64,000 bases of DNA from Oidiodendron maius Zn (lineage: Eukaryota; Ascomycota; Leotiomycetes; Myxotrichaceae), in the NCBI GenBank assembly GCA_000827325.1, contig KN832878.1, forward strand, positions 1,674,001 through 1,738,000, given 5' to 3'. The translations under genes were made by a program, and so were the position numbers. Of this stretch, positions 1 to 64,000 are shown piece after piece; the stretch's first letter is position 1, and every line of letters begins with the position of its first letter. The notes beneath the pieces were generated by a model, which saw nothing but the letters and a program-made list of their open reading frames with translations, made no database searches and was not told the DNA's origin.

Positions 1-1222
1 AAAGGAAGATCCAAGGGTGAAGCTATAGAATGCCCCTGCGGCAATGGTCCGCTGTCTGGCGATTCGAGGTGGTACGGTTGCAGATTCCTGTTGCCAGAAT
101 TGGATAGCAATGAAGACGACAAGCAAAACGCCGAACACAGTAAGGAGAGCTATTATGCGCCTATCAGACCAGTCGTATTGCTGGCCACCCCACTGAAGAG
201 CGAGGAGTAGGCACACCATGCACGGCACAAAGATGATCGTTCCATATATATCGAGGCGCTTAATCTTCTCTCTAACGGGGAGGTGTGCGAGGGCAGCGGG
301 GGTATCCTCAACGACGATAAAGAGGAAGGCAAGAACGGCTGCACCAATCGGGAGGTTAATATAAAAACACCATCTAGGACCCGTATTAGTATATCGTCCA
401 GATCTTGGAAGAATGAATCCAACATACCTCCAGGTAACTTTGGTCGTGAAGACGCCGCCGACCAATGGACCAGCAACGGACGCCACACCAAATACAGCCC
501 CTAGAAGTCCCACATAGAGGGGCCTCTTCTTCAGAGGGGCAGCATACATCATGAGAATCATGGCTCCGTTGAAGAGCCCCCCAGCGCCTAATCCCGCGAT
601 GGCTCGCCCCCAGATAAAGCCCACCGAGCTAGGTGCGGCGCCGCAAACGGCAGAACCGACCTCGAAGATCATGACAAGGCTCATGAAAATCCATTTTGGA
701 GAGTAGAAGGTGTACATCCTCCCGAAGAAGAGTTGGAATGCAGTCATCGGGAGCGAGAACGCGGCATTGTACTTTGGACGTCAGTGTGAGGTCATGATCT
801 GGGCATGAGGGATGCCAGATGGGAGATGGACTTACCCAGCCGATGTCTGCAAAACTCTTAAAATGGTTCGTAATTTGTGGAAGAGCGGTGGCAATGATGG
901 TACGGTCCAAGGCAACCAGGAACACAGAGAGGTATATACTCAACAGCAGCATGGCGAGCTTGATTCCATGAGGGTACTCATCGTGTACCTTACTGTCGGT
1001 GACGTTAACTCCCTCCGCAGCTGCCTTCTCGACATCGCTGACAGGTCTATTGCTTGTCGAGCCAACACTGTCCCCTTGAAGTGCGCTGCTGTCGTTAAGA
1101 TTGCTCTCGTCATCTCCTGCTTTCTCTTCATCAATCACCTTCTCGACGTCCATGTCGGTAGAGGTACGCGCAGATGCGGCGCATTCACTCCGATCAAGCT
1201 GATCTTTTTTTTCAGTTGCCAT
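1..1222 (-). CDS. MFS multidrug efflux transporter, DHA14 type (3' end cut by window edge)
   Basis: A proton-driven drug/metabolite exporter of the plasma membrane, 14-TM DHA family, is the likely product. The start is taken as the ATG at 1222, which opens a hydrophilic N-terminus rich in Asp, Glu and Ser (about 85 residues) before the first membrane helix. Exons seen are 1222-836, 771-428 and 373 to beyond position 1; both introns have GT/AG ends and preserve frame. Helix 1 carries the family motif LDRTIIATALPQI. Later segments include GRAIAGLGAGG (motif C-like region), GPLVGG and the characteristic WRWCFYINLPIGA across the second splice junction. About 370 residues are visible and no stop is seen before the edge, so roughly the C-terminal third lies outside. 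It appears intact. Substrate cannot be told from sequence. No biosynthetic core gene is adjacent in the window. Confidence 0.9.
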
Positions 1223-2458
1223 CCTCTTTGTCACAGAGCAGGCTTGAGAGAGTGGGGATCCCTGCAAAGGGCAAGAAGCTGCAAAAGGAGAGAAGAAGTC
1301 CAAACACTCATAAACACACCACAGTGAACCGAGACTCTCTCATGAACGTCGACGCAGAATACGTTTCGTTTGTATTTTCCAGCTCATTGAATCTCCGACG
1401 GGCGCATAGCTTGGTTTTCTGGCTGCGTGAGGCCCACACCAAGCGGAGATCGGAAGTTAGAAAAAATCCGACGGAGATAAGAAAATGCGCCGGTTTTAGG
1501 CGTTTAGCTCAAAGCGGCGGGTAGGCAGTCACTGAGAGAAGCATACTTCTTACGGCCTCATCTTATTAGGAAAGAGCTCAGTGTAAGGGGTAGCCCGATC
1601 AAGCTTGCTAGGCTTAAACATAAGTAATCTCGATACGTGAGGGGATGAAAGAGCCAACAAAGTTGCACTGCTGACGCGCCCGGAGATGCGTTGAGGAATT
1701 GGATGATAAAGCGCTCGGCCGCCCGGGGAGTTGTTTAGAGGCCGAAGGACCGACGTAGGGTCAGACGGCGTAACATACGGTTTAAACTGTGATAGTAGTG
1801 CTATATCTCATTAAATAGATTTGATACGAGTTGGAATACCCTTAGGCTTAGGGTTATCTCAGTTCAGAATAATTACTTGGTAAAGCAACTCAGGATTTTG
1901 GGGGTAGTCTACGATTTGACCGAAGCGCATTGAAAGAATGCGCTCTCTATGAATGAACAGATATCATATTTAGATACGCCACTTCTTGACAAAGCCTTAA
2001 AACCTGCTGGAGCTTAAAACGAATATAAGCTGTAATCTAGCATAAAAAAAACAACTTCAAAATACATTTATTGAAATCCCCGCCTCTCTTCTAATGATAA
2101 TCTGTTAAATACCGTGTGTTCAGGACAGCAAAAGAAGCCGCAAGAAGAGCCACCGGCAATGGCGGCCGTACACTGCAAGTGCAAGGCTACCAGGCAAGAT
2201 CCACAATTGTAAACAATGAAGAGCCAGGAGGCCAAGGATTGCACTGCCAGAAGACATAGGAAAGTACTCTATGGAGCTGGATACGGCGCTCTTTTAAGCT
2301 TAGCCGGGCGTCGTAAAGTATCTCTCTCTCTATTGCGCCTACTTTACTTTGCTTTGAAATACCTAATCTTAAGACTTTATTCCTTTACTGCTTCATATCA
2401 CCGCTTTACCTTTTTATCACTTATTTTTCCCCAGCTTATTCCCTTCAGCACATTTAAG
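1223..2458. other. gene-free stretch
   Basis: It holds the putative MFS promoter and AT-rich spacer DNA. Short open frames here have no recognisable motif and look like chance. No RNA gene or repeat was seen. Confidence 0.5.
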
Positions 2459-3525
<1,067 letters not shown>

Positions 3526-4722
3526 AGGTATCTATTTTATTAGAATTCTGCATGGTTGTGGACTTTAAAGCGAAAGCAACTGTTCAAATTAAATCGGTAT
3601 ATATTTGCTGGTAGAAGCTATAAAGTTTAGATATAGTCTACTGAGTATTATTCATTGCTTCCAAGATTATATCCTACGAAAAACGGAGACAAATACATTT
3701 GATCTGTGACCAGAGGCCACTCTACGATATTAGTTACCTGCTTTGATTAGAGAAAAAGGCAGAGGTCGGTTATACTCGAATTTCTTCGATTCCTGTTCTA
3801 GCGCCGCCGCTTCGCCGAGCGCGGCGAAGCTAGTAGGCATGGCCTGGCAAAGCAAGGGCAAGAATCCTGAGCTGGTCTGCCATACAAGATCAGAATTCCC
3901 ACGAGCAGTACGGCTGGTAAAGCTGTATTTCAAATCACCTGTCTCTTGTATTTCCTGTTTCCTATTAGTGAGCACTGTGCCTTACTAATGACAGCCTATC
4001 GGAGAGCTAAGACTCTGACGCTCTGGAGTTTTAGCCACGCGATACAATGCCTGGTTCAGGAAATCAGTCACTTATGCTCCATCTTTCTTAGAAATCCAGT
4101 ATGACGTGTGATTTCCTAGCTTGCTTTGCATTTCTTATTTTCCCAGTTTATTTTCTCTACATGTGCTAACTCAACTACCTACTCTATGAAGCTCGATTTA
4201 ACGGCTTTAAGCGCTATTAATGTAGTGCATTGAAATATGTCCCAGTCAATAATTGGAATTTCTAACACCTCCCTATACATAGTAGTATGCCTTATATTTA
4301 AGTCTCTATATACGCTTAGAGCTCCGTAAACTCCGTACTGAACTCCCATGTCGTATATCCGTCTTCTTGCTTCCTGTTATAAAACCTGCCTAGGTCATAA
4401 GGAGTGAACTCGATCTGTCTTTCAATCCTGAAGACAAGGTCAGGATTAGAAGTAAAATCTGCTGACCAACGCATTTAACAGAGAGCTCATATTTGTAAAC
4501 GGTAGGAATGTAAGCAACTGCTTAGTTGCATTTGTAAATTGCTTAGTAGTCTTATAAACAAAGAGTTCTTAGTCTTAAATATATCTGGACTCCCCCATAT
4601 ATCTTGGTTTTATCAGTAATTGCAATCTAAAGCACACCGTCGAGACGTTACTAGTTTCCTCATACAAGGACATCCACGAAAAACTCCTTTCAATTTATTT
4701 AGTGCTGTTTATTTCAGACAAA
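3526..4722. other. gene-free stretch with a small GC-rich hairpin
   Basis: No convincing coding region. A perfect inverted repeat with 9-nt arms (GCTTCGCCG) and a 4-nt loop lies at 3809-3830. The last part is the promoter of the metallo-beta-lactamase-fold gene. Confidence 0.5.
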
Positions 4723-5772
4723 ATGACTGGCCAAAGATTTATTTTACGATGGAGCTTTGTCGCCCTCTTGTCATCCACGGTTGTCTTGTCTCAGTCAGTC
4801 CCCATTGTTACCTATGCCCCGGTCCCCGCCGAAGCCAGCGCCCCACCCCTAAACAGTGCCGGATGGCGTGTTGAAGACCTTGGGAAGGGCGCCTATATGG
4901 TCTCCGACAATCTGTACAACGCTCTCTTTGTTGTATCGACTGAAGGTGTTATTGTTGTCGACGCCCCCCCGACTATTGGCCACAATATGCTCAATGCCAT
5001 TGGGAACACGACTGATATCCCAATTACGCACCTTATCTACAGCCATGCTCACGCCGATCATATTGGAGGAGCTTACTTATTTGGGAAGAATGTCAAGAAA
5101 ATTGCCCATAAAGACACGAAACAGATCCTCGAAGATATGCAAGATCGAAAGAGACCGGTCCCAGATATTGTGTTCGAAGACACATATGATCTGTGTATTG
5201 GGAACCAGAGTGTCCAGCTATCGTACAAAGGAGTAAACCATCAGCGGGGGAACATCTTCATATATGCTCCTAAGCAGAAAGTTTTAATGCTTGTCGATGT
5301 AATCTTCCCTGGATGGGTCCCCTGGGCCTTCATCGGAGAGGCCGAAGATGTCCCTGGAACCCTGAAATCACATGCCCAAACTCTGGAGTTTGACTTTGAT
5401 TATTTCCTCGGTGGACACCTCACTCGCTCAGGTAACAGGCATGATGTGGTCCTCGCAAAAGAATACCTCGACGATTTGAAGACGAACTGCGCCAACGCCA
5501 TTGCGCTGACAGGGGAAGCTCCTAATGAGACCAATCCCATCTCCTTCAGCGAGATCTCTCCCAAAGTGGAGGCCGCTAACCCCGGTAACGGTTGGGCACA
5601 ATTCCAGACGATAATTGGTGCAGCAGCGGCTTATTGCTCTAATGTCACGAACGAGAAATGGTTGGGAAAGTTAGCAGCAGCAGATGTGACCGGGTTTGAC
5701 AACGCATTTGCTATAGTTCAGTCGCTAAGGATTGACTTCGACGTACTAGGCCCATTTGGTGTACTACCTTGA
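4723..5772 (+). CDS. secreted metallo-beta-lactamase-fold hydrolase
   Basis: Single-exon gene of 349 residues. I chose ATG 4723 because it begins a classic signal peptide (basic MTGQRFILRW, then a hydrophobic core ending near VVLSQS), so the protein is probably exported. The zinc-binding motif HAHADH lies at about residues 108-113. Further candidate ligands are a His in GVNHQRGN, an Asp in LVDVIFPGW and a His in GGHLTRSG, in the order expected for this fold. The N-terminal strand block (YMVSDNLYNALFV, then VIVVDAPPTIG) is also typical. This resembles the quinoprotein/SoxH-like or fungal beta-lactamase-domain group rather than true lactamases. The natural substrate (ester, lactone, phosphate or other) is unknown. 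N-glycosylation sequons such as NTT, NQS, NET and NVT suit a secreted protein. No lesions were seen. Confidence 0.88.
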   Translation: MTGQRFILRWSFVALLSSTVVLSQSVPIVTYAPVPAEASAPPLNSAGWRVEDLGKGAYMVSDNLYNALFVVSTEGVIVVDAPPTIGHNMLNAIGNTTDIPITHLIYSHAHADHIGGAYLFGKNVKKIAHKDTKQILEDMQDRKRPVPDIVFEDTYDLCIGNQSVQLSYKGVNHQRGNIFIYAPKQKVLMLVDVIFPGWVPWAFIGEAEDVPGTLKSHAQTLEFDFDYFLGGHLTRSGNRHDVVLAKEYLDDLKTNCANAIALTGEAPNETNPISFSEISPKVEAANPGNGWAQFQTIIGAAAAYCSNVTNEKWLGKLAAADVTGFDNAFAIVQSLRIDFDVLGPFGVLP

Positions 5773-7662
5773 ATAGAACATTACCTAGACTTATAACTAT
5801 TATATCAAGTACGGCTTAATTTAGGTATATATAATAGGCTTATATTTTCAGGTAATGATGCTCTGTATTTTCTAAGGGTAGGTTCAACCACTACCTTTAT
5901 ACTTCGTGATAGGACTAGAATTCCAAATATAGTCTTAGATAACTCAAATCAAGGGGTTTCAGCATCCTTAACATGTACTCCTTCATACGCTCTATAACAT
6001 TAGTATTCAGAGCGCAAGTATCATCATTTGAGTTGGTTACTCAGCACCGAAACTGGACTAGCTTCGGGATACCGCAACAGAAAGCGACTGAAACAAATTT
6101 TAACCTCTACGACTTTTGCTGTGGGAAGATGCTGATGGCAGCGCGAAACCGAATTCGCCCCACGGCTCCGATCAATTACGACGAAGTTTTTTTTGGAGAA
6201 TGTAAACGGCGGATTAGTTACGCTTTTGTTAAATTTGTTGAGCCCAAGAAGCAGTCCCGTTATCCCTATCTAAAATGCTACCTTAACATGCTTCTGTGGT
6301 GTCTCGATATGAAAAGGCGACAAGTCTGTCCAGCACTAAGAGCCAGACCATCTTTTGGAGCCTAGCAAGTTTGGTCATCGTACTATCTCGTCGTACTATC
6401 CGGTCCTAGCAAACCTATCCTAACCTAACCTTAGAACGAATCCGGTTCGTGATACCATTTCTGCCTCCCACAAACGCGTAACACGAACGAAACTCGGACC
6501 TAGGCCTGAGCTTGAACATATAGAAAAGACCAAAAGGGCTTTCGCGCCAGATGGCCCTATTAGACTGTGCTTTGTAGAGTAAACTCTGTATACAAGGAAC
6601 TCTTGTTGAGAATAGTACTCGACAAAAATAACTCCAGTTAGATTTAATTAACAATAAGATAGCGACATTGGTTAATAGTTTTGCTTTAAGCTTGGACAAA
6701 TTTTTGAAATTTGCTTGAAATACTTAATCAATGCCGCTCCTGCAGACGGAACCGGCTCAACCTCAACATCTATGCCGTATCACTAATCTCATATTTTGGA
6801 ATCCGCACCATCAAGCCGTGCCTCCGCTGGCAAGTCCATCCGTCGGGATCTCTTTCAGCCGAGTCAGCCACAGATTGATTGGTTGACGGCCGGAAAGTAA
6901 CTTAAAAGGCCAAGGCATATCTCAGTAGTAAACTTTGGTCCATATACCGTATTCGCTTGTCGGTCGTTTCTCAACTGTGCTGCTGTGCATTCTGTGGTGC
7001 AACCTGTTCATAACCACCTTACTTTGTCCTTTTCCTATAAGCTGCATATCAACCAACCTAGGGAGGAAACGACGATACATCCCCTTGTCCTTCGTCTTAC
7101 AGGCCGTGGATGTTCTTGACTTTGATTGACTCTTTTAGCCTGTCTTAAAATTCCCAGCCTTTTGAATGCCAGGCTGTTTCATTCTTTTCTGTGTCAGTGC
7201 TACGAGGTAGCGTCGCAATATGCCGAGCTTCAAATCTTGTGGCGTGGTGACAGCCAGGAATCATTCTATGCTCTTTGAAATACGGTACGTGATGTATCTA
7301 CTTTCATACGAATTAAATATTTATCATCACAAGCCTCGAGGACAACGTCGTCGTTTTGCGTGGTGTCGAGAACGAGGCCTCTAGTCAAGTGCTAAGGGGT
7401 GTGGTGGTACTGTGTTTATCCGTGACCCAAACTATAGAAGATGTGCGTCTGCGGATGATTGGCCAGCTAAGGATTGGGTAGGATATAATTCCATAGGTCT
7501 GTCACGTAAACGAGAGGGGTTGACACAGGTATCTACAGATGGAAGGACTAACCATTACCAGCTACATGCGTCCCTACTCACTGGGTTAAGACGGCAGAGA
7601 TATTTAACCACCTGTAGTTTGTCAATCATTCATTCGAATTACTTGCTTAGTTCTTCCCTTAC
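5773..7662. other. long gene-free stretch
   Basis: Several short open frames on both strands lack motifs, plausible starts or introns and look random. No transposase or RNA gene is recognisable. Confidence 0.45.
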
Positions 7663-8985
7663 TTACTCTGTACATCTACCCACTACTTCGAGTGGCCATT
7701 GTAACCATGCAAGGTACATATGATCGATATTTCCAGCAATCCCTGCAAGAATATGCTCTGGCCAACCTTTGATAAACCAAATATATTCAAGGCTCGTGAG
7801 AAGCACCGCAAAATGAGCAAAGATTACTAGCGTTATGGGATCTTTCCGCTGCAGACGACGAATAAAATCATCCTTTAGACGATAGGTCCACATAAACGCC
7901 AACCCATTCACTGCATCACCTTGATATGCTAGATCTGTTCCTCCCCAGATGGCTTCATAGCATTGGCCGAGGCTCAGGACTGCTTCGACATTGCTCTCCA
8001 TTTCAATGCCGGAAGACTTGGCAACAAAATCCTTTAACTGGTTGAACGGATCAATCCACTCTAAACGTGGAAGGTGTAGGATATCTGCCGTTGTTCTACC
8101 AGTTCGCGCTGTGTGACACGAGAACAATCGTAACGGTCCCGAAAAGATAGCACTGATGCTAAAGGTGGTGAGAACAGATTTTAGACCCTGCAGTAAGGGA
8201 AACCATTCAGCCACTGCAACATCACTGAATAAGAGATACTCCCCTGCCCGCGGACCTTGGGCTAATGTAGTGATACAGACAAGTACCGCTGCGACGAAGA
8301 CTGTATGACTGCTATTTGGGTCCACAGAAGCCAACTGTGATGCGAGTCCGCGCAAACCAGCAGAGCAAAAACTCTCTGCAATTATGCGAAAATGATGTTG
8401 GTTTTGCGGCTGGATATGGGCGAGATGTGACGCAACCAAAGACCGCACCAGGTCAGCAATACACGCGTCGGAGAAGTTGAGGATGGGACTTGGGCGCTTC
8501 TCTTTGATCTCCATGTAGGAAATCATGGCATCCGTATGGCCTGGCCATTGAAGATGTTCAAGTAAGAGATTATATGCCTTGACGGTCTTCAACGACAAGG
8601 TGTGCTCGTTTGCTGGATTCTTGATAGGAAGGCTTGGCTCGGCTCTACGCGGGGTTCTTTCAGGCCAAGTCAACCTTGGACGCCCACGTCCACGTTGCGG
8701 TCCTGGGCCACTACTGACAATGATTGACAATTGATCTATGCCCTTGCTGAGATGTACGTCCGAATACTCGCATCTGACCTTGAAAGTCAAGCAGTTCTGA
8801 CATTCTGGTTTTGCCTCGTCGCACTGCCAAGTTGGAGTCAATTACTATTCGAGACAGGTAAGTGTAGTGAACGTGACCAGTACCTTGATATGTCTTCTCT
8901 TACAGATACCGCACCCTGTTCGGGCCTTTTGATGCCGTCTTCTTGATGGCCTTTTGATAATCTGAGGCTGAACTGGGCCAGTCAT
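7663..8985 (-). CDS. Zn2Cys6 transcription factor
   Basis: Nuclear DNA-binding regulator of about 420 residues in two exons: 8985-8884 encodes the first half of the zinc cluster, an intron of 60 nt (8883-8824) follows, and exon 2 runs to the stop at 7663. Splicing joins CGICKRRHIK to CDEAKPECQNC and gives perfect CX2CX6CX6CX2CX6C spacing ending in CEY. An intron in this place is common in fungal regulators and supports the start at 8985. An RGRGRPRL segment sits after the cluster. The rest is the helical Upc2-like/fungal middle region (HLQWPGH..., LQWPLEVVG near the C-terminus). The regulator at 33249 has the same cluster type (CKRRHVK/CQNC) and similar WP ending, so the two are probably related. 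It faces the NmrA-like gene at 9618 with about 630 bp between, so it may control that gene. Target unknown. Confidence 0.9.
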
Positions 8986-9617
8986 TCTTGATTTCGAGGT
9001 CGTGATTACCTGGTTACCTAGCTGGCCGGGCGGATTATCACATTACGCAAAACACCCAAAGTAGGCAAGAACGACAATGTGGTCATGAGCATACATATAG
9101 GTAGACACAAGATGTCTAGTGCTTAATTAGAGATCTTGATTAAGACTAGGTTCTTAGCTACAGTATATGTAGCTCCGTTGATGTCGCTAAATCCCAGCTA
9201 GAGTTTAGCATTTACCAGTAAGCCCCACTCTCGGTCGAATCGTCAAATTGCGCTAAGCCTGAAACGGTGATTTTGCGTATACTAGAGTACACGTCTTCTA
9301 TCTGTCTGCATAGTATACGCACTTTCTCCATGATTTGTAACCCCCTTTGTCGTTAATAATTGTTTATGGAGACTAATGACGAAAGCCATGATGCGTATCT
9401 CGTCTACACTCTCCAGTTGCGGGCGCCCTGGTCCACTCAATCTAGCACAAATTCAATATCCGTCCGTCTGTACCATTTACATAAGCAGAATGCTCCATGA
9501 CTATAGATATTCATGGCTATCTCCCCCTCTCCTTTGAACTTTCTGCACATTTACAAGATCTCATTTCCATCCTTCCCAACTTATCTTGTTATAAACCTAT
9601 TCTCCTTCTAGTCCACG

Positions 9618-10848
9618 ATGGCAAGAGAGAGGCTGCGAGTTACCCTATCAGGAGCCACAGGCGAGACTGGTGCTGAGATAGCAAATGCAATCCTCGACCT
9701 GTCAGACACATTCGTATGTACTATCTGTTCATTTTTAACTCGAATACCCGAAGTATCTTGTAAAGAGTGGTTAAACTAACATTGTATCATACCTAGCATT
9801 TGACAGCACTAGCCCGTCCAGCATCTGCCAACAAACCTGAGTATGAAAACTTCAAGAAGCGAGGGGCAAGCATCATAGTGGCAGACCTCGGTACCGTGAA
9901 TGATCATCTGGTGTCTATCTTGAAGGGGTGCGACATTGTTGTCTGTGCTATAACTCTCGAGGGTCTTGATCCAAGACCTATGAACAATCTGGCAACTGCA
10001 GCCCAACACGCCGGTGTCAAACGTTTTATTCCGAGTCTTTTCGGACCAGTTTGTCCTCCTCGGGGTGTGGCTCTAATCCGAGACCTGGTTAGTACCTCGT
10101 TGGTACTTTTATGATTGGTGCCTGCTAATGGAAGCTCATTCGCAGAAAGAAGATATGATTGACCATATAAAGAATCTGAACCTACCTTATACACTCGTCG
10201 ATGTTGGTTGGTGGTATCAGATGTCCCTTCCTGCGGTGCCGTCCGGCAGGCTTGATCACTTGCTTGTCTTTCCAATCACAACTATTACAGGCTCAGGAAA
10301 TGTCGAGTGCGCAATGACGGACAAGAGAGATATCGGGAGATATGTAGCACGCATCATTGCAGATCCCCAGACACTCAACAGATCAGTTTTTCTGTATAAT
10401 GAGATTTGGACACAGAATAAGTTGTTTGATCTCGTGGAGCGTCTATCTGGCGAGACTATACCCAGACAACATGTAAGAATCAACAGCATCGAGTCGTTCA
10501 CGCCTCATACTTTTTCTTTCATGCAAGAAGCACACCTCCCAAGATTGAAGGTGCATATTCCTTGGCTGATCGCGTATACAGGAAACTCAAGAGGACTTGA
10601 AGCTCAAGATCGACTCTGCCAAGAAGCGCTGGAACGATGGTGACGAGACTGCTCTAGCGCCGTTTGTAATGATGGCGTATTACTATACCTTATGGATCCG
10701 TGGTGATAACACACCAGCAAAGGCAAGGGGCTTAGGCTATCTGATTGCCAATGATATGTATCCAGATATCAAGAGTACTAGTCTCGAAGACTATGTCAAT
10801 GGCCTTCTGGATGGAGACATCGGGCGTATCTATGTCGGACGTCGCTAA
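9618..10848 (+). CDS. NmrA-like / isoflavone-reductase-like NAD(P)-binding protein
   Basis: Predicted 326-residue protein from exons 9618-9713, 9797-10087, 10146-10472 and 10582-10848; every junction keeps frame and has GT/AG ends. The N-terminus MARERLRVTLSGATGETG carries the GxxGxxG dinucleotide-binding loop of atypical SDRs of the phenylcoumaran benzylic ether reductase/NmrA group. Family blocks follow: GVKRFIPSLFGP, LPYTLVDVGWWYQMSLP (in place of the usual substrate-pocket W/F), DKRDIGRYVARII, and near the end WIRGDNTPAKARGLGYL then YPD. The C-terminal exon is in a different frame from exon 3, and the 109-nt intron is needed to reach the conserved GDN block. Such proteins are either reductases of small aromatics or redox-sensing regulators. 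Nothing here decides which. The gene looks intact and lies divergent from a Zn2Cys6 gene. Confidence 0.87.
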
Positions 10849-11329
10849 ACTGGCTATATCTCGAGCTTTTAATGCGTATATTAGTTGAAAATGCAAATAT
10901 GATCCCTCAATGTTCCGTACGTATGTTATTGTGCTACGCGAGTTGTGAGACTGAAAATTCCTTGTGATGGGACTGACGTTTAGTGGTCATTTAAGTCTCT
11001 CCTTGGTGAACAGAGGCCGGCAAACTTGGCCAAAGTTCAATGTCTTCTGGTTTGTTTCGACAAATATACAAAACAGCTAGTATTTAGAAGAACTCGATTT
11101 AAATTTTCGTAGCCTTGAATTTGTTCATTCTAACCTAGCCAAAAGAGAGCCAATGTACCATCACCTTGGTGGTTACATGCTGCAATAGCATGTGTACAAA
11201 GACATTGATACCCTTAAAAGTCTGTTGCAGCTCTGCAAATATACTTTCCATCGAGTCTCGCTGTCCCGTCAAGTCTCCAGAAACCTTTCGTATTTAGCAT
11301 TTGACATTTTATGCTTCAAACACTTTACA
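10849..11329. other. gene-free spacer
   Basis: Intergenic DNA between the NmrA-like gene and the MAPEG relic. No feature recognised. Confidence 0.4.
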
Positions 11330-11900
11330 ATGGCAACGCTATTTGACGCCGGTCTCAATTTCTCCTTCTACACAGTAAAGGACATTGAGGCTCTTGATTA
11401 TTCTCTGTTAAGAAGCATCTAATGAAGTTCCAGATTCCAGTTGCATGGGTAATTGCGTTTCTCCCACATGTTTACGCCACCACCCAGACTAAGCTCTATG
11501 ATCCTCGTTCTCCTCGCACTCTGGTCACCATCCTCGAAAGGGATGAAATTATTGACAAAGACGTATGTATTGCCCTCGCTCTGTGTCATTCCAATTGCTC
11601 CTTCCAGCGCTTATTTGTCCATCTCTAGACCAAGGCACGGATTCTTCGCTATGAAGGTGCACAAAACAATTGTTTTGAAAACCTTGCCTTTTTGCAGTCG
11701 CAGTACTAGCTGGCAATGTCGCCAGTCTACCGGCTCAGACACTCAACACTCTTTCCACGACCTACCTTCTCAGTCGCATTGTGTACAACTTCGTTTATAT
11801 TAACAATACAACCGTAGGAATAGCGAATTTCCGGACTCTGTTGTATCTGTTTGGTGTTGGAAGCCGGTCCATGGTCATCTCGATGCCCAGTAAAAGGGCA
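11330..11900 (+). pseudogene. MAPEG-family membrane protein, frameshifted
   Basis: MAPEG proteins are small four-helix membrane enzymes (glutathione/eicosanoid family); fungal ones are about 150 residues. Exon 1 is 11330-11374 (MATLFDAGLNFSFYT). A 59-nt intron leads to exon 2, 11434-11562 (IPVAWVIAFLPHVYA, then YDPRSPRTLV). A second intron ends at 11628 and exon 3 opens with TKARILRYEGAQNN, the family's conserved basic/glutamine block. Around 11685-11695 the coding frame slips by one nucleotide: the protein continues in another frame as AVAVLAGNVASLPAQTLNT, YLLSRIVYNFVYINNTT and IANFRTLLYLFGVGS. The last part after GVGS has drifted and lacks the usual short basic C-terminus. The single-base slip could be a real loss or an assembly error; the degraded end favours a real pseudogene. 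Confidence 0.75.
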
Positions 11901-12662
11901 GCAGTAATACGCAGTAGCGCGTCGGTCTCAGGTAGACTGGAATCCATGTGTCAGTCCGAATGGCTTCAATTTCGTATTTGGGGGAGGGCAGGAAGAGCTT
12001 TCTACCTACGCGCCCAGACCTCAGACATCACCACTAAGCGAGTAACTGGGCCGATAACTCTACCAAAAGAGGCCCCTGCTTTGACGGCAGCGAGGGCCGG
12101 CAAGTGCACCGGTTAGTCCGAGGCCCGAAAGACGCGCTAGCGGTCAGTAAGTTACGTGGCCGCCTCGGACACCATGCAACGCGTCAGGATCTCAACGAGT
12201 TCATGTTGGCCGAAGTATCGCTTTCATCGATTGGGACATATATGGCATCTCGTAGAACTCAATTAGGCCGGGCGGAAGCATCTCGTAAACATTAAAGAAA
12301 GGGACCATCTTGAGTGCAAGGTCTGTCAACTGTCTTTTCAGCGTACACCTTTCTACAGAACCATGCACAGAGAGTGCACAGAACCGTCACCAAACCTTGC
12401 TGGTGTGAGATTGTAGTTGCACTGACCCAGACGCACCGTGCTGACCCCCAAACGTGCTGACCCCCAAACGTGCTGACCTAGACGCACCGTGCAGACATAC
12501 ATCATCCCACTCCCCTCACGTCACAATCCTCTCCGCAAAAGTAACAAACTCACTTCCAAAGCTCACCGGACTACAGAGAACGAAGACGGGGAAAGAACGA
12601 CAAGAAAAGAAGAAATATATATGTACTTGGATATATATCTAGAAAAAAAAACCTACTTCAAA
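11901..12662. other. gene-free stretch with a short tandem repeat
   Basis: No coding region recognised. At about 12425-12495 a unit around CGTGCTGACCCCCAAA is repeated in tandem and flanked by two copies of AGACGCACCGTGC. It lies roughly 170-240 bp before the FDH start, so it was probably part of that promoter. Confidence 0.5.
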
Positions 12663-14232
12663 ATGGTATTGCTCATTCATTCCATCTGCTGTTTGGCATC
12701 TTCATCGCGTTATGCCTCCTGCTTGCTCTTCGCCACTGCGGCTGCCCCAGTGGTGGCCAGGAGACCTCGCGCTAAGGCGTCTGGCCGTACTGGTGCTGGT
12801 GCTCTGACGTCGCTGCACAATGACCTTGGAAGCATAAGGACGCTGACAGGGAAACGTGAGAAGGTCAAGGTTTTACTTGTGTTGTACGATGGAAAGCAGC
12901 ATTCCAAGGATGTGAGTTGAACCCCCTAGGCTACGTCCCAGTCTTCGAGCTCATAGTTTATTGCTGTACGCTCAATAGCGATGCACAACTGTGATGTACA
13001 CAATACTGTGAGTGTGGCACGAATCTTGCTGACCCACCACAGGTCCCAGAACTCCTAGGTACAACCGAGAACGAGCTCGGCATCCGCAAATGGCTTGAAG
13101 ATCAGGGACACAAGCTCGTCACGATGTCGGATAAGGAGGGTGAGAACTCGACCTTGACAAGGAGCTGGTCGACGCTGAAATCATCATCACCACACCGTAC
13201 GCCCCTCTATCTTCGTAACCTGCTCACACCTTCTGACATCCACAGATTCCACCCCGACTACCTCACTGCCAAGCGCCTGGCCAAGGCCAAGAAGCTGAAG
13301 AGGCGCAGGTATCGGTTCGGACCACGCCGACCTCAATGCTGCGAACAAGTGCAACGGAGGTATCACAGTAGCAGAGGTCACGGGCTCCAACGTGGTGTTG
13401 GTGGCCGAGCACGTGGTCATGACCATCCTGGTGCTGGTTCGCAACTTCGTGCCCGCACACGAGCAGATCCAGGCCGGCGACTGGGACGTTACGGCGGCAG
13501 CCAAGAACGAGTTCGACCTCGAGGGCAAGATCATCGGCACAGTCGCCGTCGGGCCGTATCGGTGAGCGTGTCCTGCGCCGCCTTAAGCCCTTCGACTGCA
13601 AGGAGCTGCTATACTTCGACTACCAGCCATTGAAGCCCGAGGTCAAGAAGGAGATCGATTGCCATCGTGTCGACACCCTCGAGGAGCTGCTGGCTCAAAG
13701 TGATGTGGTAACTATCAACTGCCCTCTGCACGAGAAGACCCATGGTCTGTTCAACAAGGAACTGATTATCGGGATGAAGCCTAATATGTGTCTCTGGTCT
13801 TGCTTCCTGATATACCATTGCCTCCCATCCTTCAATTCGCTTCTCCCTTCTCCTAACCAATATATTCTCCCATCTAACACCATTCAGGCTCCTGGCTCGT
13901 CAACACCGCCCGTGGCGCCATCGTCGTCAAGGAGGACATCGCCGAGGAGCTCAAGTCCGGTCACCTTCGCTGCTACGGAGGCGATGTATGGTTCCCGCAG
14001 CCGGCACCCAAGGACCACCCGCTGCGCTACGGCAAGAACCCTTTCGGCGGCGGCAATGCTATGGTCCCGCACATGTCCGGCACGTCGCTGGATGCGCAGA
14101 AGCGGTACGCCGAGGGCACGCACCAAAGCCATCCTGCAAAGCTGCCTGAGCGACAAGCACGACTACCGTCCCGAGGACCTGATCGCGCATGGGGGCGACT
14201 ATGCAACCAAGGCGTATGGGCAGAGGAAATAA
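12663..14232 (+). pseudogene. NAD-dependent formate dehydrogenase pseudogene
   Basis: FDH oxidises formate to CO2 with NAD+; fungal forms are about 365-420 residues. The start at 12663 opens a long Ala/Arg/Ser-rich leader, then KVKVLLVLYDGKQHSKD, the family N-terminus. Most of the protein is still readable: [134 protein letters not shown]. It needs at least four frame changes: one base lost near 13152, about 8 bases lost near 13302, one base gained near 13548, and a 4-base GCAC duplication near 14122. The last intron's donor near 13790 reads AT where GT is expected. Two other introns (from 12912 and from 13199) look normal. Such a spread of lesion types is better explained by decay than by sequencing error. 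Confidence 0.88.
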
Positions 14233-14780
14233 GCGTCGGTTGTGCGAGAGGTGCGGGGGAGGGAGGGAGAGGAGGTGAGAAGGCTGGCGTGAGAAGGGGA
14301 AGAAATTGGAATGGAAGAGGGGAGATCATGCCTACTCAAATTGCTCAGTCAACCAATGCCATGACAATGATGCCATACCACACACAAGAGACGATTTGAG
14401 TTCCACGACCGCAACGGGCACCTCACTGATGGGAGTTCCCGGGCTCCCATCTCTTCATTATTTCGAGATCTTTTACCACCCCCTTTCCTTTCCAGTGGAG
14501 CATGCACGGTGCCGAAGGTGATCACTAGTAAAAACCCACTATAAGAATATGCTCGGGACCGAAGGTCATATTCTTGTGAAAGCGTTATACTTTTTAATAC
14601 TGCGGTATCAAATAGTGAGTGTTGATTTCACTATCATATATTTTTATGGGACATGGTAAGGCAATGGGCTCTGGAGAATGTCAAATTTGGGCCGTACGAC
14701 ACAGGGTGTCTACGTACTCCCAGTTAAGCCCCCTCTAACCACGGACTCAGGGACGGCCACTGCCCTGCCAGATAAAGTTC
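14233..14780. other. gene-free spacer
   Basis: Spacer between the FDH relic and the LINE relic. No motif seen; part of it may be unrecognised retroelement 5' sequence. Confidence 0.35.
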
Positions 14781-14789
14781 AAGTCCTTC

Positions 14790-15840
14790 GACAGTGGTTC
14801 TACCCTGTGTTAAGGCTGACCTAACTGATATTACGGACGATAGTTTTGATGATTCCTCATTCCCTGACCCCCTGATGATCAGCAAAGTGGTAGACACTCA
14901 GGGGGTCCTTAACATCATTTGCACAAGGCGAGCTAATAAGACCCCTCGTAGTGACTCAATTCCGGACAACTTTCTGAAAGCTATGGGGAAGCCCCTTGCA
15001 GCAGCAGTGGCAGCTATTGCTATGGTATGCTGGAAGCAAAGCCACTGTCATAAACAGTTGAAGCACGCTCGTACGGTGGTTATCCGAAAATCAGGCAAGG
15101 CAGCGTATGACGTCCCTAGAGCGTGGCGACCAATCGCCCTGCTTAACACAATTGGAAAGCTAGTCGACTCAGGGATGCTGCAGAGGAGCACGGCTTCCTC
15201 CCAGACACTCAGATGGGCGCTAGGAGGGGACGGTCTACCGAAACCGCTCTAAAGCTGGACATCAAAGAAGCATGTGGCCTCACTGCTCTTCCTTGATATC
15301 TCTGGAGCGTTTGATACTGTGAATCCGACCCGACTCTTAGATACCTTAGGGAAGAGTAGAATCCCAGGCTGGCTCGTACGATGGGTCCGGGCCTTTATGA
15401 CAGACCGTACGACAACACTCGTCCAGGTGCAGGAATCAGAGCCGTTCTAGGTAGAGGAAGAAGTCCCTCAGGACTCCACGCTCTCTCCGATCCTATTTCT
15501 GTTCTATAACGCAGAGCTCCTTGAAATCTGCTATCAACCGCAACAGCGACTCTCTGCCGTAGACTTTGCAGATGATGTTAATATTCTAACCTACGGACAC
15601 CCTACAGAGATCAACTATCGTAGCTAGAGCAGACACACACTAGGTGCCTATACTGGGCCCGTAGATTCGGTATGAGCTTCACTCCCACTAAATACGAGCT
15701 GATCCACTTCATGCGCCATCGTACGAAATTCAACCTACAGGCAGCCCTCTACCTAGGTACAGTCATCAAGACTCCTACATCAGACGTCAGGATACTGGGA
15801 GTATGGCTAGACTCCAAGCTCCAGCGTAAGTCGTAAGTAC
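14790..15840 (+). mobile_element. degenerate non-LTR (LINE/Tad-like) retrotransposon, reverse transcriptase part
   Basis: Fragments of a LINE reverse transcriptase can be read in order across shifted frames with internal stops: RANKTPRSDSIPDNFLKA (fingers), WRPIALLNTIGKLVDS, LFLDISGAFDTVNPTRLLDT (catalytic Asp region), GWLVRWVRAFMTDRTT, VPQDSTLSPILFLFYNAEL and DFADDVNILTYG, the catalytic DD box, at about 15560-15600. A later GFRYELIHFMRH-like stretch resembles the conserved end of the domain. No apurinic endonuclease or intact ORF1 is seen, so this is a 5'- and internally decayed copy. Family (Tad/I clade of fungal LINEs) is a judgement from motif style. Confidence 0.82.
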
Positions 15841-15889
15841 TCTAATGGCCTAGATACCATAGTTACCGGGAACAACCAATGTCAGATTA

Positions 15890-16800
15890 AATATATTGCA
15901 TGATGGTTCATCAAAAGAAGGAAAATCGCGACCGAACTTGATACTCAAGTTACCAAAGCGGTTTCAGGTGTTCGACAAGACTATACAAGTCTTCTTACGC
16001 AGCTGCAAAAGCCTTGGGGCTGAATCTAAAAACTGTTATAAAACGCGTCGATGGAGGCTTGTCTCGTTCTCAAGCACACTAACAACAAAAACTTTCGTGT
16101 GCACGTGTCGAGGCTGATTCGCACGCTGTGCGTAATTTAGTTTTCTACACTACGTGGTGTGCAGAATTTTTACATTTTTGCCTACACGGCGAATAAGAGA
16201 GTGGGAAGTGTCGGTTTGCCATGAGGAAGCGGTCAAGCCAAAAAGTAACGCCAGGACACAGCCCAGCTATACAGGTCCTCTTTCACCTGTCTATATAGTG
16301 CTGTTCAAAAGGCACGTTTCCAGCACTCTCAACACTGATTCCTTCTGTTACATCTCTAGGGAGACTTCAACCATGTTTATAAGACCACCTCCTCTGCTGT
16401 AGCTTAGACCATCTCTCCTTAGCTTTGGATTCTAAGTTAACAATAGATATTATGCTTCCACCTTGAGGCGCCTCTTTTCTCGTGCTGTCACACCTTCAAG
16501 AAGATAGAGATCCGAGCGATGAAATAAAGAAAACAAGCCTAGCACAGCGCTTAAAGGACACAATTATATAACTAATCACCCTCCTCGATCCCCTGATTTA
16601 AATCCTATGGAAGGTTGTTGGAATATCCTATAGCAATGAGTATGGTGTTGTTATAGGGTGTGGCAGTCGATCGAGGAGCCGAAACAGTCGCTGCAAGAGG
16701 AATGAACCAAAATCACTATAGAAGAAGTATGTGCTCGCATATCTGAGATGTCCAGTAGAGTCTAGTGGAGGACCTGTAAAGAGTATAAGTTAATGGAATA
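15890..16800 (+). mobile_element. degenerate Tc1/mariner-type transposase
   Basis: A frame interrupted by many stops contains a helix-turn-helix-like N-terminal part (KIATELDTQVTKAVSG..., around 15920) and, near 16575-16620, HPPRSPDLNPMEGCWNIL. That block is the hallmark around the second catalytic Asp of Tc1/pogo DDE transposases (SPDLNPIE). The distance of about 650 bp between these blocks fits a full-length transposase. No terminal inverted repeats could be identified by eye. It lies directly downstream of the LINE relic. Confidence 0.78.
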
Positions 16801-18600
16801 TTTTCGGCTGATTTTCGGCTGACGTCAATGCCGACACCCCTTGGTGACGGGGCGTGTGGCAAGTTAGGTGAGATTTAGCATCTGACGGCGATTTAGTTGG
16901 TCCCTAAATTAACTAAGTTAGATTCCTGGGTTCGCTTGAGGAGCGTGCTGCATTGTGTATGGCCCGCCCGTTGTCGAAGCTACGAATATAATCTAACTTG
17001 ATTCGGAACCATCATGCTGCGCGAATTGTTGCTACTTATAGCGAATTGTACCCTGCGTGACCTAAGGTACGTAATTTCACTTTGTATCTTCGAGTAGCTC
17101 TCTTGTTAAATTGAGGCTGCTCCCTGCCATCGGATGGTGCCAGGATATAACATACGCCATGAGAACCGCAAGATACTTCCTTTTCCATAACGCAGGCCGC
17201 TATAATGAAGGCGTCCATGCTGTTTTCATACTTTCTCCAGATACCTATCTAGGTATAAAAAATCCGGGATTCCGCGGACAGAGCGGGTCCGACGGGAAAT
17301 CTTCGGTCCAGGGGAAACTTCGGCTTTCGTTAGGCACCTCGGGCCGCTCTCCGTAGGCCAATAAGAGGATAGAATTTGATCTGGATATGAAAGTCGCCTT
17401 TCCATTCTTAACAGTCAGTACTGTATGACAATCATGCGTTGTAGCGGTGTAGCAATACCCGAACCATTTGTAAAATAGAACGGGTGAATTAGTAAGCCTT
17501 GTCATCTGATGCGCGTGGAGGTTGTGGATCTAAGATGGTGGAGTGCATATCAGGGCTGATAATAACTTAGCGATCCCCCACAATGACCACCTCCATCCCT
17601 TAGTGTAGCTTAGCCAAGCTTAGCAATTTAATCTCTTCGTACGAGAAAGACTCCTCTTTCCCCTTTAACTAGACCCTCTTGTAATAGACTCGCTGCTTGC
17701 TTTTGACTAATGAGCCACCGACAACTCCTAGCTAGTGCATTATTAACTCTTGTAGCCAATCACGATACAAATCAAAGTGGCGGAGCTCCAAAACCATCGT
17801 CTTAGCGCTCATGGAACTGTATCTTGATATTTCCGTGTGAAATACAGCCTTCATGTTGCCATTGATATCTTTGTTCGTTGAATCCGTGGCGATCCGCTCA
17901 TTCTTTTAGCGTCAAGACGATTTCCTGAGGACATCTGCAGAGCACCCATTGATTGTCAAGCGTTTTTGGCAAATGTAGATTAGCGGATAAAAGCTGACCA
18001 GACAGGGAGCGATATGTGCAGCGCAGAGAAGCAGGAGACTTTTAGTGCAATTTTGGTAGGCTTTTAAGTAAAGTGTCCCGGCGCACTCCATGTACAGAGA
18101 TATATTGACATACCGCAATTGATATACTCCCAGTGTGTAAATTCGATATCACGAATACGTCCAGTGTGTACTCAAGTATAAAAGTGCACTAGGATCACAG
18201 TGTGTTCTACTGCCAAGACTGCACTATTTGAAGTCGATAAACACCGGAGTTATTGAGAAACCGCGTTTGCCGCATACTTCCTGAAATGCATACAGTTTCC
18301 AGATTACGACTAGTAGGTGGTGCGAATCTATCGTTAGCCGAGCTCTTTGGGCCTAGGTTACCATCAACGTCATCTTGATGGCAAAACTTCGGCATTCTGT
18401 GGCCCTATCTCGGTCCTACAAACCACAAGACAATAGTGGCCATTTTTCAAGTGGTTCTGGTGCATCTGTGGCTTGATGAGCTGGGTAAGGTCTCCATGCA
18501 CTCCGAGGAAATTATAAGCTGAAGAGATGCCTTTCTTCTGAACTCCTCGAACAGAGCGCGGGAGGACTTTTCTCATCTCGTATTCTCAGCATCTCCAATC
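16801..18600. other. long gene-free stretch
   Basis: No recognised coding region. Scattered short open frames have no motifs. The last 200-300 bp probably hold the promoter of the GH3 gene. Confidence 0.4.
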
Positions 18601-21538
18601 ATGTTGAAACTCAAAGCCCTTTATGTAGTCCTGCTGGGAGCTGTGAGCCTTGTTGACAGCACCACAGTGCAAAACATCACAAGTGATACTTACTTCTACG
18701 GTCAATCGCCTCCAGTCTATCCAAGCCGTAAGTTTAGATACCCCGTATAATTGGGAGTGTTAATTGACTTCTTTCACAGCAGTTGGAAAAGGCACAGGCG
18801 ACTGGGCGTCAGCATATGCCAAGGCTGCAGCTATGGTGTCGAAAATGACGCTGGAGGAAAAGGCTGGTTACTAAAGGATACTGACACTAAGAGGGAATAA
18901 CTGACGTTTATAGTCCAATCTTACATTTGGGATTCCAAGTGAAACGAATGGTTGCTCGGGTAATATACCTCCTATTGCTCGTCTGGGGTTTCCTGGTCTC
19001 TGTTGGCAAAATGCAGGTAATGGTGTAGCTGCTACAGACTTTGTGAATAGCTATCCCAGTGGTCTTCACGTTGGTGCAAGGTAGATCTCGGTTTCCCTGA
19101 ACTTTCCTCAAATCCGATATAACCTTACTGAAATGAAGCATTATATAGCTGGAACAAAGCCCTTGCATACCAGCGCGCTCTTGCTATGGGAGGTGAATTC
19201 CGCACGAAAGGTGTTAATGTTGCGCTTGGACCAGGTATATACATTCATATTGCAGCTTTATTATATTAGCTAATGTACTCAGTTGTTGCCCCCCTGGGGC
19301 GCATAGCTGAAGGGGGCAGAAATTGGGAAGGCGAGTTGTCATAAACCTCTCTCTCAAATTCGGTTGTTGGGGCTAATAGATGTCGATTACCAGGGTTTTC
19401 CAACGACCCGTATCTCTGTGGCTCGCTCGTATTTGAAACTGTGCGTGGCATACAAGAGAGGGGTGTCATCACTAGCACGAAGGTAGGTTCAACGGCCCTT
19501 TTTAGTCAAATTGATCAACCAATGACATCGAAGCTCTTAGCATTTTATCGGCTACGAGCAAGAGACAAACCGAATTCCGAGCACAAATCTCGCTGGTATG
19601 TCAGTTAACTCAGTATCATCAAACATTGATGATAAAACCATGCATGAGTTGTATCTCTGGCCCTTCCAAGGTAAGTTATTCATACAGGCGTGGTTTGCTT
19701 TATCATTGACAAATTGCTCAAGATGCAGTCCACGCCGGCAGTGGAACCATAATGTGCTCATACAATCGTATCAATAATTCAGCCGGTTGTGGTAATAGCA
19801 AGACGCTTAATGGGTTGCTAAAGACTGAATTGGGCTTTAATGGTTTTGTGGTCTCAGATTGGTATGGCCAGTATGCTGGTGTTGCGACCACACTTGCCGG
19901 GCTGGATATGACAATGCCAAGTATGCTCAGCATGCTGTCCAAATAGAGCTTGCTAAAGTTTGCATTAGATGAAGGTTTCTGGGGTTCTAGTCTCGTTGCT
20001 TCTATTAATAATGGTTCTGTTCCGATTTCTAGATTGGATGATATGGTTACTAGGTACAGTTGGATTACTTGCCGTTTTGCCGCACACTGGCTGAAAGATA
20101 TCTAGGATCATTGCCGCCTGGTACAAAATGGGCCAAGATAAAGGTTACCCAGCTCCTGGGGCCGGCATACCTGTAGATATTCTCAAGCCTCATATGGCTG
20201 TCAACGCCAGGGAATCAGCCTCCAAAGAAGTCCTCCTCGACGGTGCCATCGAAGGTCATGTTCTCGTTAAAAACATCAAGAATGCCCTACCCCTAAAGTC
20301 TCCAAAGCTCCTCTCACTATTTGGCTACGACACCAAAGCCCCAGATCAGAACAACCCCCCATCCGGATTGACGCCATGGGCATTTGGATTTGAGAGCGCA
20401 AACATTCTTGAGGCGCTTCCTGGTTTCCTCGGCACACCATTGACTGTCCAACTTTCACAGATTGCTATAAATGGGACTATTATCAGTGGGGGCGGGTCCG
20501 GTGCCAATAGCCCGGCTTACATAAATGCCCCTTTCGATGCGTTGCAGGAGAGGGCATACCGTGACAATAGTACTGTTCTCTGGGATTTCGTCAACGTCAA
20601 TGCAACAGCAGCGGTAGATGGAGCCTCTGATGCCTGCTTAGTATTTGTTAACGCCTTTTCTTCGGAGGGTTTTGATCGTGTCGGTATTCATGACGACTAT
20701 TCGGACGCGCTTGTTAACAATGTGGGTGTTTATCTACTGATTCAAATTACACTTGTTGACGTCAATCTAGATCGCGGACCAATGCAGTAACACCATTGTT
20801 ATTATCCACAATGCAGGCGTCCGACTAGTCGACCAATTCATCGACCATCCCAACGTAACTGCCGTTATCTTCGCCCACCTCCCAGGACAAGATTCCGGCC
20901 GCGCCCTCGTGTCTATCCTATACGGTGACTCTTCCCCCTCTGGCAAGCTCCCCTACTCAGTCCCCATGAATGAATCCGCCTACAATTCTCTACTCTCGCC
21001 TTCCCTTCCAACCCCGCCATTTAATTTATTTCCGCAATCAGACTTCACGGAGGGAATGTATATTGATTATCGTGCATTTGACGCCAAGAATATTACTCCC
21101 CGATACGAGTTCGGCTTTGGACTTTCATACACAACATTCTTCTATTCAAACCTCCAGATTGATTGCATCGCCTGTGTCGGCACGCGGTCCATTGCAGAAT
21201 ACCCTGCAGGAGCGATCCTAGAGGGTGGTATGGAAGATCTCTGGGATGTCCTCGTTAAAGTTACCGCTACAGTCGAAAATTCAGGGTCTGCGGATGGAGC
21301 AGAAGTCTCGCAGTTGTATTTGGGAATCCCTGGAGCCCCAGTGCGGCAATTAAGAGGATATAGCAAGGAAGCCATTCCTCCAGGTAAGAGAGTGACTGTT
21401 GAGTTTGATTTAACTAGGAGGGACCTGAGTGTGTGGGATACCACGAGACAGAGCTGGAAGCTACAGAGTGGGACATATACTGTTTATGTTGGCGGAAGCA
21501 GTCGAAACTTGCCGTTAACAAAGACGCTGAAAATATAG
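18601..21538 (+). CDS. secreted GH3 beta-glucosidase
   Basis: Extracellular glycoside hydrolase releasing glucose from cello-oligosaccharides or glucosides. I trace 11 exons: 18601-18727, 18780-18862, 18914-19080, 19149-19234, 19283-19330, 19394-19482, 19541-19670, 19723-19920, 19969-20053, 20106-20721, 20771-21538, giving about 798 residues, the usual size. A signal peptide ([16 protein letters not shown]) starts it. Barrel motifs include [41 protein letters not shown] and [12 protein letters not shown], whose Asp (about residue 289) is the nucleophile. The C-terminal alpha/beta domain ([12 protein letters not shown]) and fibronectin-III-like end ([12 protein letters not shown], then SQLYLG) are present. 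Two junctions are unusual: the intron at 19331 begins GC, and frame at exon 2/3 requires a GC donor at 18863, otherwise the only GT (18867) shifts frame. The gene may therefore be mildly damaged at 18863. Confidence 0.88.
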
Positions 21539-23972
21539 TCTACTGGTCTAGCTTCACACTATAATAAGTCTCAATAGAGCTCCCAGATTAAACCGAACCG
21601 CTATTAATCCAAAGGGTAATGTATTTTACCTAATGGAATGTAATTGCCTGTCAACATGTGCGGATCAATTCCCATTGGCCCATTACAGCCTCGTAGCTGT
21701 GCTCATTCCACATTCCCACCAAAGTTTCATTCATAAGCGTCGCGGTGTCGTTGTGGGCGCGTGCTTAAAGCAGCAAATATTATTGGCCTGCCGACTTTCA
21801 TTTCTGAATTCTTCGATTTCTAGAATTCAGTTCTTTGGCTCTTGATTCCTGAAATGTGGGGTCGATCAGTGTCGATTGTATTATTGATTGTGCCCACCTT
21901 CTGCTCAAGTTATACTACTGACACTCGGCCCATATCTCCTGGCCGCCCTGAGATAATATATAAGAAGCTGAAAAGGAGGCACGGCTACAAGCCAGCCCAG
22001 CCGTACGGCCTAACTAATATCGTCAAAAGAGACACCTTACAAGCTGGCCAAAGGGCTACTGCGAAGAGAATCGATGGCTTCTTCCCCGTGACCGGCTTGA
22101 TCTTCAATCAGAACCTCTACTTGACGGGTCACCAAACCGGACTATTGAAGAGATCTAGGCCTGGCTAGACTGGGGCGAAAAAGAGCAAGGGCAGGTCGAT
22201 CAACTGGTTGAGGCAGAGCTTATTCAGGCAGGGGTGTATGGTAGAGATAGGCGGTGGGGGCGACAAGGGTTATGGAATCGTATTGCAGCTGAAGTGCAAG
22301 CTAAGGACGAGAAATACAGGATCGCTTGCTAAGGAATAGGGCATTTTTGAGTATACTGCGTTGATTCTATAGTCTGATGTTGTTGATATTTAGATGCTAT
22401 ATTGCGCTTAATTCAAAGCTTTAACCGGGACCTCTCTAGGGATTAAATTGATCGAGTTGAGGGCGTACTCAGTACGGGGAGTGGAATGGTGGTGCCGAAA
22501 GGGGAAATAGGGGCGGCTGCTTAGTAAAGTGTACGCCCGGGTGTATCCGTATCACGAGCCGTATCACGAGCCGTATCATCGACCTCTAAATTGTTGTCCG
22601 CGATAACAAACAAACAGCTATGTTAATGTCAGTACAGACCCTTTGTTATGTGAATGTGGAACACGTTACATCGTGATACCACTACTCTCTTCAGTCGCCG
22701 TATATCCTCCTTCATCCTTCCCCCTGAATAAACGCCCATTGTCTAATTTGAGGATTTATAGCCCGGAAGCCAAGTAAATAGATCTGGGCCTTTGGCCAGC
22801 TCTCAAACAATCTATTGGATAGAGTTGAGAATCTCTCACGTATTGTGGCTGTTATTGTCAGGGGGGTATGCGCGACGGATGATCTATCACACCCAGAAAG
22901 CCTTGAATCTAGAGTTGGGCAGGCACATCCTATTCCTAAGCAGAGTGGCCTTAAAACAGAAGAGCAGGGAGGCTTCGTGCCAAGACCGAGCCTAGCACAT
23001 CAATCAACATATCGTACATGGCTGGCGGGCACTAAAGTCACAAGTACTGCTAACAAGGCCTATCCCCAATTCGATACACGGCCATTGTGAAACATGGAGA
23101 TGTGTACTGTACATACACAACAACAAAGACTTTAGAGATACGCGGGAGCATGGGTTGGTGTTGCTGAGAGGAGGATAAGGACTATACATCCATTGGATAC
23201 TCCACTGCAGATTAATTTGGGAGCAGAATTAGAGCCTGTCCGAAACATGACCTTGCACGCCATTATTCATGACTCTCCCTTCTTCAAAATAGATAGAATA
23301 TAGTGCTTTGAAACTACTATTCTCAAGCGTAAAGATACTTGGTGCCACAAAATGACTCAGAACCAGTCGAGTGATTCCACGCTGCCAATTAATCTACATC
23401 AATTATCTTAGCAATTTAGCGGCGACGTCCCTCTTAGATCTTTTGCTCGAAGATTGTAATACTCAACTTTATCCTGTTAGTCTCGGTGGGCTTAGTAAGG
23501 TCGTAGATAATGATATCACAACTATCATATCTAGCACAGAACTTTTCCTCAATTCTGGAAGATATGAAGTCCATACAACAAACCCGAAAGACTCATCCTC
23601 ACAGCATTAGCAAACATACCAAGGATCAAGGATCAAGGATCAAGGGTCGTACGAAGTATCGTGACATGTGAAGCATCATGAGACTGTGCCTTATAATCTG
23701 CGACATAAATATATATTTCAATTTGCCTTCTGTTGATACATTCCGTACGTTCTATTGGAACAGTGCAATACTTCATCTTGTTTGTCATATACCGTATCGT
23801 TTAGCATTCAAGCCCACCTTTCGCTACAAGCCTCCTCCTGAGAGAGGTCATTTGTCTCGCACGGGCCACATGGGGAGGGATATATGCTAGGAGATACGGT
23901 ATTGCAACATAACACTGCTACTGACACTGCTAATTGAGCAGCTCGTGTCACCACGATTTCCCAGGAGCCTAC
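21539..23972. other. long gene-free stretch with short repeats and unidentified ORF fragments
   Basis: Two fragments look protein-like but are unrecognised. At 21840-22330, frames interrupted by a stop end in a helix-rich block (LDWGEKEQGQVDQLVEAEL). At 22786-23090 an open frame without ATG reads LSHPESLESRVGQAHPIP. Short tandem repeats occur at about 22550-22580 (CGTATCACGAGC units) and 23620-23647 (AAGGATC units, four copies). None is assigned a function. Confidence 0.4.
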
Positions 23973-25689
23973 TCAGCCATCTCCACTGAGTTTCATGACA
24001 CGCAGATCAAACCGTGAATTCGAAGCAGTCGTATTACCCAGCTCAGAGCACCATGCTAGTTCTCGTGCTCTATTAGGTTGTGACTTATAAAACCCCTGAA
24101 CAACCCATAGAGCAAAGAGAGTTGACTGGTACCCAAGAGTGCCGTGTTCAGTGCGGTAGCAATATTCAAACGATTGGGAGATGTTGTTAGCTAGAGAAGC
24201 TATTCCGTCGTCAGATGGACAGCTGTTATCTGAATCTAGTTCGCTCCTGTATGTGTCCTGCAGATCGAAGCTATGTTGCGGGGTAATACCCCTGGTCACC
24301 TGGCTCTTCAGTCTCTTCTGGATATCTTGTATAGTACGGTATAGCAGAATGAGCATAGACCAGTAAAGGAGAAGATACCATGCTATTATCAGACTTGGGA
24401 ACTGGAATGCAAGTGGGAACATGCGACCTAGGACTGGATCATCTGCTGGGTTAACTGCGACCGAAGGAACTGTCCAATATAGCGGGCCATGAACTAGAGT
24501 CTTTAATTTCCCACTCCAAGCTAGCAGTTGCCAATTTAGACTAGAGCAAAGGTGAAGTAGTCGAATTAGGATAGGCACTTCTGTTGTTTTATTAGGGCTT
24601 GTGGTAAGCATGTCAAGTGCTTCCATGATGGAAGGTAATTGTATCATGAGATCCTGGAGATGATAATATAAGCCATGTCCTTCATGATCCCTTGCGCAAC
24701 GCTCCCACTCTTGACCTGGTAAGGCTGATCGTCGGCGACTTCTAAAAGCCTGAATGATCTAGGTCTTGTTAGTCTATCCTCCTTACAGTATAGAAAGTTT
24801 CCTTACAGTAGCGGTTCGTATGTTCGCGCAAAGAATACGACCTGCGGGAGTTTCATAGACGCTTGGTCCAAGAATCTGTAGAATCTGACTACCACCCTGA
24901 ACGTGGCTTAGACTATAGTTCTGGCTCGATTGACCTGAGAACAGCTATAATAGCTTAGGTTAGATCTGTCTCTAGTTATAGCTGCGATAATACTCACCTC
25001 ATACGTCGACAAAATCACAGTGCTTGCCAGAGTCGCTTCTGGTGCCACCAGTTTTCGGCCGCCAACCGTCTTCCTTAGCTCTCCTAGTGCGGAGCCGTAA
25101 AGCTGGGAACTTTCCTTCACTAGCACGGGATCGTGGTTCCAGAGGCCAATTTGAGCTACACATAAGGCTTCTAAAGATGTGTTGTATGCACAATTTGTTA
25201 GGGATATATTAGGCAATGCATAGACCCAGCAAGTTGTTTGGCTAGCTCTTGTGGGGGCTTGCGCTGCTATTGGAAAATAGACGTCGAGAAACTTGGATAA
25301 TAGTTGCATCCTATGTACTGGGGCTGGATTTGGAGACGTCGGGATTGAATGCTTCAGGCTCTCACTGTGATATATATAGGAGGGTGCAGTATGCTTCAGA
25401 CCCGAGTTTACGAGAAGTTTCGTTTTAGCCGCATTCGAGAATATATCAACTGCTGAGACGAATGGGTCTGTCACACTCCGGTTGATAAAAATCTGTCCCT
25501 GTTGTATAACAAGGTATTCGCATCTAAGACCTAGCCGTCTGCATCTTAAGCACGCTGGGCGTGAAAGATCACACTATTTGAGAAAGGTTAGTAAACACTT
25601 CTATTTTAATACAGGAAGTATATTACTACCTTCGCCTTGATACGCCGACAAATAGTGCAGCGGCCTGCCCGGTTTGGAAGCCCAACCAT
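23973..25689 (-). CDS. Zn2Cys6 transcription factor
   Basis: Nuclear regulator of about 519 residues. Exons: 25689-25630, 25573-24998, 24944-24807 and 24758-23973, each in frame. Splicing the first intron creates the zinc cluster CTICRRIKAKCDLSRPAC followed by LRCRRLGLRC: the six cysteines have CX2CX6CX6CX2CX6C spacing. The middle region has the pattern ILSTYELFSGQS and SHVQGGSQILQILGP, matching the fungal transcription-factor domain found downstream of such clusters; the C-terminal part is helical and hydrophobic. The donor at 24806 lies in a 10-bp sequence (CCTTACAGTA on the plus strand) that is repeated 20 nt away at 24781-24790, offering a second donor. It neighbours the GH3 gene and the ABC pump but points toward neither promoter. 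Target unknown. Confidence 0.88.
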
Positions 25690-27170
25690 TCTTTCAAATC
25701 TGTATGTTGCTGCCTCTTCTGTTGTAGCGCTGCGTTGCAATACTGGGTTGTTCCCCTGCTGCAATTAGCCTACTGGGCTGCTTTATGGAACAGGAAGTAT
25801 CTCGCGATTCTCGTGCAAAACGTTCCAGCCCGTCACGTCCCATGGCGGGGGAGTAGCAACGATTTAACAGGAAAACTGCTAGAAGATGCAAAGTGGGATT
25901 ACAAATATCAGCCAGGCTAGGTAGCCAATAGGGCTCGCGTTACAAACACTCCAACCCTGCTGAGGTAATCGATACACCACCCGATTAAGTTACCAAAAAG
26001 GGTAATAATAAGTTAATCAATTCGTGGGTGTGGATCTTACTAATGTTTGTGCGTGCTTCACCAGGGGGTGTCAGAATTAAGGGCACAGGCGCATACTTAG
26101 CCGAAACTCCCAAATAGCCAATTTCTTCTTCTACATTACTATCCCTTCGTCTGGCAGCCACTGCCCACGCTAGCAAGGGCTACCTTGAATCGACACTTTT
26201 GATTTGCTCTAAAATGAAATACACAATATTATGCGAAACTATGCCTAATTCTGACTTTTATGGAGTATACCACTGGATAACTCAGAAGTGGTATATTAGT
26301 GAAGAGGAGATACGAATCGTAGTATTTGGGATGAGTGCTTACAAAACGATGGTAGGTTAGTAAATAGCCATTAATTGATTGATGGATAAGCTAATTACAA
26401 AAGCCTGGCTATATATATAGCTAGAATATAGCGTATATATATGAGTATATATATATATATATATAACACCATGGGAGCGTAAACAAGTCCTTCATTATAT
26501 GACTCTTGGCTATTTCTCACCAATAATGAAGCGGTTAAGTTCTCTTTCTTTTAGGGTGGCTGGAGATATATAGCTTGCCCGATTATAAGAGGATATAGTC
26601 TCATAATTGTCAGATGTCTTGAGCCACTTAAGCTATCTTCTATACTTGTCCAGTATAGTTTATCTTGATCGAGACACATGGATTCGTCTGGAACATATTG
26701 TCTATAAGCTGCAGACTGTCGTACTTCTAAATGGCAGCTCTGCCTCTGCCACAGCTTAAGGCTTTTCCTCTAGAGTGTCAGTTGTAAGTAGTCAACAACG
26801 TCCTGATCAAATTTATCTCTTATTAGAAGTGTTGTGTACGGCATTAATCTGACGGTTTGTCTTGAGCCTCCACATCTTTCTTACAGTGATTACGATAAAA
26901 GGCTGAGAGTGGTAAGGAGAGGAAAACCAATATACTGGAGAAATCTTTGCCAAATCATATGGTTGAGGTGGTGCCATGATATGGGTAGGTGTCCAAAATA
27001 ATTTTCGAGGGTCGACTAGCAACAGTTGACGACCTGGGCAAATTTTAAATGCTCTAGTGCTAGTAGAGTCAGGCAAAACGCTACTCAATTATGCCCACAT
27101 GCTGAGCTGGAACGAGTTCGCTGCACTATGGGGTAATGTTCATGGCGTGGTGTGCCATTTCGAGTATGTA
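25690..27170. other. gene-free stretch with AT microsatellites
   Basis: No gene recognised. TA-rich simple repeats occur at about 26400-26465. The last part leads into the FAD-oxidase relic. Confidence 0.4.
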
Positions 27171-27179
27171 AACCGCAAA

Positions 27180-27480
27180 GTCCTTGAGCATGCGATCCTC
27201 GGGGGGAATAGTGGAGAAACCTGCTGTCAAGGGCATTGTATCGACAAGTGTACGGAGCCGCCTCGTTGTTCTTCCCTCATTCGAATTCCAACAGCTGATG
27301 AGCAAGCAGGGTCTCTTCGCTTACCGGGGTCCACATCAGTGGTACGGGAAGAGCAGTCGAACCGCCTACAGATAATGCTGTCCTCCCTGCATGGCGCGAC
27401 GGCCTCGCTCATATCATCGCTGGCGGAGAATGGAACTTCACCTCTCTCTGGGAAACCGTCCAAGAGGTCTCCCTTTAATA
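27180..27480 (+). pseudogene. berberine-bridge-type FAD-linked oxidase fragment
   Basis: Only a piece near the C-terminal part of a BBE/6-hydroxynicotine-oxidase-like flavoprotein can be read. GIVSTSVRSRLVVLPSFEF in one frame is followed, after a frame change near 27330, by VHISGTGRAVEPPTDNAVLP, AWRDGLAHIIAGGEWNF and TSLWETVQEV. The GRAVEPPTDNAVLPAWR block is typical of fungal members. The usual N-terminal PCMH FAD domain and the C-terminal YxNY-type block are absent, so this is a relic, not a gene. Boundaries are approximate. Confidence 0.62.
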
Positions 27481-27635
27481 GAGCACCCGTTCTACTAAAC
27501 AAATTCAATTCCGCCGACAGTGACCTTAATTAACTTCTAAATCTTCCTATTAACCACCCCCCTCTTGTATATAAGGTTCTATGTATTACCCGTCCCCACT
27601 CTTAGTATACTCTTCCTAGAACAGTATTTTATTTA

Positions 27636-30600
27636 TCATTTGTTTAAGTTCTTTCGCGGGACACGGGCCAGCCAATAGATACCGAGTGCAGCAAACGCAT
27701 TGAAAACAATATAGACCAGCATTAGCCCGAAATTTCTCCATCTCTGGTCATAAAACGAGAAAACGGATGCCAAGAATGTATTCGTGCTTGCCATGCTGCA
27801 GTACTCACAGCTCGTCGTTGCAGCCGGGTTGTAGATCGCGCCTCCGGCCATCTGGGCAAAGTCTGCCAGATATTCACCACACGTCTGCCCGATCGGTGGG
27901 TTCAATTTCAACACTTCCAACGGAGCACATTGCACTTCATTATTGGCGACTCCAGTTGATAATAGTGCGCTGACAAGGTAGGTGAACGGAGATACGCGAT
28001 ACATGAAAATCCAAAAACCTGGAAGTGCTGCAGGAGTTGCAAGAACGCTGTTCATTTCGATCAGTATTTTATTCGAGAATGAGTCATAACAATGGCGTAT
28101 TGGGGCTAGACTTACCCGCAGAACACCAAACAAAGGGCAAACAAAATGAGTGCAATTATAGCCCCAATCTCTGCTGACCCAACTCCGGCAATCACCATAC
28201 TTGTAAAGGTAGAAGCAAATAGCATAAAGCTCAACACTAGAAGGTACATTAAGCTGCCACGCTCAGTAACGGCATTTGTTGGAATAGCATTCCGGTACAT
28301 GCCAATTGAATAGTAGAGGGGGAAGAATATTAAGAGCGATGCAAAGGCATTCCATGGGAGCTCCACAATAATATTAGACAGCATAAATGCCTTCCAAGAG
28401 TAAGTTTTGGATGGCCGTTCGCGGGCCTCGTATAAATCCCGTTGAGCTATAAAGTTGGGCATGGCCTGGTAAGCCAGGAAGGCAAAAATAATCATGAGCA
28501 TGAATATTGAGAACATTTGGTTTTGCAAGCCCTGTATCGAGACGCTAGAATTGAGAAATGAGAGACCGATAAACAAGGCCTAGTAATTTGATTAGACTTT
28601 GAAGGAGAATCACGTAAGTGGGTATGCTTACTGAGAAGAAACACAAGGATAGTTTTGACCAAATATAGGACGGCGTACGCCAGTACTGTTCAAAAGCCCG
28701 TATGGTGCACTTAAGAAGCTGTAAATGAAATGGTGTAGCGAATGACTGCGATTCTGTAGAGTCAAATTCCGGGGAAGAAGCCGCTGTTAAATCCCGATTC
28801 AGACACCCGAGATGTTCTTTAACTTGAGCATACTCCGGGCTATCGCGCCAGATCTGAGACCAGTCTTCGTCGACATGAACGCCTGGAGCGGCTCCAATGA
28901 CCTCAAGGATCCATTCAGCCGGATTTTCCGTGTCAGCAATGGGGCGTGCGCCATTCTTTTCAAAATATGCCGTCATTTTTTTCGAGTCGTCGCCAATATC
29001 ACCAAAATAGACTGTCCTCCCCCCTTTGGCGAGCAACAGCAGTCTATCAAATTGCTGAAAGAGAATCGCTGAAGGTTGATGAATTGTACATAAAATAGCT
29101 TGACCATTGTTTGCCAACTTTTTGATAAGAGTGCATATCGACCATGCTGTTTGACTATCAAGACCTGAGGTTGGCTCGTCGAGAAAGAGGAGTAGGCCAG
29201 GCTTAGCAGCTAGTTCCACCCCGATCGTAAGCCGCTTTCGCTGCTCAACATTGAGACCTTACAGTGCCGTCTTTAGCAAAACCCCAGTACGTAGGAATTG
29301 TGGGGGAGGGGGTATATACCTTCACCAGGGACTCCAATCACTGCGTCAGCATACTTCTCCATCTCTAGCAGCTTGATAATCTCTTCAACAAATTCAAATT
29401 TTTCTGTTTCTGGGACAGAGCTTGGCTGCCGTACTGACGCGCTGAACCTCAAAGCCTCTCTTACCGTTGATGTGGCGAGGTGAATATCCTGTTGCTGGAC
29501 ATAACCTGTCTTCCGCTGAAAGGAGCTGCTCCTCGGATGGCCATGAACCAAGATATCACCGGTGACAAGACCCACCGTGACTCGAGATGCAAGGACATCC
29601 AGTAGAGTGGTTTTACCGGCTCCGGTAGCACCCTAGATCTAGTCAGAATGAATTTATTATTTGTTACTTGTTTCGTACCATTAACGCTGTTAGAGTCCCT
29701 GGTTTCACCCAGCCATCAACATTTTCCAGGATAGTCCTTTTCTTCCCTTTGATCGAGATATCATAACAAACATCCGACCAGTAGAAAATAAACTTTTGTT
29801 GCGGTAGTATCGTACGTGGATTTAAATCTTCGCCTTGGTATTCACCTGATGAAATTTGATGTGCAGGGCTAGGCTCTTGTGACTCCTCATCCGTAACCCG
29901 TTCAAAGGCGGTCTTGTGATACCCACGACGGAATATCAAGACTTCGCCTTTTGCCCGTTCAAATGATAGGTATTCAGCTAGAAGGATGGCTACCAACGAG
30001 AAGAAAAGTGTGAATGAATATATGACCCCAAGATTCCTGAACATGGTTAGTTGCGAGTCATATAATTGCTTCGAGCGCGTCGGGTTCCCTACCTCCATAG
30101 ATGGGAATGATAATATTCATATGTACCTTGGATATAGAGATCTCCGTTGATGAAATCCGACCCGGGAAGAGCACCTGGTGTCGCACATGTTCGTTCGAGG
30201 CCTGTGGCGTTCTGGTAAGTGGGCCCGGCGGGAACAAATTGAACGCAGGGAAACCGCCGGTTATGGAATTCATTGACCATGATGCTTTCAAATGCATATG
30301 AAATGGGATTGATGTAGTTGATCCACCGTAGCCAACCCTGCATACTGGGCACTGGGAGGACAAAGCCAGCATAGATGACCAATCCGAGGAGAAAAATAGC
30401 CAGGGGCGTCATAGCTTGGGACAGTGTCCGAGAGAGTTGGCCGATCGTACGGAAGATCATTGACATAGCGAGCGTGCAGCTAAATACAAACAGCAGATAT
30501 GTGAAGAATCCATCGGCATCGCGACGAAGGTTTGTCATGAGATACAGTGGCGTGTTAAAGGCAAAAGTAGAAAGAAGCTTAGTCGGTAGATCGCACACCA

Positions 30601-32702
30601 TTGACGCAATAGCTTCCGACAATGGTTGGTAAAACGCGTACATCTTATGCTTTTCGACAATAGGCCGTTGAACATAGAGGGGTAGAATCTAAGACATTTA
30701 GCACAACGTTATCAATTACCAGTTCTTGTTTTTTTTTATCAAGGGAGGCAAGAGTTAATGAGGTAAAAAGTTGGCCATACCTCAAGTGCGCTGCTGAGGG
30801 CATTGAATAAGACAGCGAAGAACAGTAGCGTTCCTCGCCCAAAAAAACTTGATGAATCTGGTGGGAGGTTATAAAACACGCTTCCAAGGATGAGCGACAT
30901 GACAAAATTTCCCAGAATCGTGATGATGGCAAATGCGCTCTCGGCTCGCAATCTATGAAATCCTCGGACTATGCATAGTTTAATCTGCATTGGAACAGAT
31001 ATCATATACGGCGACTGGGCGCTCCTATGCAGCAGTTAGTACGGTTTTACAGAATAATGGATGTTGGTATTATCGGACATCAAAGATGGCTGCTGTGATT
31101 TCCTTGAAGCTATGAAAGCATTAAGCTGCGGACCGTCTAAGGGGAATTCGTTTTCGAATTCGGCAATATCAGAAAGAAGCTTCTCCCTGGTTTTACTGTG
31201 TCGCCATGCCTCGGCAAACTCGACTGGTGTGCGTGGAACTTCATGCTCGAAGCCTGGCATAACAACTCGCTCTGCGGGATTCGTCAAGGAAGTGAGAAAA
31301 TCACTAGTGGTCTGACGGTTGGGACAACGATATCCCATGTTCGTGAAATATTCCTTTGCGTCCTTAGTACTTCCGAAGAATATCTCCCGACCCTCATACA
31401 ACACAACGACCTTGTCGAATTTCTGGGTCATGGTATATTAGTAAAGAAAGAGAAGATTAAATCATAGGAGATTTCCTCACATCATATGCCTCTTGAGAAG
31501 CCTGATAGGCAGCAACAAACGCGGTGGAACCTGCCAGGTCGGTAGCCAACCGCAAAGTCTTCACAAATTGTAAAGCAGTAGCGCTATCCAGGCCACGTGT
31601 ACTGTTGTCCCAGCATTGTAAGGGGGCTTGACACAACATGACCTCCGCTATACTGACTCGCTTGCGCTCACCCCCACTGACGCCTCTGATGTAGTCGTTT
31701 CCCAATTTTGTGTCCACCGTGTGAGAAAGACCAAGAGTAGCCATGACCACGTCTCGGGCATGTATTGCATATTGTTCACGCGTCACCCCTGGGGGTCGAT
31801 TTTTTGGCGTTCGAGACAGGGATGCAAATAACAGAGTCTGACCTACCGTTAAGTGAGGGAAATGAATGTCTGACTCTGCTTGGTAGATCACCTCTCCGCG
31901 GAATTGACTCTTCATCAAGGCACTGGAGATACCTAATGTTGTTTGGAGTTAACAATAGTGAAGAAAGAGTTATATCCAGCTCCCCTCACCTGTGTAATTA
32001 AACGAAGTAGTCTCGTCAACTGCAAGACCGTACGTTTGGCCGGCTATAGTTTTCAAAAGGGTCGAGACGCCGCTTTCATGATATCAACACGTGAATCACC
32101 ATTGGGGGTGGGCAAGCTTCTTTGACATACCTTCCTGGACACCCAAGCACAATACACATCTCTCCAGGGCGTACTAATCCATCAAAGTCCTTCAAAATGG
32201 GAAACTTCCGCGCCGCTCGAAACAAATTTTGGAGCTTCTGGATACCTGCCAGGAAAATATTGAGAACATCCTTTTGGTAGTCGGTATCCTTGCCGAACCC
32301 GTAGACGTTCATATTCTTAAAAGAGATGCCTGCCGAACGTTGGGGGTATCTCTCCTGGTCGTTGGAGAGAATTGATAGGTATAACTTGAGCCAGCGCTCG
32401 ACTTCAAACTTTGGTGAATTAGGATCTAGCCTGGGGTCATCTACATCTCCGAAGGGATTGGCTGCCGCTGTCCCCGAAGGATGTCTCGACAAGTTCGAAA
32501 AAGCTCGGGCTAGAGCTTGGATATTTTCCGCTGTGTCTACGACAGACACATTTCCATCGGTCTCATCCAAGCTGTCTTGTCCCTTGGAAGCCTTTTGGGC
32601 GTCATCCGGCTCCACACTCTGAGGCGATGCCCACCCCATCGAACCATGTCCATCCCCAACATCAACCACACCTTTCTCGGTGCTGCTTGAAAACGATGTC
32701 AT
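27636..32702 (-). CDS. PDR-type ABC transporter (ABC-G full size)
   Basis: ATP-driven plasma-membrane exporter of drugs and other hydrophobic compounds, order NBD-TMD-NBD-TMD. Eleven exons give about 1487 residues, normal for the family: 32702-32131, 32072-31990, 31932-31481, 31422-31079, 31024-30781, 30688-30093, 30036-29679, 29632-29320, 29257-28632, 28579-28116, 28047-27636. All introns are GT-AG and in frame. NBD1 has a Walker A spliced across the first intron (GCPGSGVST), signature [14 protein letters not shown] and Walker B region [17 protein letters not shown]2 has [31 protein letters not shown] and [14 protein letters not shown]. As in other fungal PDR pumps NBD1 lacks the Walker A lysine; here Val stands where Cys is usual. 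I chose ATG 32702 (MTSFSSS) because upstream in-frame sequence lacks another ATG. It is divergent from a Zn2Cys6 gene, so probably regulated by it. Confidence 0.95.
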
Positions 32703-32900
32703 TGCCGTCGAATCTGAAATAGGTAGAGGGCCAGAAAATGAGAAATGAGAGTGGTGATATAGAAATTGGCAGTAATAAAAGAGCCTGCGGCTTGCCTTTA
32801 TAAGACAGAAGGCGAGGCAGCTGCCCGCTGTCTGACCGCAGTGCCATTTCGAGAAGCAATATCCGTTTGCCACCACCCATGGAAAATGTCTCTCTAATAA

Positions 32901-32942
32901 CCGTACTCGCGTGGCCGTACTCGCGTGGCCGTACTCGCGTAT
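32901..32942. repeat. three tandem 14-bp units, candidate regulator-binding sites
   Basis: The unit CCGTACTCGCGTGG occurs at 32901-32914 and 32915-32928 exactly and at 32929-32942 with only the last two bases changed. It lies about 200-240 bp before the ABC transporter ATG, in the shared upstream region with the Zn2Cys6 gene at 33249. Each unit holds a CCG triplet and a CGCG core, the kind of site zinc-cluster proteins bind. Regulatory function is an inference. Confidence 0.6.
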
Positions 32943-33248
32943 CCCATTCCATGTAAGTGTCGTCACGGACCCAAGTGTGGCCCTAAATCATCCACCCCCA
33001 AGATTGCATCCCATGCATGGTTCCTGAATACGGAAGTTCGACTTGACCGGCGTGTGCGGGTAAACATCAGTGACTAAGCAGCATCAATAAAATTTCCCAA
33101 GTTACCGCTCTGGTACCCTCACACTAGGCTTTTGAAGCGCCTCGCATCTCAACTCCCCGGGAGGCTTTTCTTCGCGGGTAACCCTGAAGTTCAACCTTTG
33201 CGAGGTCATTATCTAGGACGATTGCGTCAATCCCCTCCAACTCGCGTC

Positions 33249-34560
33249 ATGTTCTCTCGGCAGGCTCATCGGAAGTCTCGCAAGGGTTGCTTGCCATGTA
33301 AGAGGCGCCATGTCAAGGTACGTCAGAAGGGTATCCTCCTAATCGCTCCTGTGGAAGGTCTCCTACGTCACAAACTCCAACAAATGAGAAATATGTACTT
33401 ACCACCCTCCCTTCTCTCCCCAGTGCGGAGAGGAACATCCTCACTGCCAGAACTGCATTGACTATGACCTGCAATGCGAGTACCGTGCTGCCCCGCCCTC
33501 TGTATTTTCTCGATCTTCTCTATCACCATCCTCAACACAGCGCTTCCCGACATTGGAAAGCAGTTATCCTCAGCCTTTACTTCTCGGCTTGACTAGCGCC
33601 ACGGAAAGCTCTCAAACCAGTCCCTGCAATGCCGGGAAACTCAACATTGCAGATCTGGAGTTGCTGCACCATTTCTCCACTGTCACGTATATCACCATGA
33701 GCAATGTTGCGGACGAGCAGAACACATGGCAGAGCACCATGGTCCGGATCGGTTTCAAGTACCCGTTTCTCTTACACGGTCTCCTAGCTTTTTCGGCATT
33801 GCATCTGGGCTATCTCAATCCGGTACAGTCCTTGAGCTATCTGTTAACTGCATCATCCCATCAAGACCGAGCTATTTCCCAGTTTCGCGAGATCTTCACC
33901 TCGGTCAGCCCGTCGAACTTCGATCCCATCCTCGCCTTCTCTTGCCTTCTCCCTCTGCATTCCCTCGCCAACACCACCACCTCCCGTCTAAGAAAGCACA
34001 TCTCCGACCAAGAAACCCTATCATCTTTCCTAGGCTCGGTACGTCTCTTACGCGGCGTTAATAACTTTGTCCCATACCGATGGCAGATTCCTTCATCGAG
34101 CTGTATGATATGTTTGGCTCAAGTTGCTCTTAGAAACCTACCTGAGGCTCTGACCTATCCTGGGATAGAGGCTCTGGATCGACTTCAGGATATGTGTTCG
34201 TCCTTGCTTAATACGAGCTCTGGTGGCGCTCCTGCACCCCATATCTTTATGGACGCCATTGCTCTCCTACGCAAAACATTCGCAAGGCTCGCCACAAAGA
34301 CGGCATTTGAGCAATTCACAGTAGGGATTATCCTTCTTTGGATGTACGACCTATCTGAAGAATTTATCAGCCTTTTATCCAGCAGCAACGCTATGGGGTT
34401 GACGATCCTCGCCCATTACGCCACTTTACTATATCGGCAAAACCATGTGTGGTGGATAGAAGGTTTGGGTTCTACGTTGATTGGGGCCATCTCCGCTATT
34501 TTGGGTGAGGAATGGGCGGATATTCTAGCATGGCCAAAGAAAGTAGCGAATATAACATAG
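33249..34560 (+). CDS. Zn2Cys6 transcription factor, Upc2-like, next to ABC pump
   Basis: Predicted 401-residue nuclear regulator. Exon 1 (33249-33317) encodes MFSRQAHRKSRKGCLPCKRR plus HVK; a 106-nt intron follows; exon 2 (33424-34560) starts CGEEHPHCQNCIDYDLQCEY. Joined, these give CX2CX6CX6CX2CX6C. The remainder is a compact helical domain of the sterol-uptake-regulator type (LELLHHFSTVTYITM, FLLHGLLAFSALHLGYL, C-terminal WADILAWPKK). The same protein type occurs at 7663-8985. It is head-to-head with the PDR ABC transporter, sharing about 550 bp of upstream DNA that contains three 14-bp repeats. A role in controlling that pump is likely but unproven. No lesions seen. Confidence 0.92.
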
Positions 34561-34751
34561 ACTAGGAATATATTAAGGTCAAACAGGACTGGCCCATTCA
34601 GTTGGCGGGTTATGGCGATAGAGTCAATCAAGTTACTCTAACCTTCCCAATGTTTTATGCGAGCAACGCGACGAATATCACGGGCCCCTTTAATTATTGT
34701 TCCTTTACCAGCATCTATCTACTTTAAATTAATTATTTACGCAATGACTCC

Positions 34752-35234
34752 TCAATGTACACTCGAATTTAAAGAACGTTTATGAATAAGCTCAGGTCGG
34801 CTTGGCCAAATTGGACGAGTATCCACTGATTCAGGGTCAGCCTGCATGGTTGATTCAGGGTCAGGGCTTAGACTAAGCAGTGGCAGTGATTCAGGGTTAG
34901 ACTGAGTAGTCGATTCAACACCAAGCTCAGCCCTTACATTGCGCATATTGATTGGGCACCTAAGACTAGCCCTAGTATGGCCAATGCCACGGCATAAACC
35001 ACATCTTCGTAGCCGAGTCTCTGATGCCTCCCATCCAGAGGGAATCCTTCTAGTGCTGTGAGTTCTACTAGAAGCAGATCGTATATAGGTGATAACACAT
35101 AGAGGCTCAAGAAGGGGCTCAGGTAAGCCTAAATATTGATCCCAGTACCAGTGTGGATGAAAATCGCCAGGGAATAAGGATAATCTTTCCTCTCGAATAG
35201 TCCGTATTCCGCGCGGGGCAGCTCTACCATCCAA
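34752..35234 (-). mobile_element. possible MULE/FAR1-like transposase C-terminal remnant with zinc knuckle
   Basis: An open frame of about 160 codons without a convincing ATG has a CX2CX4HX5C-like motif (CGLCRGIGHTRASLRC) preceded by basic residues. Fungal Mutator-like and related transposases often end in such a knuckle followed by low-complexity acidic/Ser-Pro sequence, as here. Downstream, a DPES/TQ-rich part is made from short DNA repeats (units around GATTCAGGGT). No catalytic domain is present. The assignment is weak; it could be a fragment of another zinc-knuckle protein. Confidence 0.35.
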
Positions 35235-35337
35235 TAGTTCATGTGCGGGGCACGGTCCGATGTTCTTTCTACAGTATACTTTCTGATATGCATACGAAAT
35301 GCTTTTTGTGATTAGAGATCCTTATATATATACTTTA

Positions 35338-35341
35338 TATA

Positions 35342-35376
<35 letters not shown>
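35338..35376. repeat. (TA)n microsatellite
   Basis: An almost pure TA dinucleotide run of about 35 bp lies between the zinc-knuckle fragment and the GDSL gene. Confidence 0.85.
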
Positions 35377-35377
<1 letters not shown>

Positions 35378-35449
35378 GCCGCAAGGCTTTGATAGAGTCA
35401 TTACCACCCACCTAACCTGCCCTATCCTTCGCAGGCAACCTTCGCCTCC

Positions 35450-36698
35450 CTACCAGTACGTCGCATACTCCGAGCTGCCCGCCACGACCTTCGCAAACTC
35501 CTTCGCGATGGACTTATCCGTCTGCTGCGAGGGGTGCAACTCATCATACCACAGGAAGTGGTCGGCGCCGACGTCCGATTGCGCCGTACACACGGTCCCC
35601 GTCGCCGCGTCGCACTTGTAGTACTGGCCGGTGACGTTGGCGGGGGAAACGAGGTACGGGGCGGGGTTGTGGTAGATGTCGCTGATCAGGCTGTGCACAT
35701 CGAAGATAGCAAACGATGCACCCGGGTACCGCTGCGCGATGTGGAGCTCGTAGGGCGTGCGGTACGAGAAGAGGTTGTTCACAAGGTGGGTGTATTCGCG
35801 GATCTTCTCACTGGTTTCGGTGATGTTTGACCACTAGGTAGGTCAGATTCTCGTTGCCACAGAATGAAGATATGTATGGAAAGGTGAGGTTCATTGTTAA
35901 ATACTTTGTCTGGCCAGTAGTGCGAGGTAGTCAGCCCTCCAGCATCAGGCATGCCGTATAGGGGCGTCAACTCCAACGGCACCGTGTTCATCAACACAAA
36001 GTACCTCCCGCCCTCCTTATAGATCTGATCATACCGATCGAAGATGCAATCGACATAATCCGTAATCGTAGTATCATGAAGATTACTATCCGTCAGAAAC
36101 GCAGCAACCCCGAGATCATTCGTGCCTATCCACATCGAATACACCGTATTATCAGCGCGCCGGTTCTTATATAGGGTATTAGTATGCGTGGTCTTGTTGA
36201 TATACTTGACATCGGCGATAAACGACTCTGTCTCGTACACCACGTCCGGGAACGGCCCGAACTCGATGAAGTGGTAGACGATGTTGTTACTCTACACCGC
36301 GCCGGAAACCGCGTAGTTGAAGAGCTCGGCGCCAGTGTTGTCGGACACGAATCGCGCCCAGGTGACGCCCCCGCCGGCAGTTGCGTTGCTGGGCGGCAGG
36401 AGCAGGCCGGGTGGGGGATATGTGCCGTTGTGCGAGAGCCAGTACAGGAGACGGTTCTCGTCCGTGTAGCTGCGACCGAATCAGTAAGTTAGACTTTTGT
36501 TTTTTCCTTCTCTTCGCCGAGGAGTTTTGGTTTTATATTTGTAGGAAACGGGGTTTCGTCTGACCTGTCACCAAACGTCACCAGGTTGTCAAAGTCCTGG
36601 ACCCAAGAGTTTCCTGGGTGGCCGTGTGTGCCCCTATTGCCCGTGGCTGTGACACCCAATGCTCCGGCCGCGAGGAGGGCGAGAGAGGAGAATTGCAT
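35450..36698 (-). pseudogene. secreted GDSL/SGNH esterase (CE16-like) with an in-frame stop
   Basis: Enzymes of this type deacetylate plant polysaccharide fragments or act as lipases outside the cell. Exons 36698-36565, 36469-35905 and 35833-35450 join in frame to 360 codons. A signal peptide (MQFSSLALLAAGALGV) is followed by block I, FGDSYTDENR, whose Ser nucleophile is formed across the first splice. Block III is WIGTNDLG, and the catalytic Asp/His pair is in WYDELHPSQQTD near the C-terminus. All catalytic residues are present. However, a TAG at 36294-36292 (minus strand) interrupts SGAV-SNN, where homologues usually have Cys. Apart from this stop the gene looks intact, so it is a young pseudogene, a strain polymorphism, or a base-call error. 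The TAG needs two changes from a Cys codon. Confidence 0.82.
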
Positions 36699-37760
36699 AT
36701 TGATGACTCGGTGGAGTCAACAAGCCTTATTTAAAAATATCCAAAATATATATAATATCTCGCAATTCCCTTCTAAGCAGATTGGTGCTTTTCGTATCCG
36801 CGAAAGGACAAAGGCAGAGTAGGGGTGTCCATCGTTTTTGTAGCTCCGAGACCCTAGGGTCTATCGACCCTAACAGGATTAAGATGCATAGCATGTCATT
36901 CATTTAATTCACGTTGAAAAAACTAGAGTAGAACTAGACTGTCCAGGCTGGTTAGCAAGAGACAGATCTAGGATGTAGAATACTCCCTCCCACGTTTGCT
37001 CCATGTCTTGCTGTCTCTCCTTTTCCCGAACCAACTATCCATTCATCCCGGCTGAAGATCGTGAGATTGAAGCTTCTTCGGCGCCGGGTGAGAAGTGAAC
37101 GAGGCACAGCGAGAGATACACTTGGAACTGGAATTGGATTGGACCGTCGGAGGTGGCTCTTGTCCCAACCAACCTAATAACCCGCCGTACCACCGTTGCA
37201 CAAGTGGGGCAATGAAACATGAAGAGGGCAGCTTTGTTGCGGGAAAACAGTATGGACAAAGGAAATATTGCGTTGTTTGGTCTAGACGTCGTACTCTCGT
37301 CTCCACTTTGTGTGAACTAGATGATCAGACACACTATGGAATCAGTGAGCGGCCACTGTAAATCTAGAAGATGACTTCTATTCGCACCCTAAAGGTCAAA
37401 AGAGGTAAGTGATCGGCGTGGTGCGAATATAAGGCGCCAAAAGGACGCTAAGGGGTGAGAACGTAATTTGAGCCCTGCAGAACTACAAGTAGGACAGCAA
37501 GCCTATCCGAATTTGGTTGGCGCATAGTGAAGAGAGCGGGGTCCCAAAATCTGTCTCCCGATACAAATTTATGCATAGTTATGGGACGGCTATCAAGGTT
37601 CCGTTCCGATCTTGCGGACGTAAGCATTCCGCCAAGTCACTAGATGCCTAATCAGAATTGGATGGCATTGGTAATCGCCAAACTTAGAGAAAATACTACT
37701 TTTGATTAGTTATCAAGCTTCAGCACCTTAAGCATCGTTATTATTTCAAGAATCTAGAGC
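36699..37760. other. gene-free stretch
   Basis: Shared upstream region of the esterase (minus) and NmrA-like gene (plus). Nothing else recognised. Confidence 0.45.
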
Positions 37761-38708
37761 ATGACCGAAGCACCCATCTTCATCTGTGGCGCCACAGGCA
37801 GCCAAGGCGGCGCTCTCGCCTCTATCCTCGCTTCTACCCGCCCTATCCACACTATCTCGCGAGACCCTCGCTCTCAAACCTCTCTCACCCTAAAAGCTAT
37901 GTCACCAGGAACTATTAAAATCTTCAAGGGTTCCTTCGATGACTACGACCTACTCATCTCAGCCATGCGTGGCTGTACAGATCTCTTCCTCAATGTCCTG
38001 CCTGCCTTTCAAGCGGGAATTGAGGTTGCCCATGGGAAAAATGTTTTACAAGCAGCGAAGGAGGTGGGCACTGTTAAGACGGTAATCTACTCGAGTGTGG
38101 CTATGACGGGAAAGCATCACACTTTTCCTGGTTGGGAGAACTACAAAGGACTTGAAAAATTGTACTGGGAAAGTAAAGCAGCAATTGAAAAGCTTGTCGC
38201 TGAAGCTGGATTTGAGAATTTTGTGATCCTACGACCAGCGTACTTGATGCAGAATTTTTTGAAGCCTAGAGTGGAGCGGATGTTACCTGGTCTAATACCA
38301 AAGGAGAAAGGGAATGGGGTAGTACTGCAGACGCTATTTAAGCCAGATACCAAATTGATGATGGTTGACGCATTCGATGTGGGGAGGTTCGCTGCTGCTG
38401 CGCTGCAAAAGCCAGAGACTTTTAATGGGGAGAGGATTGAGTTGGGTGCGGAGGAGCTGAGGATGGATGAAGTTGCACAAAGGCTGAGCAAGTCGTTTAA
38501 GGGAAGGGAAGTAAAGGTTGAGTTTTTGGCGACTGTGGAGGATGCTGTTGAGAGAGGCTACTCAGAACCAGTGGCAAACTCACAGATATGGCAGAGGGAG
38601 GTGGGATATAAAGTTGATGTGATGGCGCTAGAGGATTGTTACGGGATGAGAATGACAAGGTTAGCAGAGTTTTTGACGAAGGAGAAGGCGGGTGTTGATA
38701 ATACCTGA
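37761..38708 (+). CDS. NmrA-like family protein
   Basis: Intact single-exon gene of 315 residues. The N-terminus FICGATGSQGGALASIL has the Rossmann GxxGxxG loop of NmrA/HSCARG-type atypical short-chain dehydrogenases. Other blocks typical of the family are VIYSSVAMTG, the KAAIEKLVAEAGF segment with its conserved Lys, and FVILRPAYLMQNFL, which forms the substrate cleft. The catalytic Tyr of true SDR enzymes is not placed in a YxxxK motif, so it may sense NAD(P) redox state or reduce an unknown substrate. Another NmrA-like gene lies at 41915, and a third relative at 9618. This one is most similar in style to 41915 (GATGSQGG versus GATGNQGG). Confidence 0.88.
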   Translation: MTEAPIFICGATGSQGGALASILASTRPIHTISRDPRSQTSLTLKAMSPGTIKIFKGSFDDYDLLISAMRGCTDLFLNVLPAFQAGIEVAHGKNVLQAAKEVGTVKTVIYSSVAMTGKHHTFPGWENYKGLEKLYWESKAAIEKLVAEAGFENFVILRPAYLMQNFLKPRVERMLPGLIPKEKGNGVVLQTLFKPDTKLMMVDAFDVGRFAAAALQKPETFNGERIELGAEELRMDEVAQRLSKSFKGREVKVEFLATVEDAVERGYSEPVANSQIWQREVGYKVDVMALEDCYGMRMTRLAEFLTKEKAGVDNT

Positions 38709-39230
38709 ATGTACTGTATCCCATTCAATGACAAACGACAACTAGCGTTGATCGATTCGGTAGGGTCATTCGCGAAGTTCTTCCACAGGTGCTGTATGTT
38801 TTTAGTCTCATTTTCGGTAAGGATTTGTCGAAGATCTGCTTGTCTTGAGAGTGAAGTTGTTCTCGATGCTTCACTCATCTTATATGCATCTGAATCAGCA
38901 TTCTACTACGTCCTGGATAGGGCTATTGTGGCTCGCATGAGAAGAAGGATAAGGAGAGCTATGATGAGGCTGAGGCTGAGCTTCTTGCTGGAGGAGGGTT
39001 TGCACAACTATGGGATGGGAGAATGCGGGCTGGAATGGGGGGTATTCCGTAAAGCCAGAGTTTCCATAAGAACTCTTTCCTCGTTGGTAATCAATCTACT
39101 TACCCAACTCGCAATTGTCCTTGAACCCGCACTTGTTTCCTCACATCTACATCATCGATAAGGGCAGGAATTTGTTACGTTCCAATATGCACACCTAGCA
39201 CCACAAGGCTAGAAAACAGTGGCTAGTGGC
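38709..39230. other. gene-free spacer
   Basis: Between convergent genes. An open frame here on the plus strand lacks any family signature. Confidence 0.4.
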
Positions 39231-40139
39231 TCAAAACACCATCCTCATCTTAAGCTTATCCTTCTCGATGATCTCGTCTTTCTTTTTCATGAGCTCCTCC
39301 ATATCCCATGGACAGCTCACATACCTCCCGCCTAGCCATTCTCTACGCTCAGCAGCCAACCATACAATCGTATCGCCAGCTATGTCTGGACTATCAGGCA
39401 ATGCATCGCGCACCATCTCGGGCAAGGTCTCTGTAATCTTCGTCTTAATCGCACCCGGATTCACACAAAATGTCAAAAGTCCTTCAACACCATATTCTAG
39501 CTGTAGCGACTCGGTCCACCTCAATATGGCAAGCTTGGAACTCCAATAACTCCCGCTCCCGGGACGAGCGCTCAATGCGCCAGAAGAGGCTACATTGATC
39601 ATTGTGCATAGACCGCCGCTACTAGCACGAGTTGAGAGTTGTGTGGGAAGAAATGTGCGCGCCATGTTGAAGAGTCCAAGGGCGTTGACTTCCCATGTTC
39701 TCCAGTACACATCCGGGTCGGAATCGAGGAGTGGCTTGTCTGGTTCCATGTGAGCCGCATTGTTCACGACAATATCCAGACGCCCTCCAAACTCCTGTGA
39801 CACGGCGTCATGCATTGCTTGAACGCTGTCTTGCTTTGAAATGTCTACCGTGCAGCCCAGTACTGCAGGCTCAGGGCGTCCGGCTTGCGCTGCAGCGAGC
39901 TTCAACTTCATGGAAAGATCAGCTGACACGCCGCGCAAATCAGCTATTGCTATTGCAGACGCTCCTGCACGCGCAAAAGCTATGGCCGTGGCATATCCGA
40001 TTCCGTGCTCCCAAGCTGCGCCTGTGATCAGAACGTGTTTGCCAGCTAGGTCCAGCTTTAGTGGGGAAATGTAGTCGTATGGCTTGGAGTGATGTGTTTT
40101 TGTAAAGTAGCCGCCAGAAAGCTCTCTTCCGGCCGACAT
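39231..40139 (-). CDS. short-chain dehydrogenase/reductase
   Basis: Single-exon 302-residue NAD(P)-dependent oxidoreductase. The cofactor loop reads VLITGAAWEHGIGYATA, a variant of TGxxxGIG with one or two extra residues. An Asp in AIADLRG after strand 2 suggests a preference for NAD(H). The structural NNA motif is DIVVNNAAH, and the catalytic set is Ser in INVASSGALSA with YWSSK. The segment CVNPGAIKTKI follows the active site as usual. A roughly 30-residue N-terminal extension (SGGYFTKTHHSKPYDYISP) precedes the Rossmann fold and is seen in some fungal SDRs that act on toluene-diol-like or polyol substrates. No lesion seen. Substrate unknown. Start chosen as the first ATG. Confidence 0.92.
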   Translation of the reverse strand: MSAGRELSGGYFTKTHHSKPYDYISPLKLDLAGKHVLITGAAWEHGIGYATAIAFARAGASAIAIADLRGVSADLSMKLKLAAAQAGRPEPAVLGCTVDISKQDSVQAMHDAVSQEFGGRLDIVVNNAAHMEPDKPLLDSDPDVYWRTWEVNALGLFNMARTFLPTQLSTRASSGGLCTMINVASSGALSARPGSGSYWSSKLAILRWTESLQLEYGVEGLLTFCVNPGAIKTKITETLPEMVRDALPDSPDIAGDTIVWLAAERREWLGGRYVSCPWDMEELMKKKDEIIEKDKLKMRMVF

Positions 40140-41081
40140 CCTTCGACACTTTGTCGCACGCGGAGATCGTACAGCTTGGAGGTCTGAAGACCGAAGATAT
40201 GCGGCTGAAAGACTGTTTTATGCACGTATCGGCTGAGGTGTAACTTCGGCCTGCGGTCTTATTGAACTCTAATCAAAGCATGCTGATCTGGAGATGTCGG
40301 AATAAGGAAGAAAGTGAGCGGGAAGGGATGAGAGGCGAGGTCGGCGGTGGAGCGTTAAAAGGCGAGAAATATGACAGTCGCTAGCAGAATCTGGTAAACC
40401 TGGCTGGGCGACCGCCGACACTTGCGATAAGATTAATTGCTTAACTTAATGTTACGTATATATATTATATAATACAATCACACGGAAAGGGTCCATATTC
40501 ACAAGTCAACTTCTTGCAAGCTTTCACATGCGATTCCCCTACGCAAATAAGGGCCAAGACGTTGAAAAGTAGTCTCAACATTGTGAGGTAGGGGGGTTCG
40601 GTGTAGCAGCATAGGACCTATTGAATGCAAGTCTTCGCCTCATTCAAATATTATTACCCAAATACTGTTTGTCATTTCCTGTCTCGGTTAATCACCGTCA
40701 TTCAAGCATTTGATTCGATCAACAATGGCCTCGCTCAATAATCTCTTGCTTATTGGCGTACACATAGTCATCTTACCTCGAGCATCCAGCGGAATCTGCC
40801 CGAGCTACGTCTACCTTCGACAGTTATATCCGCCTCACTCACACTCTAATTCGCCCACTTCGTTTCCGTACACTTAAGGGAACCTACGCGTTTGCCGCCA
40901 CAGCGACCGCAGGGCACAAGATTACCGTGGAAGATGTTTCATCAGGAAAGTCACAAGCAATATTTAGAGTCGCTCTAATGTGAACCACCTGATTTGGCGT
41001 GCATCTTAGATGACAATCTCCCCTTGCTCTACTCATTCCCTTCAATTCTTCGGTACCACATCAATCCCGATCACTCACCAC
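40140..41081. other. gene-free stretch
   Basis: An ATG at 40725 opens MASLNNLLLIG, reminiscent of an NmrA-like start, but the frame breaks within about 50 codons and no later family block is readable. I do not call it a gene. Confidence 0.35.
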
Positions 41082-41590
41082 TCACGACTGTAACAGCCCC
41101 AACCCTACGAACGCAACCACGACCGCCCCCCCACACAGGGTCCAAATCCCCTTGTCCCATCCTCTAGGCCCCTGCGTCGCAACCCATGTATCCGTCACAC
41201 ACACGAGAGTCCACGCTGTTGTCAAAACTCCCATTTCCTTCTCCTTCCCTTCACGATGGAACCAGAACAGCGCAGCTGCAACGGCCAGGTCACGTATACC
41301 GAGGAATACCATCGCTTTTTGGGCTATTGTGCGGCCTTCTAATGTGGTAGGCGTGACCCCAAGAGACTCTGCAGCAACAGGCGGTGCGAGTATGGCTAAG
41401 GCTCCGAGGGCGAAGACTGTGGTAGTGAGGCCAAGGCCGACGAGGCGCCATGTTGAATGGGTAAGGAGGCGGTTAGGAAAGCCATTGGGAAGGTCAGCTT
41501 TGGGAATTGATTTCGGACCTGGTAGAAAAAAGATGTGGGAGGGTTGAATGGAAAAGTTTTCTGGCGTGAAAAAAAGTGCCGTGCCCTTGG
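41082..41590 (-). CDS. DUF4267-type small membrane protein, 5' end uncertain
   Basis: An open frame of about 165 codons ends at 41082. It has hydrophobic stretches around TWRLVGLGLTTTVFALGALA, VFLGIRDLAVAAALFWFH and TLCGGAVVVAFVGLGLL, and the core GIRDLAVAAALFWFHREGK with later VCVTDTWVATQGPRG. These match the fungal DUF4267 family: four predicted helices, unknown function, a conserved Gly-x-Arg-Asp motif and an Asp on helix 3. The frame lacks an ATG before the Met at 41312, which would delete the first helix pair and leave only 76 residues. Either a short upstream exon carries the start (a splice acceptor-like CTACCAG lies near 41522), or the 5' end has been lost. Confidence 0.6.
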
Positions 41591-41914
41591 ATTAAAGAAA
41601 GAGCTTTTAGAATGAAACAGCTTGTCGGATGTTTTGGGCAGTTGGCCGGATGGATTAGTGAACTTCCCGCTTTTGAACGCTAACGCCCCTTCCTGGGGTG
41701 GGAACGGACGACGGAACCTTACAGTAGTGGCGAAGAGATCACTAGTGTGACGTCAAAGTCCTTACAAATCTTTTGACTATCAGGATAAATCAATACCCCT
41801 ACGGGTACCAAAGCATAAGGCGAACGACGACAGGAAACAGGTAAAAGGGAGTCGACGAACACCATTAATTCCATATCACTCAATCGCTTCAGTTCATTAT
41901 TTTTGGCTGTCATA

Positions 41915-43016
41915 ATGCCTTCCCCAAAGCTCATCGTTGTTCTCGGAGCCACTGGTAACCAGGGCGGCTCTGTCGTCAGCACATTCCTCGAGGAACCCGG
42001 CTGGCAGGTTCGCGCGCTGACTCGCAGAACCTCGAGCCCCAAGGCTCTAGCTCTGGCAGGGAGCGGAGCACTTGTCGTCCATGCTGATATTGACAAGCCT
42101 GAAACGCTTGCGGCCACTTTCGAAGGCGCTAGTGCCGTTTTCGCCGTCAGTGACTTTTGGGGCCTCTATAATAACCCTGCGAACAAAGACATGCCCAAGC
42201 CCGGGCAACCATTAAATGCCTGGGCAGGCGAGTATGAAACACATCAGCTGAAAAGTGTCATCGATGCCGCTGCCAAGGTACCAACGTTGGAGCGCTTCAT
42301 CCTCTCCTCGCTCACAAACGTGACGAAGTGGTCCAAGGGAAAGTACACTCGTGTCTATCATTTTGACTCGAAAGCAAATGCGGCGGATTATGGCAGGGAG
42401 AAGTACCCGGACCTGTGGAAGAAGACGAGTATCTTCCAAGCAGGCATGTTCTTGAGCAACTATGTCGACAACCCGATAATGAAACCGGTCAAGGTAGGCC
42501 TGCTCGCTAAAGCTGGGGTGAACTTTGCTAAGAGATCAAGAACGAGGAAGGAACCGTCCAGTTCTTTTCGAATGTGGAACCGAACGTGAAGGTCCCGTTC
42601 ATCGCCGCTGACGAGGATACCGGTCCCATTGTTAAAGAACTCGTCATCAACGAACCACCCGGAAAGAACATGATTGCCTATAGAGGATACTTGACTGTGC
42701 AAGAGCTGGCGCTGTCGTTCACAATAGCTACTGGTTTGAAGGCTGAGGCTGTCACCTTGCCCAAGGGTAAATTTAATCTGCCCTTGCCAGATGAGTTGAA
42801 GGGGGAGCTTGAAGACAATTTTGCCGCCTTGAATGAGTTTGGGTACGAGTCCTGGGACGACCCTACTATTAATCACCCTCGAGATGTAAGTTGGCTTGGG
42901 TTGCTAATATATTGATTTGTTTTAATGCTTGGATACAGTTGAAGGTACCGCCATCACTTGACACTGTGGAGAATTACTGGAAGAAGCAGGATTTATTAAA
43001 GGTCTTTAGTGCTTGA
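41915..43016 (+). CDS. NmrA-like family protein
   Basis: Predicted 335-residue protein from exons 41915-42493, 42535-42885 and 42939-43016. The start MPSPKLIVVLGATGNQGGS contains the GxxGxxG nucleotide loop. Other family blocks are VVHADIDKPETLAATFEGA, FAVSDFWGLY, LERFILSSLTNV with a following Lys-rich loop, and FQAGMFLSNYV. After the first intron VPFIAADEDTGPIVKELV continues the fold, and a short last exon supplies SLDTVENYWKKQDLL. The first intron is only 41 nt, very short even for a fungus, but both flanking frames and the family pattern require it. Redox-sensing regulator or reductase; no direct evidence for either. Intact. Confidence 0.88.
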
Positions 43017-43357
43017 AGCAGAGCAATCGCATATGCAGGTCAGGTTCACAGAGAAGGCGAAGAGTGGACTGTTAGCTTGTTGAGGTATGTTTGTGATAGA
43101 TGTATAGATTTTGACGCATTTTATATCATGTGGATGGGCGTCACGAGGAACCTTTCGACTTCCCCAATTGTGCCTACTGCAAGAGGTTTAATTGCACGCC
43201 GCAATATTAAATCAACGATCAATCTCAAGCTACTGGCACACATATCCCGAAAGATGATTTGGCTTAGGTGGCATCTACACGAGATTGGGATTGAAGAAAG
43301 GTTTTGGTTATGTATGCAAGAAGCTCGGCCCTACAGGTACACATGTATCGAGGCACC

Positions 43358-43458
43358 TGTTGGCTGGATGTAAATTAGATACCAAGGCACTGGCGTGCAA
43401 CTGTGTAGATATTGAGAGCTGTCAGCCGACGTGAATAAAAACATGTTCAATTACAGCA
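43358..43458 (+). repeat. possible solo LTR related to the one at 50705
   Basis: About 101 bp begins TGTTG and ends CAGCA. Its 3' half (GAGAGCTGTCAG, then TGAATA, GTTCAAT, CAGCAGTA) matches the start of the gypsy remnant at 50764-50812 with scattered differences, in the same orientation and at the same spacing from the 5' TGTTG. This suggests a decayed solo LTR of the same element. Confidence 0.4.
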
Positions 43459-44697
43459 GTATCTGGCATTGGGGAAATACGCCGGAAGCGAATTTTCGTA
43501 CCCGGGGAGGCCTCCCTATCAAATAGTACAACAAACCCGAAGATAGAATATCTGCCGAGTGTATAGACCTGGAGACCGCCTCTCGGCTCTTAATCACGTC
43601 TTTGTCTGACACGGAAGGGCGGCCTCCAATCTCCTTGGTGACCTAATAGTGTGGTCAATTCATTATGCTTGTTCCTATCCGAAAATCTAGGTCAACTCTA
43701 GTCATTAGGGTGGCAGGATTTCACCAGTCATTGTAGTAGTTGCTGTACACTTTGACAGAGCTTTGAGCAAATAGTTGCCGTAAGCAAGAACCTCAGTCCT
43801 CTCACTTCACAGGCCTTTTAAATTTCTTGTTAAAAGGTTCGACTAGTCAACCCCTCTTGCCATGTAGACAGAATAAGGCCCTGTGAGCCGGGTCCAAGTC
43901 TATCAGCTTTAGAAAATCGTGGGTCGCCGAGGAGCGCTAGACTTAGCAGCGGCCACGAGGCGAGAGCTAAGCCCCCTTACACCTTCGATTTGCCTCTTCT
44001 CCGCGACCGGCTTTTGCCGCAACCCGCTGCCGGAAGAGCTGGCAATGTCGTAGGGGCCGTTCTTGTTATGGAATTGGCAGACGCACTACCCACACACAAA
44101 CTACGAGAGGCACCAGTTGCGAACTCATAGTGGATGTGGGGAATTCAGCCCTCATGTCCGAGGCCGATACCCGGAGTTTGAGCTTCGGGAGAGTAGGCCG
44201 GCAAATGACAGCCCTTCATAGCCCTCCTCATATCGTGGTCGGGATTCAATTTCTTGGCTGCAAAAAAGGCTTAAAACCGTTCCAATTCCGCCCATACGCT
44301 GCCATCCTGACTCAGGCTGCAGGATCTTGTCGTTCCACTTAGTTCGAGCACACACATATGCTAAATACATATCTAAATCCCGATCTGGAACTTAATCATG
44401 AGTACCTGCAATGGAATTTCGATTTCTAATATCGTTGCATAAGTCACACCTTGATTTCAAATCCATTTGTAAGCAAAGCAATCTTGGTAGCAAAGCTTAG
44501 GAATGGTTTCAAAACACTCTCGTAGCTCGCCATTATGGTAAGCAAGGGATAACGGGTAAAAATGGCGGTAGTGAAGTATAAGATCAACTCACAGAAACGA
44601 AAGTAAATCGTTTATTGTCCATTTCTGTTTTTCCTTCCAAACAACAGATGTCAATCTTCAAGAACTAATATCCCAAACCACGTACTACAAATAAAAA
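43459..44697. other. gene-free stretch
   Basis: No coding region or RNA gene recognised. The 3' end is the promoter of the following gene. Confidence 0.4.
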
Positions 44698-45539
44698 ATG
44701 GCAGTAACAAAAGTCGTCCTCATCCTCGGCGCAGGCCCCAACATTGGCAAGGCTGTAGCAGCAGCTTTCACAGCAAAGGGGTACAAGACCGCTCTCGCTG
44801 CTCGATCTCTCAAACCCGAAGAAAGCACCGCTGAACAACTTAATATCCAAGCAGATTTCTCAGATCCTTCTTCTATTGCTGGTGTCTTTGCGACTGTAGA
44901 GAAGAAGTTCGGTGCTCCTAGTGTTGTTATTTACAATGGTAAATATTACTCTTTTCCTTGCTTCCCTTCCTATAATCCCAGCTCGTCCACAGTTTATATA
45001 TGATTTGAAATAATTGCTAAGAAGAATTCCCCTCAAGCTGCAGGATTAAACATCGTCTCCGAGACCGACCCTCTTGCCGGAACCATCTCTGGATTTGCCG
45101 CCTCCATTAACATCAACACCGTCTCTGCGTACGCCGCTCTCCAAGCCTCCGTCGCCGGCTTCTCTAAACTCCCTAACTCCGCACCCCGAACATTTCTTTA
45201 TACAGGCAATGCTTTAAACAGAGTTGTTGTCCCATCCTATTTGGATTTGGGGGTTGGAAAGTCTGCTACTGCGTATATTATTGAGGCTAGTACTATTGCA
45301 TACAAGAATAAGGGATACAAGTAGGTGTTCGCTTTTTCTGCTGCTTTGTTAATGAAGTGAGTGGTGCTAAATAAGTATACAGGTTCTGCTATGTCGATGA
45401 GAGAAAGCCAGATGGACAAACTGTCTACCCCACTGATGGTCCCGGCCATGCCGTGGAATTTATCAAGTTGGCTGAGGCTTCAGAGCAAGGACCATGGGAT
45501 CACACTTTTGTCCAGGGCGAGGGTTTCAAAAAATTCTAA
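44698..45539 (+). CDS. atypical short-chain dehydrogenase
   Basis: Predicted 226-residue protein from exons 44698-44938, 45038-45320 and 45383-45539, all joined in frame. MAVTKVVLILGAGPNIGKAV has the GxGxxIG loop, ALAARSLK follows strand 2, and splicing produces VVIYNAAGLN, the NNA-like motif. The usual YxxxK is replaced by a region reading SYLDLGVGKSATAYIIEAS, so the catalytic Tyr is not in place although a Lys remains. This is a recognised fungal subgroup of SDR-like proteins of unknown substrate, often annotated as NAD(P)-binding domain proteins. The C-terminal part (GPGHAVEFIKLAE, then GPWDHTFVQGEGFKKF) is typical of that subgroup. Intact. Confidence 0.85.
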
Positions 45540-45922
45540 GCTAACAATGGTGGAGGTATGATTCAGCGGAAAGGCAACAAAGTCCTTGGCCCTTGCCGGG
45601 CACAGCTTGGATTATGTAGAACAGAGCTATGTCGCTGACACCGATGCCCCGGGCACGGCTCCAGTTCGCAAATTTATTCTGAAAGACTTTCATGAGCGTA
45701 TAACGACGGGTAAAAATATTGAGAGTGATGGAGAGTTGAGGGATGCTCCTGTAAACGCCTGTAAACTATCCTCTGTAGGTATCCTATCCTCTATGGACGT
45801 GCGACATCGCGTGGAAGTAATGGAGCTGCTAGTTGGCTGGTGTTCGCGAGACACCAGCGAAAATATAGGTAATAGCGACTTGACGACGGGCAAGGCCCTT
45901 TTCACGGTCGGAGGTAAACTCC

Positions 45923-46094
45923 ATACAGTAAGATGCGAAACCAGCTTCAGTCTAAACTCTATATGCTTTTTTAATCAGCCGAGAACTGTCATGGCACTAG
46001 TACTAATACAGTTTAAAACGTGGTACCCATGCATAATCGGCTTAGCACAGAGCACGTGAGGTATACACAGGTACCTAAGACAGACACGGTACGG
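45923..46094 (+). repeat. left arm of a 171-bp inverted repeat
   Basis: This stretch (starting ATACAGTAAGATGCG) is the near-perfect reverse complement of 47810-47981. The two differ mainly by C/T and G/A changes plus small indels near the inner end. The outer edge can be read as TA followed by CAGTAAG, consistent with a TA target site, but that is only suggestive. Between the arms lies the peptidase-like gene at 46695. Confidence 0.8.
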
Positions 46095-46694
46095 GATACG
46101 AGTCTTTCGACGTACGCTCCCTGAGTTTCATAGGTCCTATTCCTTCCTGTTAAGACCGTTTAGAGTCAGCTGGAGTTAGCAAATACAATTTTTCTTTATC
46201 TATCACAAACTACTGTATGTGGTGAAAGGTAACGCACTTGCCGCTTTTGGTTCTCGCTAATCCCTCCTCCCTCGCTTGCTTATCTATCGAAACATACTGT
46301 AACTATGCCTTGTGCGTACAACCTCCGGCTAATACTTGAGATTACAGTGGTTAACTAGCGATCTATTAACAAGCCGTCACATTACCCAGTATTCGTCATA
46401 AATACTAGGTCTGGCGCATCAAATCCTCACATGCTAAAATCATGTACTGTATGGCTGCAGTACTACAGTACATTCCCACTACATTCCTAGTACTAATTCC
46501 TACTACATTCCAACTACATTTCTACGCTTAGTTCTTTATGAAATTTCGGGTGCCAATTCTAGTGCTAGAATCTGTACAAGCTGCTGGTGCTGAGTGGATA
46601 CAACCATCTAGTTACACTTATTGTCGAGAGCTTCCTGGCCAGCGAGCAGTCCAGTGTTTAATTTTAGCCTGCCTCTCAACCAAGCAATCTCTAT

Positions 46695-47702
46695 TTAGGT
46701 CTCCAAGAAATTCCATACAACGGTCCTGTACTTCTCTGGCTGATCTATAGACGCTGCATGTGCCGAACCGCTAAAGACAAACCATTTTACCTTTGGTATC
46801 CCATCGAAGAACGGCTGCATGAGATAGGCCTCTTCGAGCTCGCCATTAAGGAGAAGCACCGGCTGCTTAATAGCCTTGCATTCTTCTGTCATATCAAACG
46901 CTGCCATCGCTGCTGTTAGCACGCGATTCGATTTAACGCCCGTATGCAGTTCGCAGGATAACTTACTCCTTAAACTTCCTTGATCAACATGGAAAGGATC
47001 ACTCCCAAGCATAGTCGAGTAAACCACGTCGTCTTGCACAAACGGCGCCATGACACTCTGCCCCGGATCTGGGCGAGGGACATTTGGAGAGATACGTTTC
47101 TGCAAGAACTTCCAGAGCGCTAACTGGTACTCGTGCTCGTCCTCGCGGCTTTCAGCGATACACAGGTAGATCAAATCCCGCGTTTCCTGTGGCATTGCCT
47201 CGATGTCCTTCTTGATGTTTAGAATTAAGTCCTTCTGGTTGACAGTGCCTGAAGACAGTATGATCTTATGTAGCCCGCTTCCTTTCTGCTCCTCCGAAAC
47301 AGCGTACTTGGCTGCAAGCTTGGCGCCCCATGAGTGGCCATAGAGATCGAAGCTATCGCGGACGCCGAGGTGTCGCACAAGATTATCCAATTCCGCTACA
47401 AAGAGGGCGGGCGTCCAGAACGACTCGTCGCCCTTTTTCTCCGGGAGCCGCGTGCTGTTTCCGCAGCCAAGCTGGTCATAGTAGACGATTGGCGTGCCGG
47501 TGATTCCCGGATACGCGTCGAAACAATGTGTCGCGCCTTTGTGCCCCGCGCCCGGACCGCCGTGAAGCAGGACGAGCGGCCGTCTGCCGGAGGAGAAATC
47601 CCCCACGAGTTTGTACCATGTGCGATATTCTTTATCTGCCTGAAGGCTGGGATGCTTGAAGACTGTATAACCCTCTTTAGTGGGGACTGGATCGATTGCC
47701 AT
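46695..47702 (-). CDS. prolyl iminopeptidase-like alpha/beta hydrolase (S33)
   Basis: Intact single-exon gene of 335 residues, starting at the ATG at 47702 (MAIDPVPTKEGY). The family removes N-terminal proline or related residues from small peptides in the cytosol; some fungal members act on amides. Motifs are the oxyanion HGGPGAGH, the nucleophile elbow YGHSWGAK and the C-terminal catalytic His in SGSAHAASID. The usual acid position (LLLNGELEEAY) has Glu where Asp is common. The cap domain contains YLCIAESREDEHEYQLAL. It has no signal peptide. Unusually, 171-bp inverted repeats lie about 600 bp beyond its 3' end and about 110 bp before its start, so it may be carried by, or sit between, mobile elements. 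Confidence 0.9.
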   Translation of the reverse strand: MAIDPVPTKEGYTVFKHPSLQADKEYRTWYKLVGDFSSGRRPLVLLHGGPGAGHKGATHCFDAYPGITGTPIVYYDQLGCGNSTRLPEKKGDESFWTPALFVAELDNLVRHLGVRDSFDLYGHSWGAKLAAKYAVSEEQKGSGLHKIILSSGTVNQKDLILNIKKDIEAMPQETRDLIYLCIAESREDEHEYQLALWKFLQKRISPNVPRPDPGQSVMAPFVQDDVVYSTMLGSDPFHVDQGSLRSKLSCELHTGVKSNRVLTAAMAAFDMTEECKAIKQPVLLLNGELEEAYLMQPFFDGIPKVKWFVFSGSAHAASIDQPEKYRTVVWNFLET

Positions 47703-47809
47703 CTTCAATAGCTGTTTAATGCTTCAAATGATAAAAGGTGTAGGTCGCGATTGGCTGACGATAGGAAGTTAGGCCACGGAGGCAGTTTACTGTAAGGGTA
47801 AGCACCGGA

Positions 47810-47981
47810 CCGTACCGTATCTGTCTTTGGACCTGTGTTTACCTCTCACGTGTTATGTGCTAAGCCGATTATGCATGGGTACTATATTTTAAACCGTATT
47901 AGTACTAGTGCAATGACAATTCTCGGCTGATTAAAAAAACATATAGAGTTTAGACTGAAGCTGGTTTCGCATCTTACTATA
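47810..47981 (-). repeat. right arm of the 171-bp inverted repeat
   Basis: Inverted copy of 45923-46094, ending CGCATCTTACTATA. Compared with the left arm it has more T/A at variable positions (for example AAATATAG against AAACGTGG), the direction expected of RIP-type C-to-T mutation. Confidence 0.8.
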
Positions 47982-48640
47982 GACAGTGGCTACATGATTC
48001 TTGCAAATCATCACGGTGTTAAAAGCCACACCTTAAGCGGACACGATAATCGTGCCAGGACATTATCGATGCCGAACCTACTATATTCGTTTGCACCACT
48101 TGCCCAGAGAGCCACATGCATACTATATCGGATATATGTCAACTGCCCCAATGGTGCAATTATACTTCGCTGATCAGTATTAATGACATCGCGAAGCATA
48201 ATCTTGTTCTCAAAACTATACAGTGTCCCTATATCCTAGTCAGGGTCGAGTCTCTAGCCTTCTCCATACTACAGAACAAGTCTCGAGCATGGAGAGCAAC
48301 ATAGTGGATAATAATAGCCTATGGCAGTCTATATAATCAAGGCCATGTAGGGTCCCTTTGATTAGACCTAGACCCTAAATAAGAATGGTGACTTGATAGC
48401 TTACTTTTATTATTACTAGGAAAGTAGACCTCTACTGCGCCAGTAATTTAAAACTCACTCTACTATGCCAGTAATATCGATGCAATAGTCTATTGTGGGG
48501 GTAATTAGCCGTAAAATAAATTCATCCTAGGCACTCATGTCGCTGCACGCATGACCTAACCTTCATCTTTCGCAAAACCACGGCCTGTTCTTACTAGTCC
48601 TCTCTTCTGGGGCCCATTCCCCCACTTCCCCTTCACTGTT
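47982..48640. other. gene-free spacer
   Basis: Spacer between the inverted repeat and the carboxylesterase relic. Nothing recognised. Confidence 0.4.
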
Positions 48641-49010
48641 ATGACCATGTGGCGCCTTTCGCCGTTCCTAAGCGCTGTCATGGCCTGCTGCCCACAGCAG
48701 TCGCTGCCCCAATCAGACCATCACGACCAAGTACGGCCCAGTACAAGGCTACGCCGCTTTTAATAGTGGCCCTACTGGGGTCGATCTGGAGAACTGGAAA
48801 GAGATTGCAGTCTAGAAAGGCATTCCATTCGCTGCTACCACAGGCGGGAAAAATCGCTTCAAGTCTCCCCAGCCCGCCACGCCACGGAATATAACTTTAG
48901 ATGCTCAGGAGTTTAGTCCTGTTCGCCCTCAAACATTTACGATGCTGCCAGACGGCTATACTGAGTCCGAAGATTGCTTGAGTCTCAATATATGGAGCGC
49001 GTATAACTAA
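48641..49010 (+). pseudogene. type-B carboxylesterase, 5' fragment
   Basis: The N-terminal part of a secreted carboxylesterase/lipase is readable after a start MTMWRLSPFLSAVMA (in another frame): TKYGPVQGYAAFNSGPTGVD, then a TAG at 48813-48815, KGIPFAATTGGKNRFKSPQP, and SEDCLSLNIWSAYN followed by a stop. KGIPFA and SEDCLSLNIW are conserved blocks of this family. The frame change after the signal region, the internal stop and the absence of everything downstream (no GxSxG elbow) show a truncated relic. Confidence 0.75.
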
Positions 49011-49187
49011 TTAACAACTAGAGATAAATCAAGAATTTTTTTGTAGGAAAGTACCTTAGCTTCTTCTTAGCTTAAGTCTCGATTATAGTATCTTTATATT
49101 AAACGGGTAAAGAGTTAGAAATTGATCCTATTTCGAGACTTTTGTCGTCGATTTTACGCTAAAACTAGCTAAGCGAGAAATATAGGA

Positions 49188-49730
49188 TCAACTTGATCCC
49201 ACGCTAAATTTTCGCTGGAATAACTCGTAGTGTAATTCATGTACTGTAGTAGCACTATACACAACGTGCTGGTGGAAAAAATCTACATAATCGAAGAGGC
49301 TCCTCTTGTACTCCCTCTCAAATCTCCCACTAGTTCGATTGACAAACTGCGTCCCATACTGCTGGGCATAGCTGCCAAACTCGTTGTTGTCTGCAAAGCT
49401 CCAAGCTAGCATCCCAATAACCTTCACGCCGTCCTCATAGATGGCCTTCAACGTCTCGTGCAAGAAGTCCTGGTAGCATAAGGTGCGCTCAAGATCATAT
49501 CGTTAGGCATCGAGAGTCTGCTCGCCCTCCAGGAAGGGATTGAAACCAAACTCTATAACCGCAATACCACTTGCTGGCTTGAATGTGTTCCAGATATACC
49601 CAAGTTGCTGGCGCATGTACTGCAGGGCTATACTGGCGTAACCATTAGAAGCCTGGCCCATCAACCAGCGATTGGATTTGCTGTCACTGTATGTAGTGCG
49701 CTGATCACAGGCCCAGTATTGTATGCGCAA
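49188..49730 (-). pseudogene. GH1 beta-glucosidase, C-terminal fragment
   Basis: The last third of a family-1 glycosidase is readable: ASGIAVIEFGFNPFLEGE, which includes the catalytic nucleophile Glu region (normally TENG/TEFG), then a TAA at 49505-49503, followed by RYDLERTLCYQDFLHETLKA, DGVKVIGMLAWSFADNNEFG and YGTQFVNRTSGRFEREYKRS. The WSFADNNEFG block corresponds to the aglycone/glucose-binding WS-DN-EW motif. The N-terminal two thirds with the acid/base NEP motif is absent. Truncation plus internal stop make it a relic. Confidence 0.78.
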
Positions 49731-50704
49731 GCTACATAAGTCCCATCCACCCGCCCAGTTGGCTCCCTCTAGATCCTTGTCTTGTCACGCGCCTTATCAC
49801 GAATCGTGTCTCCACCCTCCAAGCCTCCATCTTGCCGACTACAAACGCCACCACCTCGCTGGATGAGACGAGGATGGAGATGACGGTTAAACTGCGGGAG
49901 GACAGATGCCCACGACCTCTAAGCGAACTTCCCCTCTTAGGAACGGCAAGAGGTCAACTGCGTTGGACAAGAGGCGCCGAGTCCCAAGAAATGCTGTTTG
50001 ATGATTCCTAGATTACCATTTCTTTGCTTGCCTGCGTTGCATTTCCGGAGTTCTGCCTGCTTAAGACTGCGAGTGCTTTTTTTCTTTATTTTCGATTACA
50101 GCTTGTCTGAATTTCTTGAGAACTATCCCATAGAATACAATACAATTCCCATTCACAAAAATCAGACTTGACCCAAACAATAGTGATAGAAAAGAAACAA
50201 ACACAATTATCAATCAAATTACAATTGACTGAATATCCCCTGGATGATAGACAAAAAACACAAGTCCTTTGAACAATGTGACCAAAGCGGATCAATTTGC
50301 TTTGTTAATCAAACCAATCCGTAGCCATAATCAAGAAACATGCTTAGCAGTCTGTCTACAAGCTTTTTTTATGATAGAAAAACCCGGCCGGCATCAAAGA
50401 TCACTCACAACTTCACTCTCCTCGCATCCTCACCAATCTTCAAAATAGGCACCTACCTATCCTTCTGAATCCTCTCCCACAACCCACCCAAACCCTTCTC
50501 CCATCCCTTCTGAACCTCTACCCGAACCACTCCTCCGCACTCCTAATCCTGGTCGGATGAATCTCATACGTCAGCTTATAATCCCTCTTCAGCAGATGAT
50601 GTTTCCACGTATTCCAGAAACCCATGAAGTCATCCCGGTAAGTCATCGTACTCTTGTCATTTGGGTTAAGCGTTATTGTTGACTTGGTACCTGCCAATAT
50701 CAAG
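49731..50704. other. gene-free stretch
   Basis: No recognised gene. It separates the GH1 relic from the LTR-like sequence. Confidence 0.4.
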
Positions 50705-52585
50705 TGTTGTCTAGCTAACACTTGATATTCGTCAAGTGGTGACTCACTGCCTAAGTGTATGTATGAGAGCTGTCAGTCAAGTTGAATAGGAATCAGTTCA
50801 ATCGCAACAGTACGACTAGCTCACATAGCTCACACGCAGATTCCCAGAACGGAAATCATTACCCCCACCACAGCAGACGTCTCCCTCATCGGCCGTCTGA
50901 CGACCCCTCAATTTCCGGTGAATCTAACATTGGGGACAATTCCAGGTCTGACGGATACTCCCGCTCCCCGCACTGCTCCCACAAACTAGGGGGCCCAGAT
51001 CCACTAGACGCCGGTGATAATCCCACCTACAAACAATGGAAGGACTTCATCAACGGCAAGATGTATGGGAACCGAGACTGGTTGAAAACTGAACCTGAAC
51101 GCATGTTCTATGTGTTCAGCATGACTAATGGTAAGGCCCGCGACTACTTGCATGCTCGCTGGGGATTTGATTCATACGATCCCTTCTTGAACACGGCGGA
51201 CATGTTTGGGTTCCTAACACAGAACTTCACTAACCCAAACGAAGTCCGAGAAGCCAGGGATGCATATGCCAAGCTAAGGCATGGCTCGACTCCGTTCCCT
51301 AAATTTAGGGTCCAGTTCCTAACGCTGGCGATGCAAGGCCGCATTCCCCGATCTGAGTTCAAGGATGACTTGTTCCGGAAGCTCAGCCCCATGATCAGAG
51401 AGTTGCTATCAGGTGTTGCAACAGACCTGACCTATTACCAGCTGTGCGTGCGTGCGCTCAGTGTGGTCAATGAGGTCCGTATTAACCAGAAACTACTAGT
51501 CGCCAAGAGGGCAGCCAAAGCCCTCCCTACAGCTGCTCAGAGCTACAGTCAAGGCCAAAGAACCTACACACCCGGCTCCGGAACACTCCCAATCCGGAAA
51601 TCCCTCCCACCCGTTCCAGAGCGTCCTGGACGTTCCATAACAACACCTCCTAATCGCCAGCGGTCCAGTACTGCTGAAGAGGTAGACACCTGCCACAATT
51701 GTGGCAAGCCTGGCCACTGGGCCAAAGAGTGTCGGGATCTGCCCAGACCTCGCATCCAGCAGATCAACGAGCTGTACCCTCGGGTCATGGAAGTTATACA
51801 GATGACGAGAAGTCAGGTGCAGAGTCCCAGCCGGAAGATGGCAACGCCTAAGCGAAGACTCCTTCTCAGGCGAGATAGTGGATTTGGCTATATTGGACCG
51901 ATCTCCATTGTTAGGAGGAAGGCTCCTAACTTTCCTATATAATATATCTCTTAATGGGTTTGCTGTTTCGACGTATAGCCTTATCGATACTGGAGCAAAC
52001 GGTTTCGTCTTCATAGACGAAAGATTCGCCCAATTGCTTTGCAGCAAGCTAGGCTGGAAGATTGAGAAACTCCCCTTCCTTCTTTACCAGTTAAAGGATA
52101 TGATAAAAAGCGAGGTACTTCAATTACCGCCTTTCTACACGTCCACCTCAGACTTGATGGGTGTAAAATCTACAATGTCCCCTTTTTAGTCCTCCCCTTG
52201 GGAGCCATGATATCATCATTGGCAAGGCCTCTATAGAATACTTTGATATCTCACCTAGTGTGGCTCAGAAGAGACTCCACTAGCCAGGAAACAATCCTAA
52301 GGCAATTAAGACCATCTCCCAGAGGATCCAGATTCCTAGACAGATCCTTAAGAGACCTCCTTCGGGGAATCACTACCGGCGAGATATGGAAGCTAGGGAC
52401 AAGTGGATTGAACGAGAAGAGAGGAGACGACTGGCAGGATGCAATTCGATCGCCCACATCCACTCAAACGAGTCGTGGTACACTAGTACAGCTTCCCAGA
52501 CCGAGTTGGATAGGCCCTATGAAACCTCCTAGCTTGCCCACAACCCTATTTTTAGCGCCGGGCACAATGAGTCGCTGAATGTGTT
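50705..52585 (+). mobile_element. truncated Ty3/gypsy-type LTR retrotransposon (gag + protease)
   Basis: A gag polyprotein frame runs to 51942. It has a Ser/His/Asn-rich N-terminus, a capsid-like region (YKQWKDFINGKMYGNRDWL through RKLSPMIRELLSG) and a zinc knuckle CHNCGKPGHWAKEC. Overlapping in another frame from about 51920 is an aspartyl protease (YSLIDTGANGFVFID, catalytic DTGA). Reverse transcriptase, RNase H and integrase are missing; sequence after about 52250 has stops and fades into the flank of the synthetase gene. A possible short 5' LTR, 50705-50809, starts TGTTG and ends CAACA, with a 9-nt-arm palindrome (TCAAGTGTT) across its left edge. No 3' LTR was found. Confidence 0.8.
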
Positions 52586-52605
52586 CCTATATTTCTAGGG
52601 TATAT

Positions 52606-54547
52606 CTACAGTTTCGCCGTTCGCTGTCTGCTCTTTATTAATTTGTCTCCCCGTGCTTTCAAAATATGCTTCTTGATTTTTCCACTTCCAGTAACGGGAA
52701 AGTCCTCGTTTGCTCCAAGCCAGAAGATATGTGCCGGTGCCTTGTGCCAGCCCAGGTTCGCCCTTACAAATTCCTGTAATGATTCCGTAGATGGCCGACT
52801 TTGCGATTTACGCGGCTGGAGGAATACCCCAACTACTTCGCCGTACTTTGCATCCGTGATTCCCACAGCAGCGGCCTGGGCAATAGAGGGGTGTTGTACT
52901 AGTCGCTCTTCGATCTCGCGCGGGGCGATGTTCTCCCCACCTATAAGAAGCAAAGATGTTAGTGCATGTTGTACCTAAAGCAGAAATGTGGCATGGCCAA
53001 CCTCTGATGATGATATCCTTGATGCGTCCTGTAATGTAGCAGTATCCTTCTGCGTCGAACATTGCCTCGTCTCCAGTATGCATCCATAATTGCCCATCCT
53101 TGTCAGTACGCATAACTTCTGCTGTTTTCTTCGGATCCTGCCAGTAGCCCTTCTGCAAGGCAAACCCGGACACGCAGAGTTCGCCGCGAGACCCCATTGG
53201 CACGACCTCGCCACTGGCGTCGACTATCTTTGCTGCCATGTGTGGGAGAATCCTGCCAACTGTCGAGAGGCGCTTCTCGATGGGATCATCAGTGAAAGTC
53301 ATGAAACTAGCAGGGGAAGTTTCTGTCATCCCTATCGTCATGCGTTAATAATGTAGTAAGATGAAGGACTAGGATATAACCTACCATACGTATTTGTGAT
53401 CTCGACCATGTTCAGTGTTTTGCGCAGGTCCTCCATCAATTGCTTTGGGACTGGTGCCCCTGCAGCAATTCCCGTTCTTAGGGAAGAAAAGTCCATGCCC
53501 CGTTGCAGAAGGCTCAGTTCAGACGAGAACATGGCGGGCACTCCGTGAAGCGCAGTACAACGTTCATTGGTGACCGCCTGCAGGACGGCTATTGGCTGAA
53601 AAGTCTCACTTGGAAATACAATGCTACTCCTATGTGTTAAAGCAGCTAGAAGTCCGAGCACCAGTCCGAAGCAATGGAACAGAGGTGGTGGGCAGCAGAT
53701 AATATCTCGCGGGGTGAGGCGCATCCTGTCACCAACGAATCGGCCGTTGTTGATTAAGTTTCTAGAGTCAAGTTAGTTAGCGTCCATGATGCCAGAAGAT
53801 AAAAGACAATACCGGTGGGTGAGCATGGCAGCTTTTGGACTGCCGGTCGTACCACTTGTAAATTGGAGATTGCAGACGTCGCCGGCCTTAACCGAGCGAG
53901 TTCTGCGAAATAAATTATCTTCGGATTCATGTTTTCCACATTGGACTAGATTATCATAGGTACGAAACTTCCATGCGTTGTCTGGCTTCAAGATGATCAC
54001 TTCCTGGAGATGCTTCAGATCCTGTTTCAGCTCTTTGCTACTTAGCATATCAAGGACCCCGGAGTTTCGGAACTTTCCAATATTGGCAGCAGTAAAGAGC
54101 AGCTTGCATTCTACTCAAGGTATCAGTGGATGTGGGAATATGGAATATACTTTATATGGTAACGAGACCTGAGTGTTTTAGAGCAGATTTAAGCTCTGTT
54201 GGTGTATACGTGTTGTTCAGAACTACGAGCGCTGCACTGACATGAGAAGCCGCGAAAAAGAGTTCAATATATTGTGGACAGTTCCCTGCTAGGATCCCGA
54301 TGTTGTCTCCTGGGAGAACCCCGGCAGATATGAGGCCCTTCGCAAGGGCCAAGGTGCTCTGATATAACTGCTGGTAAGTAGCGCGATAGTTATGTGAGGG
54401 AAATACTACGCATTGCCGCTGTGGACCCAGCTGTGCTTGCTGTTCCAGCAGCTGGCTAAGAGTTATATCCCAGAGTGGTTGCTCCGTTGAACCTTTCACG
54501 ATCGATAGGGTTCCCGAAGGAAGGGAGTCTGGCAAACTCGTCGTCAT
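52606..54547 (-). CDS. peroxisomal acyl-CoA synthetase (AMP-binding)
   Basis: Adenylate-forming ligase of about 570 residues that would activate a carboxylic acid to its CoA thioester, the entry step of the cluster's pathway. Five exons starting at 54547 join in frame. Motifs in order: [19 protein letters not shown] (P-loop-like A3), [22 protein letters not shown] (A5, formed across an intron), [10 protein letters not shown] (A7), [20 protein letters not shown] (A8, across an intron) and [10 protein letters not shown] (A10 with the catalytic Lys). The chain ends RTAKL, and AKL is a canonical-type PTS1 peroxisome signal. Closest in style to medium-chain or short branched acyl-CoA synthetases (fungal FadD-like, peroxisomal 4-coumarate-ligase relatives). 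It is divergent from the carboxylase beta gene with 455 bp between. Substrate is inferred from neighbours: isovalerate, methylcrotonate or a terpenoid acid. Confidence 0.93.
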
Positions 54548-54812
54548 TCTCTAATATCCAACTAGATATGCAGTGGGGGATGATAATAAGGAAAATATAT
54601 CCAGGTCAAAAATGCTGTAAAAATAATAAAAGCTCTATCTAAGGAAGCAGTCTGAATTAAACATCTCAGGAAGTGCTTCAAATAGCCTTATACATTACAC
54701 CGCCGGCAATAATAACTTCCACACCAGGATATAGGCATGCCCCCCGATAGAGAGTGGCCACTAGGGTGGCTTGTCGGGCGGAAATTGATCGGCATGCTTT
54801 GTCTCCCGGACC

Positions 54813-54819
54813 CGGTCCG
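54813..54819. promoter_or_regulatory. CGGWCCG palindrome in synthetase/carboxylase-beta promoter
   Basis: CGGTCCG lies in the 455-bp region between divergent starts at 54547 and 55003. CGG-N-CCG inverted triplets are a typical zinc-cluster-protein site; the same 7-mer recurs in the other two intergenic regions of the cluster. Confidence 0.45.
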
Positions 54820-55002
54820 TCCACGGCCCACGGAATGATTCCCGCATTTACTACCGGACTGGAGCATGGGGAGCTGGAATTCGGCGCGGATCATGAACGA
54901 CTTGTTTCTATAACAAATACTGGTCTTAGCTCTGTTTACGACGCCGCGAATTTGACAATACTCGTTTTCGCTCAATTCGTGGTTCCTACACTAGAACTCG
55001 CT

Positions 55003-57000
55003 ATGGCGACGGCCTCAACAACTTTCCCGCAGGCGACCAGTCTTGTGGACAGAAAAGCGACCGCATTTCGAGACAACCGATTGAAATGGGAGAAGATAAT
55101 TCATGACTTCGAAAGCGCTTTAGCTGAAGCAAGCCAGGAAAGTAAAGCGCCCAAGGCAATACAAACCCACACCTCGCGGCAACTGCTCGGTAATCTTGTC
55201 TCATGTCTCTTGACCATCTATTCCTGCTAACGAGTTAAAGCCCGCGACAGAGTTGCGCTTCTACGTGATCCGGGAACGCCGTTCCTTGAGCTATGCTCCT
55301 TCGCAGGCCATAAAATGGACGATTCGTCGCCTTCTGCGAGCCTGGTTGCTGGTATTGGTGTAGTGAGGTCCGTGTTGATTTCCGTCTGCAGGGTCAAGGA
55401 AGTAACATATTAAAACAACAGCGATACTGTGTGTATGATACTGGCTCATATCCCGACGTTACAAGGTGGGGCATGGAATGAAATGACAGGTGATGATTAC
55501 AAAAATCCCGGCCATAATATCGTACGCTGATGTCGCTCTAGTTCTGAAGCAAAATCGCATCACTGCTATCGCCTCAGAAAACAACCTGCCACTGATCGCA
55601 CTTGTGCAATCAGTAAGTTGCAATACATCCGAGTACAGTTCTCATTTCTCTGACTAACTATCACCAGGCTGGAGTCTTTCTACCCCAACAATTTCGAGTC
55701 TTCCATAAGGGTGGTCAGATATTCCGTGACCTTGCTCTGAGATCCAAAAATGGGCAGCCAAGCTGTGCCGTTGTGTTCGGGTCTTCCACTGCCGGCGGAG
55801 CATATCATCCAGCATTGTCGGATTACACGATATTCGTCAAAGATCAAGCCCAGGTGTTTCTCGGAGGACCCCCTCTTGTGAAAATGGCGACGGGTGAGAT
55901 AGCAGAAGCTGAAGAACTAGGAGGCGCGGACATGCACTCCACGGTCACCGGATTATCCGACCAGCTCGCAGTTGATGAGTATGCAGGCCTCTATACCCCT
56001 CTGATTTATTAAGCTTACAGATGTAGGCTTGATGCTATTCGAAAAGCTAGGGAATGGGTAATGGCCATTCCTGCGGCACGTACACAGGCAATGCGTATAA
56101 AGCCTGTGCAGGAAATACTGGAACCAAGATATGATGTTGAGGAATTATTTGGTATTATCGATCCAGACATAAGACAGCCGTTGGACATGAGGGAAGTGTT
56201 GTTGCGCATCGTTGACGACTCTCGGATTGAAGATTTCAAACCACTATATGGCAGAGGCATGATCACCGCCTGGGCTCACATTCATGGTTTGTCATCCATC
56301 CCCACATGAGCTAGAAATTTACTGAGATCTTTAGGACATCTGACGGGAATAATTGCGAACCAGCACCCAGTCATCCTTCCCAACGAATCTGATAAGGCTA
56401 CCCATTTCATTGGACTGTGTAATCAAGGGTGAGTCTAATAGTCGCTTCACAACGTTATGGCTGCTGATTACACTCAAATCTAGGCGCAACCCTATTATCT
56501 TCCTTCACAACGTGACTGGCTTCATGGTCGGCCTCAAAACTGAGAGAGCGGGGCTTATAAAAAAAGGAGCCAAGCTCGTGAGTGCCGTTAGTACAAGCAC
56601 TGTTCCACACATCAGCATTATCTGCGGCGCTTCATACGGCGCCGGAAACTACGCCATGTGCGGCCGAGCTTATGCACCACGGTTCCTGTTCTCTTGGCCG
56701 ACAAGTCGGTGTTCTGTAATGGGGCCGGACCAGCTGGGAGGAGTGATGGAAACCATTACGCGCAAGAGTGCGGAGCGTGCAGAAATGGTTATTAATGAAG
56801 AAGAAGTTAAAGCTTCAGTTGCGAAGTTCAGTGACCGGGTGAGAGAAGACTCCAGGTCTTTTCGGACGTCGGCACACTTGTTGGATGACGGTGTGATTGA
56901 TCCCAGAGACACAAGGGATGTGCTGGGGATGTGCTTGGAAGTCGTCGGTCTTGAGAATATCAAGAGCAGCCCAGTCTTTTCTGGGCTTGCGAGACTATGA
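55003..57000 (+). CDS. acyl-CoA carboxylase beta subunit (methylcrotonyl/geranyl-CoA carboxylase type), PTS1
   Basis: Carboxyltransferase subunit that passes carboxybiotin to the gamma carbon of an enoyl-CoA such as 3-methylcrotonyl-CoA. Eight exons (55003-55189, 55241-55367, 55422-55489, 55542-55612, 55668-55978, 56021-56286, 56335-56428, 56484-57000) give 546 residues. Blocks: SLVDRKATAFRDN, ARDRVALLRDPGTPFLEL, AHIPTLQGGAWNEMT, FGSSTAGGAYHPALSDY (oxyanion GG), FLGGPPLVKMATGE, EELGGADMHSTVTG, FLHNVTGFMVG, SYGAGNYAMCGRAY (second oxyanion) and RFLFSWPTSRCSVMGPDQLG. It ends GLARL; ARL is an accepted PTS1 variant. Where bacterial methylcrotonyl carboxylases have Phe (HFGRIF), this has Gly (KGGQIF), resembling geranyl-CoA carboxylase. 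Divergent from the synthetase and convergent with the acyl-CoA dehydrogenase. Intact. Confidence 0.93.
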
Positions 57001-57227
57001 TAGAAGTCATGTACATATAATGGGAAATGTATGCACATTAAAGCAACATACTTAAAATCCAGACTCTTCGGTATCCGTGTTGCTAGCCTTATCTTGGATG
57101 TACAACCATGATGTTGGAAAATTGGAGCACACGCAACCAGTCTGTATGGTCTTCAAACGCATTTAAAGCGTAAGAATCTACTTAAATTGCGCACTGCATA
57201 GGTATTTATATAAGCGATGGTGCAAAT

Positions 57228-58745
57228 TTAGAGCTTACTAGCAGCCGATTGTCCATCCTGATAGATGCTACTCAGGTCAAGTCGTTCCTGCATAAACGCT
57301 AATTCATTTAGAATCTCCTCACTTCCACCACCAACGACCATGACTCGTACATCACGACTAATCTGTTCAATGCGCGCACCCTTCCCAGTTCGAGAGTATC
57401 CAAGACCACCCATAACTTGCTGCGACTCTCTTACAGCCTCTTCCAAGGCCCTGGCGCACGTAACCTTCAGTAGGGCCATTAAACCTCCATACCTTGGTGA
57501 CGAAAGACTAGCCTTATTCGCTTTCGAGTCGGCAATGGCAACAATCGACTCCATGAATGCGTGGGCAGGAAGAATTCGAGTACCAAGTGTGGTGAACTTG
57601 TTGCGGATTGCCTGATGCTCAATGAGATGCATCCCAAATGTAGTCCTTGTAATAGCGTGACTATATGCATCTGCTAGGCAGACGCGTGCCATTCGTAGAC
57701 TGGTACATGCAAGCCAGAGTCGTTCGTGATTGAAATCTACTTTCGTCAGATTGAGTTTTAAACAGGACGGCTAACTTACTTGACATGATCAATTTAAATC
57801 CTTTATTTTCCTCGCCCAAGAGGTTGCTAACAGGCACTTTTACGTCGTCGAATTCGAGATAAGCAGAACCTGTAATGTTAGTTGTACGATAAAATAGAGT
57901 TGGAGAGGAAGGCTCCTTACCGCTTGCTGAAACTCCCGAGTTTAAAATTCTCCGCCTGGTTACCCCCTTTGCATTGAGAGGGATCACCAGAGCAGATATA
58001 CCACCTTTTCCAGCCCCCCCGGTACGAACAGCAGCAGTGCAGTAATCCGCCCACATTCCATTTGTGATCCATTTCTTAGCGCCATTCACAACGTAGATAT
58101 TTCCTCGTCGCACTGCGGTCGTCGAGATATTCGCAACGTCCGATCCAGCTAAATGAGGTTAGATTTGATATAGTGTCATAAATAAAGAGACATACTGTCT
58201 GGCTCTGTAATTCCCAAGCAAAACCGAGTTTCGCCCTTAATTACAGATGGCAAAAAGGAGCTTTTCTGTGATTCGTTGCCGAAAGCGACAACAGGCGGGC
58301 ATCCGATGGAATCACCGCAACTCAACGCCCATATCACACCAAGATAACCACATCGCGCAATTTCGTCGATGCATATGAGATCGTGGAAGCCATCCCATTG
58401 CGCTGGATTAATTCCGCTTGGTAGTTTCGCAGCACCCATGTATTTCGAAACTGCTGCCGGATTTATTGCTACAGCTGTATACCCTCTCCTCGAATGCTCC
58501 CGTAGAACCTGGAACTGTCAGTACCAAGGCACGAATCCCAGATTGGGCCTACTGACTTCTTTTGGGACAAAACCTTGGGCTTCCCACTCTGCACAGCTGG
58601 GTGTGATATTATTTTCCACATAAGCCCGCACTTCATCGCGAAGACGCTCATGCGAGGCGTTGTAGTATGGGCTCTCGCCCCGCGAATACCATAGCGGCTC
58701 TACAAATGGGGTTAGGGAAGAAAGGTTATGAGAGTTTGACATCAT
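57228..58745 (-). CDS. peroxisomal acyl-CoA dehydrogenase/oxidase-like flavoprotein (isovaleryl- or citronellyl-CoA type)
   Basis: FAD enzyme of about 440 residues introducing the alpha-beta double bond into an acyl-CoA before carboxylation. The start is the ATG at 58745. Five exons; the first intron (42 nt) joins GFVPKE to FQVLREHSRRGY. Conserved blocks: YLGVIWALSCGDSIG, LGITEPDSGSDVANI (across an intron; flavin/substrate motif), GAKKWITNGMWADY, YLEFDDVKVPVSNLLGEENKG, NFNHERLWLACTS, FGMHLIEHQAIRNKF, VMGGLGYSRTGKGARIEQ and SRDVRVMVVGGGSEEIL. The C-terminal ASKL gives a perfect PTS1, SKL. Peroxisomal members could pass electrons to oxygen instead of ETF, which cannot be told here. It shares the cluster with carboxylase, hydratase and lyase genes, fitting an isovaleryl-CoA or citronellyl-CoA role. 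Confidence 0.92.
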
Positions 58746-58953
58746 GCGCGGATATAGAAAGAAAGTAAAAGTACAAGATAGTCTCGAGTCAATGTCCAAA
58801 GAACAATCATGCAAAGTAGTCAACGGTCATGAAATCGAAATGAACCAGGTAGAGCCCCGTCACGACAGGTCCGCGAGCGGAGAGCGCCTTCCTCGGGCCT
58901 GTTGTTGACCTGCTAGCGCACTTCTCCAGCCGATCTCATTTGCAGTCTCTACG

Positions 58954-59065
58954 CGGTCCGTATCAAAGATACTGCAGCGATGTCCTCCCGTGGCCAAGAT
59001 GGCGGTGCGGGCAATTTGGTCGGATTTAAGGCTTTGCCGGACACTAACCGGACCGAACCGGACCG
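58954..59065. promoter_or_regulatory. three CGGWCCG palindromes upstream of the acyl-CoA dehydrogenase
   Basis: CGGTCCG at 58954-58960 and CGGACCG at 59049-59055 and 59059-59065; the last two form a 10-bp tandem (ACCGGACCGA then ACCGGACCGT). They lie 210-320 bp before the dehydrogenase ATG and just beyond the 3' end of the lyase gene. Confidence 0.55.
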
Positions 59066-59190
59066 TGTGCACAGTGTGATGAGTTCTCCTTTGCATGCGG
59101 GGTAAAGGGGGACAATGGTGATGCTGTACCATGTCAACAATTGAAAGTGTTTGATATACCATCTAATTTAATATTTTACAATATAGTTAA

Positions 59191-61001
59191 TCATAGTCTG
59201 GACCTGTTTGCTGTTGGAGATAGTGCATCCCAATCGATGACCTTAACGCCGCTCCGGAATTTCTGCAACGCAAACTTCGACTCTGATCCGTCAGCCATCA
59301 TAGACTTAAATGAATCTTTTATCACGCGTGCCTGTATCTCACCCCCAGCATCTGTCCACGCAGACTTGAGCAAATCTTTGCTCAAGGATGACGCCCCTGG
59401 TGCAGAGAAGCGCAGGCGGTCTAGAAGTCTCTCCAGTTCTGCCTCTAGCGTGTCTTTGTCAGGAACAACTTTGTATACAGCCCGTAAGCCCTCGAGTTCT
59501 GAAGGCTGGACATCCTGTGCCGTCAGTATGGCTCCACGGGCGAAGCCAAACCCCCATTCGCGGATTACGTATTTTGATATCGTTGCGGGACAGAGACCGA
59601 GCCGAACCTCACTCAGCCTGAACGTAGCGTTTGATGTAACAAGCCGTATGTCGCAGACAAACGCAAGCCCGACTCCGCCTCCAAGGCAAGATCCGTTGAT
59701 TGCTGCAATGGTGGTTTTAGGACAGGAATCAATGACATCAAAAAGTTCTCTGAGTGCTGAAAACATCTCTTCAGATGTGGCGGTGCCTTTAAGATCCATC
59801 CCGGTGCAGAAAAATTTTCCCTCCGAACTTAAAACGATGCGGAAGACGCTTGCATCCGCCGAAAACCTCTTGTAGAGTTTAATAAGAGCTTGAATCATCC
59901 CATAGGTTAGAGCATTGCCGTTTCGCGGTCGCGTAAGTTGAATCTTGATATTGGCGCCTCTTCGATATACACAATACTCCGAGGTCCTTTCCAAAACGGT
60001 CCATGGTCGTGTCTGTGCCGTTTTTATTGGAGATACAGAAGCCTTTTTGGCAAGTATTGCTTGTCCAGCACGACTCCCGTTCGGGATCTTGAGCTGCTCT
60101 GATATCCATGCTCCTGTAGCAGCGACGTGATCGAGGTTGACGCCGGTCTCGATGCCCATCCGATGCAGAGTATACACCAGATCTTCTGTTGACAGGTTAC
60201 CTCTCGCTCCCTTTGCAAAAGGGCATCCACCAAGGCCCGCAACACTGCTATCAAATGTACGCAGCCCTAACTCGTAACTTTTGACCACATTGGCAACGGC
60301 CTGTCCGTATGTATCATGGAAATGACCTGCCAGACGCTCCGCCGGTATCGTAATCAGAATCTCCCTCAAAAGTTTCTCTACGTCGCCCGGCGTTCCAACA
60401 CCTAGTGTATCTCCGAGGCTGACTTCGTAGCAGCCTGCATCTAAGAGGGCTTTTGTAACTTTGATCACACTCGAAGCCTGCGTTGGTCCATCGTAAGGGT
60501 CAGCGAAAATGCAGGAGACATAGCTAAATATTAGAGTTAGCATACCTGAGTCACTAGAAAACGAAAAATCGCATACCCTCTAATCTTTACTCCTAAAACT
60601 CTAGCCCTTTCTGCAACCTCTCGAACCCTGAGCAAGGACTCATCCACGGTGCAGTTGATGTTCTTCTTGCTGAAGCCTTCAGTCGCCGAAACGAAGACAG
60701 CAATCTCTCGTACCCCGCACTGGTGAGCCAGCTCGAGTCCTTTGATGTTTGGAACTAGAACCGGGAACTGAATGGACTTGCTCGGTGACTCAATAATGTG
60801 TTTGATGCCATCCAGAACCTGAGGGGCATCCGCTAGCTGTGGGATCCATTTCGGGGATACGAACGAAGTTGCCTCAATAATTGAAAGACCCGATTCAGCG
60901 AGCCGTTCAATGAGCCTAACTTTGGTTGACGTGGGCAAAATTCCGGAGATGTTCTGGAGACCGTCACGAGGTCCAACCTCTACTATTCTGACTTTCACCA
61001 T
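59191..61001 (-). CDS. fused HMG-CoA lyase / enoyl-CoA hydratase, PTS1
   Basis: One polypeptide of 585 residues from exons 61001-60577 and 60523-59191. Residues 1 to about 298 are HMG-CoA lyase: VEVGPRDGLQN with catalytic Arg12-Asp13, ATSFVSPKWIPQLAD, a splice giving IRGYVSCIFADPYDG, HFHDTYGQA metal-binding His, and GLGGCPFAKGARGNLSTED with the active-site Cys near 241. After a linker of about 20 residues, about 322-585 is a crotonase: LTRPRNGNALTYGM, FCTGMDLKG, AINGSCLGGGVGLAFVCDIR (oxyanion hole) and EVRLGLCPATISKYV with the catalytic Glu region. The C-terminus SRL is a PTS1. A methylglutaconyl-CoA-type hydratase makes HMG-CoA, and the lyase splits it to acetoacetate and acetyl-CoA, so the fusion joins consecutive steps. 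It is divergent from the carboxylase alpha gene (376 bp). The frame is continuous through the fusion, so this is not two genes merged by error. Confidence 0.94.
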
Positions 61002-61190
61002 CTCTGCACTACAATGACAATGTAAACAGGGAAAGCGCAATATGAGAAACCGAACGTTGCCTCTTGGATTAGATAAGAGATTGGGTTGCATCTGCCTGGA
61101 TAAACAATCTAGATCTTACTGCTATTCATAACAAACGAGGAGCTGCATCCGGGTTTCGCCCCTCCGAGGCATATGCCGCTGTCCAACACG

Positions 61191-61210
61191 CGGACCGAGG
61201 TGGCGGACCG
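61191..61210. promoter_or_regulatory. two CGGWCCG palindromes between lyase/hydratase and carboxylase alpha genes
   Basis: CGGACCG at 61191-61197 and again at 61204-61210, 13 bp centre to centre, in the 376-bp region between divergent starts at 61001 and 61378. Confidence 0.55.
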
Positions 61211-61377
61211 CTGACGGCCCAACCTAGAAGCATGTCGGGTAAGCCATTTGTATATGGTCCGGAACCGCGGAGGAACGCTTCATGATTTCTAGAATACAGT
61301 CTTATTTAATCCAGGATATTTGAGCATTTCAGCAAGTTGAATATCATCTTTTCGGCCCAAAGAATCTAACGAGAAGC

Positions 61378-63810
61378 ATGCCGAGTGCGACCAGCCATGC
61401 GGCATCTGCCCCAGTCAACAAGGTGCCGCTCAGGACGTTTGACCAAGAGATAAGCTCTTCTGGCGCTATCAAACGCATTTTAATAGTCAATCGAGGGGAG
61501 ATAGCTTGCAGGGTAATAGATACGTGCCGAAAACTTGGGATAACTTCCATTGCTGTCTATACAGAATCGTACGGCTCCTTGCTCTACTGTCGCTTTCCCG
61601 TGGCAAAATAAAACTAATTGTATCATAGCGAGGCACACTCATTGCACGTCAAAAGGGCAGACCAGGCAATTAATCTGGGCCCAGTTGATGGCCTACAAGG
61701 CAATCCATATCAAAACATCGAGCTTCTCGTTAAAACCGCACTCGCCAACAAGGCAGACGCTGTTCATCCCGGCTACGGATTCCTGAGCGAAAATGCTGGA
61801 TTATCCAAACGTATACAAGATGCAGGGCTGCAGTTTCTTGGCCCCTCCCCGAATAGCATGGCTGTGCTTGGTGACAAGCGCTCGGCGAAACAATACCTTC
61901 TCAAGCATGCGCCCCAGGTACCTTTAATACCGGGTTACAATGGATCAGAACAAAACCCCGATCAACTTCTATCCCAGGCGGATCGGATAGGCTTTCCAAT
62001 TCTCATAAAGGCCTCCGCAGGTGGCGGAGGGAAAGGGATGAGAATTGTTCGTGAAAGGCAGCGGTTCGCAGATGAGCTGGAGAGAGCCAAGTCGGAAGCA
62101 CAAAGGTCATTTGGCTCTTCAGACTGCATACTAGAGAAGTATATCGAGAGGAGTAAGCATGTTGAAATTCAGATCCTGGGAGATCGGTATGGGACGGTGG
62201 TTTCCCTGTTAGATCGTGAATGCTCCATCCAGCGCCGGCATCAGAAAGTGATTGAGGAGGCGCCATCTCCCTGGCTCTCACCAGATCTACGGAAGCAAAT
62301 GAGCACCACGGCAGTTTTAATCGGAAATCTATTAAAGTACGAGAGTGCTGGTACGGTGGAGTTTATTATCGATATCGACACAGCAAACTACTACTTCCTC
62401 GAGGTGAACACGCGGATTCAGGTCGAGCATCCAATCACTGAGGAAACTGTTGGATTGGATATCGTTGCTCTCCAAGTTTATATTGCTGGTGGAGGACGAC
62501 TAGATGCCTTGGGATATCTCAATAACGGAATGGCCCCCCAGGTTGGACATGCTATCGAATGCCGTCTTTGCGCAGAGGACCCCGCGCGAGACTTCATGCC
62601 GGACTTGGGAACCATCGTAAGATGGACACCGGCAACGGAAATATTACCAGCTTCTGAGAGCGAGCATGTTCGATTTGAAACTGGCATCGAGACCGGATCG
62701 CAGATTTCGATCAACTTTGACTCCCTTGTAGCAAAGATCGTGGTTTGGGCTCCCACGCGAGAGCTCGCAATTACGAAAATGGTCAAGATGCTCTCCCATA
62801 CAGTCTGCATCGGTGTCAGAAGCAACCAGTCTTTTCTCCAGGCCTGCCTCCTCCACCCTAGATTCCATGATCCGGCATACACGACAAGCTTCATACCCGA
62901 CCTCATGGAGACGCTTCTCAAGAACCCATTTGTCCCGAGCCTTCTTGAAGCCACCCAGCTGCTCACATTAGCTCCCTCTCTACACCGTAGAATGGCCCAA
63001 GCCGCATCTAGGTCAAGGCCGTTCTCTAGCATCTCGCATGGATTTCGAAACCAAAAGGCAGACCCCGCCAACGTCCAGGCAGATGTTGTGCAGGTTCCAA
63101 GGCAATCCAACTGCGCTTTCATTGTCGAATGGCCGTCTCAGGGTTTTCAATTGCGTGAAGCAAGAACGCGGGCAGTGAACATTATCCCTCTGTCCAATCC
63201 AAACGAAAATACCTCCGCGACCGAAGAAGAAGAGGAAAAATCTAGCTTAATGCTCGCACGTCAATACAACCGCCTCAGCTCACAAGTTCGGAAACTTAAT
63301 AGTTCGACCGACTGCACATCCCAACACCAGGCAAGGATCCAAACACGCAGAAGCGCCATATTTCAGGAAAGCCCGACTTTATCCTGGGATCTCAAGGACT
63401 TTGTACTAGAAGTCGACGCCGAGAGGTATTTCGTATATGCCGCCATCAGCTCCTCCACGTCGGTTTCAGACGCTGGCGGGTATCAGAAGTTCCACGCCCA
63501 TATTCCCGCTCTAGGGACGAATGTTGAGTACTACCTATACTCGTTACTATCTTATGGGGAATCACTAAGGGCAAGCGCAAAGGCATTGTCTGCTGCATTG
63601 GAAGCGAATCCGAGAGCGCCGATGCCATGCAAGGTTCTGAGCGTTTCGAAGAAGGATGGAGACGTTATAGATGCAGGGGAAGTAGGAATGGTTGTTGAAA
63701 GTATGAAGATGGAGATGAATGTGCTGGCTAATACCAAAGGAACGTTTAAGGCAAAGTTTCAGCAGGGAGATGCAGTGGAGGAGGGGAGTGTGTTATTTAC
63801 CGTCACTTGA
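61378..63810 (+). CDS. biotin-dependent acyl-CoA carboxylase alpha subunit (MCC/GCC type)
   Basis: Biotin carboxylase plus biotin carrier subunit, 790 residues from exons 61378-61568 and 61629-63810; the 60-nt intron joins SIAVYTES to [13 protein letters not shown]. Domains: biotin carboxylase N-domain ([16 protein letters not shown]), [18 protein letters not shown]-grasp glycine loop [44 protein letters not shown], catalytic [17 protein letters not shown], and C-domain [15 protein letters not shown]. The biotinyl domain has [10 protein letters not shown], Lys about 757 being the biotin site. Length and order fit methylcrotonyl/geranyl-CoA carboxylase rather than pyruvate carboxylase. The C-terminus VLFTVT is not a PTS1, and I see no clear PTS2 or mitochondrial presequence. 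As alpha6beta6 complexes form before import, it could enter peroxisomes with the ARL-tagged beta subunit. The central region around 500-600 is poorly conserved. Confidence 0.94.
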
Positions 63811-63872
63811 AAGATTCGATAAAAAATTAATTGTTTTGATACATGTATATAAATGGGACATCACTGTTACCT

Positions 63873-64000
63873 CTAAGCACCGAAGTCCATAGGTGCGCCA
63901 CCAAAGTATGACGTGAATGGAGATAGCCCTTCGAACCCTAGACTTGGATTGGGTGATTGCTCATTGAGCGGAATCGCTGAGCTTGAGATGTAGCGATAGG
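63873..64000 (-). CDS. possible 3' end of a further gene, unidentified
   Basis: On the minus strand an open frame enters from the window edge and stops at 63873-63875 (…SFTSYFGGAP-like, ending PMDFGA). Composition rich in Ser, Pro, Gly and Phe resembles C-terminal tails of fungal zinc-cluster regulators, and its position just past the catabolic cluster would suit a pathway regulator. Only about 42 codons are visible, so neither the coding status nor the function is secure. Confidence 0.3.
   Translation of the reverse strand, partial: YRYISSSAIPLNEQSPNPSLGFEGLSPFTSYFGGAPMDFGA

Follow-up and report, generated by a model that had tools for sequence, protein, structure and literature searches.

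Five neighboring genes of Oidiodendron maius, at positions 52606–63810 of the window (the whole 64,000-nt stretch of DNA analyzed), probably form a co-regulated, conserved fungal cluster that serves to break down 3-methyl-branched acids in peroxisomes; these acids would be larger than isovalerate and most likely of the isoprenoid type. The domains of the five open genes fit consecutive reactions. The synthetase would turn the free acid into its CoA ester, the dehydrogenase would form a 3-methyl-2-enoyl-CoA, and the alpha and beta subunits of a biotin carboxylase would carboxylate the 3-methyl (γ) carbon. The hydratase half of a fusion protein would add water, and its lyase half would split off a C2 unit, so that the 3-oxo compound left over could enter ordinary β-oxidation. 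From sequence, we infer in what order the reactions run, how large the substrate is, which organelle is used, that one subunit is imported piggy-back, and how the set is regulated.

Fungal degradation of 3-methyl-branched, isoprenoid-derived acids seems little described. The cited part of a 2014 review (PMC4097962) counts ATU/LIU, described from Pseudomonas, among only three fully known monoterpene pathways; there, fungi mainly transform monoterpenes, with growth of Grosmannia clavigera on a terpene mixture as a recent case. GCC was observed in bacteria only, according to the cited section of a 2011 survey (PMC3199775).

Organization of the locus

The original prediction described five contiguous, intact genes in divergent pairs. 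Our hand-built models, made from sequence only, are open from start to stop and, with the Pfam domains, bear out the five genes and their order. They contain 17 introns, all GT-AG and 42–61 nt long. The acyl-CoA synthetase (AMP-forming; 52606–54547, minus strand, 572 aa) has five exons (54547-54169, 54110-53813, 53761-53385, 53331-53002, 52940-52606) and four introns. It matches AMP-binding with 309.4 bits and reached no family cut-off among the 25 of 109 NCBIfam matches listed; its family is too broad for naming a substrate. The carboxyltransferase beta subunit (55003–57000, plus strand, 546 aa; Carboxyl_trans) has eight exons and seven introns, the acyl-CoA dehydrogenase (57228–58745, minus strand, 442 aa; Acyl-CoA_dh N/M/C) five and four. 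Single introns are found in the HMG-CoA-lyase/glutaconyl-CoA-hydratase-type fusion (59191–61001, minus strand, exons 61001-60577 and 60523-59191, 585 aa; HMGL-like and ECH_1) and in the biotin carboxylase/biotin carrier alpha subunit (61378–63810, plus strand, exons 61378-61568 and 61629-63810, 790 aa; Biotin_carb_N, CPSase_L_D2, Biotin_carb_C, Biotin_lipoyl), which carries the biotinyl motif ESMKMEM. Two pairs are indeed divergent, i.e., synthetase/beta and fusion/alpha; the dehydrogenase is in none; it shares the strand of the fusion, downstream of it, and lies tail-to-tail with beta.

The cluster extends beyond the window. Separated from alpha by 62 bp and convergent with it is a Zn2Cys6/Fungal_trans regulator gene, with its 3' end at 63873–64000 (minus strand; in-window end read by eye) and its start near C9:1740311 (L025:2311). 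This protein may switch the set on through a candidate CGG-W-CCG operator. On the plus strand, CGGTCCG occurs at 54813–54819 in the divergent synthetase/beta promoter, three CGGWCCG sites (58954, 59049, 59059; 58954–59065) lie upstream of the dehydrogenase, and two CGGACCG sites (61191, 61204; 61191–61210) lie in the divergent fusion/alpha promoter. Thus, six of the ten CGGWCCG copies in the window are inside the cluster's three promoters. In an exhaustive count, CGGACCG ranked first among the three 7-mers common to all three (Poisson p 7.6e-10, uncorrected for the number of 7-mers tested). One further CGGACCG copy is found upstream of the regulator gene, and none in three control stretches near the other carboxylase genes.

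Judged by locus tags, two or three of the cluster genes are near neighbors, only a few genes apart, in nine other fungi; the beta homologue identified in Fonsecaea pedrosoi is not close to the fusion/dehydrogenase pair.

Peroxisomal signals and a separate leucine set

Four of the five proteins end in PTS1 tripeptides, as had been predicted: AKL (synthetase), ARL (beta), SKL (dehydrogenase) and SRL (fusion). The alpha subunit ends in TVT, which is no PTS1, and no PTS2 match was seen at its N-terminus by eye against the consensus. A C-terminus of the form [SAPC][KRHN][LIM] is kept in 116 of the 120 best beta homologues, 97 of 120 for the fusion and 95 of 120 for the dehydrogenase, compared with 0.6–1.0% of internal tripeptides. 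These termini point to a peroxisomal location of the pathway. Beta would be imported via ARL and carry along alpha, which has no signal of its own.

Elsewhere, the genome encodes a further MCC-alpha, MCC-beta and IVD (C1:3583-3590k) and a further HMG-CoA lyase (C5:460k), all four with mitochondrial-looking N-termini, and this MCC-beta is of the Phe form with the insertion. The cluster is therefore not the only MCC/IVD set, so that the finding named in advance as a refutation did not materialize, and the claim that it is distinct from mitochondrial leucine catabolism is supported.

The beta subunit forms a third carboxylase clade

MCC beta subunits are marked by Phe at the selectivity site and a 3-residue insertion before it (PMC4673880, cited part); Phe and three extra residues are found there in the four MCC/AccD1-type chains listed. 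The window beta has Gly166 at this GCC/MCC selectivity site, lacks the insertion and aligns ungapped with GCC beta 5ikl, Gly facing Gly. Among its 120 best homologues, the residue is Gly in 108, Ala in nine and Thr in three, and none has the insertion. The insertion is also absent from 42 of 80 bacterial relatives examined, from several phyla and outside the MCC clade; the open pocket hence excludes MCC and is no specific pointer to geranyl-CoA. The glycine singled out in the original prediction is real and at the right site, and we read it as "not MCC" rather than "geranyl".

In a quick tree of 73 rows, including 19 of 38 MCC-type bacterial betas, the window beta, without Phe and insertion, fell outside the MCC clade (20 rows with the genome's own MCC-beta, support 100). 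It also fell outside the AtuC clade and belonged to a third, fungal clade adjoining Bacteroidota proteins. At 45 positions discriminating AtuC from MCC, it is AtuC-like at 10, MCC-like at 19 and neither at 16. GCC-type betas of 11 Bacteroidota loci are the sister group of the fungal betas in this quick tree (SH-aLRT 95). They likewise lack the insertion; seven have Gly at the site (L033-L035, L037, L038, L040, L042) and the remaining four (L045, L046, L050, L053) Tyr, unlike the fungal betas. Their flanks gave no HMG-CoA lyase match, and hydratases near beta, where one was found, are without the PATIS motif.

Dehydrogenase and lyase-hydratase fusion

The dehydrogenase, from a family large in O. 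maius, has Glu278 in an ERL motif and a GGG motif near its C-terminus (NFNHERLWLAC and VVGGGSEEI), as in AtuD (QFQEERLWGAA and SIGGGADEI). Both features are not unique to AtuD, being present in seven other bacterial relatives. Identification as IVD was rejected, since the protein lies outside a clade of 17 that includes the genome's own IVD (support 100); it scored 43.4 against NCBIfam PRK11561, named isovaleryl-CoA dehydrogenase, with a cut-off of 545. AtuD ancestry was rejected as well, in view of a separate fungal clade (support 100).

In the fusion protein, the lyase spans residues ~3–301 and the hydratase ~334–549. The lyase half scores above the NCBIfam HMG-CoA lyase cut-off (NF004283, 397.4 versus 246) and, when aligned with human lyase 2cw6, retains the PRDGLQN, H-HDTYGQ and GLGGCP stretches. 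For the hydratase half, the top match in the PDB is 4zu2, a putative isohexenylglutaconyl-CoA hydratase; SidH (7oeq) matches weakly (55 bits). Assignment to AtuE failed: the score for NF004227 (gamma-carboxygeranoyl-CoA hydratase) was 89.4, where the cut-off is 426, and the hydratase falls in a separate fungal clade. The motif SEVRLGLCPATISKYV is closer to hydratases beside MCC genes than to AtuE (PETxLGxxPAQIAPFV) and near the LiuC/methylglutaconyl-CoA hydratase type SEVxxGLxPATISPYV; in the tree, the hydratase stands outside both the LiuC and AtuE groups.

One homologue is annotated "putative secondary metabolism biosynthetic enzyme", and dehydrogenase relatives carry the names apdG and AFT10-1, which we take to come from biosynthetic clusters.

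Comparison with known systems and alternative readings

Pseudomonas Atu (AtuH, AtuD, AtuC/F, AtuE, lyase LiuE) matches the cluster in its five activities and their proposed order, as far as the cited part of PMC4097962 describes it, and shares the open carboxylase pocket (Gly, no insertion) and the AtuD-like active-site motifs. In contrast, the fungal set is eukaryotic and PTS1-tagged, and its lyase is fused to the hydratase inside the cluster, whereas the Pseudomonas lyase, LiuE, is no atu gene product. A genuine Atu pathway in fungi, taken over from bacteria as a set and dedicated to geranyl-CoA/citronellyl-CoA, would account for the glycine, the dehydrogenase motifs and the 4zu2 match. We nevertheless regard it as very improbable: beta, dehydrogenase and hydratase each form fungal clades outside the Atu clades, the hydratase remains far below its family cut-off, and the flanks of the 13 Atu-type loci yielded no lyase homologue. 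"Atu-type" is a label for chemistry and not for ancestry.

The chemistry is equally that of mitochondrial leucine degradation (IVD, MCC-alpha/beta, MG-CoA hydratase, HMG-CoA lyase), which also handles a 3-methyl-branched acyl-CoA. The cluster could repeat the last steps of this route in peroxisomes, as a duplicate that performs the mitochondrial reactions on C5 acids, i.e., free isovalerate or 3-methylcrotonate. The identical reaction set, the hydratase motif nearer the MCC-linked type, the ordinary HMG-CoA lyase score and the 19 MCC-like positions of beta agree with such a duplicate, yet we consider it unlikely. Beta is without the Phe and insertion of leucine MCC-beta and outside its clade, and the dehydrogenase is outside that of the genome's own IVD. 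Moreover, wild-type GCC was very weak and MCC F191G essentially inactive on 3-methylcrotonyl-CoA (Jurado 2015, PMC4673880, results cited in part). A biosynthetic role, in which a specialized metabolite would be built from a gamma-carboxylated or 3-hydroxy-3-methylglutaryl-type unit, appears less likely still. Peroxisomal acyl-CoA enzymes in fungal biosynthesis are known: in the cited part of PMC3709128, SidI/SidH/SidF of siderophore synthesis likewise comprise a ligase and a hydratase acting on branched acyl-CoA in peroxisomes. The biosynthetic names of homologues fit too. However, those three enzymes include neither biotin carboxylase nor lyase, the cluster encodes a full degradative series with a C-C lyase at its end, and related sets occur in distant ascomycetes. 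No polyketide, peptide or terpene synthase was recognized by eye among ORFs of at least 150 aa at 20000–52600 of the window and at least 90 aa in L025 (Pfam on some ORFs only; L026 outside the inspection).

For the dedicated peroxisomal route for branched or isoprenoid acids that had been predicted, the separate gene set, the PTS1 signals and the beta glycine still speak, and the geranyl/Atu pointer is weakened. Our more specific proposal is tentative and has somewhat less than even chances: a peroxisomal, biotin-dependent route of filamentous ascomycetes for isoprenoid acids of the geranate, farnesoate or phytenate type, whose gamma-carboxylating acyl-CoA carboxylase would represent a third lineage, neither MCC nor bacterial GCC. 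If this is true, fungi could get around the 3-methyl block to β-oxidation, with a biotin carboxylase working in peroxisomes. The regulator, candidate operator, PTS1 tags and open-pocket carboxylase make the proposal readily testable. Fungal proteins that now bear the name methylcrotonoyl-CoA carboxylase, in some cases with "mitochondrial" added, may be misnamed on both counts.

A cluster for five complete proteins, four with peroxisomal signals

Gene models for the five cluster genes (window 52606–63810) were built by hand from splice sites, giving 17 introns, all GT-AG and 42–61 nt long. All five predicted proteins are complete, and Pfam bore out their domains. Four carry the peroxisomal C-terminal tripeptides (PTS1) of the original prediction, i.e., the acyl-CoA synthetase (572 aa, AKL), carboxylase beta (546 aa, ARL), acyl-CoA dehydrogenase (442 aa, SKL) and lyase-hydratase fusion (585 aa, SRL); carboxylase alpha (790 aa) ends in TVT and is without such a signal. 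Just beyond the synthetase end of the cluster lies a gag-like retroelement ORF with a CCHC zinc knuckle (window 50782–51942).

The nearest database relatives come from Hyphodiscus, Lachnellula, Cadophora, Coniosporium and similar fungi; together with the short introns, they place the source among the filamentous ascomycetes. Homologue searches covered the fusion, beta and dehydrogenase; for each, the 120 homologues counted were the top-scoring among the matches listed, fragments included, and do not represent a fungal sample. Nine other fungi, all ascomycetes, have clustered homologues, as judged from locus tags.

A separate mitochondrial-type set

We searched the source genome (45.9 Mb, 58 contigs; window at C9:1674001–1738000) for the carboxyltransferase, HMGL and biotin-carboxylase families and fetched the matching loci. 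Genes for both 3-methylcrotonyl-CoA carboxylase subunits (MCC-alpha, MCC-beta) and isovaleryl-CoA dehydrogenase (IVD) adjoin one another on contig C1 (3583–3590k), and an HMG-CoA lyase gene is located at C5:460k; by eye, without a predictor, all four N-termini resemble mitochondrial presequences. This MCC-beta has SSFGRIF at the selectivity site. The cluster is therefore not the sole MCC/IVD set of the genome, in support of its predicted separateness from mitochondrial leucine catabolism.

A third acyl-CoA carboxylase pair, alpha and beta divergent, was found at C9:413–417k (L029:4783–8822, a fetched stretch). Its alpha ends in the PTS1 GGSKL and its beta is 24% identical to the window beta across the aligned part; possibly this is another peroxisomal carboxylase. 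Contig C44 (36600–38426; fetched stretch L132:600–2420) holds a decayed second copy of fusion and dehydrogenase. The fusion copy is 62% identical, lacks about 200 N-terminal residues, retains a C-terminal AKL and is followed by a 30-residue dehydrogenase fragment, with order and orientation as in the cluster; the family searches found neither alpha nor beta on this contig.

The beta subunit has an open-pocket residue and a lineage of its own

In MCC-beta, Phe191 follows a three-residue insertion and corresponds to Gly162 of geranyl-CoA carboxylase (GCC) beta, and exchanging the residue at this site alters substrate preference (excerpt of Jurado et al. 2015, PMC4673880). The window beta aligned with the GCC beta 5ikl without a gap across the selectivity site, its Gly166 facing a Gly, while the other four chains shown (4q0g, 9yx0, 3u9r, 9tps) required a three-residue gap. 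We take the facing Gly of 5ikl to be Gly162 of Jurado et al. The insertion is present in 38 of 80 bacterial betas aligned with the window beta and absent from the other 42, which carry Gly (35), Tyr (4), Ala (2) or Ser (1) at the site. The best 120 beta homologues have Gly (108), Ala (9) or Thr (3), and the insertion occurs in none.

The Gly had been read as one sign of a dedicated route for free branched or isoprenoid acids. It is real and of GCC type, without the insertion, but it is no proof of a geranyl-CoA carboxylase, as the beta tree and residue counts speak against this identity. The tree (quick search without bootstrap, trait columns excluded) comprised 73 rows, i.e., 11 of 21 aligned fungal betas including that of the window, all 42 insertion-free and 19 of the 38 insertion-bearing bacterial betas, and the genome's own MCC-beta. 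MCC formed a single clade (SH-aLRT 100) including the latter, AtuC-type betas (GCC beta of the bacterial acyclic terpene route) another (SH-aLRT 95), and the fungal family including the window beta a third (SH-aLRT 100), which joined 11 Bacteroidota betas (SH-aLRT 95) apart from MCC and AtuC. Of 45 positions that distinguish AtuC from MCC, 19 are MCC-like in the window beta, 10 AtuC-like and 16 neither. Since non-MCC betas of several phyla have the no-insertion state in common, it is probably ancestral and the MCC form derived.

In PDB searches, the window beta scored 346–429 bits against nine chains named MCC, GCC, AccD1 or similar, falling to 191 bits at the first propionyl-CoA carboxylase-type chain; 9tps, among the nine, bears the name propionyl-CoA carboxylase yet carries the insertion. 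Judged by these scores, the window beta belongs with the gamma-carboxylating enzymes.

Fungal open-pocket betas often go under the name methylcrotonoyl-CoA carboxylase, and fusions under HMG-CoA lyase, in a few cases with the label "mitochondrial". The MCC residue is missing from proteins so named, or a PTS1-like tripeptide forms their C-terminus, and their names are a probable case of systematic misannotation.

Dehydrogenase, hydratase and lyase

Trees for the dehydrogenase (37 of 46 neighbours found, 8 fungal rows) and the hydratase half (45 of 49, 6 fungal rows) were quick searches without bootstrap, excluding over-long reading frames. Each protein fell into a fungal clade (support 100), the dehydrogenase outside IVD and AtuD (citronellyl-CoA dehydrogenase), the hydratase half outside AtuE (the hydratase of that route) and the MCC-linked hydratases. 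The dehydrogenase shares its ERL and GGG motifs with AtuD and with some further bacterial relatives; the hydratase motif SEVRLGLCPATISKYV is most like that of MCC-linked hydratases. The hydratase half matches 4zu2 best in the PDB, but we dropped this match as a discriminator because MCC-adjacent hydratases score equally (tblastn, up to 112 bits vs 110) and the motif is nearer theirs.

The lyase half exceeded the NCBIfam HMG-CoA lyase cut-off (397.4 vs 246). Beta, dehydrogenase and hydratase half stayed below every cut-off among the rows shown (for the fusion, the best 25 of 88 families), and no cut-off was reached by the synthetase (best 25 of 109) or alpha (best 25 of 35).

The dehydrogenase family is expanded in this genome, with stretches 39–57% identical at, e.g., C1:3025k, C33:61k, C7:774k, C9:459k, C17:477k, C5:2150k, C9:1530k and C2:680k; relatives in other fungi bear names such as apdG and AFT10-1.

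Proposed pathway

Synthetase, dehydrogenase, carboxylase, hydratase and lyase probably catalyse consecutive steps in the breakdown of a 3-methyl-branched acyl-CoA. The 3-methyl group blocks beta-oxidation, and gamma-carboxylation, hydration and lyase cleavage would remove it. The open beta pocket speaks for acyl chains beyond C5, the presence of a synthetase for free acids as substrates and the PTS1 tags for a peroxisomal location; the untagged alpha would have to enter the peroxisome bound to beta.

GCC activity has been reported from plants in older work. Removal of the 3-methyl block by these steps is known from the bacterial Atu and Liu routes (excerpt of PMC4097962). Lombard and Moreira stated in 2011 that GCC had been observed only in bacteria (excerpt of PMC3199775), and among endogenously biotinylated Histoplasma proteins, pyruvate carboxylase and MCC alone were marked (excerpt of PMC13343957). 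Excerpts of the open-licence literature on fungal geranyl-CoA carboxylase or peroxisomal carboxylase clusters gave no description of this cluster.

A neighbouring regulator and a shared promoter motif

Convergent with alpha and 62 bp away lies a gene whose product has a Fungal_trans domain and, as read from the sequence, a Zn2Cys6 motif. The motif CGGWCCG, whose CGG half-sites we take to be of Zn2Cys6 type, was first spotted by eye. It occurs 10 times in the window (4.2 expected), including six copies in the three cluster promoters (about 0.09 expected), i.e., one between synthetase and beta, three upstream of the dehydrogenase and two between fusion and alpha. In an exhaustive 7-mer count made as a control, CGGACCG ranked top of three 7-mers common to these promoters. 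About 390 bp before the start of the regulator gene there is one further CGGWCCG site. The motif is absent from three stretches used as controls, which lie close to the MCC genes of mitochondrial type and to the third carboxylase pair. The neighbouring regulator may co-regulate the cluster.

Eight other loci of the genome (80 kb) contain 10 copies, including the regulator-upstream one and five in the fetched stretch L031, where their regular 126-base spacing (L031:47–557) suggests a tandem repeat. Beyond the regulator, a 1232-aa open frame (fetched stretch L025:3865–7563) has repeated GH32 (invertase-type) domains.
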